Assembly (NCBI RefSeq): GCF_013410875.1
Contig: NZ_JACCCU010000002.1
Coordinates: forward strand, 434,001 to 498,000
DNA: 64,000 nucleotides
Direction of reading: 5' to 3'
Source: Tunturiibacter empetritectus
GTDB lineage: Bacteria; Acidobacteriota; Terriglobia; Terriglobales; Acidobacteriaceae
Part shown: positions 1 through 64,000 of the stretch, one piece after another
How the letters are laid out: every line of letters begins with the position of its first letter
How positions within the stretch are numbered: position 1 is the stretch's first letter
The notes under the pieces: generated by a model
What the model saw: only the letters and a program-made list of their open reading frames with translations
What the model was told of the DNA's origin: nothing
Databases searched by the model: none
Translations under genes and position numbers: made by a program

Positions 1-1592
1 TCGGATACAGCGACCTCCAGGAGTACGGCGAGTGGTCCTCCCAATCCGACTACGGTCAGGTCTGGTATCCCCGCAACGTCGACGCGGGATGGACCCCATA
101 CCACAATGGCCACTGGGCTTGGATCGCCCCCTGGGGCTGGACCTGGGTTGAAGCCGAGCCCTGGGGATTCGCGCCCTTCCACTACGGCCGCTGGGCCAGC
201 TTCAACGGACGCTGGGGATGGATTCCCGGACCCACCATCGTCCGCCCCGTCTACTCTCCCGCCCTCGTAGCCTTCGTCGGCGGCCCCAGCTTCTCCATCA
301 GCGCCGGCTTCGGTGCAGGCAATGGAGCAGGCCTCACCGCATGGTTCCCCCTCGGCCCGCGCGAGACCTACGTTCCCTGGTATCACGCCAGCCCCGGCTA
401 CGTGAACCGCGTCAATGTAACTAACATCTACAACCGCAACGTCACCGAGGTCCGCAACGTCTACAACAACCGGACCACTAACATCTACGTCAACAACACC
501 ACCGTCAACAACACCACCATCAACAACGTTACCTACGTCAATCGCGCCGTCGCCACCACCGTCGTTCCCCAGCGCTCCTTCGCTGCCGGACGCCCGGTAG
601 CCTCAGCAGCCGTTCACGTCGACCAGAAGCAGCTCGCCCAGGCTCAGGTCATGCCTCATCCCATGATCACGCCCACTCGTGCCATCGTAGCCCCGGCACC
701 CGCCCGAGCCGTCCCCGTCAACGTCGCACGGCCCGTCCTCCAAACCCACGCCGGCCTCGCGCAGGCTGTACCCGGAGCGCAGGCGCACCCCGTCCCCGTC
801 CGTCCTCTTAGCCCGCAACAACAGCAGGCAGTCAAAGTCCAGCCTCTGCCCAACGGCCAGCGGCCAATCCAGCAGCCCGCGCCTACCCCCGTCCAGCGAC
901 AACCTATCCAGCAGGCCGCAACCCAACCCGTTTCACGACAGGCACCCATAGAACGAGCCACCCCAACTCCAAACCCATCCGCGCACCCCGTTCCAACGCA
1001 ACCGGTACAACCCACGCAACCAGCAACCCAGTTCAACCAGCCACACCCACAACCAACAGCCCCCGTCAACCAGGCAAGGCCCGAACCTCCTGCCCAACCG
1101 GTACAGCCGCCAACCCAGTTCAACCAGCCACGGCCTCAACCGACAGCTCCGGTCAATCAGCTAAGGCCACAACCGGAAGCGCCTATCAATCAACAGAGGC
1201 CGCAGCAGCCAGCGCCCATCAATCAACAGAGGCCGCAGCAGCCAGCGCCCATCAATCAACAGAGACCGCAGTCAGCGCCCATCAACCAGCAGAGGCCCGA
1301 GCCTCCCGTACAGGCAGCACAACCCAAGCCGCAACCACGCCCCGTGGATCAATCGCGTCCTCTCATCAATCGGAGCGAGCCTCCACCCGCGCAACCGACC
1401 TTCGTCCAGCAGCGGCAAGCCATTCAGAAGACCGATCCCGGTCGCCCTCTTGGCCCGCAGCAGGTCGACAACCTCCGCAACGGACGCCCAGCCGGACCAC
1501 ACGAGCAGCCTGAGCCAATCGCCCATCCAGCCGCCCGCGCTCCTCAACCTCCTCAACCCAAAAACGAGTCAAAGCAGCCGCCTCCCAGATAA
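1..1592 (+). CDS. DUF6600-like protein with Q/P-rich tail (5' truncated)
   Basis: The frame is already open at base 3, so the gene starts before the window. The first ~100 visible residues are rich in Trp, Tyr and Gly, with repeated units such as GHWAWIAPWGWTWV and GRWASFNGRWGWIPGP; this is the DUF6600 / YXWGXW style seen in FecR-like secreted proteins. A Val/Asn/Thr-rich stretch (YNRNVTEVRNVYNNRTTN) follows, then a tail of more than 250 residues made almost only of Pro, Gln, Asn, Arg and Ala, with short tandem repeats (INQQRPQQPAP). A GTG lies inside the frame at 402, but the homologous W-rich domain runs through it, so it is not the start. It is probably secreted or envelope-associated; the role is unknown. 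A strong terminator follows. Confidence 0.75.
   Translation, partial: GYSDLQEYGEWSSQSDYGQVWYPRNVDAGWTPYHNGHWAWIAPWGWTWVEAEPWGFAPFHYGRWASFNGRWGWIPGPTIVRPVYSPALVAFVGGPSFSISAGFGAGNGAGLTAWFPLGPRETYVPWYHASPGYVNRVNVTNIYNRNVTEVRNVYNNRTTNIYVNNTTVNNTTINNVTYVNRAVATTVVPQRSFAAGRPVASAAVHVDQKQLAQAQVMPHPMITPTRAIVAPAPARAVPVNVARPVLQTHAGLAQAVPGAQAHPVPVRPLSPQQQQAVKVQPLPNGQRPIQQPAPTPVQRQPIQQAATQPVSRQAPIERATPTPNPSAHPVPTQPVQPTQPATQFNQPHPQPTAPVNQARPEPPAQPVQPPTQFNQPRPQPTAPVNQLRPQPEAPINQQRPQQPAPINQQRPQQPAPINQQRPQSAPINQQRPEPPVQAAQPKPQPRPVDQSRPLINRSEPPPAQPTFVQQRQAIQKTDPGRPLGPQQVDNLRNGRPAGPHEQPEPIAHPAARAPQPPQPKNESKQPPPR
1185..1280 (+). repeat. in-gene tandem repeat, 33-bp unit
   Basis: Two identical 33-bp units (1185-1217, 1218-1250) are followed by a 30-bp copy missing one codon (1251-1280). 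Each encodes INQQRPQQPAP or its shortened form. The period is a multiple of three, so copy-number change keeps the frame. Confidence 0.9.
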
Positions 1593-1635
1593 GGACAAGA
1601 TAATGTCTAAATAACCGCTGCCATCCCTCAAATCC

Positions 1636-1671
1636 AATCCCGCACTCCTTGAAAAGAGTGCGGGATTTTTT
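1636..1671 (+). terminator. rho-independent terminator
   Basis: A perfect 12-bp stem (1636-1647 with 1656-1667) has an 8-nt loop and runs into a T tract. It lies 45 bp after the DUF6600-like stop codon. Confidence 0.9.
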
Positions 1672-1696
1672 CGCGTCTCTTCACCCGGAAAAACCC

Positions 1697-2878
1697 CTAC
1701 TGCGGCGGCGTCAAAATATGACGCGTCCCCTCTTCCGGAGCCGAGGTGCTATCCGGGCGCACCGTCGTCGGATCACTCAGCACCTTTGCATCCTGCAGCG
1801 GAACCGCAATCCCCGTCGACCGGATAAACGCCTTGCTCTTATCGATAGTCACCATAAGCTGGTGCTGTCCTCGGGTCGAGTTGTACGGCCGTGGAAACTC
1901 GACAATATAGCGCCCGCGAACCATCGCCACAAACTCTGTCAGGCGCTTATCCAACGTGTCCCTGTTGGCCGCAAACACAAGTCCACCGCTAAGTTCACAC
2001 ACCGAATGGAAAGCATCTTCCGAGTTCAAACTCTGCGAAAACCCCGGGGCATTCAAACCCTGCAAAAACCCCGGCTCATTCGGCACGTAAGTCATCCCGA
2101 AGATCGCGACAGCCGTCGCCTGCGCAAACGTCCGAACCTCATTCCATCGATTGGAGCTACCCTTGTCATTCCCATCCGTCACCGCCAGAATCACGCGACG
2201 ACCACGCTGATCCGCCAACCTGTTCGTGATATACGCCAGAGCATCCCACAGATGCATCGTTTGCTGGCATGCCGTCCCATGTCTATTCCGCATTCGATCC
2301 TTCCATGGCTGAAGAGACCTTGAAACCGCATCCTTTAACAGCTCCGGTGAAACCACAACGTTCTCCGCAGAGCGTCTCAATTTACAGTCCAACGCATACA
2401 CCGAAACACGATCCTCCGGTCGCAAAGACAGCGAGGCCAGTTTTGCAATCGCACCGTCTACCTTCGGCATCAGCACCTCTTGAGGCCCGCTCACATCCAA
2501 CAGAATCGCAAGCGAGATCGGATCATCGCCCTCCAGCCGAACATGCGAGGCGCGAAACGGCGGCCCTCCATCAACGCTCACCTGAAACCGGTTCGGCGCA
2601 ATCGGCGCCGTCTTCTTCCGATCCTCCCCCAGCACCAGCACCGGGATCTGGATCGTATTTGCATAAACATGCAGCGTCGTAACATCCGCATCCTGCGCCC
2701 GCGCCATCACGCCCCGCCACGCTGCCATCCCCAGCACCACCGCAAAAGTCCCCACCCAGACCGCCGCAACCCGGCCCACCGCACCCAAACCAGACTCGAA
2801 CCTAAGCTCAAACCCAGACGCGAAACCGCTGCTCTTCGCCATCGCAGCAGTATGCCAGAATTCAGCTACCACCAGCAT
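1697..2878 (-). CDS. VWA domain protein with degenerate MIDAS
   Basis: A 393-residue protein with an N-terminal membrane segment (about residues 33-55, VGRVAAVWVGTFAVVLGMAA) followed by a von Willebrand factor A-like fold: ISLAILLDVSG, then VILAVTDGND. It resembles the acidobacterial VWFA-related family. The usual DxSxS metal site reads DVSGP, so one serine is missing and metal binding may be weak. The ATG at 2878 directly abuts the TAG of the HxlR gene upstream and has a GGAAGGG-like ribosome site within that gene's end. An internal ATG at 2842 is the alternative start. The gene is probably co-transcribed with the HxlR regulator. Function unknown. Confidence 0.75.
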   Translation of the reverse strand: MLVVAEFWHTAAMAKSSGFASGFELRFESGLGAVGRVAAVWVGTFAVVLGMAAWRGVMARAQDADVTTLHVYANTIQIPVLVLGEDRKKTAPIAPNRFQVSVDGGPPFRASHVRLEGDDPISLAILLDVSGPQEVLMPKVDGAIAKLASLSLRPEDRVSVYALDCKLRRSAENVVVSPELLKDAVSRSLQPWKDRMRNRHGTACQQTMHLWDALAYITNRLADQRGRRVILAVTDGNDKGSSNRWNEVRTFAQATAVAIFGMTYVPNEPGFLQGLNAPGFSQSLNSEDAFHSVCELSGGLVFAANRDTLDKRLTEFVAMVRGRYIVEFPRPYNSTRGQHQLMVTIDKSKAFIRSTGIAVPLQDAKVLSDPTTVRPDSTSAPEEGTRHILTPPQ

Positions 2879-3370
2879 CTACCCTTCCGTAGAGCCCCGC
2901 CTCTTCACCGCATCTCTCTCAAATGCAACCCGCGCCCGCTCAATCTCCTCCCCATGCGTCTCCGCCCAGACCCACACCCCGCAAAACGCCTCGCTCAGAC
3001 TCGAACCCAGCGCCGTCAACTCATACTCCACACGCGGCGGAATCACCGGATGCACCGTCCGCCTCACCAGCCCATCCCGCTCCATCTGCCGCACCGTCTT
3101 GGTCAGCATCTTCTGGCTCACGCCCCCCACCCGCTCCCCCAGCCGGGTAAACCGTACAACACCATGCTCCTCCAGCACCTCTAACACCAGCATGGTCCAC
3201 TTATCCGCCACCCGCGCAATAATCTCCCGCACCAGCGCCTCGACCTTCGGATCGTTCTCCACCACATCCCTCGGCCTTCCCGTCGCGACAAGCTTCTTCG
3301 CAGCTGTCTCAGACACATGCTTAGCCACCTTCTTCCCCGCGGTCCGAGCCACAATGCCTTTTTTGCCCAT
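2879..3370 (-). CDS. HxlR-family winged-helix regulator
   Basis: A 163-residue protein with a Lys-rich N-terminal extension of about 45 residues and then the HxlR domain: DKWTMLVLEVL, RFTRLGERVGGVSQKMLTKT (the recognition helix region), and LVRRTVHPVIPPRVEYELT for the wing. HxlR proteins are dimeric winged-helix factors that often control a divergent oxidoreductase gene; the SDR gene is divergent here, 99 bp away. No cysteine lies in the winged-helix core, so a thiol redox switch is not obvious. Family is certain; the target is inferred from position. Confidence 0.88.
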   Translation of the reverse strand: MGKKGIVARTAGKKVAKHVSETAAKKLVATGRPRDVVENDPKVEALVREIIARVADKWTMLVLEVLEEHGVVRFTRLGERVGGVSQKMLTKTVRQMERDGLVRRTVHPVIPPRVEYELTALGSSLSEAFCGVWVWAETHGEEIERARVAFERDAVKRRGSTEG

Positions 3371-3389
3371 AAATTCATCACTCTCTTTC

Positions 3390-3420
3390 AGGTAAGTATA
3401 GATTTTTCAGGTGCCTACTT
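3390..3420. promoter_or_regulatory. possible HxlR operator
   Basis: An imperfect inverted repeat, AGGTAAGTA (3390-3398) facing TGCCTACTT (3412-3420), lies in the 99-bp divergent gap between the HxlR and SDR genes. Seen by eye only; placement is consistent with HxlR control of both genes. Confidence 0.3.
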
Positions 3421-3469
3421 TCCGAGATATACAAACAATCCTACTATCAACTTAGGAGAAATCACCACC

Positions 3470-4246
3470 ATGATCACCACTGGAAATACCATCCTCATCA
3501 CCGGCGGCGGCTCCGGTATCGGCCGCGGTCTCGCAGAGGCCTTCCACAAACTCGGCAACCACGTCATCATCGCCGGCCGCCGCAAGCAAGTCCTCGACGA
3601 GACCGTCGCCGCCAACCCCGGCATCTCCTCCGCCGTCCTCGACATCGAAGACGCCACCAGCATCCGCGCCTTCGCCGCCAAACTCACCACCGACTTTCCC
3701 AAACTCAACGCCGTCATTCACAACGCCGGCATCTCGCGCACCGAAAACCTCCTCGACCAACCAGAAGATCTCGCCGACGCCGAGGCCATCCTCACCACCA
3801 ACCTCCTCGGCCCCATCCGCCTCAATGCCGCTCTGCTGCCTCACCTGCAGAAGCAGCCCCACGCCGCCGTCCTCACCGTCACCTCCGGCCTCGCCTTCAT
3901 CCCCCTCGCAATGGCTCCTACCTACAACGCCACGAAGGCTGCCATCCACTCCTACACCCAGTCCCTGCGCTATCAACTCAAAGCCACCAACATTCAAGTC
4001 ATCGAGATCATCCCACCCTACGTTCAGACCGAACTCTCAGGCGCCCATCAAGCCTCAGACCCCCGCGCCATGCCCCTCGCCGACTACATCAACGAGACCA
4101 TCGAGATCCTCAAAACCCAGCCCGACGCCACCGAGATCCTCGTCGAACGAGTCAAACCCCTCCGCTTCGCCGAACAAAACGGCCCGGAAAAATACACCGC
4201 CTTCTTCACCCAGTTCAACGACGCCATGTCCGCCGGACCCCAGTAA
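3470..4246 (+). CDS. short-chain dehydrogenase/reductase (SDR)
   Basis: A 258-residue classical SDR. It has the cofactor motif TGGGSGIG at residues 11-18, HNAG at 84-87, N111, S139 in VTSG, and the catalytic Y152-x3-K156 (YNATKA). The frame is open upstream to 3317, but the ATG at 3470 is chosen: it places the Rossmann strand at residue 6 and has AGGAG at 3454-3458. Overall layout resembles DltE-like SDRs (COG3967). It reduces or oxidises an unknown carbonyl/alcohol with NAD(P). It is divergent from the HxlR regulator, its likely controller. Confidence 0.9.
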   Translation: MITTGNTILITGGGSGIGRGLAEAFHKLGNHVIIAGRRKQVLDETVAANPGISSAVLDIEDATSIRAFAAKLTTDFPKLNAVIHNAGISRTENLLDQPEDLADAEAILTTNLLGPIRLNAALLPHLQKQPHAAVLTVTSGLAFIPLAMAPTYNATKAAIHSYTQSLRYQLKATNIQVIEIIPPYVQTELSGAHQASDPRAMPLADYINETIEILKTQPDATEILVERVKPLRFAEQNGPEKYTAFFTQFNDAMSAGPQ

Positions 4247-4298
4247 GAGAGCAGTCACCCGATGGTTTCGCAGCATCATCATGTGAAAGAGAAGCGGA

Positions 4299-4715
4299 CT
4301 ACTCCCCAATCAGGTGCAACACAATCTCCCGTCTATGAGGGCGGACTCGATGCTCAAAAAGGTAGATACCCTGCCAGGTTCCCAGCGCCAGCCCGCCCTT
4401 TATCACCGGTATCGAGAGCTGCACCTGAGTTAGTGCCGTCTTCAGATGCGCAGGCATATCGTCTGACCCTTCGGAGTGATGCCTATACGGCCCACCCTCA
4501 GGCGCAAGTCGATCGAAGTAAGCTTCGATATCGCTGCGAACAGTAGGATCAGCATTCTCCTGGATCAAAAGCGAGGCTGACGTATGTTTGCAGAAGATGG
4601 TCAGAAGGCCAGTCTGCATTCTCTGCTGCCTTACCCATTCCCCAATAGCCGACGTAACCTCATAAAGCCTTTGCCCACGCGTCAAAATTTCAAGATGATG
4701 CACTGATTGCTTCAA
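4299..4715 (-). CDS. YjbQ family protein (UPF0047)
   Basis: A 138-residue protein that covers the whole YjbQ / UPF0047 family. Conserved blocks are TGLLTIFCKHTSASLLIQEN, HSEGSDDMPAHLK and LGTWQGIYLFEHR. Family members have weak thiamine-phosphate synthase activity in some assays, but the physiological role is unsettled. The start is a TTG at 4715; a GTG at 4703 is an alternative. It is convergent with the SDR gene. Confidence 0.88.
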   Translation of the reverse strand: MKQSVHHLEILTRGQRLYEVTSAIGEWVRQQRMQTGLLTIFCKHTSASLLIQENADPTVRSDIEAYFDRLAPEGGPYRHHSEGSDDMPAHLKTALTQVQLSIPVIKGGLALGTWQGIYLFEHRVRPHRREIVLHLIGE

Positions 4716-4815
4716 TATTTCTCGCCTATTGTTGTCGCCAGAAAGTGTCCAGGTTATACGAAAGATTAGATGCTGGGCATTCGCCGCGCGCAGCTAACGA
4801 TAACCTCGCACCCAA

Positions 4816-5889
4816 TCAGAGAACCGGAAACCGCATCATGACAAACCCAACAACATATCCCAGCAGTGCCACCGCTCCACCAAGCCGCAGGCTCGTCCGC
4901 CAGTCCAACTGCTTCCCCAGCGCAGTCAGCGAATAAACACTTACCGGCCCCAGAGTGCATAGCAGCACCGCCACATACGGCGTCGGCACACACGCACGAT
5001 ACAGCACATACGCCAACGCCACATCGAGCGCCATCGGAACCGGCAACAACGTACCTAGAATCGCCACCAGCACAACCCCGCCCACCGAAACCGGAACATG
5101 CGTCCCATACACTGGAATCAACTCAGCAGCCAGCGCCCCAAACAATGCAGCCAGTAGCATCCACGGCAAAGTCAGCACAGTCAGTCGCAGCAAATTCCGC
5201 AAGTACGTTCGGCAAAGCGCAACCAACCGAGAACCCAGTCCCTCCGCCTCCAACGAAACACCAAGACTCCGCACCACCACTTCGTTCTCCCGAACCAGCA
5301 GCGGCAGACCAATCAGCAACAACGCCGGCACCAGCACACGTATCGCCGCCAGCGGCAGCGGAAACAAGACAAACGCCATCGCCACCACAACAGGATTGAA
5401 GCTCGGCGAACTGATCAATGCAGCTACGGTCAGGCGAGTACTGGCCCCACTCGCCAGCAAGCTCTGCGCCACCGGCGTCGCGCAGTTCGTACACACTCCC
5501 ATCGGAGCGCCGGCCACCGCGCCACACAACACATTCCCCGCAGCCGAAGAAAATCGTCTAGGCGCTTCAACCCCCGCCAGCAGCGTCATCATTGCAGCGC
5601 CAAACGGCAGCGCAAAGTACATCCCAAACCGATTCGTATAGAGCCAGTTCACGCTCGTCCGCAGAACCCTGGTCGGCGCCGGCATCGTCGGCGTCACCTT
5701 CAACAGCGTATCGAACGAGATCGGTCCCGCCACCTTGATCGCCGTTCCCGCATGCAGCTTCTTCAACAACGCAGGATAACGCTGCTGACTCCAGAACGTC
5801 AGCAATACGCCAACAGCAATCAACGCAGCCAGCGACACCTCAAGCGAACGGCGAGACGAAGTCGAAACCGAAACCCTTGTTGTGCTCAT
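4816..5889 (-). CDS. multipass permease with CTNC motif (UPF0718/ArsP-like)
   Basis: About 357 residues with roughly eight hydrophobic segments and two halves joined by a charged loop. The first half holds a VCTNCATP motif (Cys near residues 133 and 136) and SSPSFNPVVV. This layout is typical of the DUF318 / UPF0718 permeases, which include arsenical exporters, but no ars gene is nearby, so the substrate is unknown. The start is uncertain: ATG at 5889 is preferred because it begins just before the first membrane segment; ATG at 5937 would add 16 residues. A second permease of the same broad type lies at 46992. Confidence 0.7.
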   Translation of the reverse strand: MSTTRVSVSTSSRRSLEVSLAALIAVGVLLTFWSQQRYPALLKKLHAGTAIKVAGPISFDTLLKVTPTMPAPTRVLRTSVNWLYTNRFGMYFALPFGAAMMTLLAGVEAPRRFSSAAGNVLCGAVAGAPMGVCTNCATPVAQSLLASGASTRLTVAALISSPSFNPVVVAMAFVLFPLPLAAIRVLVPALLLIGLPLLVRENEVVVRSLGVSLEAEGLGSRLVALCRTYLRNLLRLTVLTLPWMLLAALFGALAAELIPVYGTHVPVSVGGVVLVAILGTLLPVPMALDVALAYVLYRACVPTPYVAVLLCTLGPVSVYSLTALGKQLDWRTSLRLGGAVALLGYVVGFVMMRFPVL

Positions 5890-5998
5890 AAGAAGGGCAA
5901 GTCTACCCAACGCCGCCCGCCGTTGAACATCCACCATAAGGTTGACTAGCCGGCCTCTGCTACATCTTGATCTCCGAGACCTTGACGCTCATCAAAGG

Positions 5999-6070
5999 CC
6001 GGGTGCCGGGTGCGCCATATCTCGATTCTGAGATATGGGCATTCGCGCCGCGCGCGAACCGCTCTCCTCT
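5999..6070. repeat. dispersed repeat family A, copy 1
   Basis: Contains the family signature GGGTGC, then a 9-bp perfect stem (6015-6023 with 6030-6038, CCATATCTC/GAGATATGG), then ATTCGCGCC...GCGCGAACCGCTCTCCTC, which also ends copies 3 and 6. It lies just 3' of recO and may act in its transcript end. Confidence 0.75.
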
Positions 6071-6076
6071 ATCGCC

Positions 6077-6814
6077 CTAAGCTCTCCCCAGCGCCCTCGC
6101 ACTCACCAGCCTCCGCTCCAGATGCCGCTCCAGCGTCTCCACCGCAAACCTCCGCAGATCCGCCGCCCGCCCCTTGGGCCAATCCTCCTTTGCCAACTCC
6201 CCCACCGTCCCGCGAAACATCCGCACCGCCTCCCCCACCGAAGCCGCCGCCAGCCCCACACTCCCCGGCCGCCGATCATCCTCGCAAGTCACCCCGTCAC
6301 TAGTACCCGAATACCAAACCGTCCCTCCACGCAGGTCCAGGCCACAAACAACGCAGTGCCCCAGCTCCGGCATCCACCCCATCAACCGGCTCATCCACAG
6401 CGAAAAGTAAGTCACCGGCATCCACACCCTCCCCACCTGTATCTGGTCGAGCACCGCCAGCACCAGCCGAAACACCGCATCCTCAGGAGCCTGCTCCGGC
6501 AGCGCCTCCTCCACCACCTCCGCCACAAACTGCAGCGCCGCCGTCCGCGCATAGTCAATCGGCCGCGAGAGCGGCGAACTCAAAATCTCAAACGCATCCA
6601 GCCGCACCAGCTCCTGCTTCGGCCTCTCCGCATACGTCGCCCGCACATAGGTCATCGGCTCCAGCGCCCCGCCAAACCGCCGCCGCGACCGCATCGCATG
6701 ACGAGCCACCCCCTTCACCCGCCCCTGCTCCCGCGTAAACAGGCTCACCAGCAGGTCCGCCTCCTGAAACGGCCACACACGCAACACGATCGCCTCTCCC
6801 TGCCGCTCAATCAT
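6077..6814 (-). CDS. recO: DNA repair protein RecO
   Basis: A 245-residue protein acting in recombinational repair (loading of RecA with RecR). The N-terminal OB fold reads EAIVLRVWPFQEADLLVSLF and GRVKGVARHAMRSRRRFGGA; the helical C-terminal domain includes a CVVCGLDL zinc-type motif with a further Cys in VTCEDD. The open frame continues upstream to 6943 but that part lacks similarity to RecO, so the ATG at 6814 (MIERQGEAIVL) is chosen. It is divergent from the small secreted protein gene. Confidence 0.93.
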   Translation of the reverse strand: MIERQGEAIVLRVWPFQEADLLVSLFTREQGRVKGVARHAMRSRRRFGGALEPMTYVRATYAERPKQELVRLDAFEILSSPLSRPIDYARTAALQFVAEVVEEALPEQAPEDAVFRLVLAVLDQIQVGRVWMPVTYFSLWMSRLMGWMPELGHCVVCGLDLRGGTVWYSGTSDGVTCEDDRRPGSVGLAAASVGEAVRMFRGTVGELAKEDWPKGRAADLRRFAVETLERHLERRLVSARALGRA

Positions 6815-6928
6815 CCCAACCAGACTAATCCACCGCGAATTAGAAGACGAAAACGGGCACCTCTGGTATAGGATTGCGTTCGGCGAGCAAACCCTTCTCC
6901 CCGCCAATAACTCTTCTGGAGGATAAGC

Positions 6929-7291
6929 GTGAACAAAACACAACGATTCTTTGTCGCAGCAGCAATGTCAGTCTCCCTCATCGCAATGGCAGAAGAACCT
7001 GGCTCAACCGTCAAAGTCACCGGCTGGGTCATCGACTCAGCATGTGCATTTACCAAAGGCCTCAGCAAACCCATCGGAGTAGCCTGCGCAAAAGCCTGCG
7101 CCAAAAACGGCTCCCCTCTCGTCATTCTGCAGGACGACGGAACCATCTATCTGCCGATCGACAGCGCAACACCCTCAGCATCACAGAACGCAAAACTAAT
7201 GCCCTACGCCGGAGAGCACGTCACCATCACCGGAAAGGACTACGCAAGAAACGGCTCGCACGGCATCGTCATCGACACCATCTCAAGATGA
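6929..7291 (+). CDS. small secreted protein of unknown function
   Basis: A 120-residue protein starting at GTG 6929 with a strong GGAGGATAA ribosome site. Residues 1-22 form a signal peptide (FFVAAAMSVSLIAMA). The mature part has four Cys (DSACAF, VACAKACAKNG) and an OB-like pattern VKVTGWVIDSACA ... HVTITGKDY ... HGIVIDTI. Similar proteins recur in acidobacterial genomes as conserved hypotheticals. It is probably periplasmic; function unknown. A terminator follows. Confidence 0.75.
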   Translation: MNKTQRFFVAAAMSVSLIAMAEEPGSTVKVTGWVIDSACAFTKGLSKPIGVACAKACAKNGSPLVILQDDGTIYLPIDSATPSASQNAKLMPYAGEHVTITGKDYARNGSHGIVIDTISR

Positions 7292-7344
7292 ACGGGCAAC
7301 CTGATCTCAACTGAACCGAGCCAGCGGAAACGAGCCAGTACGCA

Positions 7345-7382
7345 AAAAGAGACGCGCAGCTCATAGGCCACGCGTCTCTTTT
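7345..7382. terminator. bidirectional terminator
   Basis: A perfect 12-bp stem (7345-7356 with 7371-7382, AAAAGAGACGCG/CGCGTCTCTTTT) has a 14-nt loop. The T-rich arm serves the plus-strand secreted-protein gene; the A-rich arm gives a T tract for the minus-strand ferredoxin gene. It sits between their converging ends. Confidence 0.85.
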
Positions 7383-7399
7383 GAAATCCCTAAACGAAT

Positions 7400-7660
7400 C
7401 TACCGCCCGAAGTGAGCCGCATTCTTCGTCTGATACTCCGCCCACTTCTCCGGCAGGTCATCCCCCGCATAGATCGCCGACACCGGGCAAACCGGCACGC
7501 ACGCGCCGCAATCAATGCACTCCACCGGATCGATAAACAGCTGCACCGCGTCGCTATACCCGTTTTCATCCTTCTTCGGATGGATACAGTCCACCGGGCA
7601 GGCATCCACGCAAGCCGAATCCTTCGTCCCGATGCACGGTTCCGCAATCACATAAGCCAT
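7400..7660 (-). CDS. 7Fe/8Fe bacterial-type ferredoxin
   Basis: An 86-residue acidic electron carrier. The first cluster region has Cys at 9, 17, 21 and 25 (CIGTKDSACVDACPVDC); the second is CIDCGACVPVCP. The long C-x7-C spacing followed by C-x3-CP is typical of the [3Fe-4S][4Fe-4S] FdxA type. It is monocistronic, with its own terminator. The redox partner is not evident from the neighbours. Confidence 0.92.
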   Translation of the reverse strand: MAYVIAEPCIGTKDSACVDACPVDCIHPKKDENGYSDAVQLFIDPVECIDCGACVPVCPVSAIYAGDDLPEKWAEYQTKNAAHFGR

Positions 7661-7819
7661 CTCAAAAATCTCCCTTAGTTACGTGTAAAACCCACGTCTA
7701 AATTCACCGTCTAAATCCGCCGCGCAAATTAAGCTCGTGCCTAGATTCTAGCAGCACATCCGCTCTCATCTGCAACTCGCTCTTCAATGCACCAGAGGCC
7801 GCTTCAGCCCCTGTTTCGC

Positions 7820-8263
7820 TCACTTCAAGCCGTTCTGCTCCCGCATCCGCCCCGCCAGATTCTCCGGAAAGATTCTCTCCCGCGACCCCGCAATCTCACC
7901 CTCGCTCCACCAGCGAATCTCACGCATAATCTCCCTCTCATCCACCGTAACTCCCATCAGACGAGGCTCCTCCCGCCGACACCTCGCCCTGAACAGAAAA
8001 TCCGTATTGTCCTGCATCTCCCTCTGATGCAGAAACTGATTCCTGTCGCAGTACACCGGCCCCGACATCACAAGCTCCAGCCCAGTCTCCTCCCTCACCT
8101 CACGCGCTGCCGCCGCAGCCTCCGTCTCTCCCGCCTCAATCTCTCCACCCGGCAGAGCCCAGAAGACAAACTCCCCCTCCTCCCGCGGCACCACAAATCG
8201 AATCAGCAAAACATCTCCCGCCTCATCAAACAGCATCACCCGCGCCGTTCGTCTCTTCCGCAC
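7820..8263 (-). CDS. NUDIX hydrolase
   Basis: About 147 residues with a full Nudix box: [26 protein letters not shown] (G-x5-E-x7-REVREETGL) preceded by WALP. It hydrolyses a nucleoside-diphosphate-linked substrate that cannot be named from sequence. The start is placed at GTG 8263, one base after the stop of the inositol monophosphatase gene, giving the usual N-terminus [12 protein letters not shown]; a TTG at 8293 would overlap that gene. The tight spacing suggests a two-gene operon. Confidence 0.85.
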
Positions 8264-8264
8264 C

Positions 8265-9137
8265 CTACTTCGCAGCCATCCGCTTCGCCGCAAACTCCGC
8301 CGCCGAAGGAATCGCCGTCAACTCTCTTCCCGCAAACATCTCCGTAAACAGATGCACCATCTCGTTCTTAATCAACCCATTCGTCACCAGAGTCTCGCGA
8401 CTATCCAACGTAAACTTTCCCCCATCGAAGTGAGTCGCCGAGCCCCCAGCCTCCTCCACCAGCAGAAATCCAGCCGACGTATCCCACGGATTCAGATTGA
8501 ACTCCCAGAACCCATCCAGCCGCCCGCAAGCCACATACGCCATATCCAACGCCGCACTCCCTGCCCTCCTCACCCCATGCGACCGCAGCGTGATCTCGTT
8601 ATAGAAGTGAATGTTCGGGCTCTCATGCCGCTTCTTACTCGGAAACCCCGTAGCCGTCAGCGACTCCTGCATCAAAGCGATCTTCGACACATGGATCTTT
8701 CTCCCATTCAGCCACGCGCCCTTTCCCCTCTCCGCAGAAAACATCTCATCGCGCAGCGGGTCGTAGATCACCCCGGCCACCATCTCTCCATCCTGATCCG
8801 CAGCCAGCCCAGCCGAGCGCCTCTCCAAACCCAGCACTACGCAGAACGCCGGAAACCCATGCGCAAAGTTCGTCGTCCCATCCAGCGGATCCACATACCA
8901 CCGAAACTCGCTATCCAATCCACTCCGCGTCCCCTCCTCGCCATACACCCCATGCGCAGGAAACGCCGCCTTCAGCTTCTCCACAATCAACTGCTCGCTC
9001 GCACGATCGGCCTCCGTCACCAGGTCCACATCGCCCTTGTACTCCGTCGTCACCCCCTTCGTGTAAAACCCCCGCAGCAACGCCCCCGCCTGCCGCGCAA
9101 TACCCTCAGCAATATGCGCAAACTCAAACTTCTTCAT
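8265..9137 (-). CDS. suhB: inositol monophosphatase family protein
   Basis: A 290-residue Mg-dependent phosphatase of the IMPase family. It shows GEEGT (residues 66-70), the metal motif DPLDGTTNF (83-91), and WDTSAG near the C-terminus, all required for catalysis. Two ATGs (9140, 9137) follow a GGGAGG site; 9137 has the better spacing. The frame extends further upstream without family similarity. It is the first gene of a pair with NUDIX and is divergent from DUF4242. Confidence 0.9.
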
Positions 9138-9258
9138 CATGAACCTCCCATCGACCGCAGCCGTCTCCAGTGCTATCGTTGTCCACCAGAGTATGTCCAC
9201 CAGACTATCCTGTGCCCGTCCGGCCCCGCTCGAAACTCCATCTCTCCCGAGGTCGGCC

Positions 9259-9534
9259 ATGCCAAAATTTCTTATCGAACGCGATATCCCCGACACCGGC
9301 CACCTCACGCGCGAACAACTCGTCGCCATCTCCGAAAGCTCCTGCCGCACCCTCCGCGGCATCGACCCCGAAGTGCAGTGGCTCACCTCCTTCGTCACCG
9401 CCGACAAGATCTTCTGCATCTACATCGCACCCGACGAAGAGGTCATCCGCCGCCACGCCTTCGAGGGCGGCTTTCCCGCCAACGCCATCACCCTCATCCA
9501 CTCCACCATCGACCCCACCTACGCCGACGCCTGA
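9259..9534 (+). CDS. DUF4242 domain protein
   Basis: A 91-residue protein beginning MPKFLIERDIPDTGHLT, with WLTSFVTADKIFCIYIAPDEE and RRHAFEGGFPANAI, which matches the DUF4242 (SCO4226-like) ferredoxin-like fold. Some relatives bind nickel. The ATG at 9259 is selected because the conserved domain begins there; the open frame upstream lacks it. The stop lies 3 bp from the converging VWA gene. Confidence 0.85.
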   Translation: MPKFLIERDIPDTGHLTREQLVAISESSCRTLRGIDPEVQWLTSFVTADKIFCIYIAPDEEVIRRHAFEGGFPANAITLIHSTIDPTYADA

Positions 9535-9537
9535 TCT

Positions 9538-10596
9538 CTATCGCGCATCCGCGTAGTATCCCGTTCGATACCGCAGATCATACTTCGCCTTTAGCTCCGC
9601 ATCCGTCATCCTTACCTTGATCTGCCGAAACGAACTATCCGCCCCCCGCCGCGGCGCATAATACCCCAGCAGATACTGCGTCCGCAGGTCATCCGACACA
9701 TGCGCAAACGCCGGCTCCAGATCCTTCGGGTCCACCACGTAGTAGTACTTCCCACCCGTATCCTCGGCCAGTTGAATCAGCGCATGCTCCCCGCCCGTAT
9801 TCCTGCCCGCATCCGCATAGATCGGCACAATAATGATCGAGTACACCATCGCCCCCGCCCTCTGCGCCTCCTCTAGCGCCTGCGTATAGCGCGCCCCTTT
9901 CACCGTATCGCCGCCATCGGTGATCAGCACAATCACCCGCCTTCGCCCATTCGCAGCCGAGGTCCCCGCCAGCCTATCCGACGCCAGATAGATCGCGTCA
10001 TACAACGCCGTAGCGTCTCCATGCTGAATCGCATTCAACCCGCTCTCAATCCGCTTCGGCTGATTCGTAAACGGCACAAGCTCCCGCACCACATCCGAGA
10101 ACTCCATCAGGTCCAGCTCGTCCTGCTCCCGCAGCAGCGCCCGCACAAAGTGCTTCGCCGCCTCCTTCTCCAGCCGCTCACTGGTCATCACGCTCTCACT
10201 CGCATCAATGGCAAGCACGATCGACAGCGGCGTCGTAGCCTCTTTCTCAAATACAGCGATCTTCTGCAGCTTCCCATCCTCAAGAATCTGGAAGTCCTCC
10301 CGCTCCAGCCCACCCACCGGCGAACCCTTCGTATCCACCACGTTCAACGCCACATTCACCAGCCGCGTCTCCACCCTGATCGTAGGAAATCCGCCCTCAG
10401 GAGTCCCCGCAGAACCATTCGCCTTGCCACCCGTCTGAGTCTGAGTCGCCACCGCAGGCGGTGTCTGCACATCCTCCGGATCCTTAGGCGCCTGCGCCCC
10501 CACCGCCGGAGGAGGCTGCCGCACCACCGGAGCCTGCGACAACAGATCCCCCCGCACCAGCACGAGCCCAAGCAGAGCCCCAACCAGCACTCTCAC
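9538..10596 (-). CDS. secreted VWFA-related protein
   Basis: A 352-residue protein: signal-type N-terminus (LVGALLGLVLVRG), a Pro/Ala/Gln-rich linker to about residue 70, an Ig-like segment (TRLVNVALNVVDTKG ... LEREDFQILEDGK), then a VWA domain with an intact MIDAS (DASES, plus LITDGGD). The C-terminus LRTQYLLGYYAP ... LRYRTGYYA is the hallmark of the acidobacterial VWFA-related family. It starts with GTG overlapping the moaE stop by four bases (GTGA), so its translation is probably coupled to moaE. Role unknown; likely exported. Confidence 0.85.
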   Translation of the reverse strand: MRVLVGALLGLVLVRGDLLSQAPVVRQPPPAVGAQAPKDPEDVQTPPAVATQTQTGGKANGSAGTPEGGFPTIRVETRLVNVALNVVDTKGSPVGGLEREDFQILEDGKLQKIAVFEKEATTPLSIVLAIDASESVMTSERLEKEAAKHFVRALLREQDELDLMEFSDVVRELVPFTNQPKRIESGLNAIQHGDATALYDAIYLASDRLAGTSAANGRRRVIVLITDGGDTVKGARYTQALEEAQRAGAMVYSIIIVPIYADAGRNTGGEHALIQLAEDTGGKYYYVVDPKDLEPAFAHVSDDLRTQYLLGYYAPRRGADSSFRQIKVRMTDAELKAKYDLRYRTGYYADAR

Positions 10597-11327
10597 CGTG
10601 CGCCTCCACCCTCGACCTTCGCCACAGAACCGGGTGCCCGATACATCGCTTCTGATATATCGGCATCGTCCGTAGAAGCATGACCGCCGGGTCCCGCCGT
10701 CTCGCCGACTCGCTGACTCGCTAACCCACCGGGTGCCCCATCCTTTCGCGGTTTCATCGCGATAGGGTGGGGTATTCGCGCCGGTAGGCGCGAACCGCTC
10801 TCCTCCCCAAGCCCATCCGCCCCGCCCAAAACCAACGCCTCGGAAGCGCCCTCCGTCTCGCTGACTCGCTGACTCGCCAACCCGCCAACCCCGCCAACCC
10901 GCTGCTCCTCAGGGAACGGCTCCCCATCCGCCCACACCGCCCCATCCACAAACTGTTCTTTCTTCCAGATCGGCACCATCTTCTTCAACGTATCGATCAG
11001 CCACCGGCAAGCCTCAAACGCCGCACCCCGATGCGCCGAAGCCACCACAATCAGCACACTGGTCTCCCCTACATAAAGCCGCCCCAGACGATGCACCAGC
11101 GCCACATCCCGTACGCCAAACAGCTCCACCGCCTCGCCCGCCAACCCGCGCATCTTCTCCAGCGCCATCTCCCGATAAGCCTCATAGTCGAGATACAGCG
11201 TCTTCCGTCCCCGCGTATTATCCCGCACAATCCCGTCAAACACGCACACCGCGCCGTCCGCAGCAGCTTTGATCTCCGCCGCAATCTCCGCCGACGCAAT
11301 CACCTCATCTGTAATCTCAACCCGCAT
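10593..11327 (-). CDS. moaE: molybdopterin synthase catalytic subunit MoaE with repeat-derived tail
   Basis: The first ~142 residues are a full MoaE: RDNTRGRKTLYLDYEAY, VALVHRLGRLYVGE, VVASAHRGAAFEACRWLID and the catalytic-lysine region LKKMVPIWKKEQF, ending near ADGEPFPEEQ. It transfers sulfur from MoaD to precursor Z to make molybdopterin. The remaining ~102 residues (coding bases 10596-10901) correspond to no MoaE sequence; they are translated dispersed repeats of families A and E (LASQRVSETEG; GEESGSRLPARIPHP). The frame stays open to a GTGA overlap with the VWA gene. Start: ATG 11327 with GAGGT upstream; ATG 11351 is possible. Confidence 0.9.
   Translation of the reverse strand: MRVEITDEVIASAEIAAEIKAAADGAVCVFDGIVRDNTRGRKTLYLDYEAYREMALEKMRGLAGEAVELFGVRDVALVHRLGRLYVGETSVLIVVASAHRGAAFEACRWLIDTLKKMVPIWKKEQFVDGAVWADGEPFPEEQRVGGVGGLASQRVSETEGASEALVLGGADGLGEESGSRLPARIPHPIAMKPRKDGAPGGLASQRVGETAGPGGHASTDDADISEAMYRAPGSVAKVEGGGAR
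10629..10690. repeat. dispersed repeat family A, copy 2 (inside moaE)
   Basis: CCGGGTGCCCGATACATC ... GATATATCGG, a 10-bp stem (10638-10647 with 10653-10662) with one wobble pair, then AAGCATGACCGC as in copy 4. Lies within the moaE frame. Confidence 0.75.
10730..10828. repeat. dispersed repeat family A, copy 3 (inside moaE)
   Basis: GGGTGCCCCATCC, an inverted repeat around CATCGCGATAGGGTGGGG, then ATTCGCGCCGGTAGGCGCG and AACCGCTCTCCTCCCCAAGC. It is almost identical over ~90 bp to the intergenic copy at 48329. Translated within MoaE. Confidence 0.9.
10857..10905. repeat. 8-bp degenerate tandem repeat (family E)
   Basis: Consecutive units CTGACTCG, CTGACTCG, CCAACCCG, CCAACCCC and relatives. 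Shorter copies lie at 10698-10728, 48462-48492 and 48606-48650. This copy and the one at 10698 are inside moaE. Confidence 0.75.
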
Positions 11328-11353
11328 CCCATACCTCAAACCCATACTCAACC

Positions 11354-11450
11354 TTTGTCATTCTGAGCGGAGCGAAGAACCTCCGCATTTTGCTTTTGCC
11401 TTTGCTTTTGCCTTTGCCTTTGCCTCTACCTCTACCTCTACCTCTAAACA
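11354..11450. repeat. family B repeat with adjoining T/G/C microsatellite
   Basis: GTCATTCTGAGCGGAGCGAA ... CCGCATTTTGC is followed by alternating CTTTTGC/CTTTGC units and then four TACCTC units. It sits immediately upstream of moaE, between moaD and moaE. Confidence 0.8.
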
Positions 11451-11464
11451 AATCAACTAAAAAT

Positions 11465-11545
11465 CGTCATCTCGACCGAAGCTGCTCACGGTCTCATCGT
11501 GAGCAGCGTAGTGGAGAGACCCCCGCATTTGTTCTTGTTTTTGCC
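11465..11545. repeat. family B repeat with internal hairpin
   Basis: CGTCATCTCGACCGAAGC leads into a stem (GCTGCTCACG ... CGTGAGCAGC, 11481-11507), then GTGGAGAGACCCCCGCATTTG. The copy at 38256 has the same hairpin position (TTGCTCACGG...GTGAGCAA). Confidence 0.8.
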
Positions 11546-11574
11546 GCTGCTCTTGATTTTGCCTTTGCTCATCG

Positions 11575-11832
11575 CTATCGTCTTCCAACTCCCCCACTCA
11601 CCGGCGGCAACAAAGCCACCTCATCCCCATCCTTCAACACATCGACACCTTGCGCATACTCCTGATTCACCGCCACAGCCATCGAATCCCAAACTCCCCC
11701 AGCGCCCACAGCCCGTCCCCGGCAAGCCGCAATCAGATCCGCCACCGAAGCCCCATCCGCCAGCTCCATGTCTTCACCACTCCTGCCGAAGACATCCTTC
11801 AGCACTCCAAAATAAAGAACTCGCACCCGCAT
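11575..11832 (-). CDS. moaD: molybdopterin synthase sulfur carrier subunit MoaD
   Basis: An 85-residue ubiquitin-fold protein: MRVRVLYFGVLKDVFGRSGE, VADLIAACRGR, VAVNQEYAQGV and DGDEVALLPPVSGG. The terminal Gly-Gly is the sulfur carrier in MoaD, and it must normally be the C-terminus. Here four more residues (VGRR) follow before the stop, which is unusual. Genes moaD and moaE are on the same strand, split by ~250 bp of dispersed repeats. No strong ribosome site was judged; ATG 11832 fits the family N-terminus exactly. Confidence 0.88.
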   Translation of the reverse strand: MRVRVLYFGVLKDVFGRSGEDMELADGASVADLIAACRGRAVGAGGVWDSMAVAVNQEYAQGVDVLKDGDEVALLPPVSGGVGRR

Positions 11833-11928
11833 ATCCCATCAGAATACGCGAGCACGAGTCTTTGACGTCCATACAACTTCAACATCACTCCTAAAGGGAG
11901 CAACGCCGCCTTCTGACCATCAAACCCT

Positions 11929-12576
11929 TCAGCAAACCGAGTCCGGAAACGGAGAGTTCGCAATCAGGTCGCAGAAGTTCGGGCTCTTGTACCCGGGAAT
12001 AAACCGTTCGCAAACATCCGCCTTCACCGTCCCCCAGGTCGTCCCCGGCTTATTCTCAAACCCGCCAAAGAACGCCTTCACGATCCCCTCCTTGAAGTTC
12101 TCCCGAGGATACTCCGCCACAATCGCCTCACGAAGCTCCGCCGGAAAACTCTCAAACCCCTCCCCCAGCACATCCAGCCCCACGCCTGAAAACAGCAACG
12201 CCACCTCCGGCTTCATATACTGCGTCACCCCTGGGGTCGTATGCAGCGCAATCGCCGTCCACGCCGTCATCACCTCTTCCTCCGCCACGTTATGCGCAGT
12301 CAAAAACTGCCGCACCGCATTCGCCCCATCCACCTCAAACCGCTCCGTCTCGCTGATGTACCTCTTCACCAGCCCAAGATCGTGGAACGCTGCGCTCACA
12401 TACAACAGCTCAGGATCGAACCGCAGCTTCTTCTGCCGCCCCAGCTCCGCAGCAAACAAATACACCCGGTTCGAATGGTTGAACAACAGATCCGTACCCT
12501 GCTCACGCAAAATAGCGGTAGCCTCTTTGGCAAGCTTGGAATCAGGAATAGCGGTAGCAGAAATCGTAAGACTCAT
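11929..12576 (-). CDS. HD domain-containing protein
   Basis: A 215-residue predicted metal-dependent phosphohydrolase. The HD signature is visible as H34 (LLFNHSNRVYLFA) and H65-D66 (VSAAFHDLGL); a further HTTPG near 115 and a C-terminal block about peptide-like IPGYKSPNFCDLI. ATG 12576 is preferred over an upstream start because AAAGGAGAG lies 5-6 bases before it. Close relatives are annotated only as HD domain proteins; the substrate is unknown. It is divergent from the GlxA-type regulator gene. Confidence 0.85.
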   Translation of the reverse strand: MSLTISATAIPDSKLAKEATAILREQGTDLLFNHSNRVYLFAAELGRQKKLRFDPELLYVSAAFHDLGLVKRYISETERFEVDGANAVRQFLTAHNVAEEEVMTAWTAIALHTTPGVTQYMKPEVALLFSGVGLDVLGEGFESFPAELREAIVAEYPRENFKEGIVKAFFGGFENKPGTTWGTVKADVCERFIPGYKSPNFCDLIANSPFPDSVC

Positions 12577-12698
12577 GGCACTCTCCTTTGGCACAACTTA
12601 CTGACACCCCCATCCTGCGCCGCCCCCGCCCGCACCGCCACGACACAGATATAGCAAATTCGGACATCCCCTCGGCCCCAATCACGTACCCTGAAACC

Positions 12699-13679
12699 AT
12701 GCGAAAGATCGTCATCACCGGCCCTCCACCCGTGCAGATCCTCGACATCGCCGGCCCCCTCGAAGTCTTTGCCAACGCCGTCTTCGCCAACGCCGTCCCC
12801 GCCAACTCCCCCGGCTACGAGATCACACTCGCCACACCCGACGCCACCACCGTCCTCCAGACCAACCGAGGCTTCGCCCTCACCAACGCCGTCCCCCTCG
12901 CCGAAGTCACCGGTCCAATCGACACCCTCCTCGTCACCGGCGGCCCCGGAGCCGAATCCGGCACCTACGATCCCGTTTACGTCGCCTGGATCGCCCAAGC
13001 CGCCACCCGCTCCCGCCGCGTCGCCTCCATCTGCACCGGAGCCTTCCTCCTCGCCGCCGCCGGCCTCCTCGACAACCGCCAGGCCGTCACCCACTGGGAC
13101 TTCTGCGACCGACTCGCCCGCGAGTTCCCCGCCGTCCAAGTCAAGCCCGACCCCATCTACCTCCGCGACGGTTCCATCTACACCTCCGCCGGCATCACCG
13201 CCGGCATGGACCTTGCCCTAGCACTCGTAGAAGAAGACCACGGCCACGCCGCCGCCCTCGCCATCGCGCGCAAGTTAGTCATGTTCCTCGTCCGCCCCGG
13301 AGGCCAGGCCCAGTACAGCCACATGCTCTCCCACCAGGCCGTCACCTCGCAGCCCCTACGCGAGCTACAGGTCTGGATGCTCGAGCACCTCCGCGAACCC
13401 CTCACCGTCGACCGCCTCGCCGAGCGCATTGGCGTCAGCCCCCGCCACTTCACCCGCATCTGCCTTCGCGAAACCAGCATGAACCCCGGCCAGTTCGTCG
13501 ATCGCATGCGCGTCGAAGCCGCCCAGCAGATGATCGACAGCTCCAGCATGGGACTCAAAGAGATCGCCGACGCCACCGGCTTCAGCACCGCAGACGCCAT
13601 GCGCCGCACCTTCTCCCGCATCCTCGGCATCACACCCGCCGAATACATCCACCGCTTCAAACGCCCCATCAAGTCCTAG
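12699..13679 (+). CDS. GlxA-family transcriptional regulator (DJ-1/PfpI + AraC)
   Basis: A 326-residue regulator. Residues ~1-190 are a DJ-1/PfpI amidotransferase-like domain (IVITGPPPVQILDIAGPLEVF, LLVTGGPGAES, RVASICTGAFLLAAAGLL, with the nucleophile-elbow Cys). Residues ~220-326 are an AraC double helix-turn-helix (LTVDRLAERIGVSPRHFTRI; IADATGFSTADAMRRTFSRI). ATG 12699 is chosen because the domain starts at residue 2. Near residue 26 a short in-frame duplication gives FANAVFANAVPAN. Such proteins activate catabolic or stress genes; the target is not evident here. Confidence 0.92.
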   Translation: MRKIVITGPPPVQILDIAGPLEVFANAVFANAVPANSPGYEITLATPDATTVLQTNRGFALTNAVPLAEVTGPIDTLLVTGGPGAESGTYDPVYVAWIAQAATRSRRVASICTGAFLLAAAGLLDNRQAVTHWDFCDRLAREFPAVQVKPDPIYLRDGSIYTSAGITAGMDLALALVEEDHGHAAALAIARKLVMFLVRPGGQAQYSHMLSHQAVTSQPLRELQVWMLEHLREPLTVDRLAERIGVSPRHFTRICLRETSMNPGQFVDRMRVEAAQQMIDSSSMGLKEIADATGFSTADAMRRTFSRILGITPAEYIHRFKRPIKS

Positions 13680-13737
13680 CTGGATACAGCTGGGCAAAGA
13701 TGGGCAAACCAGCAACACCCGTAATCATTTTCAACAG

Positions 13738-13795
13738 CCGGGTGCTTCATATCTCGATTTTGAGATGTGGGCCTCATGCGAAGCATGACCGCTTT
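13738..13795. repeat. dispersed repeat family A, copy 4
   Basis: CCGGGTGCTTCATATCTCGATTTTGAGATGTGGG followed by AAGCATGACCGC; stem arms CATATCTC and GAGATGTG pair with one wobble. It fills the gap between the converging GlxA-type and DUF6321 genes. Confidence 0.75.
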
Positions 13796-13796
13796 C

Positions 13797-14216
13797 TCAA
13801 GACTCCTTCGCCGCACGATACTTCTCCAACAGCTTCCTCCCCCTAGCCGCTAATTTCTTCGCCGCAGCCTCCGTCTTCGGCACAGCCTCGCCCCACGCGT
13901 GTGCACTCAGTGCCAACCGCGTCGGTTCTCCATCCTTCATCATCGGCCCGCGCGGATGCGTAAAGTGCCGCGTCAAAAACGATCCCTTCCTCCGCATCTT
14001 CTCCGGAGTATCCGCCTCGCCCTTCACTCCCGGCTTCAGATTCGCACCCTCTGTCTTCTTATAAAACTCCCGCCCCGCCGCCGTCAGCCCGCCCTTCGGA
14101 TCCTTCCCCTTCGCAGACATCGACTTCGCCGCGCTCTTCGTTGCAGACTTCGCGGCGCTCTTCGTTCCTGACCTCTTCACCACACTCTTCGCACTTGGCT
14201 TTTTCACATTTGGCAT
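13797..14216 (-). CDS. DUF6321 domain protein with Lys/Ala/Ser-rich head
   Basis: A 139-residue basic protein. Residues 1-38 are low-complexity (KRSGTKSAAKSATKSAAKS), similar in composition to histone-H1-like tails. Residues ~40-139 form DUF6321: GGLTAAGREFYKKTEGANLK, KGEADTPEKMRRKGSFLTRH, HPRGPMMKDGEPTRLALSAH and a Lys-rich end. Function unknown; the composition suggests nucleic-acid binding, which is inference. Relatives of this compact domain are common in soil bacteria. Confidence 0.85.
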   Translation of the reverse strand: MPNVKKPSAKSVVKRSGTKSAAKSATKSAAKSMSAKGKDPKGGLTAAGREFYKKTEGANLKPGVKGEADTPEKMRRKGSFLTRHFTHPRGPMMKDGEPTRLALSAHAWGEAVPKTEAAAKKLAARGRKLLEKYRAAKES

Positions 14217-14283
14217 CGCAAACCCTCTTCTACTTGAGAATCAATCCACCCCCAACAGGTTTCTTCGGCACTCGCCGAAGTTC

Positions 14284-14325
14284 GACCACAAACACCATCG
14301 CACCACAAATTGCACCATCCACGGT
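14284..14325. repeat. AC-rich element, short copy
   Basis: CGACCACAAACACCATCGC then CACCACAAATTGCACCATCC resembles part of the longer AC-rich elements downstream of lon (17975-18105) and hrcA (51055-51172). Similarity judged by eye. Confidence 0.4.
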
Positions 14326-14482
14326 TCCAAATTAAAGACCGCCAAACTACTGCAACCTATCGGCAACTTCCATAACCGCTGCGATGGCATCACTTACACC
14401 CTCGCCACCCGAGATAAGCTGGCTCCGACCAACATTCACGCTCCTTTTGGCATCCAACCGTCATCAGTCGCCGCACCATCCC

Positions 14483-15370
14483 ATGACCATTCCAGCTATC
14501 CCAAATCTAGTAATTCAACTCATCCTCGCCACCTCAGTTGTCTTGTTTCTCTCCTCACTCCTCCCCATCCGCCGGATCTGCGCCATGCTGCCTCGCGGCC
14601 GTGCCCGCTCCACCTGGCGCATCATGGGAGCACTTCTCACCCTCGCCGCCGTCGGCGTCGCCATCTTCCTCCGCATCAACACCACCGACGGTCCAGACAA
14701 CTACGAAGACTGGATCGTCAGCCTCGTCTTCCTGGCCGCATCCATCTTCGTCTTTACCGTATCCACCCTCGCCCTCCACACCGCCAGAGACCTCTCCAAG
14801 ATCGTCGACCTCGAACGCGCCGCCATCATCGACCCCGTCACCGAACTCTTCAACCGCCGTCACATCATGGCCCTTCTCGACGCCCAGTGCCAGCACTCCT
14901 GCAAGCACAACTCCCCCTTCTCCATCCTCCTCATCGACGTCGACAACTTCAAAGCCATCAACGACACCTTCGGCCATCGCACCGGAGACACCGTCCTCAA
15001 AGAGCTCGGCCGCGTCATCTCCCACATCATCCCCGAATCCAGAGCCATCGGTCGTTACGGCGGCGAGGAGTTCCTCGTCATCCTTCCCCAATCCGCCTCC
15101 AGCCAGGCATGGCGCATCGCCGAAGAGCTTCGAAAAGCCGTCCAGGCCACCAAAATCGCCAGTCAGAGAACGCTCATCGACTCCCCCACCATCAGCATCG
15201 GCATCGCTACTGCCTTCGGATGGAAGGAGACCTCTGAAGACCTCATCGAGATCGCCGACGAAGCCCTCTACTCCGCCAAAGCTGCCGGACGCAACTGCAT
15301 CTGCCACGCCTTCGAATCCTCAGGACGACAATCCGCCTCCAGATTCACCACCGTCCCCGCAACCCAATAG
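14483..15370 (+). CDS. diguanylate cyclase (GGDEF), membrane-bound
   Basis: About 295 residues. Three hydrophobic helices occupy roughly residues 5-100 (LVIQLILATSVVLFLSSLL; LLTLAAVGVAIFL; WIVSLVFLAASIFVFTVSTL), a short linker (ARDLSKIVDLERAAIIDPVT) leads into GGDEF: LFNRRHIMALL, ILLIDVDNFKAINDTFGHRT, and the active site RYGGEEF. GGEEF is compatible with cyclic-di-GMP synthesis. The RxxD inhibitory site five residues upstream reads PESR, so product inhibition is probably absent. ATG 14483 is preferred; ATG 14384 would add 33 residues without recognisable features. Confidence 0.88.
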   Translation: MTIPAIPNLVIQLILATSVVLFLSSLLPIRRICAMLPRGRARSTWRIMGALLTLAAVGVAIFLRINTTDGPDNYEDWIVSLVFLAASIFVFTVSTLALHTARDLSKIVDLERAAIIDPVTELFNRRHIMALLDAQCQHSCKHNSPFSILLIDVDNFKAINDTFGHRTGDTVLKELGRVISHIIPESRAIGRYGGEEFLVILPQSASSQAWRIAEELRKAVQATKIASQRTLIDSPTISIGIATAFGWKETSEDLIEIADEALYSAKAAGRNCICHAFESSGRQSASRFTTVPATQ

Positions 15371-15400
15371 CCACCCCACCGCAATTCACACACTACCCAC

Positions 15401-15964
15401 TCACGCCTTCGTCGGCTCATAGTGCAGCAGCACGCTTCCATTGCCAAACACGCGATGCTTCGTCAGCGTCAGCTTCACCTTTTCCTCCAGCCCTTCGAAC
15501 ATCGTCTTCCCCCCACCAAGAACCACAGGCATCACGGCAATCTGATACTCATCGATCAGCCCCGCACCCGTCAGCTGCGCAACAAGCGTCCCACTCCCGA
15601 AGATCACCATCCCCTCCCCGGCCTCCGCCTTCATCTTTCGCACCGTCTCCACCGGATCGGTCTTCACCAGCGTCGTATTCTTCCACCCCGCCGACTCCAT
15701 CGACCGCGAAAACACCACCTTCTTCGCGCTGTTCATCCTCTCCGCAACCTCAGGCATCATCGCCGTCGCCGTGGACGTCGGCCAGAAGCCGGCCATCAGG
15801 TCATACGTCTTCCTGCCAAACAACATCGTGCCGTCGCCCTTGGCATTCCCCTGCGTAAACTCGTTCCACTCCTTATCCTGCTGGCGAGCCCAGCTCATAT
15901 CGCCGTTCGCGTCCGCGATGTATCCATCCACCGACGAAATATTGAACACCATCAATCTGCGCAT
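15401..15964 (-). CDS. dihydrofolate reductase family protein (RibD C-terminal-like)
   Basis: A 187-residue NADPH-dependent reductase-fold protein: RLMVFNISSVDGYIADANGD, MLFGRKTYDLMAGFWP, KKVVFSRSMESAGWKNTTLV, MVIFGSGTLVAQLTGAGLID and EYQIAVMPVVLGGGKTMFEG. This is the YyaP/YwjB-like branch rather than true folA. ATG 15964 has GGAGGAGAG four bases upstream, which fixes the start. It is convergent with the diguanylate cyclase. Substrate unknown. Confidence 0.9.
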   Translation of the reverse strand: MRRLMVFNISSVDGYIADANGDMSWARQQDKEWNEFTQGNAKGDGTMLFGRKTYDLMAGFWPTSTATAMMPEVAERMNSAKKVVFSRSMESAGWKNTTLVKTDPVETVRKMKAEAGEGMVIFGSGTLVAQLTGAGLIDEYQIAVMPVVLGGGKTMFEGLEEKVKLTLTKHRVFGNGSVLLHYEPTKA

Positions 15965-16073
15965 CGATCTCTCCTCCGATCCTCCTGAATCTGAACCCTC
16001 AATCTGAATCCAACGTTGGATGGGACCACTCATACTTCGCCCCCGAGATGGTACCTTCAACTGCTGTCGTCTG

Positions 16074-16125
16074 TCTGTTGTCATTCCGTAGCGCAGCGAA
16101 GATCTCCCGCATCTCGTCTTTGCTG
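16074..16125. repeat. dispersed repeat family B copy
   Basis: TTGTCATTCCGTAGCGCAGC ... GATCTCCCGCATCTCGTCTTTGC, in the gap between the DHFR-like gene and the zinc-finger gene. The rest of 15965-16226 shows no gene. Confidence 0.7.
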
Positions 16126-16226
16126 TTGTCAGGCGACAGACCACTTCCCAGAAGCGCTTTTCTCGGTACTAATTTCCCTAATAATGTGAATAATAATCCC
16201 GTCTCGAATCACTTTGGCGCGGTCAG

Positions 16227-17072
16227 TTATTCGGGGTCACAGTATCTTTCAATCGCTTCGCGATTTTGATTAACCCACTTGGGATGGATAAAACACGATT
16301 TCCCGAAAGTGTTGTTGACGTGCTTCGCGACCCAAACCGCACGGTCGGTCCGGCGCGCGCGCGTACCCCATTCACGCCAGGCTTTCGCCGCCGCTCTAAG
16401 CATCTCTTGCTTCAATCGTTCGCGGCTTGCCCGAGTCCGCTCTGCTCCACCGACTAGTTTGCAACTGCCGCAGTAGCTGCCCCGCTTGATTGCAGTCTTC
16501 CGTTGGCGTTTGCGAAGGAAATACCGTTTGCAAGTCGGATTGGTACACTTGCCGATGCGCGTCGAAAGCGGTGACGCAAGCAATTCCTGGAAGTAGTGGG
16601 TCGCCATGTCGCGCGCATACAGTATCGGGTCTTGATTCTTCCAGCGCGGTTGGTTCACGCCGATCGCCATCGTACCATCCCCGTTCAAGAGAGGCATTGG
16701 CTGGTTTCGCAGCCACGATGCTTGAATCTCGTCAAAGATCACCACCGGAGCTTCGTCTGCGGAGACCGTCATAATGGGAGCTTCATCCACCGAAGCGCGG
16801 ACTCTGCGGCTCGACGGTGTCTCGATCCTGTTGCTGTCGATTCCAGTCTGAAGGAAGCCATCCACAAAAGCGCGTAGCCGGATGAAGAATGCAGCGCTTG
16901 CGGCCTCACACTCCGCTTCGCTTGGCAGATTCAGTTCCGGAATTCGCTTCCAAGCCAGCAAACCCCAGTGCGTCGCCTCACCATTGAGGAAGTCAAGGAT
17001 CAAGTCTCGGAAGAAACGCTCGTAGCGGCCTCCAGCATGATTTTTCCCGTCATAAATTTGCACACTTTGCAC
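16227..17072 (-). CDS. CGNR-type zinc-finger protein, unknown function
   Basis: A 281-residue protein from GTG 17072. The N-terminal half is not recognised. Near residues 175-210 a treble-clef-like zinc site reads GKCTNPTCKRYF ... GSYCGSCKL (C-x4-C ... C-x2-C), resembling CGNR zinc-finger proteins; it is followed by a basic helix (GGAERTRASRERLKQEMLRA) and HPKWVNQNREAIERYC. The frame stays open upstream to 17192 without an ATG, GTG or TTG, so a truncated N-terminus or non-canonical start is possible. Base composition of 16.2-17.3 kb is visibly less C-rich than its neighbours, suggesting transfer. Confidence 0.6.
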   Translation of the reverse strand: MQSVQIYDGKNHAGGRYERFFRDLILDFLNGEATHWGLLAWKRIPELNLPSEAECEAASAAFFIRLRAFVDGFLQTGIDSNRIETPSSRRVRASVDEAPIMTVSADEAPVVIFDEIQASWLRNQPMPLLNGDGTMAIGVNQPRWKNQDPILYARDMATHYFQELLASPLSTRIGKCTNPTCKRYFLRKRQRKTAIKRGSYCGSCKLVGGAERTRASRERLKQEMLRAAAKAWREWGTRARRTDRAVWVAKHVNNTFGKSCFIHPKWVNQNREAIERYCDPE

Positions 17073-17101
17073 ACAAAGATGATGCGCGTAAAAAGAATTG
17101 T

Positions 17102-17266
17102 ATGCAACCGGTTCTACAACTTTTAAGTCGTCTGAAAGAACAACATAAGGAGTGTGAAGTGATTGGGCGACGCAGTTTCGCCCCGGAGGGTTTCATGGTA
17201 ACGATGACTGTAATCGGCTTACTTCTGTCTTTGGCCCAACTGGTAATCTCGCTGCGCCGTAAGTAG
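17102..17266 (+). CDS. small ORF with C-terminal membrane helix
   Basis: An ATG at 17102 opens a 54-residue frame ending at TAG 17266. The first ~30 residues are charged (LLSRLKEQHKECEVIGRRSF); the last 23 form a hydrophobic helix with a basic end (VTMTVIGLLLSLAQLVISLR). An internal ATG at 17195 has a GGAGGG ribosome site (17185-17190) four bases upstream and would give just the 23-residue membrane peptide. It is divergent from the zinc-finger gene. Size and shape recall small toxin or holin-like peptides, but no family match is claimed. Confidence 0.4.
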   Translation: MQPVLQLLSRLKEQHKECEVIGRRSFAPEGFMVTMTVIGLLLSLAQLVISLRRK

Positions 17267-17367
17267 CCGGAGGGAACTTGTGGATATCACCCTCTCAATT
17301 ACTACCGACAAGTCGGCTTGTGGGAAGTAATCGACAGTACGAAAAGCTGCTAAATATTTCTGCGGTC

Positions 17368-17913
17368 TCAATCCCCAGGAGCAAACAACGTAGCCTCACC
17401 CGGATACCACACCCGCCCACCCTCCACCCGCGCAAACTCCGTCATCGCATGCACCCTCCGCGAGCTCCCACCGTCAGCCGTCACAAAGAGATCCTCCACC
17501 TCCCCACCGCGAGCCAGCACCGCATCCCCAATCAGCGACCGGTGGCACCGCCACGGCACCGCCTCAGCGCACATCACCACCGCAGTCTTCAGATCCGGCA
17601 GCCCCATAAGCCAATCCATCTCCGCCCCAAACTCCGGCGTCTGCATATAGTCCGCATACCCCCGAAAGCTCTCGTTCCGCCACGCCGTGTTAACGCTGTC
17701 CTTCCTCGCCACCCGGCGCCCACCCAGCCCCACCCGCCACACCCCGCGAATCCCAACCTCCTCCAGCGATGCAAACAGCCTCTCCTGCCCAAACTGCGGA
17801 TACCGCTTCGACCCCGGATACCGCCTCACATCCACCAGCGTCGAGCAGCCATTCTCCCCCAGCGCCCGCAGAAACGCCCCCAGCTCCAGCGTCGAGTGTC
17901 CAACCGTCATCAT
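17368..17913 (-). CDS. DUF488 domain protein
   Basis: A 181-residue protein: MTVGHSTLELGAFLRALGEN, STLVDVRRYPGSKRYPQFGQ, ESFRGYADYMQTPEF and VMCAEAVPWRCHRSLIGDAV. The pair VDVRRxP and CAE-x5-CHR are the defining DUF488 motifs. The family is widespread and biochemically undefined. Start ATG 17913 or the ATG three bases on. A stretch of ~250 bp follows upstream toward lon with an AC-rich element. Confidence 0.9.
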   Translation of the reverse strand: MMTVGHSTLELGAFLRALGENGCSTLVDVRRYPGSKRYPQFGQERLFASLEEVGIRGVWRVGLGGRRVARKDSVNTAWRNESFRGYADYMQTPEFGAEMDWLMGLPDLKTAVVMCAEAVPWRCHRSLIGDAVLARGGEVEDLFVTADGGSSRRVHAMTEFARVEGGRVWYPGEATLFAPGD

Positions 17914-17974
17914 CCAGCCACCGCCTGAAAATAAACTTCAAAAACGTGTCACATTTTAGACGCCAAAAACATGA

Positions 17975-18105
17975 CGGCTAAGACACCACATCAGCCACGC
18001 AAACCACCACGTTCTCACCACAAAAACACCACAGCAAAACACCCATATTTCGCAAAAACCCCCGCAAAAACACCCCTCCACCACCAAACAAAAAATCTCT
18101 CCCGC
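17975..18105. repeat. AC-rich element 3' of lon
   Basis: The plus strand is nearly all A and C: TCAGCCACGCAAACCACCAC, CACCACAAAAACACCAC, CGCAAAAACCCCCGCAAAAA, ending AAAAAATCTCTCCC. The element downstream of hrcA (51055-51172) shares TCAGCCACGCAAA, CACCACAAA, GCAAAAACCAC and AAAAAAATCACTCCC in the same order. On the lon strand it is G/T-rich and lies beyond the terminator. Confidence 0.6.
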
Positions 18106-18110
18106 CGAAA

Positions 18111-18148
18111 AGAAAAAAGGGCGATCCGGCAACCGCCGAACCGCCCTT
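18111..18148 (-). terminator. lon terminator
   Basis: Read on the minus strand: AAGGGCGG, an interrupted stem around GGTT loop with inner CGGC/GCCG pairing, then CGCCCTT and a run of T. Outer arms are 18117-18123 and 18142-18148. It lies 15 bp after the lon stop. Confidence 0.85.
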
Positions 18149-18162
18149 CGTCCTGATCGAAC

Positions 18163-20613
18163 TTACACCGTAGCGTGAAGAACCTCTTCGCGAACCACCT
18201 CATCCTTCACCTTCTCCGCCCGAGTCTTCGGCAGCGCGACGGCCAGGACATCCTCAATCCGCGTAGCGTAGTGCAGCGTAACGCCCTCAATCTGATCCGG
18301 CGTTAAGTCCTCATCCACCTGCTGTTTACAGTCCGCCGGCAGAATTACATCCCGCACGCCGGCCCGCTTCGCCGCAAGGAACTTCTCCTTGATCCCGCCA
18401 ACCGGCAGCACATTGCCGCTCAGCGTAATCTCGCCCGTCATCGCCGTCAGAGGATGCACTGGAGTATCCGTCAACAAGCTGACCAGAGCCGTAGCCATCG
18501 TCACGCCGGCCGAAGGACCATCCTTCGGAATCGCTCCCGCAGGCACGTGAATGTGCAGGTCCACATCCTTCGTAAAGTCCTCATCGAGCCCTAACGACGC
18601 GGCATTCGAGCGCACCCAGGTCAAAGCAGCCTGCATGCTCTCCTTCATCACATCCCCAATCTGACCGGTGATCGTGAAGCCGCCTTTGCCCTTCATCCGG
18701 TTCGCTTCAATGAACAAAACATCGCCGCCCGCCGGTGTCCACGCTAAGCCCACAGCAACCCCAGCACGCTTGGTACGCTCCGCAATCTCGGTATCCACAC
18801 GCACCTTGATGCCGCCAAGAAACTCGTGCACGACCTCCGGAGTAATCACAACCTTCTCCGTCTGACCCTCCGCGATCTTGCGCGCAACCTTGCGGCACAC
18901 GGTCCCAATCTGCTGCTCGAGCTTGCGAACACCAGCCTCCCGCGTGTAGTGCCGCGCGATCAGATGCACGCTGTCCTTCGGGAATTCGATGTTCTCTTCC
19001 GTAATACCGTTCTCTTTGATCTGCCGCGGAATAAGGTATTTGATGGCGATATTCACCTTCTCCTCTTCCGTATAACCGGTCAGCTCGATGATCTCCATAC
19101 GATCAAGCAGCGGCCCGGGAATCGTATCCAGCTGATTCGCCGTGCAGATAAACAACACCTTGCTCAGATCAAACGGCTGATCGAGATAGTTGTCGCGGAA
19201 CGTATTATTCTGCTCCGGATCAAGCGTCTCAAGCAACGCACTCGCAGGATCTCCCCTGAAGTCGCGCCCCAGCTTATCGATCTCATCCAGCATGAACACC
19301 GGATCCTTCACCTCAACCCGCTTCAGGTGCTGAATAATCTGCCCCGGCAACGCGCCTATGTATGTCCTCCGATGTCCGCGAATCTCGGCCTCATCATGCA
19401 TACCGCCCAGCGAGATGCGTGAAAATTTGCGATCCAACGCCTTCGCGATCGAACGTCCCAGCGAAGTCTTACCAACACCCGGAGGCCCAACGAAGCACAG
19501 AATCGGCCCCTTCATATCCGGCTTCAAACGCCGCACCGAAAGGTAATCCAGAATGCGATCCTTCACCTTCTTCAAGCCATAGTGATCCTCATCGAGGATC
19601 GCCTTCGCCTTCAGAATATCCACCTCGCCCGAAGAGGTCTTCGACCACGGCAGCACCGCCAGCCACTCCACATAGTTCCGCGTCAGGGAGTAGTCCGCCG
19701 CCGCAGGATTCATCCGGCTCAACCGGCCCAACTCCTTCAACGCATCCTTCTTCACATCTTCCGGCATCCCGGCGGTCTCAATCTTCTCCTTCAGCTCAGC
19801 GATGTCCTTCTGGGTATCATCCTGATCACCCAACTCCTTCTGGATCGCCTTCAACTGCTCGCGCAGGTAGTAATCCCGCTGCGACGACTGCACGGAATCC
19901 TGCACCTCGGTCTGGATCTTGTTGCGCAGCTGCTGCACCTCAAGCTCCTTCGCCAGGTGCTTGTTGATCCGCTCCAGACGCGCCGAAACATCTGGCGTCT
20001 CCAGTAGCTCCTGCTTGTCAGTCGTCGTCAAAAACGGAAGCGAGGAGGCGATAAAGTCCGCCAGCCTCCCGGGTTCGTCGATGTTGATCGCAATCGTCTG
20101 CAGATCGTCGCTCAAGGTAGGCGACGAGGTCACAATCTGCTGGAACTGGCTGACCACATTCCGTTGCAGCGCCTCGGCCTCTGGCGTCTGCTGTGGATCC
20201 ACGTCCGGAATGGCCTCATATTCGGCCGTCATAAAGGGCGCCAGCTGCGCAAACTCGCCAAGATGTACCCGCTCATTGCCCTCGGTGAACACAAACAGAC
20301 TTTGGTTCGGCATCTTGACGACCTTGTGCACCGTCGCTCTGGTACCAGTCGCAAACAGATCTGCAGCCTGCGGAGCGTCCTGCCGCGCATCCCGCTGCGC
20401 CACCACAAGAATGGTCTTCTCCTCGCCCAGCGACTGAATCAGCTGGATCGAGCTATCCCGCCCCACCGTCAACGGAAGCACCGCGTGAGGAAACAGGACA
20501 GTATCCCGAACCGGCAACACCGGAACAGGCCGTTTCCCTATCACCTCAGCACCCGACCCCTCGCTGGTTTTGGTCGCGGTCGGTTGAATCACACTTACAA
20601 AGTCGCTTGGCAT
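18163..20613 (-). CDS. lon: ATP-dependent protease Lon
   Basis: An 816-residue cytoplasmic LonA protease. N-terminal substrate domain ([20 protein letters not shown]), a coiled-coil region ([18 protein letters not shown]), AAA+ module with Walker [10 protein letters not shown] near residue 375 and Walker B DEIDKLG, and the proteolytic domain with Ser near 700 ([14 protein letters not shown]) and Lys near 742 ([15 protein letters not shown]) forming the catalytic dyad. ATG 20613 is chosen (GAGGT seven bases upstream) over a frame extension to 20709. It stands alone with a terminator. It degrades misfolded and regulatory proteins. Confidence 0.96.
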
Positions 20614-20968
20614 TGAGTGTACCTCTATCAGATTATCCACTATTCGATGCAGCAAGTCTTCATCTGGTCGCAAACTATGCCCCTCTCTCCGGAAAACGTG
20701 CGTCTCCACATTCCGTCATCGGCCATAACCCCATTCGCATCAGTGAGTAACTTCCTAAAAGAGGGATTTCAAGATTGCTCTTCCAAATAAGAGCCCAGTC
20801 GTCAGATCCTCGCCAAATCACCCCACGACATCAATCTCGACCCAAAGAAGGACGGGATAATCAAGCCGTCGTTTGACCGCCCACAGTACTGGGCATACTA
20901 CGCCTCAGACCCGCCACTTTGCCACCGGCCAAGGCAAGCCCAATATAACGTCCGGGACAGCGGGACCG
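20614..20968. other. lon-pheA gap, no gene seen
   Basis: A 355-bp stretch between lon and pheA, both on the minus strand. It should hold the lon promoter: TTGAAA (minus strand, 20767-20772) and TACTCA (20744-20749) are 17 bp apart, a weak sigma-70-type match. No repeat of families A-F, hairpin terminator or open frame with a ribosome site was recognised. Confidence 0.4.
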
Positions 20969-21823
20969 CTAAGCCGCCCAATATCGACCCAGCACCTTCA
21001 CCATCCGGCAGTGTTCCCGTAACGCACTCAACGCAGCCTCAGCCTTCTCCGCCGAATCGAACCGCACATCGACGTAGAAGACATACTCCCACGGGCTACC
21101 CGGAACCGGTCTGGACTCGATCTTGGTTAGGTCCACCCCGGCGTCCGCCAGTCTCTGCAACGCCGCCACCAGCGTTCCCGGTCGATGTTCGATGGCAAAC
21201 GCCAGGCTCATCTTGTTCCCGTCCTTTGCCGGCTCCTCGACCGACGCACCGTCGCGCTTCACCAGGTGAAACCTCGTGTAGTTCTCAGCATGGTCTTCAA
21301 TGCCCGCCACCATTACCTCTGCGCCATACTCCGTTGCCGCAAGCGCAGGAGCGATCCCTGCAACATCCCGCAGACCCTCCCCCATGAGTCGCTTCACGCT
21401 CCCCGCCGTGTCGTAGAAAGGGACCACCTCCCACTCCGGATGCGAAGCCAGAAATCTCCGGCACTGCGACAACGCGACCGGATGCGACATCACTCTCCTG
21501 ATCTCCTGCAGCTTCACTCCTGGCATCGCAATCACATTGTGTCGAATCCTCATCAAACTCTCGCGCTCAATATGCACCGGAAGATCCAGTAGCAGATCGT
21601 AATGTTCCGCAACCGATCCGTGCAGACTGTTCTCAATGGGCAGCACCGCCGCATCGACCCCACCCGCGAGAACCTTCGCCAGCACCTGGGCCGATACCGT
21701 ACAAGCAACAATCTCTAACTTCTCGCGACTGCCCAGCATCTCGACAGTTGCCATGTGGCTATTCGAGCCCAGCTCTCCTTGAATCGCCACCTTCAATCCA
21801 GATACCCCGCACATTTCGTTCAT
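20969..21823 (-). CDS. pheA: prephenate dehydratase
   Basis: About 284 residues. The PDT domain (1-~185) contains VAIQGELGSNSH, VLPIENSLHGSV, MSHPVALSQC and the catalytic-site ENYTRFHLV; the ACT regulatory domain follows with HRPGTLVAALQRLADAGVDL and KIESRPVPGSPWEYVFYVD (ESRP is the Phe-binding motif). It converts prephenate to phenylpyruvate in phenylalanine synthesis, and ESRP implies feedback control. No chorismate mutase domain is fused. Starts are ambiguous: ATG 21823 or 21814, or TTG 21853. Confidence 0.93.
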   Translation of the reverse strand: MNEMCGVSGLKVAIQGELGSNSHMATVEMLGSREKLEIVACTVSAQVLAKVLAGGVDAAVLPIENSLHGSVAEHYDLLLDLPVHIERESLMRIRHNVIAMPGVKLQEIRRVMSHPVALSQCRRFLASHPEWEVVPFYDTAGSVKRLMGEGLRDVAGIAPALAATEYGAEVMVAGIEDHAENYTRFHLVKRDGASVEEPAKDGNKMSLAFAIEHRPGTLVAALQRLADAGVDLTKIESRPVPGSPWEYVFYVDVRFDSAEKAEAALSALREHCRMVKVLGRYWAA

Positions 21824-21957
21824 GTTTGGTTCATATTTTATTCCCTCTGGCAACCCACTCGCCTAACCGGGCAACTTACCACAGGACGGGCCTGAATCTT
21901 TGAATGCCATCACGGCGAACCGGGAAGTGAAGCCGGCAATCGTCTTAGGAGAACCAA

Positions 21958-22107
21958 ATGCTTTGGACAATCACAATTATTCTCTTCATTCTGTGGATTG
22001 TGGGACTTGTTAGCAGCTACACCCTCGGTGGATGGATTCATATCCTTCTGGTTCTGGCCATCATCGTGCTCATCTTCAACCTGCTGTCTGGCAGACGAGC
22101 CCTATAA
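21958..22107 (+). CDS. lmo0937 family small membrane protein
   Basis: A 49-residue protein with an AGGAGA ribosome site: MLWTITIILFILWIVGLVSS then YTLGGWIHILLVLAIIVLI, two membrane helices joined by a glycine turn and ending SGRRAL. This matches the lmo0937 family of tiny membrane proteins, often stress-induced. It precedes the csbD-like gene by 61 bp; the pair probably belongs to a general stress response. Confidence 0.85.
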   Translation: MLWTITIILFILWIVGLVSSYTLGGWIHILLVLAIIVLIFNLLSGRRAL

Positions 22108-22168
22108 CCACTCTCGAAGTTAAGAAGTTAAACCGCAGCCCTCTCGCTCTATACGCAAGGAGTCAACT

Positions 22169-22504
22169 ATGAACACCGAAAAAGCAGCAGGTAAATTCGA
22201 TCAGGTAGCCGGCAAGATCAAGCAGAGCGTAGGCGAAGCCGTCGGTAATCAAAAGCTAGCCAACTCGGGCGTAGCCGATCAAGTCAAGGGTGCCGCCAAG
22301 GAGACCTGGGGCAACGCTAAAGATGCCGCGGAGGTCGCAAAGGATGATGCCCGCGCTCGTACTGACGTCAAAGGCGAAGACTACAAAGCCCACGCAGAAG
22401 ACACCGCTCACAACGTGCGCGAGAAGATTGCGAACACCGCGCAGAATGCCAAAGACAGTGTCAACGAGAAGCTGGATAACTTCAAACGAGAGCACAACAG
22501 CTAA
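22169..22504 (+). CDS. CsbD family stress protein
   Basis: A 111-residue very hydrophilic helical protein. The first ~60 residues are CsbD-like (MNTEKAAGKFDQVAGKIKQS, VADQVKGAAKETWGNAKDAA); the rest is a LEA-like extension of charged 11-mers (EDTAHNVREKIANTAQNAKD). CsbD proteins are sigma-B or general-stress-induced in several bacteria, with unknown mechanism. The ribosome site AAGGAG lies before ATG 22169. A terminator follows. Confidence 0.88.
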   Translation: MNTEKAAGKFDQVAGKIKQSVGEAVGNQKLANSGVADQVKGAAKETWGNAKDAAEVAKDDARARTDVKGEDYKAHAEDTAHNVREKIANTAQNAKDSVNEKLDNFKREHNS

Positions 22505-22523
22505 TCAGCAGTCGAATTCTATG

Positions 22524-22557
22524 GAAAGGTCCGCCACCGTGCGGGCCTTTCTATTTG
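22524..22557 (+). terminator. csbD terminator overlapping ubiA end
   Basis: An 11-bp stem (22524-22534 with 22541-22551, one wobble pair) with a 6-nt loop and a short T-rich tail, 20 bp after the csbD stop. It touches the stop codon of the converging ubiA-type gene. Confidence 0.75.
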
Positions 22558-23417
22558 TGCAGCAACACATCCGCAGCAACAAACCCAAAGAACACCACCG
22601 AGATCACCCCATTCAACGTAAAGAAAGCCGCATTCATGCGTCGCAGATCCTTCGGCGAAATAATCGAGTGCTCATACAGAAGCAGGATCGCAACCAGCCC
22701 AACCCCTAACATCGCAATCCTTCCCAACCCAAACAGTTCGATCAGCCAGCACAACAGCAGCAGCATCCCCAAATGCATCCCGCGCGCGATCCAAAAGGCT
22801 GCCGTGATGCCGAACGCCTGCGGAACACTATTCAGCCCCACCTTGCGGTCGTGTTCAAAGTCCTGACACGCATACAGCACATCGAAGCCGCCAACCCACA
22901 ACAGCACCGCCGCCGTCAGCACCACAATCCTGATATCCAGCGATCCCCGCACCGCAATCCACGCGGCCGAAGGCGCAATCCCCAACGCCAGGCCCAGCAC
23001 AACATGCGACCACCGCGTCAGCCGCTTCATATAGCTGTACGCCAGCACCACAGCAAGCGCCACAGGAGCAAGCTCCAGCGTCAGCCGGTTGAGCATCGCC
23101 GCTCCCACCACAAACAGCGCGATCGACACCACCACAAATCCCGCAACAAACCCCTTGCTCAGCGCGCCGGCAGGCAAAGCCCTCATCGCGGTGCGCGGGT
23201 TCGCCGCATCCAATTGCGCATCCGCCAGCCGATTGGACGCCATCGCCGCAGACCGCGCAGCCACCATGCACACAATAATCCAGCCCAGAACTCGCAGCGT
23301 CGGCCAACCACCCGCAGCCAGCACCGCTCCTGTCAACGCAAACGGGAGCGCAAACACCGAATGCTCCCACTTGATCATCTCAAGCGTTACAACCGTACTC
23401 TTCCACAACGATGCCAT
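22551..23417 (-). CDS. UbiA-family prenyltransferase (likely menaquinone pathway)
   Basis: A 288-residue integral membrane enzyme with about eight helices. The two Asp-rich motifs are present: NRLADAQLDAANPRT near residues 63-77 and DVLYACQDFEHDRKVGLNSVP near 179-199. It attaches a polyprenyl chain to an aromatic acid. The sequence style is that of UbiA/MqnP in futalosine-pathway bacteria, so menaquinone synthesis is the likely context, although no other mqn gene is in the window. Monocistronic, converging on csbD. Confidence 0.88.
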   Translation of the reverse strand: MASLWKSTVVTLEMIKWEHSVFALPFALTGAVLAAGGWPTLRVLGWIIVCMVAARSAAMASNRLADAQLDAANPRTAMRALPAGALSKGFVAGFVVVSIALFVVGAAMLNRLTLELAPVALAVVLAYSYMKRLTRWSHVVLGLALGIAPSAAWIAVRGSLDIRIVVLTAAVLLWVGGFDVLYACQDFEHDRKVGLNSVPQAFGITAAFWIARGMHLGMLLLLCWLIELFGLGRIAMLGVGLVAILLLYEHSIISPKDLRRMNAAFFTLNGVISVVFFGFVAADVLLHK

Positions 23418-23483
23418 CCCTCTATCGTAAAAGAGTTAGTCCCCTCTAACCTAGCCAGCGTGCCTAAAGGTCAAAAAACAGCC

Positions 23484-24290
23484 TTATTTAGCCGGTTTCT
23501 CCGCCTCACCCCCAACCACCTCCAGGTTATTCACCACTTTGAACACTCCCGGCACACCATTAGCACGAATATTCGCCACATCTTTGTCCGACTGACTGTC
23601 CACCACGCCCGACAAAGTCACGTTCCCATTCACAACCGCGATCCGAATCGGCTTTGCCGGATCAATCGCATATTTGTTCAACTGCGGAAAGCCATAGATC
23701 GACCGCGCCTCTGCCAGTCGAATCCTGTCATCCATAGGCGACACCGGCGCCACCTCCACGTTATCAATCACGTCTTTCACCCCCGGATAGTTCTCTGCCA
23801 GGCTCAACGCCGAATCCTTATCCGTGGGGCCATATGCGGTCCCGCCCAGGGTCACCACACCCTTCTCGACGCCGATCGTAAACGCATTGAACGCCGTCGT
23901 TCCATACCCAACCCGGTCATACGCCAGCTTCTCCGCCAGCTTGTTCCGCAGCGTCATGTCATCGACATCAGGCCCCGCAACCTCAATCTGATTCTCAACC
24001 CCCTTCACATTCTGCCGGTGGTGGGCACGGTCGTCCGCGTCGAGCTTCGCGCTGTAAAGCTCCACCGTCCCCGTCAGCTTCACAACGCCATCCTGCACCG
24101 AGCTCTTCACATCTTTGAATCGCTTGTTATCCAGCGCCTTCGTCACCTCCGCCTGAATCCGCGCGTCGTTTGGCCCCGGCCCGACATTGCCCTGCGCGCT
24201 TTGGGCCACGCCCCTCGATGCCCCATCCAACATCGTCAGACCGGCAAAAACCAACACGCCGGCGCATGCAAAGTTCTTCATCCTGCTCAT
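23484..24290 (-). CDS. secreted protein with three BON domains
   Basis: A 268-residue protein from ATG 24290 (GGAGGGA five bases upstream) with a signal peptide (KNFACAGVLVFAGLTMLDGA). Three BON repeats follow: DARIQAEVTKALDNKRFKDV ... GVVKLTGTV; DDMTLRNKLAEKLAYDRVGY ... GVVTLGGTAY; and DDRIRLAEARSIYGFP ... GNVTLSGVVDS. BON domains bind phospholipid membranes, as in OsmY and DolP, so an envelope-protection role in the periplasm is likely. Confidence 0.9.
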   Translation of the reverse strand: MSRMKNFACAGVLVFAGLTMLDGASRGVAQSAQGNVGPGPNDARIQAEVTKALDNKRFKDVKSSVQDGVVKLTGTVELYSAKLDADDRAHHRQNVKGVENQIEVAGPDVDDMTLRNKLAEKLAYDRVGYGTTAFNAFTIGVEKGVVTLGGTAYGPTDKDSALSLAENYPGVKDVIDNVEVAPVSPMDDRIRLAEARSIYGFPQLNKYAIDPAKPIRIAVVNGNVTLSGVVDSQSDKDVANIRANGVPGVFKVVNNLEVVGGEAEKPAK

Positions 24291-24380
24291 AGTCTTCCCT
24301 CCGAAGATCGTTAGCGCCGCGAAAAACGGCATCCGTGCCCTCATCCACACCTCGTACGATGCAGCCTCTACCTCAGCGCG

Positions 24381-27300
24381 CTAACGATACCTTTTCCGCA
24401 GCTTATAGACAACGCTGAATACGCCCGACTCGTCACGCGACACCACAATCGAGTTGTCGTGGTTCAAGTCATACTGCACCTGGATCAGCTGCTGCGCCGA
24501 AGTATTCACATTCGTCGCAAACGTCGCAGTAATCTGCCGCGACAGTTGTTGCTGCACCGTAATCCTGGCCGACGACCCGCCCAGCGTCCCCACAAACGCC
24601 GGATCGATCTTCACGCTGCCTACGCCAAACAGCTTCTCCACGCGGTTGCTGACCGTAGCGTTCAATGCCCCACCCAGCAACGCGCTCGTCGTCGGATCGG
24701 TGCCCTGCTGCACCTGTCTCTCCTGGTAGAGCTGTGCCTCCTCCTGCGTCCGGCCCAGCGCCAGCAGCTGAAACACATCCGACTCGCTCAGCGGCGGCTC
24801 CGACCGATAGGTCGGTTTCAAGTTCGTCGATGTCCCATGCAGCCCAATCGTAATGTCGTAGTTCTCCACCTGCGCAGTCGCATCCAGGTCGATGATCGGG
24901 TCAATACGCACCGGATTGGTAAAGTAAATCTCCCCGCGCTGCAGTTGATACTTCGTCCCAGCAAACGTTGCGCTTCCCTCGTTGATCTCGATCCGTCCCA
25001 GCAACGAAGGGTCCGCAGCCGTCCCGCGAATCTGCAGATCGACCGTCCCCGCCAGCTTCGCATACGAGTTCTGAAAATCAAGCTGCGGAGCACTCGTCAC
25101 ATGCACATCCAAACGAATTTTGTTCGCCGGAGCATTTGGATCGGGCGGCGGACTCACTCCCCCTGCAGATCCGAACGCCGCAAAATCCACATCAGCCCCT
25201 ACGCCAAATCGCGTAATCAGGATCGTTCCACTCAACAGCGCACTGTCCGGGCTTCCCTGCAGCTTCAGATTCGCATTCGCCGTCGCGCTCAGCCCATACA
25301 GCCGCACCCTCACCACATCGCCGGTCGCCGACAGGTCCGCATACAACCCATTCTTGTAGCGAATAGCCCCGCCGATCTTCAACGTTCCTCCGCCAGTCGT
25401 CGCAGCCAGGTTCTCCACCTGCAACCGATCGCCGTTGAACACCAGCGTACCGTTCATATTGCTCAACCCATTCGGAATTCCATCGATCGCAACATTCACC
25501 TTCTCGAACTGAACCCTTCCCGTCAGCTCCGGATTCATCACATACCCGTCAGCGCCAACAGTAAACTCCACCTTGCCGGTCGAAATAACATCCGAGTCGA
25601 AGGTATGCAGCAGCGTCATGCTCACGCTTCCGGTCGCCTTCACATCCAGCTTGCCTCCCTTTGGATCCGTCGCTCCAAACAGCTGTCCCGTCCCGCTCGC
25701 CCGCATGTCCGTATCCTGCCCGGTGATATGAACCTGCTCGAGCGTAGCCACACCATCACGCAGTCCCACCCGCAGAGGCTCCGCCGCCTTCAGCTCCACT
25801 CCCTGCAACTTCACATCCACCTGGTTGAACTCGGCTTCGCCACGCAGCGCCTTCGGTGTCTTCAGTGGCCCGCTCACTGTCGCAGTCCCATTGATCATCG
25901 ACTGCGCCTTCATCGTCCCCGGCCCAAACATCCCGAGCGGTTTGCCGATATCGAGACCCGCCACCGTCATCTTCGCCTGCGTCTGATAATCCCCCGTCAG
26001 CCGCAACTCTCCCGAAGCATTCAGCTTCGCTCCCACCAGCGTCGAGTCTGCGGTAAAGTACATCACCTCTCCCTGGCTATGCGCCTCCACCGCCGCCTCG
26101 CCAATCGTCTGCCCTCGATAAGACATCCCATTCAACGTGACCTTCGCCTTCAGCCCCGGCTGCGTCATCGTCCCATTCGCATCCGCGACCAGGTCCACCG
26201 TCCCATCCACATCGTTCTTCGCCTTCTTCACCATCTCAAACTTCGACAGCTGAATATCATGCCCTTCGACATGGCCATGTAGGTGTTCCGTTCCCATGTC
26301 GTACCCGCCGTTACCTGCAATCTGCATCCCATGCACGCGCAGCACAACATTGCTCGCCTCCAAATCCTTCCCCTGCACCGTCAAATCCGCCACCGCAGAC
26401 TCATACGGTTCCCCATAGGCCACCCCGTTCATCAACGAGACATGGCCACCCCCACTCAAACTCCTCAGCGTTCCCGCCGCATGCCCGTCCACCGCCACTG
26501 TTCCTGTTAGCGAAACCTTCTCCTGCTGCCCCGCAATCTGCAACACATCGACGACCTGCGCATTGGCCAGCTGCACCTTCGCATCCAGAGCCATCCCGTC
26601 GTCCCACAGATAACTCACCGCACCGCGAGGCGACACTACCTTCCGCGGCGCAATCTTGCCCTCCACATTCAGTACCGCAGTCCCGCGCTTGATCGTCGAA
26701 GTCGCCACGACAACACCCGTGTTCGGCGAGTACTCCGCATCCGTCACCAGCGAATCCAGCAACACATCCGTCGTTCCCAGCGCAAACTCCGCATTCGTCG
26801 CCTGCAGATGTCCCTTCACATCAAGATCCGCAATCTTCCCTTTCGCCGTTCCGTTGAACTGCATCGCGCCATGCAGTACCACAGGAATCGCCGCGGTACC
26901 CTTCTTTCCATTTCCTTCCAGGTCCAGCGTCGTCAGCAGTTGGTTGTACTCCGACAGGTCTCGCACCGTCATATCCACCCGCAGGTCAGTCAGTGGATCA
27001 CCCTCGTTCACACCCAGAACTCCTGACGCCTCAAAGTTCGTCTGTGGCATCTGCAACGCAATCCGCTGAATTCGCACTGTCTCGTTACGACCCGTGTAAT
27101 GCGCCAGAGCCTGCCCCGTCACAGGAACATCGTTCAACGCGCCCCGCCGTTTCACCCCCGTCGGCGTAAACGTCAAATTCCCATCCACCTCCACCGTATC
27201 CGCAATGTTCTTCGCCGGACCGCCCCACTCCACCTTCACCGGCCCACTCACAGCGGTATCAAATCCCAGATCGCCATAGTCCTCCGGCGCCGTCACATCC

Positions 27301-28778
27301 ATAATGGTTCGCAGCGGAATCTTCGTAACCGTCGCAGTCAAATAAGCATGAGCCGTTTGCACCGGGGGCACCTTCGCCGTCTCGCTCATCGGAGCCTTCG
27401 CCCCAATCGTCTTGGCTGTGGTATTGGCTGTCGTTATCGCAGCCTTGGTCGAAGACGAACTCACTGCAATATCCTGCGGCGGTACCTCTCCTAGCCAGTT
27501 CACAATTCGCAGCTCACCCGCCGCGCTGCCTCCGCCAGGCAGATATCCCGTCAACGCGGTGAGCAACAACTCCGTAGGCGTCACATGCAACGTTCCACCG
27601 CCGTCGATATCATGCAGTCGCACATTCTGATCCCGGTAAGCCGCCTTATGAATCTTCGCCGTCCCCACCAGAAGATATCCAGCCACACAATCGGGATCAG
27701 GCGGCAACGGACGCAGAGGCTTCGCCGTCTCCGCAGGATGGCTTCGCCGCCAGAACGGCGGATGCTTCTGCGCCACAGCAGGTGAGGTCGTGCAATTATG
27801 CCCATTCAAATCCAGGTCCACCGTGCCCGCATTCAAACCGTCCACATCAGCAAGCACCGAGACCTGCTTGATCTCCACCGTCCCCTTCACAGTCGCCTGC
27901 CACTCCGGCCTGGCAAAGTCTTTGACGCTCCCGGTCGCATCCAGCTTCGAGCTCTTGCCCGTCGTAAAGTTCAACCGCTGTAGCTCAATCGTGTCTCTTC
28001 CCAGTTCCACCGCCAGACTCAACCCCGACTGCGCCTCCACCTGCTTGCCCATCTTCGTCCGCAGATCCTTCAGGTCGACCGTCACACCATAGCGATCCGT
28101 CGACGCAATGTAATGCACCTTCGCATCCAGATCTCGCGCAGCAAGATGGAACGGAATCGCCAAATCATTCAGCAACGCCACTCCATCCGACACCACAACC
28201 TCCTGCGCCTTCAGGTCTAGTACCGTGTCGAGAACGGGCTTGTTGCTTGTACTAGGATGCTTCGGCACCGGCTGATTCGTCTTTCCATCCTTATCCACAA
28301 TCAAGTGAAACTGAGGATGCTCCACACCGAGATAGTTCAGCCGCACATGCGACGAGATGCCCGTGCCGCTGACATGCGTGAAGAAGTCGAAGATCTCCAC
28401 CCGCAGCAGAACCTTATCCACCGCGAGATATGGAGCCTCTCCCGGCCCCTCCAGCCCATGAATCACCAGCCCATCGGCCTCCACCGCAAGATGCCACAGA
28501 TCGAAGCTGATCTTCCCCAGCTCCACTCTTCCGCCAGTCGTATCCTCCAGAACTCTAACCACCTCTTTGCCCACTCTTCGGTTGAAGTCGTTCGTCTTCG
28601 AGTACCACGCAAACACCCCGAACAACACCAGCACCAGAACCAGCAACGCCCCCACCGTCCAGCCAATCCAAATCATCATCCGCTTCGCCAGCGATCGCTT
28701 CACCTTCGCCATCTCGCCGGCAACCTTCGCCTCGATCTCCTCTTTCTTCTCGCTGAGTTTCTTCTCCAGGTCGCTCAC
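24381..28778 (-). CDS. tamB: TamB-like translocation/assembly module protein
   Basis: A 1465-residue protein. A charged N-terminal coiled coil (EKKLSEKKEEIEAKVAGEMA) and one membrane helix (GWTVGALLVLVLVLFGVFAW) precede a very long beta-rich AsmA/TamB repeat region; the C-terminal DUF490 domain ends ITATFATNVNTS ... VVYKLRKRYR. Such proteins span the periplasm as hydrophobic grooves and move lipids or help insert outer-membrane proteins. GTG 28778 overlaps the SurA-like stop by four bases (GTGA). The operon bamA-surA-like-tamB supports joint action. Confidence 0.92.
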   Translation of the reverse strand: MSDLEKKLSEKKEEIEAKVAGEMAKVKRSLAKRMMIWIGWTVGALLVLVLVLFGVFAWYSKTNDFNRRVGKEVVRVLEDTTGGRVELGKISFDLWHLAVEADGLVIHGLEGPGEAPYLAVDKVLLRVEIFDFFTHVSGTGISSHVRLNYLGVEHPQFHLIVDKDGKTNQPVPKHPSTSNKPVLDTVLDLKAQEVVVSDGVALLNDLAIPFHLAARDLDAKVHYIASTDRYGVTVDLKDLRTKMGKQVEAQSGLSLAVELGRDTIELQRLNFTTGKSSKLDATGSVKDFARPEWQATVKGTVEIKQVSVLADVDGLNAGTVDLDLNGHNCTTSPAVAQKHPPFWRRSHPAETAKPLRPLPPDPDCVAGYLLVGTAKIHKAAYRDQNVRLHDIDGGGTLHVTPTELLLTALTGYLPGGGSAAGELRIVNWLGEVPPQDIAVSSSSTKAAITTANTTAKTIGAKAPMSETAKVPPVQTAHAYLTATVTKIPLRTIMDVTAPEDYGDLGFDTAVSGPVKVEWGGPAKNIADTVEVDGNLTFTPTGVKRRGALNDVPVTGQALAHYTGRNETVRIQRIALQMPQTNFEASGVLGVNEGDPLTDLRVDMTVRDLSEYNQLLTTLDLEGNGKKGTAAIPVVLHGAMQFNGTAKGKIADLDVKGHLQATNAEFALGTTDVLLDSLVTDAEYSPNTGVVVATSTIKRGTAVLNVEGKIAPRKVVSPRGAVSYLWDDGMALDAKVQLANAQVVDVLQIAGQQEKVSLTGTVAVDGHAAGTLRSLSGGGHVSLMNGVAYGEPYESAVADLTVQGKDLEASNVVLRVHGMQIAGNGGYDMGTEHLHGHVEGHDIQLSKFEMVKKAKNDVDGTVDLVADANGTMTQPGLKAKVTLNGMSYRGQTIGEAAVEAHSQGEVMYFTADSTLVGAKLNASGELRLTGDYQTQAKMTVAGLDIGKPLGMFGPGTMKAQSMINGTATVSGPLKTPKALRGEAEFNQVDVKLQGVELKAAEPLRVGLRDGVATLEQVHITGQDTDMRASGTGQLFGATDPKGGKLDVKATGSVSMTLLHTFDSDVISTGKVEFTVGADGYVMNPELTGRVQFEKVNVAIDGIPNGLSNMNGTLVFNGDRLQVENLAATTGGGTLKIGGAIRYKNGLYADLSATGDVVRVRLYGLSATANANLKLQGSPDSALLSGTILITRFGVGADVDFAAFGSAGGVSPPPDPNAPANKIRLDVHVTSAPQLDFQNSYAKLAGTVDLQIRGTAADPSLLGRIEINEGSATFAGTKYQLQRGEIYFTNPVRIDPIIDLDATAQVENYDITIGLHGTSTNLKPTYRSEPPLSESDVFQLLALGRTQEEAQLYQERQVQQGTDPTTSALLGGALNATVSNRVEKLFGVGSVKIDPAFVGTLGGSSARITVQQQLSRQITATFATNVNTSAQQLIQVQYDLNHDNSIVVSRDESGVFSVVYKLRKRYR

Positions 28779-29569
28779 GGCGCCACCTCGCCCGGATTCA
28801 TAATCTTCACGCTGCCTTGCACCCGCAGCGACTTCAACCAGTCCACCAGCAGCGCTCCCACCTGCTGCTGCAGCAGCACCTCTTCAATCCTCTTTGAGAT
28901 CGTGTCCATCTTGGGTGGAGTCACATCTCGCTTCGCATACTCCGGTGCCATTCTCTTCTCGTAAAACTCCTTGATCTCTGCGTCTGAAATCTTGATCCCA
29001 TTCCGAAACCGTACCTCAATAAACTTCAGCAACTGCATCCGCAGCCGCCACCGCTCGCGGAACTCCTCCACCGTAAATCCGTGGTCGCTAAGATACTTCT
29101 TCCAACCCTCCTCGGTCTCGCAGTGATACGCCTTGCAGTCAGGAATATCCTTCCGCAGCATCGTCAACTGCTCATCCAGCGCCTGGTCGGTGATTGCATC
29201 TTCCGGTTCCTGCTCCGCCTGCTGCAAGATCAGATCGCGATCGATCAACCGTTCAATCGTTCTCTCCCTCGAGCGATCCCCTGCAGTCCTTCGATAAGGT
29301 TGAATATCCTCAAACCGCCGCTCTTCATCGACATCGCTCTCCAGAATCACATCGCCATTCACCACAGCAACCACGCGATCCAGCACAACGCCCTGTGGCG
29401 CCGCAGCACCGGGCGTAGCAGCAGGCGCCGTACTCGTAGCCCCCGCCTGAGGTGTCGCCGTCTGCCCAGCAGCAGTCTGCAAAAACGCCCAGGCCTGCCC
29501 ACTCTTCCACACGGGCGTCAGCGCAAACGCGACCAGCAGCAACCTCGAATTGTGCGTCATCCAACGCAT
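28775..29569 (-). CDS. SurA N-domain-like periplasmic chaperone (no PPIase domain)
   Basis: A 264-residue protein with a signal peptide, an Ala/Pro/Thr-rich linker to residue 60, then LDRVVAVVNGDVILESDVDE, the signature start of SurA-type chaperones, and ERLIDRDLILQQAEQE. The helical chaperone core continues to the end (SDHGFTVEEFRERWRLRMQL). There is no parvulin PPIase domain, so it is a chaperone-only form. ATG 29569 abuts the bamA stop and GTGA joins tamB, so all three are translationally linked. Confidence 0.87.
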   Translation of the reverse strand: MRWMTHNSRLLLVAFALTPVWKSGQAWAFLQTAAGQTATPQAGATSTAPAATPGAAAPQGVVLDRVVAVVNGDVILESDVDEERRFEDIQPYRRTAGDRSRERTIERLIDRDLILQQAEQEPEDAITDQALDEQLTMLRKDIPDCKAYHCETEEGWKKYLSDHGFTVEEFRERWRLRMQLLKFIEVRFRNGIKISDAEIKEFYEKRMAPEYAKRDVTPPKMDTISKRIEEVLLQQQVGALLVDWLKSLRVQGSVKIMNPGEVAP

Positions 29570-32500
29570 CTAAAAGCTCTCTCCAATACTGAAAAAAAAG
29601 TTGAAGTGCGAAGCCTGCCCCTCATGCGGAGGGTTATTGTTGAAGTCGTAAATAATCGGATACACCGGCGGATTAAGGTTATAGCTAAAGTCCACGCGAA
29701 TCGGCCCAACCGGCGTCTTATACCGCGCGCCCAACCCAACCGCATGGGAAAAATAATTGAAGTTGCAGGTCCCGATGATCCCTGAAACATTCGCGCACGT
29801 CTGCTTGTTCGGCTGATTGAACCGTGTAAAGCTTGGAAACATATCTTTCGCATTCTGAAACACATTGCCCATATCGTGAAAGATCACAAAGCTCACGCTA
29901 TTGCCCACCAGAGGCAAAGTCTGCGCCGGCAGTCTCAGCTCAAAAGAATTCACGAATGCCGCCGACCCACCCACCGGAAAGCCGGTCTGCAAGTCTCTGG
30001 GCCCCGCACCATTGATGGGAAATCCGCGATGCGAGTTCGCACCGCCCGCATACAGCCGCTCCGGCAGCGGTATCGAATTGCAGCTCGGATTCGTCGTCAG
30101 CAAAACTCCCGCGCATGCAGTGTTTCCCACATTCGGATTTGCGCCCTGCGCCCGCTCATAGCCAATCCTCGTCTCCCGAGCAAATACATACTTCAGCTTG
30201 CCAAACTGGTAGTACGTCGAGTTCGTTCCATCCAGCTTCCAGAAGTCCGTCTGCGATCCAAACTTCGACGAAGCCACAAAGCCCTGCACCGTCGAGTACT
30301 GCCCCTTCACCGCATCCAGCGGCCCCGGTGACCGCGTGTCATGAAACCAGGTAAAGCTCGGCCCTCCTACACGCACAGGCTGCGACAGCAATGGAATTAG
30401 ATCCGCAGAGACCTGCAGGCTGTTCGGATTTACCTTCACCCGCCGATAGAGAAAGTCATAGATAAATGTGTCCCGCCGCCGAAACTTCTCGGTAATGCGA
30501 AAGTCCCCCTGCAGCGTCGACGCCTGAAACGTCGTAATATCCTGCACATTTGAGTAGCCGCCTGCGATCGCCGCGCTGAAGTTCTTGCTCCCCCGCAGAT
30601 GCGGATTCTGCAACGTCAACGTCGCCACCTGCTCCAGCAAACCGTACGTCGTGTGCAGCGTCAGCGAATCCTCCGACCCCCGCAGATTAATCCTCGACAC
30701 ATCCAGCGAAACCCGTGGGCTTACGCCGGGCTTGCCATCCGGAGACAGTTGGTTACAGGGATAGGTCAGTCCAAGCTGGATGCACGACGCCTCCGAGATC
30801 GTCCCTGTCTGCGGTGTTCCCAGCGCCGCCTCGAAGCCGAACCCATACGTCACGTTCCACCGCTTCGCCTCCGTCAACTGCAGCAACACATTCTTCTGCG
30901 GAGCGTCTCCCGCGGGATTCTGCACCGCCGCCACCACCTCGTTGAACAGCGCAATGTTGTAAAGATTTCTCTGTGTCTGCAACAGCGCCGTCTGGTCCAG
31001 CGGATCCCCCGGGTGCACCAGAATCTGCGACGCCACAACACTCGGCCTCGTCTTCTCCACCCCCGAAAGCAGCACGCGATTCACGAAGACCTGTTGCCCC
31101 TCCGTCACGTTCAGCGACACATCCGTCTTATCCGCATCCGCCGACTCCTTCGTCTGCCTTATCTCCACCTTCACCTGGTCAAATCCATTCGCCAGGTAAT
31201 ACTGCAACACCGTGTCGCGATCGCCTGATAGCGTCACCAGCGAAAACGGCTGGCCTGCCTGTGCATTCATCAGGCCCCGCACACTCTGCACTCTAGCCGC
31301 GTCCACTCCCGTCAAATCAACTTTGCCAAACTTCTGCTGCGGCCCCTCAACGATGGTGAACGTCACCGCAATCTCACCCACCTTCAGCTTTTTCCCGTTC
31401 TTCGCGGTCGTAACATCCTTCACATCCGTCGTCACCTTGGCCTGATCGAATCCATTCGCCCGATACAGCGCCTGAATCGCACCCACATCTCCCGACACCA
31501 GCGCCGGACTGTAACGCCCGCTCCGCTGATACGCATTCGACTTCTGCACCCGCATCCGCTCCCGCAGCAGATCGTCCGTGAAGTATTTGTTGCCCCTCAA
31601 ATCCACGGCCACTACCTTGTGCTTCACCCCGCGATCCACAGTAAAAACCACCTGCTCCGCCGTCGTACCGTTCCCCACCACCCTCACATCCACCTTCGAG
31701 TCGAAGTATCCCTGCTGCTGTTCGTAGTCGCGAATGTTGAACACGCCCTCGTTCAGCAGATCGTTATCGATCGTTCCCTCCTCGAAGATAGGAACCAGCA
31801 GATGCAGCCGCCCCGTCGAAATCTTCGCCCCCTCCACCGACACCTTCACCTCAGGCCCCTGGTTCGCGTGGAACTCATAGTCCACCTTGTCCCGCGCGTC
31901 ATCATACGTCTGCTTCTGCAGCGAAACCGTCGCCTCCAACCGATTCTTCTTCTGATACAGCTTCCGCAGCCGGTCCAGCGCATTGCTCGTCGTATCCCGC
32001 CGCACCTTGCTGTTCTCCTTCAGCTTCGACTTCTTCCGAAACTCCTCCGGCGTCAACCCCGTATCGTCGCCCACCAGTTTTATCTCTCCCACCCTCGCCT
32101 GCGGTCCAATTGCAACCGTATAGGTTACATTCACCTGATCGCCCGCTTCATCGGTCTCCGGCTTCACCGCCACCGTCGGCTCGTAGTAACCCTGCTGCTG
32201 CAGAATCTCCTTGATCCCGGCAGTCCCCGCAGGTATCTGCGCCTCGGTAAACGCAGTCCCCGGCGAAAGCTTCGTCGCAAACTCCAGCAGCGACGTCAGC
32301 CGTTCGCTCTTCACCCCCGCGATCGTCACCCGTCCCACGTAGTACCGAGCCAGTCCCGCAAACACCAGCGTCACCTGGTCTCCTTTGCGAATCCCGCGAA
32401 CCGAAATATCCCGATACCTGCCACTAGCAAACAAACGCCGCAGGCTAGCCCGCACCTCCTGCGGATCCAGCGGCACCCCAACCTTCTGCGGCAACTCCTT

Positions 32501-32872
32501 CGGCAGCGTATCCGTCGCATCGAACTTCACGCCCTCAAACAAGATCTTCTCGACGACGAGCCCCTTCCACTGCCACAGCGAAGTCGTCAGCCCCACGTCT
32601 TTGTCGTCAACCGAATCCGGCTTCTCCGCAACCGGTTTTGTCTGCTGCCCCTGCGCAGGTGTCGCTCCACTCGGCACCGTGTTCAGCGTACGCGCCGGCG
32701 TTGACGCTGCCGGAATCTCCTGTCCCAGGGCCGCGCCGCCCGCAAGCCCAAATGCCAACCCCAAACTTACCCACAACCCAGCCCACACAGCCGCAGCTCC
32801 ACGTCCGCACCTTACCCACCGTCGTATTCGCGCGCGACCTCGAAGCACCTGACCCAAAAAACCACCCATCAT
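29570..32872 (-). CDS. bamA: BamA-like outer membrane assembly protein with about seven POTRA units
   Basis: An 1100-residue protein with a signal sequence (WAGLWVSLGLAFGLAGGAAL), a Pro/Thr-rich linker, then about seven POTRA-like units recognisable by their first strands: VVEKILFEGVKF, YYVGRVTIAGVK, RVGEIKLVGDD, VKVSVEGAKI, KVVAVDLRGNKYF, KFGKVDLTGVD and FVNRVLLSGVEK. The C-terminal ~400 residues form the Omp85 barrel (LYAGGANSHRGFPINGAGP; final FNFFFSIGESF with terminal Phe). It folds outer-membrane barrel proteins. Length exceeds typical BamA (~800). First gene of the operon with the SurA-like and tamB genes. Confidence 0.93.
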   Translation of the reverse strand: MMGGFLGQVLRGRARIRRWVRCGRGAAAVWAGLWVSLGLAFGLAGGAALGQEIPAASTPARTLNTVPSGATPAQGQQTKPVAEKPDSVDDKDVGLTTSLWQWKGLVVEKILFEGVKFDATDTLPKELPQKVGVPLDPQEVRASLRRLFASGRYRDISVRGIRKGDQVTLVFAGLARYYVGRVTIAGVKSERLTSLLEFATKLSPGTAFTEAQIPAGTAGIKEILQQQGYYEPTVAVKPETDEAGDQVNVTYTVAIGPQARVGEIKLVGDDTGLTPEEFRKKSKLKENSKVRRDTTSNALDRLRKLYQKKNRLEATVSLQKQTYDDARDKVDYEFHANQGPEVKVSVEGAKISTGRLHLLVPIFEEGTIDNDLLNEGVFNIRDYEQQQGYFDSKVDVRVVGNGTTAEQVVFTVDRGVKHKVVAVDLRGNKYFTDDLLRERMRVQKSNAYQRSGRYSPALVSGDVGAIQALYRANGFDQAKVTTDVKDVTTAKNGKKLKVGEIAVTFTIVEGPQQKFGKVDLTGVDAARVQSVRGLMNAQAGQPFSLVTLSGDRDTVLQYYLANGFDQVKVEIRQTKESADADKTDVSLNVTEGQQVFVNRVLLSGVEKTRPSVVASQILVHPGDPLDQTALLQTQRNLYNIALFNEVVAAVQNPAGDAPQKNVLLQLTEAKRWNVTYGFGFEAALGTPQTGTISEASCIQLGLTYPCNQLSPDGKPGVSPRVSLDVSRINLRGSEDSLTLHTTYGLLEQVATLTLQNPHLRGSKNFSAAIAGGYSNVQDITTFQASTLQGDFRITEKFRRRDTFIYDFLYRRVKVNPNSLQVSADLIPLLSQPVRVGGPSFTWFHDTRSPGPLDAVKGQYSTVQGFVASSKFGSQTDFWKLDGTNSTYYQFGKLKYVFARETRIGYERAQGANPNVGNTACAGVLLTTNPSCNSIPLPERLYAGGANSHRGFPINGAGPRDLQTGFPVGGSAAFVNSFELRLPAQTLPLVGNSVSFVIFHDMGNVFQNAKDMFPSFTRFNQPNKQTCANVSGIIGTCNFNYFSHAVGLGARYKTPVGPIRVDFSYNLNPPVYPIIYDFNNNPPHEGQASHFNFFFSIGESF

Positions 32873-33068
32873 TCCTTATCTAATTTTGAGGAGACCCGAC
32901 AATCCTTCACCATGCATAGGACCCGCATCCAGAGCCCGTGCAGTCGCCGTGAACTCATTCTCCCGTAGGATGCCGACAGCCAATGGACTGTCAGCCGGTT
33001 CCCCTGCACATCCGTCCTTCCCTATACTACGAAACAGCAGCCCTTTTTGGACGGACGCGACCTTCATC

Positions 33069-34319
33069 ATGTCAAAGCATCCAGCACCCTCCCTCGAAGA
33101 ACCCGCCACGAGCATCCACATCGGCACCCCCGCCACGCAGTCCCCCGCATCAGCCGCCCGCCAACCCATCCTCGATACGGAACGCTACTCCCGCCAGATT
33201 CTCTTCCCCGGCATCGGACCCACCGGCCAGCATCTTCTAGCCTCCGCCCACGTCGCCATCATCGGCGTCGGAGCCACCGGAGCCGCCACCGCCTCCCTTC
33301 TCGCCCGCGCCGGCGTCGGCACCCTCACCCTCATCGACCGCGACTTCGTCGAGCCCTCCAACCTCCAGCGCCAGATCCTCTTCGACGAGGCAGACGCCCG
33401 CGACTCCCTCCCCAAAGCAGAAGCCGCCCGCCGCAAGATCGCCCTCTTCAACTCGGGCATCACCGTCCACTCCCACATCGCAGACCTGGTCCCCGCCAAC
33501 ATCCACGAGCTCCTCACCCCCGCTCACCTGATCCTCGACGCCACCGACAACTTCGAGACCCGCTACCTCCTCAACGACTACTGCGTCCAGCAATCCAAGC
33601 CCTGGATCTACGCTGCCGCCATCGGCGCCTACGCCGCCACCATGAACATCCTCCCCATCCCTGTCGACTCTTCAAAAGCTGTCATTCTGAGCGATGGCGA
33701 AGCCGCCGAGTCGAAGAACCCCCGCATTTCGTCTTTACGAACGGAGCGGAGCGACGTACCCATAAAAGACGCGCTGGAATACACCCCCACCGCCTGCCTC
33801 GCCTGCATCTTCCCCAAGCCGCCCACCGGCCCCGTAGAAACCTGCGACACCGCCGGCATCCTCTCCACCGCGGTCAACCTCGCCGCCTCCATCCAAACCA
33901 CCGAGGCTCTCAAACTCCTCACCAACCAGCCCGACCTCATGCGCCGCACCCTCCTCTCCCACGACCTCTGGTCCAACGAGCGCACTGAGATCAACGCCTC
34001 CAAACCCAACCCCTCCTGCACCGTCTGCGGACAGCGCCTCTTCCCCCACCTCGCCGGCGAAGGCCGCCCTCACATCACCCTCTGCGGCCGCAACTCTGTT
34101 CAAATTCACGAGCACCATCGCCCAGTCGACTTCGCTGCCATGCGCAATCGACTCGCGTCTCACGCAGACATCCACGACCTCCGCTTCAACCAGCTCCTCC
34201 TCCGCTTCCAACGCGGCCCTCACACCTTCACCCTTTTTCCCGACGGCCGCGCCCTCATACAGGGCACCACCGACATCACCCTCGCTCGCTCTCTCTACGC
34301 CCGTTTCATCGGCTCCTGA
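33069..34319 (+). CDS. ThiF/MoeB-family E1-like adenylyltransferase with repeat insertion
   Basis: A 416-residue protein. YSRQILFPGIGPTGQHLL, VAIIGVGATGAATASLLARA (nucleotide loop), DRDFVEPSNLQRQILF, DATDNFETRYLLNDYC are all MoeB/ThiF hallmarks; zinc pairs CLAC and CTVC and the catalytic-Cys block ETCDTAGILSTA are intact. It would adenylate a ubiquitin-like carrier such as MoaD or ThiS. Between residues ~203 and 235 a family B repeat is translated (SKAVILSDGEAAESKNPRIS). A ~90-residue C-terminal extension (PHITLCGRNSVQIHEHH ... LYARFIGS) follows. ATG 33069 fits the domain start; no strong ribosome site. Confidence 0.88.
   Translation: MSKHPAPSLEEPATSIHIGTPATQSPASAARQPILDTERYSRQILFPGIGPTGQHLLASAHVAIIGVGATGAATASLLARAGVGTLTLIDRDFVEPSNLQRQILFDEADARDSLPKAEAARRKIALFNSGITVHSHIADLVPANIHELLTPAHLILDATDNFETRYLLNDYCVQQSKPWIYAAAIGAYAATMNILPIPVDSSKAVILSDGEAAESKNPRISSLRTERSDVPIKDALEYTPTACLACIFPKPPTGPVETCDTAGILSTAVNLAASIQTTEALKLLTNQPDLMRRTLLSHDLWSNERTEINASKPNPSCTVCGQRLFPHLAGEGRPHITLCGRNSVQIHEHHRPVDFAAMRNRLASHADIHDLRFNQLLLRFQRGPHTFTLFPDGRALIQGTTDITLARSLYARFIGS
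33680..33740. repeat. dispersed repeat family B copy inside the ThiF-like gene
   Basis: GTCATTCTGAGCGATGGCG ... AGTCGAAGAACCCCCGCATT then TCGTCTTTACG. This is the same element as at 38256 and 53302, but here it is in frame and free of stops. Confidence 0.85.
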
Positions 34320-34485
34320 TCAACGTCGTCTTCAACGCCAACCTTCTAAGTTCTTTCCCCTCAAACAACCCTTCGCGTCCGTCCTCCATCCAAGTCTTCT
34401 ACGACAGAATATTTCCTCCGTTTGCGGTAGGCTCGATGCAGGCGAAAACTCGAACGTAAATGATTAATTTGTCCGGAGTCTAGCT

Positions 34486-35151
34486 ATGGACGTCCAAGGC
34501 CTACAAATGACCCAACCAACACCACCCACTCCTGGTGTCTTCAAACGCAACCCACCCATCGCAGGGGAAGCCGAAGCCATCGAAGCCGCGAAGAACGGCG
34601 ATGCAGAAGCCTTCTCCAAGCTCTACGCCCTGCACAAACGCCGCGTCTACACCCTCTGCCTCCGCATGCTCGGCAACGTCTCCGAGGCCGAAGATATGAC
34701 CCAGGAGGCCTTTCTGCATCTCTTCCGCAAGATCGGCAGCTTCCGCGGGGAATCGGCCTTCTCCACCTGGCTCCACAGACTCACGGTAAACCTGGTGCTC
34801 ATGCACCTCCGCAAGAAAGGCCTCAACCTGGTCTCCCTCGAAGAGACCATCAACCCTTCGGAAGAAGACGCACCCAAGCGCGACTTCGGCAGCCGAGACC
34901 TGGCCCTCACCGGCTCAGTCGACCGCGTAGCCCTCGAGCGTGCCGTAGCCTCTCTGCCCCCCGGCTATCGCATGGTCTTCGTTCTTCACGATGTCGAAGG
35001 CTTCGAGCACAACGAGATCGCCACCATGCTCGAGTGCTCAACCGGCAACAGCAAGTCGCAGCTCCACAAGGCCCGCCTCAAACTTCGCGAACTCCTCCGC
35101 CAGCCTGAACCAGCTGCCCAGCCAAACGGCCTCAAGGAGGTAGCGGTATGA
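34486..35151 (+). CDS. ECF-type RNA polymerase sigma factor
   Basis: A 221-residue sigma-70-family protein. Region 2 reads [19 protein letters not shown] and [20 protein letters not shown] with [12 protein letters not shown]; region 4 reads [20 protein letters not shown] and [23 protein letters not shown] 34486 has GGAG seven bases upstream; ATG 34507 is an alternative. Its last four bases overlap the next gene (ATGA), the usual sigma/anti-sigma arrangement. Targets unknown. Confidence 0.93.
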
Positions 35152-35456
35152 CGGAATTCAAATCTCTCGACTTCGACACCATGACTCCCGCCGACTTCGA
35201 GAATTATCTGCCCGAGTTCTTTGCCAACGGAGATGGCCACGTCAGCACCGATCCGCGCCTCCAGACCTTCCTCGCGAATAATCCCGACTGCGCCGCCCTC
35301 GTTCGTGACCTCGAAGCTATCGCCGACCAGGCCCGCAGCCTCTTCGAACCCACCGAAGACCAGGACCCCAGCGACGCTGTCTGGAGCAACATCCAGAACA
35401 AGCTGAAGCAGGGCACCGCTGGCGAAGACGACCTCCCAATCCCACAAACTGTCTAG
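35148..35456 (+). CDS. putative sigma-factor partner (anti-sigma-like)
   Basis: A 102-residue acidic soluble protein overlapping the ECF sigma gene by ATGA. It has no membrane segment and no HxxxCxxC zinc-binding anti-sigma motif; a single Cys lies in [20 protein letters not shown], which resembles the helical core of zf-HC2 proteins without its ligands. Position strongly suggests control of the sigma factor; the mechanism is unknown. A terminator follows. Confidence 0.7.
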
Positions 35457-35488
35457 CGAATTATCTGGCAAAACCGCACCGACGCAAG

Positions 35489-35537
35489 CAGCCCAGCCTC
35501 CGCAGCGTCATCGCAGAGGCTGGGCTGTTCTGCTCTT
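35489..35537 (+). terminator. terminator of the ECF operon
   Basis: A perfect 12-bp stem CAGCCCAGCCTC/GAGGCTGGGCTG (35489-35500 with 35516-35527), 15-nt loop, then TTCTGCTCTTT, a modest T-rich tail. Confidence 0.8.
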
Positions 35538-35724
35538 TCCAGTGCAAGCTGTGCGTATATGGACTCCTCCGTCCACTTACGGACATCGTTTCTCCGAAGC
35601 CACACAGCGAAAACCCTGCAAACACCGCGAAATACGAGTCAATTAGCGCTCAACCGCCTCATTTCATTTGGTCACTCACATGCACTCACTCCAGCGGGTC
35701 CAATAGGCTGCGCAAGGAGTCTGC

Positions 35725-38163
35725 ATGAGATCTCTCCTTCAAGACGTACGCTACGCTCTCCGCCAACTCTTCAAGAGTCCCGGCTTCGCAGCCACCGCCA
35801 TCCTCTCCCTCGCCTGCGGAATCGCCGCAACCTCAGCCGTCTTCAGCGTGGTCTGGGGAGTCGTCATGAACCCCTACCCCTACGCCGCCCCCGACCGCAT
35901 GGTGCACTTCGCCCTCGGAGGCGCCACAGCCAACGGCTACAACGGCGTAGCGATCACAGCCACCCAGTGGCAACAACTCCGCAAAGTCCCAGCCATCGAG
36001 GACTCGGTCCTGATGAACTTCAAAAACATGACCATCACTGGAAGCGACCTGCCGGAAGACGTCCACAGCACCCTGATGACGTCCAATGGCTTTAACTTCT
36101 TCGGCGTGCCCACCCTGCTCGGCCGAGGAATTCTGCCATCGGACGCAAGCGACGACCGCGATCCGCAGCCAATCCTCGTGATCAGCTATAAATTCTGGCA
36201 GCGCCGCTTCAACGGCGACCCCACCCTCATTGGCAAAACCATTCAACTGGATCACCAGCCCTACAACGTAGTAGGTGTTGCCGCAAAGCGCTTTACCTGG
36301 GGCGACGCCGATGTCTATCTACCCATGAAGACAACTGCAGGCACCGACGCCTACCAGGTAGAGGCCCGCCTCAAGCCCGGAGTCAGCCACCACCTCGCCG
36401 AACAGCAACTCCAACCGCTCCTCACCCAGTTTGAAAAGGAAACCCCACGAAGCTTTCCTCCCAACCCTGGACCATTGACCGTCATCGGCCTCAACGATCA
36501 GTTCATGAAAGCGATCGGCCCCTCCCTCGCGCTCCTCTTCGGCGCCGTGCTCCTGCTCCTCGCCATCGGCTGCGGCAACGTCTCGATCCTTCTGCTCGCC
36601 CGAGGTGTGGCCCGCGAGCATGAGTTCGCCGTTCGCGCCGCCATCGGCGCATCGCGCGCACGCATCGTCCGTCAGCTCCTCACCGAAGCCCTCCTGCTCT
36701 CAGTCACCGGCGCCGCGCTGGGAGTGCTCCTCGCCTATAAGCTGCTCGCAGGCATCATCGCGCTCCTGCCCCAATACTCCTTCCCCCACGAGGCCGCCTT
36801 CGCCATCAACCTCCCCGTGCTTGCCTTCTCTGTCGTGGTCTCCCTGCTGACCGGGATCTTCTTCGGCCTCTGGCCTGCGCTGCGTCTCTCCCGCCCCGAT
36901 GTTCGCGAGGCCATGCAGACCGGCACCCGCAAGGTCGCCGGCACAGTCAGCGGCCGGGCTCTCCACAACGCCCTCATCGCCGGCCAGATCGCACTCACGC
37001 TCCTGCTCCTCTCCGCCGCCGGCGCAGCCGTCCAAAGCTTTCTCAAGCTCGCCCACACTCCTCTCGGATACGACCCGCACAACACCATGTCGATCGGTCT
37101 GCCCATTCGCGAGTCCGCCTACTCCACCCTCCCCGCTCGCATCGCCTACGTCGAACTCCTCCGCAACAAAATCGCCGAGATCCCCGGCGTTCGCATGGTA
37201 GCCATCTCCGCCAATGCCACGCCGCCAAACAACGGCCTCAACTCGCCGATCGAACTCCTGGGCCAACCCTCCTCCCAGGACCGGAAAGCGCGGATCAACT
37301 TCGTCAGCGAGGGATACTTTCCGCTGCTCAAAATCTCCCTGCTCCAGGGCCGCCTCTGGACCGAATCCGAGAACCATAACGCAAACCCCGTCGCGGTCAT
37401 CAACCAGACCTTCGCCCACAAATACTTCCCCAACGGCGATGCCATCGGCCACTCCCTCACGATAGGGGCTCTCAAAAACGCGCCTCCAGAGGTCACCCCT
37501 CAACCAAGTGCAACGGGCTGGATCCAGATCATCGGGGTCACCGAAGACAAGCTCGATGATGGCCTGCGTAATCCAGTCGCCCCCGAGGCCTTCATCCCAT
37601 ACACCCTCGCCATGTGGGGCTACACCCAGTTCCTGGTCCACACCGACGGCCCACCCACCGCCATGATCCACACCATCGGCCAGCAGGTCGCCTCCGTCGA
37701 TCACGACCAACAGATAGGCCAGTCGGTCCTGGACCTCGAACACTGGATCAGCACCCAACCCGAGTACGCCCAGGGCCAGCTCCTCTCCTGGCTCTTCGCC
37801 GGATTCGCCATCCTCGCTCTCCTTCTCGCCGCCGTCGGCCTCTACAGCGTCGTCTCCTACACCGTCTCGCAGCGCACCAACGAGTTCGGCATCCGCATGG
37901 CCCTCGGTGCCCCGCGCGGCAGCGTACTCGAGTTAGTCGTCCGTTCCGCCATCACAAGCGTCGGCGCCGGCGTTGCGATAGGAATCCTGCTCACCATCCT
38001 GCTGCAAAAAGGTCTGGCTCACTGGGCTGCGGCAACCAACCAGACGCTGACTCCTCTGCTCTTCGCCGTCGCCATCCTCGCATCCGTAGTCCTCATCGCC
38101 AGCGGCATCCCAGCCCGCCGCGCCACTCAAGTAGAACCAATGGAAGCCCTCCGTTACGAATAA
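35725..38163 (+). CDS. acidobacterial duplicated orphan permease (ADOP, FtsX/MacB-like)
   Basis: An 812-residue ABC-type permease with two FtsX cores and two MacB-type periplasmic domains. The N-terminus RSLLQDVRYALRQLFKSPGF is the ADOP signature, then AATAILSLACGIAATSAVFS; later LLFGAVLLLLAIGCGNVSIL, EFAVRAAIGASRARIVRQLL and the second core VGLYSVVSYTVSQRTNEFGI, RMALGAPRGSVLELVV. No ATPase gene is adjacent, hence orphan. AGGAG precedes ATG 35725. The family is expanded in Acidobacteriota; export or mechanotransmission is assumed. Confidence 0.93.
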   Translation: MRSLLQDVRYALRQLFKSPGFAATAILSLACGIAATSAVFSVVWGVVMNPYPYAAPDRMVHFALGGATANGYNGVAITATQWQQLRKVPAIEDSVLMNFKNMTITGSDLPEDVHSTLMTSNGFNFFGVPTLLGRGILPSDASDDRDPQPILVISYKFWQRRFNGDPTLIGKTIQLDHQPYNVVGVAAKRFTWGDADVYLPMKTTAGTDAYQVEARLKPGVSHHLAEQQLQPLLTQFEKETPRSFPPNPGPLTVIGLNDQFMKAIGPSLALLFGAVLLLLAIGCGNVSILLLARGVAREHEFAVRAAIGASRARIVRQLLTEALLLSVTGAALGVLLAYKLLAGIIALLPQYSFPHEAAFAINLPVLAFSVVVSLLTGIFFGLWPALRLSRPDVREAMQTGTRKVAGTVSGRALHNALIAGQIALTLLLLSAAGAAVQSFLKLAHTPLGYDPHNTMSIGLPIRESAYSTLPARIAYVELLRNKIAEIPGVRMVAISANATPPNNGLNSPIELLGQPSSQDRKARINFVSEGYFPLLKISLLQGRLWTESENHNANPVAVINQTFAHKYFPNGDAIGHSLTIGALKNAPPEVTPQPSATGWIQIIGVTEDKLDDGLRNPVAPEAFIPYTLAMWGYTQFLVHTDGPPTAMIHTIGQQVASVDHDQQIGQSVLDLEHWISTQPEYAQGQLLSWLFAGFAILALLLAAVGLYSVVSYTVSQRTNEFGIRMALGAPRGSVLELVVRSAITSVGAGVAIGILLTILLQKGLAHWAAATNQTLTPLLFAVAILASVVLIASGIPARRATQVEPMEALRYE

Positions 38164-38497
38164 CCCTCCGACTGCCGTGTCGCCGTTGCTTCGCATTCGC
38201 ATTGTCGTTCCCCCGTTACCCAAAATTGTCGTTCCCTGCTACCCAAAAAAGGATCGTCATTCTGAGCGAAGTTGCTCACGGCTTTTTGTGAGCAACGCAG
38301 TCGAAGAATCCCCGTATTTGTCTTTGCCTTTTCTTGTCATTCCGCGCCCTGAGCTTGTCGAAGGGAAAGAACCCCGCATTTCGCTATTGCCGGTGCATTT
38401 GCATGGTTGCTGTTCCGCCATCGGCTGTTGAGCACCCACGATCTCAACCCTTTGATGGATGGGAGATTCCAAATCAGACGAGTAGCATAGCTCCCTG
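38164..38497. other. repeat-filled gap
   Basis: A 334-bp gap after the ADOP gene that holds two family B repeats (38256-38330, with a GTTGCTCACGG...GTGAGCAAC hairpin, and 38334-38395) and no gene. The remainder, 38396-38497, should contain the APC permease promoter, but no clear box was recognised. Confidence 0.75.
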
Positions 38498-39823
38498 ATG
38501 GAACAGCGTCGGCAGATGGGACTGGCCGCAACCCTCTCCGTGGTTACTGGAGAGTCGATTGCGCTCGGCATCTTTCTCACTCCCGCCGCAATGGCAAGAT
38601 CGCTGGGCTCGCCTCTCCTGCTGGCGGCCGTATGGTGCGGCATGGGCCTCATCACCTTATGCGGAGCGCTCTGCTACTCCGAGCTGGCCATCAACTACCC
38701 CCTCACTGGCGGCGAATACGTCTACCTGCGCCAGGGTTACGGCACCCGCCTCGCATTCCTCTACGGCTGGATGTCCGCCGCCGTCATGGACCCAGGCCTC
38801 GCCGCCGCGCTCGCCGTAGGCGCAGCCCCCTATGTCCTCTCCCTCTTCGGACTCCCGCCGCGCACGCAAATCGTCATCCCCGCGCTAATCCTCAGCGGCC
38901 TCGCTCTACTCAACTACATCGGCACTCGCCTCAGCCGCCGCGTCATGACCACCGCCAACCTCTTGAAGATCGCCGTTCTCGTATGCCTCGTGCTTTGGGT
39001 ATGGATCTCCGGGCACGCGACCGCCACAAACCTCTTACCCCTCACCACACGCCGCCCCGGCTCCGAACCTCTCTTCGCCGCCATCGCCGGAGCCACCATC
39101 AGCGCCTTCTTCAGCTTCGGCGGATGGTGGGAGGCAGGCAAGATCGCCGGCGAAGTACGCAACCCACGCCGCAACATGCCCCTGGCCTTCACCGGAGGCG
39201 TGGTCCTAGTCACCGCTGTCTATCTCCTGGTCAGCGCCTCGTTCCTCATGGTCGTCCCGCTCGAAAAGATCGTCTCCAACACAGCCTTCATAGCCCAGTT
39301 CGGCGAAGCGCTCTTCGGCACCATCGGAGGCAAAGTCCTCTCCGCCTGCGTCCTGCTCTCCGTCCTCGGAGGACTCATGGCCCTTACCATGGCAGCCCCG
39401 CGCGTCTACTACGCCATGGCAAAAGACGGCGCCTTCTTCGCCCCCTTCGGCAAGCTCCATCCTCGCTTCGGCACTCCCGCCAGCGGTATCCTCCTGCAAA
39501 CCGGCCTCGCCCTCTTTGTCCTAAGCTTCGGAGCCTTCAACCGCATCCTCTCCTTCATCATCTTCTCCGCGCTCTGCTTTCTCGCCCTCTCCGTCACCAC
39601 CCTCTTCCGCATGCCTCAGCCCGTTCGCCAATGGTGGTTCCCCACCGCACCCATCGTCTTCCTCCTCGGCTGTGCCGTCATCGACCTGATGATCCTCCTG
39701 CACGATCCCATCCCCGCGCTTATCGGTTTAGTCATCGTCCTCTGCGGCGAACCCGTCCGCCGTCTCTTCTTCTCCAAGGCAGACGTCAACGCCAATCCAC
39801 TTCCGCACCAGATCACATCCTGA
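38498..39823 (+). CDS. APC-superfamily amino acid permease
   Basis: A 441-residue transporter with about 12 membrane segments. The unwound first helix reads GESIALGIFLTPAAMARSLG; LTGGEYVYLRQGYG and FFSFGGWWEAGKIAGEVRNP follow, all standard for the APC family. It probably takes up or exchanges amino acids by proton or ligand exchange. The start is ATG 38498 with no evident ribosome site; ATG 38516 (MGLAATLS) is equally plausible. It ends 12 bp before an AhpD-like gene and may be co-transcribed with it. Confidence 0.9.
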   Translation: MEQRRQMGLAATLSVVTGESIALGIFLTPAAMARSLGSPLLLAAVWCGMGLITLCGALCYSELAINYPLTGGEYVYLRQGYGTRLAFLYGWMSAAVMDPGLAAALAVGAAPYVLSLFGLPPRTQIVIPALILSGLALLNYIGTRLSRRVMTTANLLKIAVLVCLVLWVWISGHATATNLLPLTTRRPGSEPLFAAIAGATISAFFSFGGWWEAGKIAGEVRNPRRNMPLAFTGGVVLVTAVYLLVSASFLMVVPLEKIVSNTAFIAQFGEALFGTIGGKVLSACVLLSVLGGLMALTMAAPRVYYAMAKDGAFFAPFGKLHPRFGTPASGILLQTGLALFVLSFGAFNRILSFIIFSALCFLALSVTTLFRMPQPVRQWWFPTAPIVFLLGCAVIDLMILLHDPIPALIGLVIVLCGEPVRRLFFSKADVNANPLPHQITS

Positions 39824-39835
39824 AAGGAACGACCC

Positions 39836-40405
39836 ATGGCACACATCCAACTCCCCGAAGGTCTTCCCGGCATACGCGGCGCAATGGCCTTCCGTCCCGC
39901 CACCGCAAGGCCGCTCAACGACCTCGTAGAAGTCCTCCTCCACGGCCCCAACTCCCTCACCCCAGGCGAGCGCGAACTCATCGCAACCTACGTCTCCTCC
40001 GAAAACGACTGCTACTACTGTCAAACCATTCACGGAGCCATAGCCGCAGCCAGCCTCAACGGTGACGAAGCCCTCGTCAAACAGGTCAAGCACGACTTCC
40101 ACAACGCTGCCATCTCCGAAAAACTAAAGGCTCTCCTCGTCATCGCCGGCAAGGTACAGCGCGGCGGCAAGCACGTCACCACCGAAGACGTAGCCGCCGC
40201 CCGCGCCCAGGGCGCAACCGACATCGAGATCCACGACACCGTCCTCATCGCCGCCGCGTTCTGCATGTTCAACCGCTACGTCGACGGACTCGCCACCACA
40301 CAGCCCCGCGACGAAGCCATGTACCGCGAACGCGGCAAGTGGATCGCACGCGACGGATACGTCAACGTCAGCAAGGAATATCTACCAGCCGAAGCCGCAC
40401 ACTAG
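39836..40405 (+). CDS. carboxymuconolactone decarboxylase / AhpD-like protein (copy 1)
   Basis: A 189-residue peroxidase-related AhpD-like protein. The active site SSENDCYYCQTIHG (CxxC-x3-H with upstream Glu) is complete; the rest includes LTPGERELIATYV and HDTVLIAAAFCMFNRYVDGL. It likely forms a thiol-dependent peroxide or nitrosating-species defence. AAGGA precedes the ATG. The next gene is a paralogue (over 60 % identical by eye), so this is a tandem duplication. Confidence 0.9.
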   Translation: MAHIQLPEGLPGIRGAMAFRPATARPLNDLVEVLLHGPNSLTPGERELIATYVSSENDCYYCQTIHGAIAAASLNGDEALVKQVKHDFHNAAISEKLKALLVIAGKVQRGGKHVTTEDVAAARAQGATDIEIHDTVLIAAAFCMFNRYVDGLATTQPRDEAMYRERGKWIARDGYVNVSKEYLPAEAAH

Positions 40406-40431
40406 TTGGTTTAGAGTCGTCGCTTTTTTGT

Positions 40432-40488
40432 TTGTCATTCCCGAAGGGAATCTGCTTTTGCAGTTCACCATCAGGCAAATCGCCATAA
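40432..40488. repeat. dispersed repeat family C, copy 1
   Basis: TTTGTCATTCCCGAAGGGAA TCTGCTTTTGCAGTTC then CAGGCAAATCGCCATAA. Near-identical to 43994-44053, and related to 48500-48536. It contains TTCCCGAAGGGAA, a perfect palindrome core. Confidence 0.85.
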
Positions 40489-40498
40489 GGAGATCCTC

Positions 40499-41047
40499 AT
40501 GCCCCACATCAAACTACCCGAAGGCTTCCCCGGCATCAGCAGCGGATTCGTCTACCGCCCCGAAACCGCCAAGCCCATGCGCGAACTCGCCCACGTCCTC
40601 CTCCACGAGCCCAGCACGCTCACCCCCGGAGAGCGCGAACTCATCGCCACCTATGTCTCCAGTCAGAACGACTGCTACTTCTGCCAGACCAGCCACGCCT
40701 CAGCAGCCGCCGCGCACCTCGGCAACGATTGGGGTCTAACCGAACAGGTAAGACAAAACTACGAACAGGCCCCCGTCTCAGACAAACTAAAAGCCCTCCT
40801 CACCATCGCAGGCAAGGTTCAACAAGGCGGCAAGCACGTCACCTCAGAAGACATCGCAGCCGCCCGCGAACAAGGCGCAACCGACCTCGAGATCCATGAC
40901 ACGGTCCTGATCGCCGCCGCCTTCTGCATGTTCAACCGCTACGTCGACGGCCTCGCCACCTGGCAACCCGAAGACCCAGCGATGTACGCCAAGATGGGCC
41001 AACACCTGGCCACCGAAGGCTACCTGGCCCCCTCCATAAAAGCCTAA
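40499..41047 (+). CDS. carboxymuconolactone decarboxylase / AhpD-like protein (copy 2)
   Basis: A 182-residue paralogue of the preceding gene, with the same active-site arrangement SSQNDCYFCQTSHASA and the same C-terminal block HDTVLIAAAFCMFNRYVDGL. AGGAG lies just upstream of ATG 40499. A family C repeat separates the two copies, so the duplication did not remain a tight operon. Redundant or slightly different substrate range is likely. Confidence 0.9.
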   Translation: MPHIKLPEGFPGISSGFVYRPETAKPMRELAHVLLHEPSTLTPGERELIATYVSSQNDCYFCQTSHASAAAAHLGNDWGLTEQVRQNYEQAPVSDKLKALLTIAGKVQQGGKHVTSEDIAAAREQGATDLEIHDTVLIAAAFCMFNRYVDGLATWQPEDPAMYAKMGQHLATEGYLAPSIKA

Positions 41048-41214
41048 ACGTAGCCACCACGCAAGGCCCATGAGTGGCTGCTTATAGCCGAGTCAATCCC
41101 TTTGGTTTCAGATCTGGAGACTTGCTCTTCACAGCTGCGCGATGGTCCGCCTTCGGTCGGGCGTGGGATAGCAACGCTAAATCGGCTTGTCGCTACCAAC
41201 CGAAGTGGGCGCGC

Positions 41215-41875
41215 CTAACCATTCTCGCGATCGACTGGGGCATCCAGGCAATATTGAAACTTCTCAACGAACTGAGCCACATGCAGGCCATCCGCTAGAG
41301 CGTGATGCACATGGATCGATACGGGCATTGTGCAGCGGCCACCCGCCTCAGTAATTTGCCGAATGTGATGCGGGACGCGGAGTCTTCGTGCGCGAAGTCG
41401 CGAGCATGCGAAATGGAGGTGAAGTCGAACCGGGAAGCACCGAATAACGGATCAGGTTGGTCTCCGGATAGCGCTCGATGTCATCTCTCTGCCGCACCCG
41501 GTCGAGTTCGATAGCCGCCTCCCGCACGAACTCATCGATTCGCGGCCGGAACTGATAGTGTCCTAGGCCGATGGTGCCATTCTCGCGTCCCACAGCACTT
41601 CCGCCATTGATCTGTTCATAGCTCCAGACGGTGTCGCCAACAATACGCGTCTTGAAGTTCTCAACTTGGTGCGCAGCGACAAGTGAGCGATGCAGCAGTG
41701 ACAAAAAGACTGACAGTTGATGCTTCTTGGCGTAATAGTAGGTCTCTGTGCAGTCAACGCGGAGGCAGACGCCGTGATAGGGCTCGGTAAAACTCTTGAA
41801 GAAATGAAAGCTCGCGCGTCGCTCCCAAGTCTCCGGGTCAATCTTCTGTCTGCTCCCAATCACAATCTCTTGCAT
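41215..41875 (-). pseudogene. chloramphenicol acetyltransferase-like pseudogene (two frameshifts)
   Basis: From ATG 41875 the frame reads a CatA-like N-terminus: WERRASFHFFKSFTEPYHGV, LSVFLSLLHRSLVAAHQVEN and FKTRIVGDTVWSYEQINGG, up to IRYSVLP. After that the frame breaks near 41437: restoring one lost base recovers the expected PWFDFTSISHA. A second one-base loss near 41358 is needed to read on to ITEAGGRCTMPVSIHVHHAL ADG, which contains the active-site HHxxxDG, and FVEKFQ before a TAG at 41215. Each break looks like a single deleted base. The gene cannot make intact enzyme unless the breaks are sequencing errors. Confidence 0.75.
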
Positions 41876-41993
41876 GCTCCAATGCTAAATCGAAGCAGCC
41901 TCCTCTATCGCTTTTGATGCGAACGGCGTTTATCAGGACTGATGTGGGTTACTTGTGAAATATTGGTGACCGCTCGGTTCAGGGAGACCTACT

Positions 41994-42956
41994 ATGCGTC
42001 AAATCAGGAAACTATCATTCTTGCTCATCATCTCACCTTGGATTACCGCGTATTCGATGGCTCAAACGGATTCGTCACCACACTCAGTCCAAATGGTAGT
42101 GGTCGAACCGGGCGTTCAGCTCGAAGTTCTGGATTGGGGCGGGTCCGGAAGACCTCTCATCTTTCTGGCTGGGAACGGCGATACAGCGCATCGTTTCGAT
42201 GGCTTCGCTCCACAATTCAAAAAGCGGCACCACGTTTTCGCCGTCACGCGGAGAGGATTTGGCGCCTCCAGCAGTCCCGCACCGGCCAATGGGAATTATT
42301 CAGCGGACCGCCTTGGCGATGATGTGCTTGCGGTGGGGAAGGCGCTCCGCATCGACCGTCCTGTGCTGGTGGGGCATTCCATGGCCGGAGAGGAGTTGAG
42401 TTCGATCGGGAGCCGCTTTCCAAACAAGGTTTCCGGGTTGATCTATCTGGATGCTGCGACTGACTTTGCTCTCGATGATCCTGAGCATCCACTTCTGACA
42501 AACGAGATGAATGACATGAAGAAGCGCATTGACAAGATCGAAGCAGGTGGGGTGGATGAAAAGAAAGAGCTATTGAAACTGGAGATTGCTGCAGCACGCT
42601 TCGAGACCGTCCTACATCATGACAACGCGGAGATAGCAAATATGCCGCCCCTGCCGCCTCGTTCGCCAATCGGTGCGGCGCTCAACTTCGGCACGCAAAA
42701 GTACACAAGCATTTCAGTTCCCGCTCTCGCTATCTATGCATGTCCGCACAACTGGGACCGCCTACCTGATGGCGACAGGAAGGCCGCCTTGATCAAGGAC
42801 GATAAAGCGCGCTGCACGCGCTGGGCCGATAATTTCCGCAGGGGCGTGCCCAACGCCCATATCGTTATGATCCCGAACGCAGACCACTATGTGTATTTGA
42901 GCAACGAAGCTCAGGTGGTCGCAGAGATGAATGCGTTTCTTGACAACCTTCATTGA
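41994..42956 (+). CDS. secreted alpha/beta hydrolase
   Basis: A 320-residue protein with a signal peptide (KLSFLLIISPWITAYSMA). The alpha/beta-hydrolase fold is shown by PLIFLAGNGDTAHRFDGFAP (oxyanion region), VFAVTRRGFGAS, the nucleophile elbow VGHSMAGEE and the C-terminal His in IPNADHYVYL. GGGAGA six bases before the ATG supports the start. It has less C-rich codon use than its neighbours, as does the cat pseudogene beside it, which suggests a transferred segment from 41.1 to 43.0 kb. Substrate unknown. Confidence 0.88.
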   Translation: MRQIRKLSFLLIISPWITAYSMAQTDSSPHSVQMVVVEPGVQLEVLDWGGSGRPLIFLAGNGDTAHRFDGFAPQFKKRHHVFAVTRRGFGASSSPAPANGNYSADRLGDDVLAVGKALRIDRPVLVGHSMAGEELSSIGSRFPNKVSGLIYLDAATDFALDDPEHPLLTNEMNDMKKRIDKIEAGGVDEKKELLKLEIAAARFETVLHHDNAEIANMPPLPPRSPIGAALNFGTQKYTSISVPALAIYACPHNWDRLPDGDRKAALIKDDKARCTRWADNFRRGVPNAHIVMIPNADHYVYLSNEAQVVAEMNAFLDNLH

Positions 42957-43124
42957 ACGAAGTTCGAGAACCGACACCATCAAAGATGGTCGACATCCTC
43001 CTCGGGCCCTTAGAAATTCGGCTCTCAACTCCCTAGAAGTCGGCTTGTCGTCATCTATGTTATTTATCCGGAAAACGGGCATCTCGCGGCCCCCCGCATT
43101 CTGCTACCAACCGCTACCAACCCC

Positions 43125-43154
43125 TTGCACTACCCCAAACCCCCGGTGTATCGT
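43125..43154 (+). promoter_or_regulatory. promoter-like boxes before candidate RNA
   Basis: TTGCAC (43125-43130) and TATCGT (43149-43154) are 18 bp apart, a moderate sigma-70-type match. 42957-43124 otherwise shows no gene or repeat. Confidence 0.35.
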
Positions 43155-43156
43155 CT

Positions 43157-43320
43157 TACCAGCATGTCGAGCCGCTTCCAGTTCGCTTTTTTTACCTGCT
43201 CCTATTGGCGCCATCCAGCGGCCAGTGGAGTCCTCGCATGCATCTCTGAAAAGACCTAAAAACTTCAGAGTCTTCGACCTTCCCGAGCCGCAACCCACAC
43301 CAGGTTGCGGCTCTTTCGTT
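43157..43320 (+). ncRNA. candidate structured RNA or aroK leader
   Basis: No protein frame with a ribosome site is present, yet the stretch folds well by eye. A bulged stem GCATG(T)CGA (43162-43170) pairs with TCGCATGC (43234-43241); GCCGCT (43171-43176) pairs with AGCGGC (43217-43222); CTCTGAA (43244-43250) pairs with TTCAGAG (43264-43270). An 11-bp terminator stem (43285-43295 with 43303-43313) and CTTTCGTTTT end it. Promoter-like boxes lie just upstream. It could be a free small RNA of about 165 nt or an attenuator leader for aroK, 37 bp downstream. No known family was recognised. Confidence 0.45.
43285..43320 (+). terminator. rho-independent terminator upstream of aroK
   Basis: GAGCCGCAACC/GGTTGCGGCTC perfect 11-bp stem with 7-nt loop and a T-rich tail. 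No coding gene ends just before it. Confidence 0.8.
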
Positions 43321-43356
43321 TTCCGCAACGTTTTACAGGCACACTAAGGAGAGGCA

Positions 43357-43977
43357 ATGACGTCCACCGAACCCGATACGCAAACCAAGCCCGAGCCCGA
43401 GACCCAAATCAAGACCCCAACCGAGATCATGACCCAAGCCCTAGCCCACCTCAAACGCCTCGTCCTCACCGGCTTCATGGGAGCAGGCAAATCCACCATC
43501 GGCCGCCTCCTCGCCGCCCGCATCGGCTGGAACTTCCTCGACCTCGACGCCCACCTCGAGTCCCGCACCAACGCCACCATCCCTCAGCTCTTCGAGCAGC
43601 AAGGTGAAGCCCGCTTCCGCCGCCTCGAATCCACAGCCCTCGCCTCCGCCCTTGGTTACAGCAACATCGTCCTCGCCCTCGGCGGAGGAACCCCCGAAGA
43701 CCTCACCAACCGCCTCCTCCTCGAACAAACCCCCGCCACCTTCACCATCTTCCTCGACGCCCCCTTCCCCACCCTCTTCGACCGCTGCATGCTACAGGAC
43801 CTCGGTCGTCCCAACGCCCGCCCCGTCCTCGAAGACCCCGCCGCCGCCCAGATCCGCTTCGAGCGCCGCCACCCCCTCTACCGCCGCATGGCCGCACTCA
43901 CCATAGCCACCGCCGACCAGACTCCCGCCCAGACCGTCGAAGCCCTCCTCCTCGCCCTGACTCAAAGCAGGAGTTAG
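43357..43977 (+). CDS. aroK: shikimate kinase
   Basis: A 206-residue enzyme that phosphorylates shikimate with ATP in chorismate synthesis. It has Walker A GFMGAGKST (39-47), the shikimate-binding DLDAHLE from residue 62, FRRLE (87-91), ALGGGTP and the lid Arg region QDLGRPNARPVL. A ~30-residue Thr/Pro/Glu-rich head precedes the domain, which is longer than usual. ATG 43357 has AAGGAGAG upstream, so the head is likely real. A terminator-ended leader or RNA precedes it. Confidence 0.93.
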   Translation: MTSTEPDTQTKPEPETQIKTPTEIMTQALAHLKRLVLTGFMGAGKSTIGRLLAARIGWNFLDLDAHLESRTNATIPQLFEQQGEARFRRLESTALASALGYSNIVLALGGGTPEDLTNRLLLEQTPATFTIFLDAPFPTLFDRCMLQDLGRPNARPVLEDPAAAQIRFERRHPLYRRMAALTIATADQTPAQTVEALLLALTQSRS

Positions 43978-43993
43978 AGCCGTCCTCCCTTTG

Positions 43994-44053
43994 TTGTCAT
44001 TCCCGAAGGGAATCTGCATTTGCAGTTTCTACACTAGTAGGCAAATTGCCATA
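43994..44053. repeat. dispersed repeat family C, copy 2
   Basis: TTGTCATTCCCGAAGGGAA TCTGCATTTGCAGTTTC ... GGCAAATTGCCATAG. Pairs with copy 1 between the AhpD-like genes. It separates aroK from the transporter gene. Confidence 0.85.
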
Positions 44054-44198
44054 GACATCAACAAAGAGCCGCCATTTCGATCGAAGGCAGCGCACTCTGC
44101 TCAACCAAACCCCGGACTCAAACTCCGCACTCCCGCACCTAAGCAGTGAAAGCGCACAATATCTGCATCTCAACGTCAGCACCCACAGGAGAACCCGG

Positions 44199-45251
44199 CT
44201 GACCAACCCCACGCCCGACGACCTCACACCCTACGAGAAAAAAAACCGCGCCCAGGTCCGCGGCAACATCCTCTTCTTCTTCGCCGTCATCCTCCTGCTC
44301 GCCCTCGCCTGGACCCTCCAGAAAGAGCTGCTGATCCTCTACGTCAGTGCTCTCTTCGCCGTCGTCCTCATGCCCGCAGTCAAGCGCATCCGTCAGTTGA
44401 AGATCCGCAACTACCAGCCCTCCCGCGGCGTTGCCATCGTCATCCTCATCGCTGCCGTCGCCGGCGTTCTCGCCCTCTTCTTCACCACCGGCCTACCGCC
44501 TGTCCTCAGCGACCTCCGCAACTTCTCCGCCGAGCTGCCCCAGCGCATCCCCGAGGTCGTCGCCCGCATCAAGAAGCTCCCCCTCGCCGACAAGTTCGGC
44601 ATCGACTCCCTCGCCCAGCGCGCCGCCGGAGCCTTCGACGCCACCGCCACCTATCTCTTCACCTCGCTCCCCCTCTGGCTCTCCCACCTCTTCGACATCC
44701 TCACCGCCGCCTTCCTCTGCATCTACTTCATGCTCGAAGGCGAGCACGCCTACCAGTTCTTCCTCTCCCTCTTCCCCAGCGCCGATCGCCCCCGCCTCAA
44801 CGCCACTCTAAAAAAAGCTGAGAGCAAGATCAGCAAGTGGCTCCTTGGCCAGGGACTCCTCATGCTCATCCTCGGAGTCTCCAGCACCATCGTCTTCGGC
44901 CTCCTTCACGTCCGATACTTCCTCCTCCTCGGCTTCCTCATGGGCCTCTTCAACATCATCCCCATCGCCGGCGGAGTCATCACCATCATCATCGCCGCCG
45001 GGGTCGCCGCCCTCGACTCCTGGACCAAGATGGCCAGCGTCCTCCTCTTCTACGCCATCTACATCAACGTCGAAAACGCCGTCCTCACCCCCCGCATCAT
45101 GCGCTCCAGCGTCAACCTCATGGGCCTCACCGTCCTGGTAGCCCTGCTCCTCGGAACCGCCCTCGCCGGCATCGTCGGAGCCCTCGTCTCAGTCCCCACC
45201 GCCGCCCTCATCACCGTCCTGCTGGAGGAGTACGCCGTCCAAAAGGAATGA
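44199..45251 (+). CDS. AI-2E family transporter with probable CTG start
   Basis: The TqsA/YdiK-type membrane protein would be 293 residues from the first ATG (44370), which cuts off the first membrane helices. In the same frame the reading continues back to a stop at 44052 with no ATG, GTG or TTG. A CTG at 44199 has AGGAGA six bases upstream and gives 350 residues, the family's usual length, with the standard head NRAQVRGNILFFFAVILLLA LAWTLQKELLILYVSALFAV. Later helices include FFTTGLPPVLSDLRNFSAEL and LLGQGLLMLILGVSS. Transport substrate unknown. Confidence 0.8.
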   Translation: MTNPTPDDLTPYEKKNRAQVRGNILFFFAVILLLALAWTLQKELLILYVSALFAVVLMPAVKRIRQLKIRNYQPSRGVAIVILIAAVAGVLALFFTTGLPPVLSDLRNFSAELPQRIPEVVARIKKLPLADKFGIDSLAQRAAGAFDATATYLFTSLPLWLSHLFDILTAAFLCIYFMLEGEHAYQFFLSLFPSADRPRLNATLKKAESKISKWLLGQGLLMLILGVSSTIVFGLLHVRYFLLLGFLMGLFNIIPIAGGVITIIIAAGVAALDSWTKMASVLLFYAIYINVENAVLTPRIMRSSVNLMGLTVLVALLLGTALAGIVGALVSVPTAALITVLLEEYAVQKE

Positions 45252-45385
45252 TCCCCCGCCTGCAACTTTTGTGGTACGCTCACCGCATTCCCATCTCCGT
45301 CACTATTTACAGACTCGCACCACCAACGTTAGGTTAAATTCCAGCTCTTTTAATCTTCTGAAAACCAACCGCCCTTGCTATTCTC

Positions 45386-45991
45386 ATGCCAGTGTCAGAT
45401 CTCAAGTTTGCCCAACCCGCTCGCAGCAACCTGTTGGCTCCGGTCCTTCTGGCGTTTCTGATCCTTGGCATCACCCTCGCCCTGGTCATGCGCTTCACCC
45501 CGCATAAGACCGCCGATCTCGACATCCTCCACACCAACGTCTACTCCGCCCACACCGTCTTCAAAGGCGAGTCCATCCTCGTCGGCCACGACCGGGGCCA
45601 GGACGACCTCTACGTCCTCACCACCCTCCGCATCACCGACGGCCTCCGCCTCCCCCTCTTCCTCAAAGACTTCACCGCCACCCTCACCACCGGCGACGGC
45701 GAAGAGATCACCACCAGCGCCGTCGAAAAAGACGACCTTCCCAGCGTCTTATCCGCTTTCCCCGCACTCAAGCCCCTCGCCTCCGAACCCCTCCTTCGCG
45801 AGACCATGATCAACCCCGGCCAATCCGCCGAGGGCATGATTATCCTTCACTTCCCCATATCCCAGGAGGTATGGGACCACCGCCGCACCGCCGCCCTCAA
45901 CGTCGACCTCTACCATCAGGGCCTTCAGTCCATCATGATCAGCCGCGCCAGCGAAGCGGTCCCAAACCCCGCCACCAAAGTAGCCAACTGA
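45386..45991 (+). CDS. membrane-anchored protein of unknown function
   Basis: A 201-residue protein with one N-terminal membrane helix (LLAPVLLAFLILGITLALVM) and an extracytoplasmic beta-rich domain (ADLDILHTNVYSAHTVFKGE, LYVLTTLRITDGLRLPLFLK, EGMIILHFPISQEVWDHRRT). The layout resembles immunoglobulin-like periplasmic domains of acidobacterial hypotheticals. The ATG lacks a strong ribosome site. It follows the AI-2E-type transporter by 134 bp. No function is assigned. Confidence 0.7.
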   Translation: MPVSDLKFAQPARSNLLAPVLLAFLILGITLALVMRFTPHKTADLDILHTNVYSAHTVFKGESILVGHDRGQDDLYVLTTLRITDGLRLPLFLKDFTATLTTGDGEEITTSAVEKDDLPSVLSAFPALKPLASEPLLRETMINPGQSAEGMIILHFPISQEVWDHRRTAALNVDLYHQGLQSIMISRASEAVPNPATKVAN

Positions 45992-46107
45992 CTCAACTGC
46001 CCCCTGAGACGCAGCCCACGAACCTTGGGGAACGCACCAATGGAGTCAATTGACGTTGGGACGCACCCACAAAATCCTCAACTTACTTCTGGGGCGCACC
46101 ACAAATC

Positions 46108-46162
46108 CCGTCATCCCGACCGAAGCGTAGCGCAGTGGAGGGACATCCGCATTTTGCCCGAA
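46108..46162. repeat. dispersed repeat family B copy
   Basis: CCGTCATCCCGACCGAAGCG ... AGTGGAGGGACATCCGCATT TTGCCC, resembling the copy at 11465. It lies between the hypothetical gene and rsmE. Confidence 0.7.
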
Positions 46163-46210
46163 GCGCCCCGCCCCCCATGAGAATCCACCATAAAACCGTA
46201 AACTAACCCC

Positions 46211-46984
46211 ATGACCCGCCGCCGCTGGATCGCCGACACCTGGACCCCTACCACCGCATCCCTCACCGGCGACCAGGCCGCCCACCTCGCCCGCGTCCTC
46301 CGCGCCGAACCCGGCCAGATCTACGACGTCGTCTCCAACGGCTTCCTCCACCGCGCCGAAATCCTCACCGTCTCCGAAAAAGAAGTCCTCTTCACCCTCC
46401 ACGAAGAGCTCCAGTCCGACGCCGCCCTCCCCCTCCATCTCCTCCTCGCCGTCTTCAAGTTCGACCACATGGAGTGGGCCATCGAAAAAGCCACCGAACT
46501 AGGCATCGCAAAGATCACACCCATCCTCGCCCGCCGCACCGAAAAGCACCTCGCGCAATCCGCTCTCAAGCGTTCCGAACGCTGGCGCCGCATAGCTCTC
46601 GAAGCCAGCAAGCAATCCCGCCGCACCGACATCCCCGAGATCGCCGACCCCACCCCACTGAAGTCCGCCCTGGAAAGCGAAAAATCCCCCACCCGCATCC
46701 TCCTATCCGAAACCGAGCAGACCCAAACCCTGACCGCCGCCCTCGAAGGAGCATCACCCGCCACAAAAGACCGGGTGCCCCATCCTTCGCAGTCTCACCG
46801 CGAAGGGTGGGAGGTAGACCGTCAAACCGCCTTAGCCATAGGCCCCGAAGGCGGCTGGACCCCCGAAGAGATGTCCCTCTTCACCACCCATCAATGGCAG
46901 CCCGTCACCCTCGGCCCCCGCATCCTCCGCGCCGAAACCGCCGCCATAGCCGCCATCGCCATAGCCGCCACCCACCTCGCCTAA
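46211..46984 (+). CDS. rsmE: 16S rRNA m3U1498 methyltransferase RsmE with repeat-derived loop
   Basis: A 257-residue SPOUT methyltransferase that methylates U1498 of 16S rRNA. The PUA-like head contains LTGDQAAHLARVLRAEPGQI; the SPOUT part has KFDHMEWAIEKATELGI, ALKRSERWRRIALEASKQSR and the knot motif AIGPEGGWTPEE with LGPRILRAETAAIAAI. Between strands a family A repeat (46771-46812) is translated as RVPHPSQSHREGWEVDR. The insert falls in a loop just before the IGPEGG knot, so activity may be kept. The ATG has no clear ribosome site. Confidence 0.93.
   Translation: MTRRRWIADTWTPTTASLTGDQAAHLARVLRAEPGQIYDVVSNGFLHRAEILTVSEKEVLFTLHEELQSDAALPLHLLLAVFKFDHMEWAIEKATELGIAKITPILARRTEKHLAQSALKRSERWRRIALEASKQSRRTDIPEIADPTPLKSALESEKSPTRILLSETEQTQTLTAALEGASPATKDRVPHPSQSHREGWEVDRQTALAIGPEGGWTPEEMSLFTTHQWQPVTLGPRILRAETAAIAAIAIAATHLA
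46771..46812. repeat. dispersed repeat family A copy inside rsmE
   Basis: CCGGGTGCCCCATCCTTCGC then CTCACCGCGAAGGGTGGGA, arms CCATCCTTCGC and GCGAAGGGTGG pairing across a short loop. Same core as 10730 and 48329, without the downstream extension. Confidence 0.85.
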
Positions 46985-46991
46985 TCCACGC

Positions 46992-48200
46992 CTATCCATG
47001 CGAATCCGCGCCCGCCGCCGGATGCGTATGCGAGTGCTCCAATCCCGTCTTCTGCGGCTCCCCCATCATCCGCAGCATCGCCGGACCGCCCGTCCTCAGG
47101 AACCGCACCACTAACAGCGCCGCCACCACCAGAAATCCAAGATTCAGCCACGTCGTATAGTTCCACGAGATCGCCTCCTCCATCACCCGCGCGTTCCTCT
47201 GCTGTGGAATCAGGTGCAGCCACCCAAACACAAACTCCACCACCAGCGCCGCCACCGCCATCGCCGCATAGAACGTCACAAACAGGAATGCGCTAACCTT
47301 CCACCCGTAATACTTACGATAGATATTCAGAATCGGCAGAATAATCAAATCCGCAAACAGAAACGCGATCACGCCCCCAAAGCTGATCCCACCGTTCCAC
47401 AGCACCGCCGCCAGCGGCACATTGCCCACCGAGCACACAAACGAGACCACCGCCACCGCCGGCCCCACCAGCGGACCCCACAACTTCGCCAGCACCGGAT
47501 GCCCCGCAAAGAAGAACGTCTGCCAGAACTGCTTCGGCACCCATGCCGCCAACGCTCCCGCAATCAGCAGCCCCACCCCGATATCCAGCCACAGCGACGC
47601 CCAGTCCATCACAAAGAAGTGGCTGATCGCCGTCCGCCCCTTCTCCGACGCCGCCCGCTGCCACAGCGTTCCCTCATGCACGCTCATGTCCATGGCCGCA
47701 TGCCCCTCCATGCGCCCTGCGACGCCCCGGTCCGCCTGCTCCCGCGCCGCCTCCACCAGCCCGCGCCGCAGAAACAATCGGAACAACACCACCAGCACCC
47801 AGATCATCAGCGGCCCGCCCACAAACTCCGCCAGCGTAAACCGCCAACCCATCAGCACCGCCAGCAGAATCCCCAGCTCCATCACCAGGTTCGTCGACGC
47901 AAACTGAAACGCCATCGCAGCCGTAAAGTTCGCGCCCTTGCGGAACATCGACCGCGCCAGCGCCACCGCCGCATACGAGCACGACGAACTCGCTGCCCCC
48001 AGCCCGCACGCCTTCACAATTGTCCCCGCACGGTCATCCGGCAGCAGCCCGGACATCTCCTCCTTCGACACCACCGCCTGCACCACCGCTGACAGCAGAA
48101 ATCCCAGAATCAACGCCCAAAGAATCTCCCACCCCATCGTCAACGACATCCTCAGAGCATGCCAGATCGCCAACAGCATCCACACCCCCGTCGAGCACAT
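46992..48200 (-). CDS. multipass permease (UPF0718-like) with His-rich tail
   Basis: About 402 residues and roughly ten hydrophobic segments in two repeats: ILWALILGFLLSAVVQAVVS, AASSSCSYAAVALARSMFRK (paired S/C motif), FTAAMAFQFASTNLVMELGI, VAVVSFVCSVGNVPLAAVLW, FLFADLIILPILNIYRKYYG. It fits the DUF318 / UPF0718 permeases. The C-terminus is HSHTHPAAGADSHG, suggestive of metal binding. Start choices are ATG 48200, TTG 48215 and ATG 48179. It converges on rsmE. Substrate unknown; heavy-metal or metalloid export is a guess. Confidence 0.75.
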   Translation of the reverse strand: MCSTGVWMLLAIWHALRMSLTMGWEILWALILGFLLSAVVQAVVSKEEMSGLLPDDRAGTIVKACGLGAASSSCSYAAVALARSMFRKGANFTAAMAFQFASTNLVMELGILLAVLMGWRFTLAEFVGGPLMIWVLVVLFRLFLRRGLVEAAREQADRGVAGRMEGHAAMDMSVHEGTLWQRAASEKGRTAISHFFVMDWASLWLDIGVGLLIAGALAAWVPKQFWQTFFFAGHPVLAKLWGPLVGPAVAVVSFVCSVGNVPLAAVLWNGGISFGGVIAFLFADLIILPILNIYRKYYGWKVSAFLFVTFYAAMAVAALVVEFVFGWLHLIPQQRNARVMEEAISWNYTTWLNLGFLVVAALLVVRFLRTGGPAMLRMMGEPQKTGLEHSHTHPAAGADSHG

Positions 48201-48654
48201 TAGCCCATCCAGCAAGCGGTCAGCGCCCCCACCACAAAGCCGTCATCGACCGAGCACCAAAGCTTCATAGTGAGATGCGCAAGAGAGGCTCCCGCATCCT
48301 GCCTTTGCTCCCTGCCAGCCGTCCCAAGCCGGGTGCCCCATCCTTTCGCGGCCTCATCGCGATAGGGTGGGGTATTCGCGCCGGCAGGCGCGAACCGCTC
48401 TCCTCCCCAAGCCCATCCTCGCTCCAAAGCCACAAAACGTCACCGTCGCGCTGACCAGTTTCCAGCTGACTAGCTAACCCAGCTGACCGCAGTTTCTTTG
48501 TTGTCATCCCCGAAGGGGATTTGCGTCTGCTGTTGCAGTTGCACTTGCACTTGCACTTGCAGTTGCTTTTGTCATTGCACCTGCGTTGCCGTTGCTCGTC
48601 TTTTACGCTAACCCGCTAACTAGCTAACCCGCTGACCACCTGACTCGCTGCCTC
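48201..48654. other. 454-bp gap made of stacked repeats
   Basis: No gene. Contents in order: family A copy 6 (48329-48420), 8-bp family E units (48462-48492), family C variant (48500-48536), a microsatellite of TTGCAC units (48537-48566), and a second family E run (48606-48650: CTAACCCG, CTAACTAG, CTAACCCG, CTGACCAC, CTGACTCG) that ends at the dnaJ stop. An open frame reads through the family A copy here just as in moaE. Confidence 0.85.
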
Positions 48655-49803
48655 TCAGCTGAACATATCCTTCACCTTGTCGAACAGCCCACGCGACGTC
48701 GGCGTATTCTCCACCACCATCATCTCGTCCAGCTGCTTCAACAACTCCCGCTGCTGCTTGGTCAGCTTGCCCGGCGTCTGCACCCGAATCTCCACGATCA
48801 GATCGCCCTTCCCATGCGAGTTCAAATGCGGCACGCCCTTGCCCTTCAGCTTGAACGCCTTCCCATTCTGCGTCCCCTCAGGAACCTTGATCGTCGCCGC
48901 ACCCTCCAGCGTCTGAATCTCAAGCTCCGTCCCCAGCGCAGCCTGCGGGAACGAGATCGGCATCACGCAATGCAGATCATCCCCATCGCGCTCAAAGAAC
49001 TTGTGCGCCTTCACATTCAGCACAACGTAAAGATCACCAGCAGGTCCCGCAAACTTGCCCGCCTCACCCTCGCCCGAGTAGCGAATCCGCGTATCCTGCT
49101 CCACACCCGCCGGCACCTTCACCATAATCGTGTGCTCGCGTTGTATCCGCGTCTCGCCCTTGCAGGTCTGGCAAGGATCAACAATCAGCGTCCCCGTCCC
49201 TCCACACACCGAGCAGGTCCGCGCCACCGAAAAGAACCCCTGCTGAAACCTCTGCTGCCCGCGGCCGCCGCATTGCGTACAAGTCACCGGAGCCTTACCC
49301 CGCGACGCACCCGAGCCCTTGCAGTCGATGCAGGTCTCCATCCGCCGGATCGTGATCTCCTTCTCCTTGCCGAAGACTGCCTCTTCAAACTCCAGCTTCA
49401 TGTCGTACCGCAGATCGCGTCCGCGCTGCACCCGTGAAGCCTGCTGGCGACCATTGCCGCCCATGTTGAACATCTCGCCGAAGAGATCGCCGAAGATATC
49501 TCCCAGGTCCTGCGGATTGCCGCTGAACCCACCACCAAATGGACCACCGGCCCCGCCGCCGTTCTGAAACGCCGCATGACCATACCGGTCATAGGCCGCG
49601 CGCTTCTCCACATCGCTCAGCACCGAGTAGGCCTCGCCGCACTCCTTGAACTTCTCCTCAGCCTCAGGATTGTTCGGGTTCCGGTCCGGGTGGTACTGCA
49701 TGGCAAGCTTGCGATAGGCAGTCTTCAACTCCTGATCGCTCGCATCCCGCGAAACACTCAATACTTCGTAGTAGTCAACCTTCGTCACGTTTGCCGTCGC
49801 CAT
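48655..49803 (-). CDS. dnaJ: chaperone protein DnaJ
   Basis: A 382-residue co-chaperone of DnaK. The J domain has [20 protein letters not shown] and the HPD motif (YHPDRNPNN); a G/F-rich segment ([15 protein letters not shown]) follows; four zinc repeats read [24 protein letters not shown] and CQTCKGET; the C-terminal substrate domains are complete. ATG 49803. It lies downstream of hrcA and grpE on the same strand, each pair separated by a repeat-filled gap. No dnaK is in the window. Confidence 0.95.
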
Positions 49804-49914
49804 ATCCCTGAAAGTCTCTTTCTAATCTGTGTTGCCGTGCAGTTGCGACTGATGCGTGCTGGTATTCATTTACAGTTACTGCGGTGTACTCTCATCCCCA
49901 ACCGGCCAATACTC

Positions 49915-49953
49915 ATCGGGTGCCCCATCCATCGCGTTCCTGCGATGGGTGGG
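49915..49953. repeat. dispersed repeat family A, copy 7
   Basis: TCGGGTGCCCCATCCATCGC GTTCCTGCGATGGGTGGGA; arms CCATCCATCGC and GCGATGGGTGG pair, with loop GTTCCT. Confidence 0.8.
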
Positions 49954-50058
49954 AAAGTACGCCTTCACTCAGCCGCATCTTGTCGTTGCTCTTGCCCTTT
50001 TCCTGTCATCCCGCAAGCATTTATTTCTGTCGTTGCAGTTGCAATTGTCTTTGCCTCT

Positions 50059-50132
50059 AGGTACCCCAAGGCTTCATCCTTGGGCCTCTCTACAAAAAGA
50101 AAACGAGGGGCTTTAGCCCCTGGGGTATGCCC
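50059..50132. repeat. palindromic repeat family F beside grpE
   Basis: Two hairpins in a row: CCAAGG-CTTCAT-CCTTGG and AGGGGC-TTTA-GCCCCT, flanked by GGTACCCC and GGGGTATGCC, themselves inverted. It lies 8 bp beyond the grpE stop and may shape the 3' end of its transcript; there is no T run. Confidence 0.65.
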
Positions 50133-50139
50133 TCTTCTC

Positions 50140-50724
50140 CTAATCCGCAACCTGATTCGGATTCGCGGCAATCCTCACCAGCGCCGGCCGCAATAGCTTC
50201 TCGCGGATACTGTACCCCCGCCGAATCTCCTCCAACACCTGGTGGTCCGGGAACTCCTTGGTTTCGATGCTCCCCAGGGCCTCATGGATTCGAGGGTCAA
50301 ACTGCGTCCCCACCGTCTCCACCGCCTGAACATTCAACCCCTTCAGCGCATCTTCCATCTGCTTCAGAATCAGCTCCACACCGCCCCGCAACTGCTCTTT
50401 CGTCCCATTCGCCTTCAGCGCCAGCTGAAAGTTGTCCATCACGCCCAGAAACGGCTCAACCGTATTTGAAACCGTATAGTCCCGCGAATCCGCTCGCTCC
50501 TTCGCCTCACGCTTGCGAGCATTGTCGAACTCGGCCTGCAGCCGCGCTAGTCGGTCCAGCAGCTGATTCCGTTCGCCCTTCACCTGCTCCAGCTCCGCCT
50601 GAGCGGGGCTCACCTCATTAATCGGCTCAACCTCAGAACCCACAGCCACCTCCGGCTCCATCGTTCCCTGCCCAGTCGTTTCCTGTTCCGCCATCTGATC
50701 CTGCATCTTCTTTGAACTCCTCAT
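50140..50724 (-). CDS. grpE: nucleotide exchange factor GrpE
   Basis: A 194-residue DnaK exchange factor. A disordered acidic head is followed by the long helix (AELEQVKGERNQLLDRLARL, QAEFDNARKREAKERADSRD), the four-helix region (TVEPFLGVMDNFQLALK), and the beta wing (FDPRIHEALGSIETKEFPDH, GYSIREKLLRPALVRI). ATG 50724 is chosen for its GAGGT site; the frame is open upstream to 50850. It is the middle gene of hrcA-grpE-dnaJ. Confidence 0.93.
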   Translation of the reverse strand: MRSSKKMQDQMAEQETTGQGTMEPEVAVGSEVEPINEVSPAQAELEQVKGERNQLLDRLARLQAEFDNARKREAKERADSRDYTVSNTVEPFLGVMDNFQLALKANGTKEQLRGGVELILKQMEDALKGLNVQAVETVGTQFDPRIHEALGSIETKEFPDHQVLEEIRRGYSIREKLLRPALVRIAANPNQVAD

Positions 50725-51175
50725 CGTGTTACCTCTTCCATTGTTGCCCATCCGAGCCCATCGCGCGAACTGCTCCCTGGCATTCATCCTAAAAACCTCG
50801 CTTGCCGTCCGCAAAACCCAGTTATGTCTTCGCCTTTGTTCGGCTAGCAAAGCCCATATCCCGACGTTGTGCCTTTGCTGTCATCCTGAGCGCAGCGAAG
50901 GATCCCGACGAACTCCGCCCTGCCAAGACGCTCGTACCTTTCCACCCTCGTCAAGCCATTGTCTGTTCTTAGTACCCTCTCACCCGGCAAGAAAATAAAT
51001 CTCAAAACCTTGGCGTATTCTTAATCGCTCAAAACTATGCGGCGAACAGCCACACTCAGCCACGCAAAACACCACATCCACACCACAAATTCACCACGTC
51101 CAAACACCTTATTCTCTTAAAAACACCGGCAAAAACCACACCCCGACCACGCCAGAAAAAAATCACTCCCCAAAA
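50725..51175. other. hrcA-grpE gap with family B repeat and AC-rich element
   Basis: A 451-bp gap without a gene. It holds a family B copy (50875-50920, CTGTCATCCTGAGCGCAGCG AAGGATCC) and the AC-rich element (51055-51172: TCAGCCACGCAAAACACCAC, CACCACAAATTCACCACG, GGCAAAAACCACACCCC, AAAAAAATCACTCCC), which ends next to the hrcA stop and parallels the one after lon. No terminator or CIRCE sequence was seen. Confidence 0.65.
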
Positions 51176-52252
51176 TCAATCTACAGAATGCAGCATCCGG
51201 TCAAAGACACGCGCAATATAGCTCACCGCATTCATCGTATTCTCGTAGTGCATCCGCTTCGGCCCAATCACGCCCACCGTCCCGCGGCTCTCTCCACCCA
51301 TCCGCGCTGGCGCAGCAATCAGCACAAGTCCCGCCATTTCAGGAGCTTGCTCCTCCAGGTCAAACACCACCCGCACACTCTCCTGCCGCGCATCGATGTA
51401 GGCATTCAACAACTCCACCAGCCGTTGCTTCGCCTCGAGCGCCGTCAAAACCTCTCGCAGCCTCTCCCTATCCTCTTGAGAACCAACAAGATTCGCCACC
51501 CCATCCACATAAACCGTCTGCAGCGGCACCCCAGCCTCCGGCACCGCCCTCATCCAAAGCTGCTGCACAGAATTCAGCAATCTCTGATACTCGCTCTTCT
51601 CCCGCTCCACCAGCCGCGCAATCTCCGCCCGAACCCGCTCCACACTCCATCCACGAAAGTTATCATTCAGAAAGTTTGCTGCAACCTCTAACTCCCTCGA
51701 AGTCAAGTCTTTATCGAGCGTAAGCACCCGGTCCCGCACCAGCCCGCTGCGCGTTACCACCACCGCCAGCACCCGCGCCGGAGCCAGCCGCGAAAAGTGC
51801 ACATGCTCCAGCATGTCCCCATCCGCAGCCGCAGCAATGGCCACGCCTACCCCGCTCGACAAGGTAGCCAGCACATGCGAGGTCCTCTCCAACACCGCCT
51901 GCGTCCCCGCAACTCCAACAAAACTCGAGTCAATCTGCGAACGCGACCGAGCCGACAAACGCGCCGCATCAATCCTCGGGTTCACCCCGCCACTCAACTG
52001 CTCCACAAACATCCGGAACGCCCTAGCCGTAGGCACCCGCCCAGCCGAGGTATGTGGCTGCTCCAGCAAGCCCGCATCCGCCAGTTCGGCCATCTCGTTC
52101 CGTACCGTTGCCGGGCTAAGCCCAGCACTTTCACCACTTTGTAGACGAGCAATAGTCCCCGACCCGACCGGCTCGCCTGTCTCGATGTAGTTCTCGATGA
52201 TGGCGGTCAGAATAGCTCTCTGCCGCGCCGTAACCCGCTCCGCATCCGCCAT
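51176..52252 (-). CDS. hrcA: heat-inducible transcription repressor HrcA
   Basis: A 358-residue repressor of chaperone genes. The winged helix contains RQRAILTAIIENYIETGEPV, ATVRNEMAELADAGLLEQPH and TSAGRVPTARAFRMFVEQL (the conserved HTSAGRxPT); the GAF-like and insert domains follow with VGVIGPKRMHYENTMNAVSY near the end. It should bind CIRCE (TTAGCACTC-N9-GAGTGCTAA); only a half-like AGCACTC at 52323-52329 was found upstream, so the window shows no full operator. First gene of the hrcA-grpE-dnaJ set. Confidence 0.95.
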   Translation of the reverse strand: MADAERVTARQRAILTAIIENYIETGEPVGSGTIARLQSGESAGLSPATVRNEMAELADAGLLEQPHTSAGRVPTARAFRMFVEQLSGGVNPRIDAARLSARSRSQIDSSFVGVAGTQAVLERTSHVLATLSSGVGVAIAAAADGDMLEHVHFSRLAPARVLAVVVTRSGLVRDRVLTLDKDLTSRELEVAANFLNDNFRGWSVERVRAEIARLVEREKSEYQRLLNSVQQLWMRAVPEAGVPLQTVYVDGVANLVGSQEDRERLREVLTALEAKQRLVELLNAYIDARQESVRVVFDLEEQAPEMAGLVLIAAPARMGGESRGTVGVIGPKRMHYENTMNAVSYIARVFDRMLHSVD

Positions 52253-52337
52253 TCATCCCTCCGTCCTTAACTCTACGCCACCCGTCAAGTGCATATAACG
52301 CGGTGTACCGCCGAAGCTCGGGAGCACTCTTCAAGCC

Positions 52338-52437
52338 GACCAACGGGAGGCCCAACGCAGCTAATCCACCCAGACAAGGTACACGCCCCACGAAGTGGGC
52401 GCCGTCCGCGCAGGAGGCCCGTCCGGCAGGACAAGGC
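52338..52437. repeat. dispersed repeat family D, copy 1
   Basis: GACCAACGGGAGGCCCAACG ... CCACGAAGTGGG ... GGCCCGTCCGGCAGGACAA. The ends match copy 2 at 57738-57820; the middles differ but each holds a small hairpin around CGAAG (CCCACGAAGTGGG here, GTCACGAAGTGAC there). It abuts the mrp stop codon. Confidence 0.8.
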
Positions 52438-52439
52438 AC

Positions 52440-53279
52440 TTACGAGATCTCCAGCACATCCTCCGTCTTAGCAGCAATCGCCTTGGCTCTCTCCGCCACC
52501 TTAGCCGCAATCAAGTAGAAACCCTTAGCCAACTTCGAATCCGGTCCCGCCAGCGCCACCGGCAGCCCCTTATCTCCCCCCTCGCGAACCTGCGGATCAA
52601 GCTCCACGGCCCCAAGAAACTCCAGCCCAAACTGTGCCGCCGTCCGCTCCGTCCCACCCGCGCCAAACACGTCGATCACCTGACCGTCCGGCAATGTCAT
52701 CTGCGACATATTCTCCACCAGGCCAATCACCTCCACCTTCACCTGGTGAAACATCTCCAACGCCTTCCGCGCATCCTGCAGCGCCACGCCCGACCCCGTC
52801 GAAACCACCACAGCCCCCGTCAAAGGCACCGTCTGCACCAGCGAAATCACCACATCACCCGTCCCCGGCGGCAGATCAACAATCAGAAAATCCAACTCCC
52901 CCCACTCCACCTGCTGCAGAAACTGCCGAATGATCTGGTGCAGCATCGGCCCCCTCATCACCATGGGCTTATCCCCAGGCGAGATCAGCCCGACAGAAAT
53001 AAACTTCACCCCATGCGCCAGAATCGGCTCAATCCGATTCTCCCCCACAATATTCGGCTGCCGCGTCACGCCCAGCATCATCGGCACATTCGGCCCGTAG
53101 ATATCGGCGTCAATCAACCCCACGCGATACCCCAGCCTGCCCAACGAGACCGCCAGGTTCACCGCAACCGTCGTCTTCCCCACACCGCCCTTGCCACTGC
53201 CAATCGCCACCACATGCGCCACTCCCGGCAAAGGCTGCGGCCCCTGCGGTGCTCCTGCTCCCATATGTCCCATACTCAT
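52440..53279 (-). CDS. Mrp/NBP35-family P-loop ATPase lacking all cysteines
   Basis: A 279-residue ATPase with the deviant Walker A GSGKGGVGKTTVAVNLA near residue 27, DADIYGPNVPMMLG, MRGPMLHQIIRQFL and VDLPPGTGDVVISL, all standard for Mrp/ApbC iron-sulfur carriers. The segment that normally carries CPxC reads ENMSQMTLPDGQVIDVF, and the whole protein contains no Cys. It therefore cannot bind a cluster by the usual ligands. The usual N-terminal DUF59 domain is also absent. It precedes hrcA on the same strand, separated by a family D repeat. Confidence 0.9.
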   Translation of the reverse strand: MSMGHMGAGAPQGPQPLPGVAHVVAIGSGKGGVGKTTVAVNLAVSLGRLGYRVGLIDADIYGPNVPMMLGVTRQPNIVGENRIEPILAHGVKFISVGLISPGDKPMVMRGPMLHQIIRQFLQQVEWGELDFLIVDLPPGTGDVVISLVQTVPLTGAVVVSTGSGVALQDARKALEMFHQVKVEVIGLVENMSQMTLPDGQVIDVFGAGGTERTAAQFGLEFLGAVELDPQVREGGDKGLPVALAGPDSKLAKGFYLIAAKVAERAKAIAAKTEDVLEIS

Positions 53280-53301
53280 CCCCTATCCAAACGTCTATAA
53301 A

Positions 53302-53345
53302 GTTGTCATTCTGAGCGAAGCGAAAAACCCCCGCATTTTGCTCAC
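53302..53345. repeat. dispersed repeat family B copy
   Basis: GTTGTCATTCTGAGCGAAGC GAAAAACCCCCGCATTTTGC, the plainest copy of the family, in the gap between the thioesterase gene and mrp. Confidence 0.8.
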
Positions 53346-53375
53346 AGAGCGGAACGATGCTGGCTTAGTCGACAC

Positions 53376-53897
53376 TCACACATGCCATCCCGCCCCAAGC
53401 GCCGCCCTCATCTCCTTCTTCCTCAGCGTCTCTCCCGCCCGCATCTCTCGCCGCCGCCCCGCATCGTCAAACCTGCGCTTCTGATGCTCCGTCTCCGGCA
53501 CCACCTGTGGCACCACTAACCGATTCCCCTCACGATCCACCGCAACAAACGTCAGGTAAGCCGAAGAGACATGCCGCAATCTCTGCTCCCGCACATCCTC
53601 CACCATCACGCGCACCCCAATCTCCATCGACGTCCGAAACGCCCGGTTCACACTCGCCTTCAAGATCAGCAACTCCCCAACCCGTACCGGAGCAACAAAA
53701 TCCAGATGGTCCATACTCGCCGTCACCGTAAATGCCCGGGCATGCCGGCTGGCGGCCATCGCGCCGACCAGATCGATGTACTGCATCAAACGCCCGCCAA
53801 ACAGGCTCCCCAGCGCATTCGAGTCCGCAGGCAATACAATCTCGCTACGCTCCGACTGCGACTCAGCCACCGTCCGCTCTAAAACCAGATCGCTCAT
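53376..53897 (-). CDS. acyl-CoA thioesterase (hotdog fold)
   Basis: A 173-residue hotdog enzyme related to YciA/BFIT. Diagnostic blocks are VLPADSNALGSLFGGRLMQY IDLVGAMAASRHA, VTASMDHLDFVAPVRVGELL and MEIGVRVMVEDV. It hydrolyses acyl-CoA thioesters in the cytoplasm. The Lys/Arg-rich C-terminal ~35 residues extend beyond the fold. ATG 53897 begins the conserved part; the frame upstream to 54074 looks non-coding. It is divergent from the TPR gene. Confidence 0.9.
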   Translation of the reverse strand: MSDLVLERTVAESQSERSEIVLPADSNALGSLFGGRLMQYIDLVGAMAASRHARAFTVTASMDHLDFVAPVRVGELLILKASVNRAFRTSMEIGVRVMVEDVREQRLRHVSSAYLTFVAVDREGNRLVVPQVVPETEHQKRRFDDAGRRREMRAGETLRKKEMRAALGAGWHV

Positions 53898-54024
53898 TCC
53901 TACAAGTCTAAATCGCCGCAAACCGATCTGCTGAAGATATGCCACCGCGCCACGCCGCGCGCCCACAGCAGAATCCAAGTCACAGAACTTGCCAACCCGG
54001 CCCCCTACACAGCACCATCGATCC

Positions 54025-54336
54025 ATGGACAAGATCGCCGCTCTCACTGAAATCCTCACCGCGGACCCCACCAACGCCTTCGCCCGCTACGGCCTCGCCA
54101 TGGAGCACATCAGCCAGGGCCACACCGACACCGCTCTCGCCGAGTTCACCACCCTCATCCAGCACAGCCCCGACTACGTCCCCGCCTATCAGATGTCCGC
54201 CCAGACCCTCGTTAAACTAGGCCGCACCAAAGAAGCTCTCGAACGCCTCCACCACGGCATCGCCACCGCCAACCGCACCAACAACCAGCACGCCCTCGCC
54301 GAGATGGAAGCCCTCCGCGACGACCTCACCACCTGA
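54025..54336 (+). CDS. small TPR-repeat protein
   Basis: A 103-residue protein of about two and a half tetratricopeptide repeats: AFARYGLAMEHISQGHTDTA, YVPAYQMSAQTLVKLGRTKE ALERLHHGIATA. TPR proteins bind partners; none is indicated beyond the AAA/VWA genes that follow by ~100 bp on the same strand. ATG 54025 is chosen because the first helix (MDKIAALTEILTADP) begins there. Confidence 0.85.
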   Translation: MDKIAALTEILTADPTNAFARYGLAMEHISQGHTDTALAEFTTLIQHSPDYVPAYQMSAQTLVKLGRTKEALERLHHGIATANRTNNQHALAEMEALRDDLTT

Positions 54337-54440
54337 CCCCATACGAACGCATTTGAGTTTCATATCGAAATTTGCAAGCGCATTTGTTCATACGCAGAGC
54401 GTCTGAACCCTTGATCAACGCCAAACATCTATACTTAGAC

Positions 54441-55985
54441 ATGGCGACCTCACTCCCGACCACCCTAGGCTCTCTCCGCGCAAGCGAGTTCACCCCAGCC
54501 CGCCTCGCCCGCAGCGTAAAAGACGAGCTCCGTGAAAATCTAATCGCCAAACTTCGCGCCTCCGCCCAATCGAAGGAAGGCAACAAGGCCCCGCTCTTCC
54601 CCGGCATCGTCGGCTACGAGGACACCGTCGTCCCCCAGATCGTCAACGCCGTCCTCTCGAAGCACAACTTCATCCTCCTCGGTCTCCGTGGTCAGGCGAA
54701 GTCCCGCATCCTGCGCTCGCTCACTACGTTGCTCGATCCGCACTGCCCGTACATCGCCGGCTCCGAGATCCGCGACAATCCCTACGCCCCCATCTCCAAG
54801 TTCAGCCGCGACCTCATCGCGCGCCTCGGAGAAGACACGCCCATAGCGTGGCTTACACCAAATGACCGCTTCGTCGAAAAGCTAGCCACCCCCGACGTGA
54901 CAGTAGCCGATCTGGTTGGAGATATAGATCCCATCAAGGCCGCCCGCAGCAATCAGGATCTCGGCAGCGAACTCACCATGCACTACGGCCTGCTCCCCCG
55001 CGCCAACCGCGGCATCTTCGCCATCAACGAGATCCCCGACCTCGCCGGAAAGATTCAGGTCGCTCTCTTCAACATCATGCAGGAGGGCGATGTGCAGATC
55101 AAAGGCTACCCCGTCCGCCTCCCGCTCGACGTGGCCATCGTCTTCTCCGCCAACCCCGAGGACTACACCGCCCGCGGCAAGATCGTGACCCCGCTCAAAG
55201 ACCGCATCGGCAGCGAGATCCGCACTCACTATCCAGAAAATGTCGAAGAAGGCATCGCCATCACCGCGCAGGAAGCCTGGTCCTCACGCCCAGCCTCCAA
55301 GATCGAAATCCCTCATTACATCCGCCAGATCGTCGAACAGATCGCCTTCACCGCACGCGAAGACAAGAAGGTCGACAAGCGCAGCGGTGTCTCGCAGCGT
55401 CTTCCCATCTCCACAATGGAGCTAGTCGTCTCAAACGCCGAACGCCGCGCCCTGCTCCACGACGAAACCATAGCCGTCCCCCGGGTAGGCGACATCTACA
55501 CCGCACTCCCCGGCATCAGCGGCAAGATCGAACTGGAGTACGAAGGCGAGATGCGCGGAGCCGACACCGTCATTCGCGAGATCATCCGCACCAGTGTAGC
55601 GAACGTCTTCGACAAGTACTTCGCCGCCACCAACACCCAGCAGATCGAGCAGTGGTTCAACCTCGGCGGCACCGTCCAGCTCAACGACGAGCAGCCCTCC
55701 AGCGGCTCTCTCGAAGAGCTCAAACAGATTCAGGGCCTCATCGAAAAACTCTCACCGCTCGAGATCAACTCAAAGTCCAAACCCGAGATCACCGTAAGCG
55801 CCGCCGAGTTTCTCCTCGAAGGCATGTACGCCCACAAGCGTCTTAGCCGCACCGAAGAGCGCGCCTTCAGCGCCGCCGAAAAGAAGTCCCGTAACGACCA
55901 AGCCTCGCAGTACGCCGAAAAGATGCGCGACCGCGAGATCGAACGTGACGACTATGCCAAGCGCACCCGCCGCGGCTTCAATTAA
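54441..55985 (+). CDS. MoxR/Mg-chelatase-like AAA+ ATPase
   Basis: A 514-residue ATPase. Walker A is FILLGLRGQAKSRILRSL, with Ala where most have Gly; Walker B/sensor area reads GIFAINEIPDLAGKIQVALF and DVAIVFSANPEDYTARG; arginine finger region PLKDRIGSEIRTHY. The C-terminal ~150 residues are helical and charged (AAEKKSRNDQASQYAEKMRD). This type is usually annotated as magnesium chelatase subunit or sigma-54-interacting, yet it pairs with a VWA protein two genes on, as in MoxR/RavA-VWA systems. Likely a metal- or protein-complex remodelling ATPase. ATG 54441. Confidence 0.87.
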   Translation: MATSLPTTLGSLRASEFTPARLARSVKDELRENLIAKLRASAQSKEGNKAPLFPGIVGYEDTVVPQIVNAVLSKHNFILLGLRGQAKSRILRSLTTLLDPHCPYIAGSEIRDNPYAPISKFSRDLIARLGEDTPIAWLTPNDRFVEKLATPDVTVADLVGDIDPIKAARSNQDLGSELTMHYGLLPRANRGIFAINEIPDLAGKIQVALFNIMQEGDVQIKGYPVRLPLDVAIVFSANPEDYTARGKIVTPLKDRIGSEIRTHYPENVEEGIAITAQEAWSSRPASKIEIPHYIRQIVEQIAFTAREDKKVDKRSGVSQRLPISTMELVVSNAERRALLHDETIAVPRVGDIYTALPGISGKIELEYEGEMRGADTVIREIIRTSVANVFDKYFAATNTQQIEQWFNLGGTVQLNDEQPSSGSLEELKQIQGLIEKLSPLEINSKSKPEITVSAAEFLLEGMYAHKRLSRTEERAFSAAEKKSRNDQASQYAEKMRDREIERDDYAKRTRRGFN

Positions 55986-56055
55986 AAGCACTTCTCTACC
56001 CGCATGAGGAAAGCTCAAGGTAGATTCGGGCTTTCCTCACGTAACGGCTCAAACT

Positions 56056-56475
56056 ATGCTCCTGACATCCACCCTCGCGCTGCTTGCCTTCGCCGCTCCC
56101 CCGGAGAAGGCGCGCCCGCACCTCTCTGCGGATCAACTCAACGACATCGCCACCATCCTCGCCCACGACGAAGGCTGGCCCCTGAGCGACCCCGACTACA
56201 CCCTCGACCCCATGCATCCCGACACCGATGACGGCTTCGACTCGATCGGCATCTACAAAAAAGCCCATCTAGTCCGCATGTACTCCATCGACCCCACCAC
56301 CGGCGACGTGGTCGACTTCCTGCGCGGCTGTCAGGTCTTCCGCTTCGACGACATCAAGTCGTTTCAATCGAAGATCAGGCAGCAGTCGCAAGCACCCGCA
56401 CTCACCGACAAACAGCTCGCAGCCAAGGCAGGCTGCCCGCAACTCACCGTCGTCAACACCCGCTGGGTCCACTAG
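56056..56475 (+). CDS. small exported protein between AAA and VWA genes
   Basis: A 139-residue protein with a short hydrophobic N-terminus (MLLTSTLALLAFAAPP, signal-like) and an acidic body (LSDPDYTLDPMHPDTDDGFD, IYKKAHLVRMYSIDPTTGDV). Two Cys (GCQVF, AGCPQL) could form a disulfide. No family was recognised. It sits in a three-gene run AAA - this - VWA, 9 bp before the VWA gene, which suggests functional linkage or a lineage-specific insertion. Confidence 0.65.
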   Translation: MLLTSTLALLAFAAPPEKARPHLSADQLNDIATILAHDEGWPLSDPDYTLDPMHPDTDDGFDSIGIYKKAHLVRMYSIDPTTGDVVDFLRGCQVFRFDDIKSFQSKIRQQSQAPALTDKQLAAKAGCPQLTVVNTRWVH

Positions 56476-56484
56476 GCGAAAACT

Positions 56485-57729
56485 ATGAAGCGCGTCCGAT
56501 ACACAAAGTTCACCGGCGACCTCGCCTCCTCTTTCGGCCTCGAAGACCTCATGCAGGCCCTCTCTGACTTTCTGCTCGACTCCGGCTTCAACGACCCCAT
56601 GTCCCGCTTCCAGGAGTTCGACGGCGACCAGACCATGGAGAACCTCCGCGAAGCCATACGCCAAGCCCTCGACTCCGGCGAACTCTTCGACGATGAAGCC
56701 CAGGAAAAATACGAAGCCCTCTCCGAAGAACAGGTCGAAGAACTCATCGACCAGATCATCCAGAAGATGCAGGAGCAGAACTTTATCAACGCCGAGATGC
56801 CCCAGCAAGGCCAGGGCGAACAAGGCGACGGCGACGGCGACGCCCGCTTCGAGGTCACCGACAAGGGCATGGACTTCCTCGGCTACAAAGCCCTACGCGA
56901 ACTCCTCGGCCCCCTCGGCAAATCCAACCTTGGCCGTCACGACACTCGCCACGAAGCCGCCGGCGTCGAGACTAACGGCAGCAGCAAGCTCTATGAGTTC
57001 GGCGACACCCTGAATCTCGACATCACCGCCACCCTCTCAAGCGTCTTCGCCCGCGAAGGGCTCGCTACCGCCATCGAAGGCGAAGAGCATGCGCCGCTCA
57101 ACATCTACCACTCCGACATCCACGTCCATCAGTCCGACTACCAATCCTCCTGCGCCACCGTCGTCCTGCTCGACTGCTCCCACTCGATGATCCTCTACGG
57201 TGAGGACCGCTTTACCCCCGCCAAGCGCGTCGCCATGGCCCTCTCACACCTCATCCGCACCCAATTCCCCGGTGACACCCTCAACCTCGTCCTCTTCCAC
57301 GACACCGCCGAAGAGATCCCCGTCTCACAACTCTCCCGCGTCAAGGTCGGCCCGCACTACACCAACACTCGCGAAGGCCTTCGCATGGCGCAGCGTATCC
57401 TCGCCCGCCAGAATAAAGACATGAAGCAGATCGTCATGATCACCGACGGCAAGCCCTCCGCCCTCACCCTCCCCGACGGTCGCATCTACAAGAACGCCTT
57501 CGGTCTCGACCCCCTCGTCATCTCCGAGACCCTCGAAGAAGTCTCCCGCTGCAAGCGCTCCAACATCATGATTAACACCTTCATGCTCGCCAGCGACTTC
57601 TCCCTCGTGCAGTTCGTCCAGCAGGTCAGCGCGATGTGCCGCGGCAAAGCTTACTTCACCACCCCCGAAAATCTAGGCAACTATCTCCTGATGGACTTCA
57701 TGTCCCGCCGCATGAAAACCGTGCATTAA
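56485..57729 (+). CDS. VWA-domain partner of the AAA ATPase
   Basis: A 414-residue protein. The N-terminal ~220 residues are helical and acidic ([56 protein letters not shown]). The C-terminal VWA domain has an intact [15 protein letters not shown] (DxSxS), a Thr in HYTNTREGL, and [11 protein letters not shown]. Such VWA proteins work with MoxR-type ATPases, as in CoxE, ViaA and chelatase D subunits. No signal peptide, so it is cytoplasmic. Confidence 0.87.
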
Positions 57730-57737
57730 ACTCCCTC

Positions 57738-57820
57738 CGACCAACGGGAGGACCAAGCGAAGCGGTATACCAGTCACGAAGTGACCGCGCCGCGCGCAGC
57801 GGGCCCGTCCGGCAGGACAA
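57738..57820. repeat. dispersed repeat family D, copy 2
   Basis: GACCAACGGGAGGACCAAGC ... GTCACGAAGTGAC ... GGGCCCGTCCGGCAGGACAA. Ends match copy 1 at 52338. It separates the VWA gene from the COG4280-type gene. Confidence 0.8.
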
Positions 57821-57847
57821 CTATCAGCTAACATCATCAAAAGGAAA

Positions 57848-58609
57848 ATGATGGGCACAGGCTGGGCACATATCGGCACCTCAATCACAGCCTCCTTCCT
57901 GGCCTCCCTCGTCGAGTGCGTAGAAGCCCTCACCGTCGTCCTCGCCGTGGGCAGCGTCCGCGGCTGGCGCTCCGCTCTCATCGGCAGCGCCTCAGCCATC
58001 GCCGTCCTCCTCCTCATCATCGCAGCGCTCGGCAACGTCCTCACCCACATCCCGCTACACCTCCTTCAACTCACCGTAGGCACTCTCCTGCTCCTCTTCG
58101 GCCTGCGCTGGCTGCGGAAAGCCATCCTCAGAGCCGCGGGCCTCATCCCTCTTCACGACGAAGCCGCTGCCTTCTCCAAGAACACGGAGGCCATGCGCCG
58201 GCACGCCAACCTCCCCACCGCCTGGGACAAGATCGCCTTCGCCGCCGCCTTCAACATCACCATGCTCGAAGGCACCGAAGTCGTCTTCATCGTCATCGCC
58301 ATCGGTGCAGGCCGCGCCGGCACGCTCCTCCCCGCCAGCCTCGGCGCAGTGGCTGCGCTCCTCGTCGTCATCGCCCTCGGCCTCATCCTTCACCGCCCCC
58401 TCGCGCGAGTCCCCGAAAACACCCTCAAGTTCCTCGTCGGCATCCTGCTCTCTGCCTTCGGAACCTTCTGGGTGGGCGAAGGCCTCGACCTCCACTGGCC
58501 CGCAGCCGACTGGTCGATCCTCGCCCTCATTGCAGCCTACCTGCTCCTAGCCCTGGCGATGGTTCCCCTCTGCCGCAGTCGCTCGCAAACCGAGCCATCA
58601 ATCCCATAA
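57848..58609 (+). CDS. COG4280-type membrane protein
   Basis: A 253-residue protein with six to seven membrane segments arranged as a repeat. Each half carries a Glu pair in a helix: ASFLASLVECVEALTVVLAV and FNITMLEGTEVVFIVIAIGA. This duplicated E-x2-E pattern is typical of COG4280 and distantly of FTR1/GDT1-type ion carriers, so metal or ion transport is a reasonable guess. Start ATG 57848, with AAGGA three bases upstream; ATG 57851 is also possible. It is followed by a small companion gene. Confidence 0.78.
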   Translation: MMGTGWAHIGTSITASFLASLVECVEALTVVLAVGSVRGWRSALIGSASAIAVLLLIIAALGNVLTHIPLHLLQLTVGTLLLLFGLRWLRKAILRAAGLIPLHDEAAAFSKNTEAMRRHANLPTAWDKIAFAAAFNITMLEGTEVVFIVIAIGAGRAGTLLPASLGAVAALLVVIALGLILHRPLARVPENTLKFLVGILLSAFGTFWVGEGLDLHWPAADWSILALIAAYLLLALAMVPLCRSRSQTEPSIP

Positions 58610-58619
58610 GGAGACCGCC

Positions 58620-58838
58620 CTGAACTCGATCAAAACGATCCTCCGCGAGATCTTCGGCCTCTTCGTCGACGACAGCAGCTTCGCCCTCGCCATCCTCCTC
58701 TGGCTCCTTATCGTGCGAACTCTCTCGCCCCACCTCGGACAGGCCTCCGCATGGTCAGGCCCCATCCTCTTCTTCGGACTTGCCCTCATCCTGATCGAAA
58801 GCGCCACCCGCTTCTCCAGGCGGCGCACTCTCAAATAA
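58620..58838 (+). CDS. small membrane protein with probable CTG start
   Basis: A 72-residue frame directly after the COG4280-type gene. The only plausible start is CTG 58620, with AGGAG six bases upstream; there is no in-frame ATG, and the sole GTG lies deep inside. The protein reads NSIKTILREIFGLFVDDSSF, a first helix ALAILLWLLIVRTL, a second GPILFFGLALILIES and a basic end RFSRRRTLK. It sits 10 bp downstream in a likely two-gene operon, so it may be a subunit or partner of the COG4280-type protein. Confidence 0.7.
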   Translation: MNSIKTILREIFGLFVDDSSFALAILLWLLIVRTLSPHLGQASAWSGPILFFGLALILIESATRFSRRRTLK

Positions 58839-58841
58839 CTT

Positions 58842-60419
58842 CTAGTGATGCAGATCCAGCCCAAACTTCGGTGCTGACTTCGTCCCACTCACCTTCACAG
58901 GAATCACAGCACCTGCCCCATCCTTCTTGAAGAATGGATCGACCGGCTTCAGTAGAATCGACTTCCACCTCGAAGCCACCATCTGCGACACCTTCGCCTT
59001 GGTCCGCACCTTCCCCGCGAACTCGAAGCGCTCTCCATCCAGCGTGTACTCTCCCGCCAGCATCACATCCGCTCCGGGCAAGCTGTAGTTCAGTTTGCTG
59101 AAACTAAGCCGCCCAGCATCCATCACAAACTCTCCCACCATCTCGGAAGGCACGTCCTCCGCACCAGGCTTCGCGGCCTTCGGATCTCCCTGCGCCCGCA
59201 GGCTCAACATATCCACCTTGTCCTCTATCTCGGGATTGGAGAAATGAATCTGCTCGAGCACAAAGCCACCCTTCAATCCGATCTTCTTCGCCACGCTCTC
59301 CGGCCCCGGACGAATATGCAGCTTCGTCTTCATCTGCAGCCGACCTGTCATCACCACCGGCGTGGTCTTCACCGCAAGCTGCAAAAAATCCTGTATCCGC
59401 CCCGCCGGCACATTCACATCGAGATCAATAATGTGTCCCTTACCCTTCACATTCACCACCGCTCCGCTGCACGTAAACTCCGACCTGCCCAATCGTGCCT
59501 CTACCGGTTGCAAATACGTATCGCCACTCGTCCCATCTACAATCGCATGAAACTTCGTATGCAGCGGCACCGGATGATTCGCCGTATCCAGCGAAAAGTT
59601 CGGCGTCTCCGTCGTCCCATCCACCACAATCCTGTTCAACTGCCCGCCAAACTCACCCACCGAAGACAGCATCCCGCCAATCCCTTTGATCGTATTCAAA
59701 TCCGCATGATCGAACGTGTATCTTCCCGTCACAGTCGAGTCGCCCGGGCTCTCGTTATTCCACGGCCCAAACGTTCCCGTCGCATGAATATCGCCCTTCG
59801 GAATCGCATTCACCAGCGTCGCATCGTACCTCCACGGCGCATCCGGCCCAACGTTCCGCATCACAATGCGGCTCATCTCGAACTCCTTCGGCTCTTTGTC
59901 CGGCTTGATCGTCCCGATGATCAGCTTCGAATCGTCGAACACAATCTCATCCACCAGGATCTTGATCTTGCCCAGATGTCGCTGTCCCTTCGGCGCCTGC
60001 TGCCGCATCTCTCGCGGCGGAATGTGAATCGCCATACCTGCAACATGCACCGTTCCCACATGCATCGGCTTCACAAACAAGCCCGACAGGCTCGCATGAA
60101 ACGAAAAGTGACCAAGCGATATCAGAGCATCCTTAGCCCCAGCCGCAACCACCTCGTCCTGCGGATAGATACGCAGCCCATCTCCGGACACCTCAAGCCC
60201 CTTCAGCACAGAGACGGAAAAGCCATCCATCTCCACCCTGCTGTTGAAGCGAGTGCTCAACGTCTCGATGACGCGCCCCTTCAAAATCGGCATCGCCCGA
60301 TGAACCACGATCTCGCCGATCACCGCAAGAACAATGACCGCAATCAGCAAAGAGATCAAAATCCAACCCCACACCCCTCGATGCCTCCGAGTCTTCAAAT
60401 CACTTATCGATTCGTTCAT
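58842..60419 (-). CDS. AsmA-like membrane-anchored protein
   Basis: A 525-residue protein with a membrane helix (WGWILISLLIAVIVLAVIGE) and a long beta-rich periplasmic part. The segment ILKGRVIETLSTRFNSRVEM and FSVSVLKGLEVSGDGLRIYP is typical of the AsmA/YhdP-type N-domain, and the end ...VIPVKVSGTKSAPKFGLDLHH is a usual AsmA-like finish. These proteins aid lipid transport or outer-membrane homeostasis. It is convergent with the COG4280/small-protein pair. Confidence 0.82.
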   Translation of the reverse strand: MNESISDLKTRRHRGVWGWILISLLIAVIVLAVIGEIVVHRAMPILKGRVIETLSTRFNSRVEMDGFSVSVLKGLEVSGDGLRIYPQDEVVAAGAKDALISLGHFSFHASLSGLFVKPMHVGTVHVAGMAIHIPPREMRQQAPKGQRHLGKIKILVDEIVFDDSKLIIGTIKPDKEPKEFEMSRIVMRNVGPDAPWRYDATLVNAIPKGDIHATGTFGPWNNESPGDSTVTGRYTFDHADLNTIKGIGGMLSSVGEFGGQLNRIVVDGTTETPNFSLDTANHPVPLHTKFHAIVDGTSGDTYLQPVEARLGRSEFTCSGAVVNVKGKGHIIDLDVNVPAGRIQDFLQLAVKTTPVVMTGRLQMKTKLHIRPGPESVAKKIGLKGGFVLEQIHFSNPEIEDKVDMLSLRAQGDPKAAKPGAEDVPSEMVGEFVMDAGRLSFSKLNYSLPGADVMLAGEYTLDGERFEFAGKVRTKAKVSQMVASRWKSILLKPVDPFFKKDGAGAVIPVKVSGTKSAPKFGLDLHH

Positions 60420-60579
60420 GTTTTTCGATCACAACTTCCGTGAGGTTTGATGCGGAAAACTGAAGAGCGGCTCAGGGTCAAAAACAAACCAACACGATCC
60501 GTCAGGCCGCCACTTATGTGACACTACAAAACAAAAGCCATCTACGAAAAAGACACGCGGGCAAACTGCAAGCCCTGTG

Positions 60580-61971
60580 CTACTTCACAAGCGAGGGCAG
60601 ATCGACGATGTTGTGCCCATCGTGATACACCGCGAAGATCCTCTGCGTGTTGCCGATGTCAACCAGCGGATCCGCGTCCAGCACCAGCAGATCGGCACGC
60701 TTGCCGACCTCAATCGTTCCGCGATCGGTCGCATGCAGCAGCTTCGCATTTCCTCCCGTAGCCGCTGTAATAGTCTGTAGAGGAGTAAGCCCCGCCTTCA
60801 CCATCAAAGCAAGCTCGTGATGTTCCGCAAACCCTGGAATGCGTCCCGGTAACGCGCCCGAGTCCGTTCCGAACCCAACACTCACGCCGGCATCAAACAA
60901 CTTTTTCAAGTTCTGCTGCCCCACGTCGAAGTCCTTCTTATGCTGCGCCGTCTGCGGATCCTGACCGATCTTCTCCCCATACCCCGGCGCGCTGAACTTC
61001 GCCAACAGCTTCGGACCCGCGGCCTGCTGAAAGAAGGTCGTCTTCATGAAAGCAGGATCGTCCGCATAGATATAAGCCGACTCATCCACCGTAAACGTAG
61101 GGACATACCAGACACGATGCTGCTTCATCGCCCGCACAAACGCATCATCCACCACTTGGTCCCGAACAGAATGCGCGAGCACATCCACACCATCCGCTAC
61201 AAGCTGCTTCGCATCCTCCAACGCATACTCGTGCGCGGCCACACGCACATGCCGCTTATGCGCCTCGTCAATCACGGCCTTGTAGATCTCCGGCGTCATC
61301 TCCGGTGACTTGCCATGCAGCTTGTCCACCCAGATCTTGATGATGTCCACACGCTGTGCCGCCATCTCATCGACAGCCCGTCTCGCCTCCTTCTCCGTTG
61401 CCGGACGATAGATCTGATCCGCGGCCGCAGGCAGCGGAGGCGCCCCCTCCGGCACTCCAATCCCCCTCCCAGCAGTAAAGATCGAAGCACCGCCCAATCG
61501 TCCCGCCTGCTGTTCATCCCGCAACACAAACACCAGATCGCGATTCAAGCCCAGCGACAGGATCGCAGTCACACCGTATCGCTCATACTGCTTCAGCTGC
61601 GCGGTGACATTCTCCCGCGTATACCCGGCAGCAGAAGACTCCGCATCGTCCACCAGCAAACCCAGGTGCGAGTGGGCGCTGATCAGCCCCGGCATCACCG
61701 TCTTTCCCGTCAGATCCCGAACCTGCGCTCCCGCCGGCGCAGCCATCTCGCCGCCACCAATCTGCTCAATCTTTCCATTCCGCAGCAGCAACGAAACATG
61801 CTCCCGCGGCGCCGCACCCGTGCCGTCAATCACCCGCGCGTTCCGCAGCACCACTACCTGCTGCGCCGGAGACTGCCTCCCAGGCACGTTCGACGCAGCT
61901 CCCTGCTGCGCAAGCGCGACGGAACCGCCTAAAGAAAAAGTAATCAGAACAAACTTCATCCGCAGAGTCAT
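60580..61971 (-). CDS. secreted amidohydrolase
   Basis: A 463-residue metal-dependent hydrolase of the amidohydrolase superfamily with a signal peptide (FVLITFSLGGSVALA). Metal ligands: H100 and H102 in PGLISAHSHLGL, a Lys in VDIIKIWVDKL, HEYALEDAK, LAHSVRDQ and the Asp in VGFGTDSGALPG. The small beta sandwich uses residues 38-70 and the C-terminus (GTIEVGKRADLLVLDADPL). It may be an imidazolonepropionase- or prolidase-like enzyme; the substrate is unknown. Located in the periplasm. Confidence 0.9.
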   Translation of the reverse strand: MTLRMKFVLITFSLGGSVALAQQGAASNVPGRQSPAQQVVVLRNARVIDGTGAAPREHVSLLLRNGKIEQIGGGEMAAPAGAQVRDLTGKTVMPGLISAHSHLGLLVDDAESSAAGYTRENVTAQLKQYERYGVTAILSLGLNRDLVFVLRDEQQAGRLGGASIFTAGRGIGVPEGAPPLPAAADQIYRPATEKEARRAVDEMAAQRVDIIKIWVDKLHGKSPEMTPEIYKAVIDEAHKRHVRVAAHEYALEDAKQLVADGVDVLAHSVRDQVVDDAFVRAMKQHRVWYVPTFTVDESAYIYADDPAFMKTTFFQQAAGPKLLAKFSAPGYGEKIGQDPQTAQHKKDFDVGQQNLKKLFDAGVSVGFGTDSGALPGRIPGFAEHHELALMVKAGLTPLQTITAATGGNAKLLHATDRGTIEVGKRADLLVLDADPLVDIGNTQRIFAVYHDGHNIVDLPSLVK

Positions 61972-62044
61972 GGTGAACTTTTAGATGCAAACATCAAAGC
62001 GAAGGTACTAGGCTCTTGAAGCAACCTCTTCTCGTAACCAGGTA

Positions 62045-62626
62045 TTACAGCTCCAGCTCCCGCCGCTCCCGCCAAAGCCGATACAGCCCCCACGCCGCCA
62101 CCGAGCAGTTATCCACGATCGTACCCTCGAGAATCATCGCCTCGAACTCCACCACGCTCACCCGCTTCACCACCAAATCGCTCTCCTCAGCATCCGGGTC
62201 GGCCTTGCCTATCGTCAGCCCCTCAGCCAAAAACACATACTGCCTCTGGTTCATCACTCCATACGCAATCTGTAGCGTCGACAGAAGCGTCATACGCTCG
62301 GCCGTCAGTCCGGTCTCCTCCCGCAGCTCTCCCCGAGCCAACTCCTCCGGCACCACCTCGGCCAACTCCCACCCGCCCTGCGGTAGCTCCCAATGCCGCG
62401 CCCCCACCGTGTACCGGAACTGCTCAATCAGATATACAAACTCACCCTCCGCTCCCACCTCCAGCGGAATCACAATGCAAGCCGGATCCTTATCGACGAC
62501 CCCATAGATCCCCCGCTTACCATTCGCCCGTTCGATCACATCTTCGCGCACCCTGGTCCACGGATTCCGATAGACCTCCCGGCTGCTAATTGTCTTTATC
62601 GCCACGACACCCCCGTCCACCACCAC
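62045..62626 (-). CDS. NUDIX hydrolase, ADP-ribose pyrophosphatase type
   Basis: A ~193-residue Nudix protein. The box is QGGWELAEVVPEELARGELR EETGL, and YLIEQFRYTVGARHWELPQG is the preceding strand typical of ADPR pyrophosphatases. The N-terminus SREVYRNPWTRVREDVIERA also fits. The start is uncertain: GTG 62626 overlaps the upstream stop (TGAGTG), with GTG 62605 an alternative. It follows the CocE/NonD gene immediately, so they probably share a transcript. Confidence 0.88.
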   Translation of the reverse strand: MVVDGGVVAIKTISSREVYRNPWTRVREDVIERANGKRGIYGVVDKDPACIVIPLEVGAEGEFVYLIEQFRYTVGARHWELPQGGWELAEVVPEELARGELREETGLTAERMTLLSTLQIAYGVMNQRQYVFLAEGLTIGKADPDAEESDLVVKRVSVVEFEAMILEGTIVDNCSVAAWGLYRLWRERRELEL

Positions 62627-64000
62627 TCAGTCCCCGTCAGGAACCGAAAACTCCAGATGCGACGGATACTCCCCCGATCCATAGATCGTCACCGTCTGCT
62701 TCTGGTATGCGCTCGAGGGAGCCGTCATGATATTCGGCACAAACGTCTGCGGGTTCCGATCGTACAGAGGAAACCAGCTGGACTGCACCTCCACCATCAT
62801 CTTGTGCCCCTTCAAAAAAGTATGATCCGCCCCATGCAGACTCCACCTGAACTCAGTCACCTTTCCCGGCGTCAAAGCCTCTGGCGTCTCAAAGCTCTTC
62901 TGATACCGCCCGCGAAAGATCTCATCCACAATCATCAACTGATACCCCGCCATCGGCGCCGGCGCATCGTCCGGATAAACATCGATCAACTTCACCACAA
63001 AGTCACCATCTGTCCCTGTCGTCGAAGCAAACAGATCCGCGACGACATCTCCCGTCACAGTGACATCCTTCTCCAGGACCGGCGATGAAAAGTTCGCCAA
63101 ATCCTTCCGCCCACTTACAAACCTCTGATCCTCCACCAGCCACGTCCGCCACTTCGATCCATCTCCATACGTCGATTGAATGGGCCGATTCCGATACGGC
63201 ACAGGATTCGCGGGATCTGCGTTGTAGCTGGCCGCAGCCTTCCCGGCAGCCGCAGGCGTATCCCTCGACAACCCTCCATCAGCATTCAAAAACAGCTTCG
63301 CCTCTCTGAACCCCTGCTTCGGAGGCCACGCCTCATACCGCTCCCACTTATTTACCCCAGTCCGGAAGCTCGCCACGCCCGTCAGGTCAAACCCGCCGCG
63401 CCCCTTCAAATACCTCTCAAAGAAAGGAGCCTCCATCGTCTTCCTGTACTGATCCCCAGTAGCCGCTCCAAAATCCAGCACCCCAAGATGCCGCGTCGTC
63501 GGCCCCCACCCACCATGGTTCCACGGCCCCAGCACCATGAACACCTCATCGTTCGCATCATGCGGCTTCAACGCGGCATACTCCGCCTGCGTCCCCCACA
63601 TATCCTCCTGATCCCACCATCCACCTACCTCAAGTGTCGGCACCTCCACCTTCGTCAGATGCCTCTCCACCGCCATATCCTGCCAGAACTTCGTATAAGC
63701 AGGCTGCGTCAGAAATATCTTCGCCGTCGGCAGGTTCTCCATCTTCACCGCATCGGCAGCCCCGGCAAAGTTCACATGGTGCAAAAAGAAATCGAAGGTG
63801 TCTTCCTTGCTCTCAACCCGCGCATCCGTCTTTTGTGCCTCTAACTGTTGCACATAGTCAAAGCCATACGTCTCGCGAAACGCCCCGTTATGAAAAAAAT
63901 CGTCTCCCATCCAAACATTCGTCATCGGAGCCTGCGGCGAAATTGCCTTCACCGCCGGGTGCGCCTCAATCCCCGCCGACATCGCCAAAAACCCCGGATA
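62627..64000 (-). CDS. CocE/NonD family hydrolase (5' truncated)
   Basis: At least 457 residues; the frame is open to the window edge (YPGFLAMSAGIEAHPAV), just after where the family has its G-x-S-Y-x-G nucleophile, so the Ser is outside. Visible parts: VPTLEVGGWWDQEDMWGTQ (Asp region), MVLGPWNHGGWGP (catalytic His), and the C-terminal jelly-roll domain (KDVTVTGDVVADLFASTTG, FLKGHKMMVEVQSSWFPLYD). These are acyl-ester or X-Pro-type peptidases. The last gene of the window on this strand, coupled to NUDIX. Confidence 0.9.
   Translation of the reverse strand, partial: YPGFLAMSAGIEAHPAVKAISPQAPMTNVWMGDDFFHNGAFRETYGFDYVQQLEAQKTDARVESKEDTFDFFLHHVNFAGAADAVKMENLPTAKIFLTQPAYTKFWQDMAVERHLTKVEVPTLEVGGWWDQEDMWGTQAEYAALKPHDANDEVFMVLGPWNHGGWGPTTRHLGVLDFGAATGDQYRKTMEAPFFERYLKGRGGFDLTGVASFRTGVNKWERYEAWPPKQGFREAKLFLNADGGLSRDTPAAAGKAAASYNADPANPVPYRNRPIQSTYGDGSKWRTWLVEDQRFVSGRKDLANFSSPVLEKDVTVTGDVVADLFASTTGTDGDFVVKLIDVYPDDAPAPMAGYQLMIVDEIFRGRYQKSFETPEALTPGKVTEFRWSLHGADHTFLKGHKMMVEVQSSWFPLYDRNPQTFVPNIMTAPSSAYQKQTVTIYGSGEYPSHLEFSVPDGD

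Follow-up and report, generated by a model that had tools for sequence, protein, structure and literature searches.

An in-frame tail of dispersed REP-like repeats on MoaE of Tunturiibacter empetritectus, probably a tolerated by-product of a mobile element system

We have investigated why the moaE reading frame of Tunturiibacter empetritectus stays open far beyond the end of the MoaE domain and runs through repeated DNA into the start of the following gene, and whether the peptide so encoded is of any consequence to the protein. The gene lies within a 64,000-nucleotide stretch of the genome, referred to here as the window, and the features discussed are collected in Table 1.

The moaE frame and its repeat-derived tail

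The initial annotation had placed the end of the MoaE domain at about residue 142, followed by a frame that remains open into a GTGA overlap with the next gene, and both statements are borne out. The Pfam MoaE domain is complete, positions 1-113 of the 114-position profile corresponding to residues 13-124 (E 1.2e-36), and alignments with 17 matched solved MoaE chains end at residues 132-143. Sixteen columns, including H105, R106, K121 and K128, are invariant in an alignment of 41 MoaE sequences. In an AlphaFold2 model built with 41 sequences, mean pLDDT in blocks of 10 residues is 80 in the first block and 91-98 over residues 11-140, decreasing to 65 at residues 141-150 and to 45-56 past residue 150. 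The frame continues past the core for 110 codons without a stop, and a GGAGG sits 6 bases upstream of the start of the VWA-domain gene, within the moaE tail.

Table 1. Positions of the genes, repeats and signals discussed (window coordinates)
Feature	Position	Strand	Detail
VWA-domain gene, TIGR03436	9538..10596	-	
moaE with long tail	10593..11351	-	252 codons from TTG; 250 from ATG at 11345
GTGA overlap, moaE stop / VWA start	10593..10596	-	
Repeat-derived tail, 110 codons, predicted disordered	10596..10925	-	repeat comparison and pLDDT
GGAGG within moaE tail, likely ribosome-binding site of VWA gene	10603..10607	-	presumed function
Family B REP-like hairpin	~10630..10672	+	antisense reading DDADISEAMYRAPG
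8-bp unit array	~10693..10724	+	
Family A REP-like element, two hairpins	10729..10804	+	antisense reading ...IPHPIAMKPRKDGAPG
8-bp unit array	~10849..10890	+	site of 9-bp G000/G008 indel
MoaE core	10926..11351	-	Pfam MoaE match and pLDDT
REP-like element in frame within rsmE (46211-46984)	46771..46815	+	
Intergenic family A copy	48329..48418	+	97% over 90 bp
Intergenic REP-like copy	49917..49960	+	

From the core outwards, the tail consists of GEPFPEE, 8-bp units, a family A element, further 8-bp units, a family B hairpin and a short end containing the GGAGG. It is thus made of dispersed repeats read in frame, as had been proposed, and the near-identical family A element reported from an intergenic gap at 48329 is indeed present, the 90-bp element at 10729-10818 being 97% identical to 48329-48418. 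The 50-bp core of family A, searched for with a tolerance of 3 mismatches, is matched twice in the window, versus 0 matches in 100 shuffles. Other parts of the original description require revision. Two hairpin elements do occur in the tail, but only one belongs to family A; the second is a family B element, related to the first by a common GGTGCCC head and different in its stem. The tandem units previously noted are likewise present and are here specified as 8-bp units in two arrays. A second genome of the same species, G008 (the genome studied being G000), carries the same tail in 107 codons, with one 9-bp indel and five substitutions relative to G000, which renders an assembly error unlikely.

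The moaE junction across the genus

MoaE is present in 58 of the 62 genomes of the genus; its nearest relatives, identified in a separate search among named genomes, are those of Edaphobacter and Granulicella. Tail counts refer to these 58 genomes, loci L108-L140, mostly distant MoaE, having been left out. The core is followed by 11-24 residues in 43 of the 58 and by 37-110 in the remaining 15. An NTGA overlap between the moaE stop and the VWA start is found in 50/58 genomes and is absent in 7, the VWA match being missing in 1, and it mostly accompanies short tails of 11-24 residues. The overlap is accordingly ancestral and older than the tail. The coupled overlap had initially been read as an indication that ribosomes translate this particular tail; as the overlap predates the tail and is common to so many short-tailed genomes, it provides no tail-specific evidence of translation. 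Reading of the tail by ribosomes is likely because the frame holds no stop before the overlap. Coupling is not essential, since 8 of the 58 genomes show no overlap; in four of these (G061, G043, G059 and G019) repeat-bearing spacers were seen by eye after the moaE stop, indicating that repeats may enter the junction irrespective of translation. The coupled arrangement survives an insertion between core and overlap only if that insertion is in frame and free of stops.

When assigned by motif, the 15 long tails comprise eight with REP-type peptides, five in which MoaE's own end is repeated in frame (ADGEPFPEG type) and two others, one of which is built of SQRVSE-like units. The REP-type tails (G000, G008, G013, G014, G031, G010, G011 and G048) are 69-110 residues long and have the overlap at the same place. 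All eight can be read through to the overlap without a stop, and each has stops in one or more of the other forward frames. The same tail site is occupied by family A in G000 and G008 and by family B in G013, G010, G011 and G048, in frame and with like flanks, and in the close sisters G015 and G018 the MoaE tail is just 17 residues. On a quickly built tree of the MoaE core and VWA sequences the tail labels need nine changes (REP 2, self-duplication 5, other 2), and the well-supported branches alone force fewer (REP 1, self-duplication 2, other 2); as 19 of the 55 inner branches are open and two rows are very long-branched, the number of tail origins is approximate. The own-end repeats lengthen the tail in frame in G023, G046, G006, G052 and G016 (L044, L047, L049, L050 and L057), the tail of G052 reaching 62 residues versus 18 in its near relative G041.

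The tail residues look weakly constrained and disordered. Between G000 and G013, changes at first, second and third codon positions number 14, 14 and 17 in the tail and 2, 5 and 17 in the core, so that third positions account for 17/45 changes in the tail and 17/24 in the core. This contrast between core and tail gives Fisher p values of 0.012, 0.025 and 0.004 for three pairs that include G000 and is not significant for G013-G014 (p 0.20). Bases aligned in phase number 271/309 for the G000-G013 tails and 231/252 for G000-G031; the out-of-phase stretches imply that part of the aligned tail is not homologous in these two comparisons.

Dispersed copies, in-frame inserts and a candidate transposase

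Families A and B share an 11-mer, GGGTGCCCCAT, with 58 copies in the genome versus 1 for its reversed control, and at least two copies occur in each of 62 genomes of the genus (controls 0-3). Of these 58 copies, 52 fold with z < -2 relative to mononucleotide shuffles, and 57 are oriented alike with respect to GC skew, lying on the C-rich strand of their surroundings. Each of the eight 8-kb blocks of the window has negative GC skew, although genes occur on both strands. The strand bias fits insertion tied to the replication fork, and fork-linked insertion is reported for IS200/IS605 relatives (PMC6006769). Dispersed, able to form stem-loops and, for family A, with copies beside a RAYT gene, families A and B are REP-like palindromes in the broad sense.

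The occurrence of such elements in frame extends beyond moaE. Fifteen of the 58 copies lie wholly within called genes, 10 along the direction of the gene and 5 against it, and are spread over 12 genes; one further copy overlaps a start. All 15 are in frame, partly by construction, since the home-made hexamer caller used would not report a repeat-disrupted gene in one piece, and for the same reason the count cannot tell how many insertions break genes. Comparison with solved structures identified seven of the genes as RsmE, PheT, MnmG, XerC/D, IscS, RecG and MoaE; the other five we take to encode a Nei/Fpg-like glycosylase, an ABC-F protein, two ArnT-like transferases and a membrane protein. 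In the best alignments the insert is unmatched to the solved chain in RsmE, PheT, XerC/D, IscS and RecG, and the alignment of MnmG has gaps at the insert.

Three of these sites were surveyed between fixed anchors in 30 loci per gene among the matches in 61-62 genomes. The distance between anchors is at least 99 nt in 11/30 IscS loci and 12-45 nt in the rest, at least 108 nt in 8/30 PheT loci and 36-57 nt in the rest, and 120-126 nt in 8/30 XerC/D loci and 42-78 nt in the rest. Exact REP end motifs are present in 9/11, 6/8 and 5/8 of the long inserts of IscS, PheT and XerC/D, respectively, and in none of the short loops (0/19, 0/22 and 0/22). A single family B element distinguishes IscS of G015 from that of G018, the flanking sequences being 90-92% identical, and the RsmE site is filled in G000, G008 and G031 and empty in G013, G014 and G010. 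Some of the inserts are missing from related species, or a different family occupies the site there.

Three of the proteins contain further repeated segments. In RecG (L224:1305-3869, G000:C2 near 353 kb), a REP-like element is accompanied by two ADSSAALRN-type blocks, and the solved RecG 1gm5 has no match for two stretches of ~130 and ~70 residues; the frame seems to run through yet another repeat family here. In MnmG (L229:1585-3660, G000:C3 near 378 kb), an in-frame SASQRVSESAGQRW resembles the 8-bp MoaE-tail units of the GACTCGCT type. In PheT (L234:1260-3821), one insert holds two REP-like peptides in succession, the second being PGAPHVAASPSRVGHRDS.

A gene at C2:315675-315989 matches Y1_Tnp (PF01797) with 41.5 bits, above the cut-off of 23, and its translation contains NHVH (HUH motif) and a tyrosine in YIHRNP, as of a RAYT-type transposase. 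Immediately upstream are two family A elements, one partial and one complete, and a further complete one follows immediately downstream, the three sharing one orientation; no family elements were seen beside the second Y1_Tnp gene of the genome (locus L190). The gene is matched at E 1e-20 in 38/62 genomes of the genus, its relatives having 97% identity in G008, 70% in G039 and 62% or less in the other matched genomes. Family A matches number at least 14 only in G000, G008 and G039, the holders of the three closest relatives of this gene, with 8 in G048, 7 each in G045 and G061 and 3 in G044. G043 carries a 57% relative, yet has zero family A matches, and G010, G012, G015 and G031 have 8-34 copies of the 11-mer together with inserts and no match to the gene at E 1e-20. 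Family A may be mobilised by the transposase at C2:315675-315989, a link that is correlative and not simply one-to-one.

Origin of the tail and alternative explanations

We consider it highly probable that a mobile REP/RAYT system has given rise to the MoaE tail as a by-product that the protein tolerates. Its RAYT-type transposase would spread short palindromic elements through the genome in an orientation fixed relative to replication, most copies landing between genes and some in protein loops or tails able to accommodate additional amino acids. In moaE, the segment that separates the folded core from the conserved NTGA overlap would be such a tolerant spot, one that has also grown by arrays of 8-bp units and, elsewhere in the genus, by in-frame duplication of its own end. 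Only in-frame insertions without a stop would leave the coupled gene pair intact, and the filler is therefore probably translated, as a disordered tail; the need to read the core and the conservation of the overlap would account for its staying in frame. From the sequence comparisons, the tail is probably a tolerated, translated passenger, and it is in this sense that we infer both its translation and its neutrality.

A broader proposal, which we hold tentatively and regard as somewhat doubtful, is that particular loops and tails in this genus are recurrent landing pads for RAYT-driven palindromes. From species to species, the same codons of an essential enzyme would see different families arrive, displace each other and degenerate, and the replication-locked orientation and the overlaps would set the peptide acquired. 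If true, landing pads would keep supplying a free-living bacterium with new protein segments under the control of orientation.

Two other explanations are weaker than the by-product of a REP/RAYT system. The repeats may act as RNA, their hairpins tuning mRNA decay or the MoaE/VWA ratio with the peptide incidental, since local hairpins appear in the centroid fold of the tail RNA, several of the eight REP-tailed genomes retain a hairpin of either family at one position, and such functions are described for REPs (PMC3733652). This appears improbable, as the whole-tail RNA folds no better than shuffles (z 0.11), neither a terminator-like site nor an Rfam family was found in the tail, REP-type peptides are absent at the moaE tail in 50/58 genomes and similar elements occur in many unrelated genes. 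We also find it quite unlikely that selection maintains the tail for a function within MoaE, such as that of an interaction arm. While long tails have arisen in 15/58 genomes through at least three kinds of growth and the open frame is kept in 8/8 REP-tailed genomes, codon positions change almost evenly, length ranges from 69 to 110 within the REP group, families are exchanged at one site, disorder is predicted and 17 residues are enough in close sisters. That the open frame is an assembly artefact or chance, both favoured by GC-rich repeats, is scarcely credible: in eight genomes this frame reaches the overlap without a stop whereas one or more of the alternative forward frames are interrupted in every case, G008 matches G000 in frame and sequence, and the frameshift or assembly error hiding a stop that the initial annotation had allowed for is excluded, barring an error common to all of them, by G008 and six further REP-tailed genomes that keep the frame.

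REPs read in frame have precedents in Rickettsia and elsewhere among bacteria; the present case is unusual in that the same sites of proteins are occupied repeatedly and exchange their elements. In-frame REPs have been described in Opitutus terrae, Thauera and others, including copies at the ends of coding regions and genes with two copies (PMC3733652). GTAG-class REPs are associated with RAYT (PMC3733652), whereas the element here, with strings read by eye, carries no GTAG at the foot of its stem and is therefore not a GTAG REP. Some family B copies hold CGTC in a second hairpin, recalling the CGTC REPs, which have a CGTC tag, an 8-9 bp stem, a 4-5 base loop and no transposase; the main stem here is longer, however, and a transposase is associated with family A. 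In contrast to the intragenic GTAG and CGTC REPs (PMC3733652), families here exchange at one protein site between related species and the tail precedes a conserved gene overlap. A Y1 transposase gene with a dispersed repeat close on both sides resembles the REPtrons and TIRtrons, which include acidobacterial TIRYT (TIR-associated) transposases (PMC3733652); here the flanking copies are in direct orientation, the comparison with TIRYT being by description, and the GGGGWSAS motif (PMC3733652) was not seen by eye in the element. REPINs, which PMC3116915 presents as inverted REP doublets placed randomly in extragenic space, are similarly non-autonomous, associated with RAYT and able to form hairpins, whereas the copies here are single or direct and lie partly within genes.

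The Rickettsia palindromic elements, as portrayed in PMC10969869, PMC2229807 and PMC6649704, are 105-146 bp palindromes found in frame, and apparently tolerated, in unrelated housekeeping genes. Likened by these descriptions, the present elements are also inserted in frame in unrelated conserved genes, 12 called genes in this case, but are ~45-90 bp, occur in a free-living soil bacterium and flank a RAYT gene. For the present genus, titles and the starts of abstracts among the papers listed, in one case 12 of 131 matches, yielded no published report of intragenic or in-frame repeat copies. With dozens of sequenced species, among which a site in a given essential gene may be filled, empty or exchanged, and with a candidate transposase, this free-living genus makes it testable how often a mobile hairpin enters a protein, at what cost and whether to any use. 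Caution is warranted in the use of annotated MoaE, PheT, MnmG, IscS and RecG of the group, which contain repeat-derived segments.

Additional repeats are present in the window. A degenerate family B copy at 13738-13797 adjoins the gene at 13797, and near 13731 G008 is ~230 bp longer than G000, the extra sequence including a family A copy, while both keep the adjacent family B copy; the difference is an insertion in one or a deletion in the other and not one clean element. Intergenic runs of 6/12-bp tandem units of the TTTGCC and TTGCAC types occur at 11389-11425 and 48533-48589. A 245-bp direct repeat, 80% identical between 40080-40324 and 40743-40987 and 663 bp apart, lies in two neighbouring called genes and is a tandem gene duplication.
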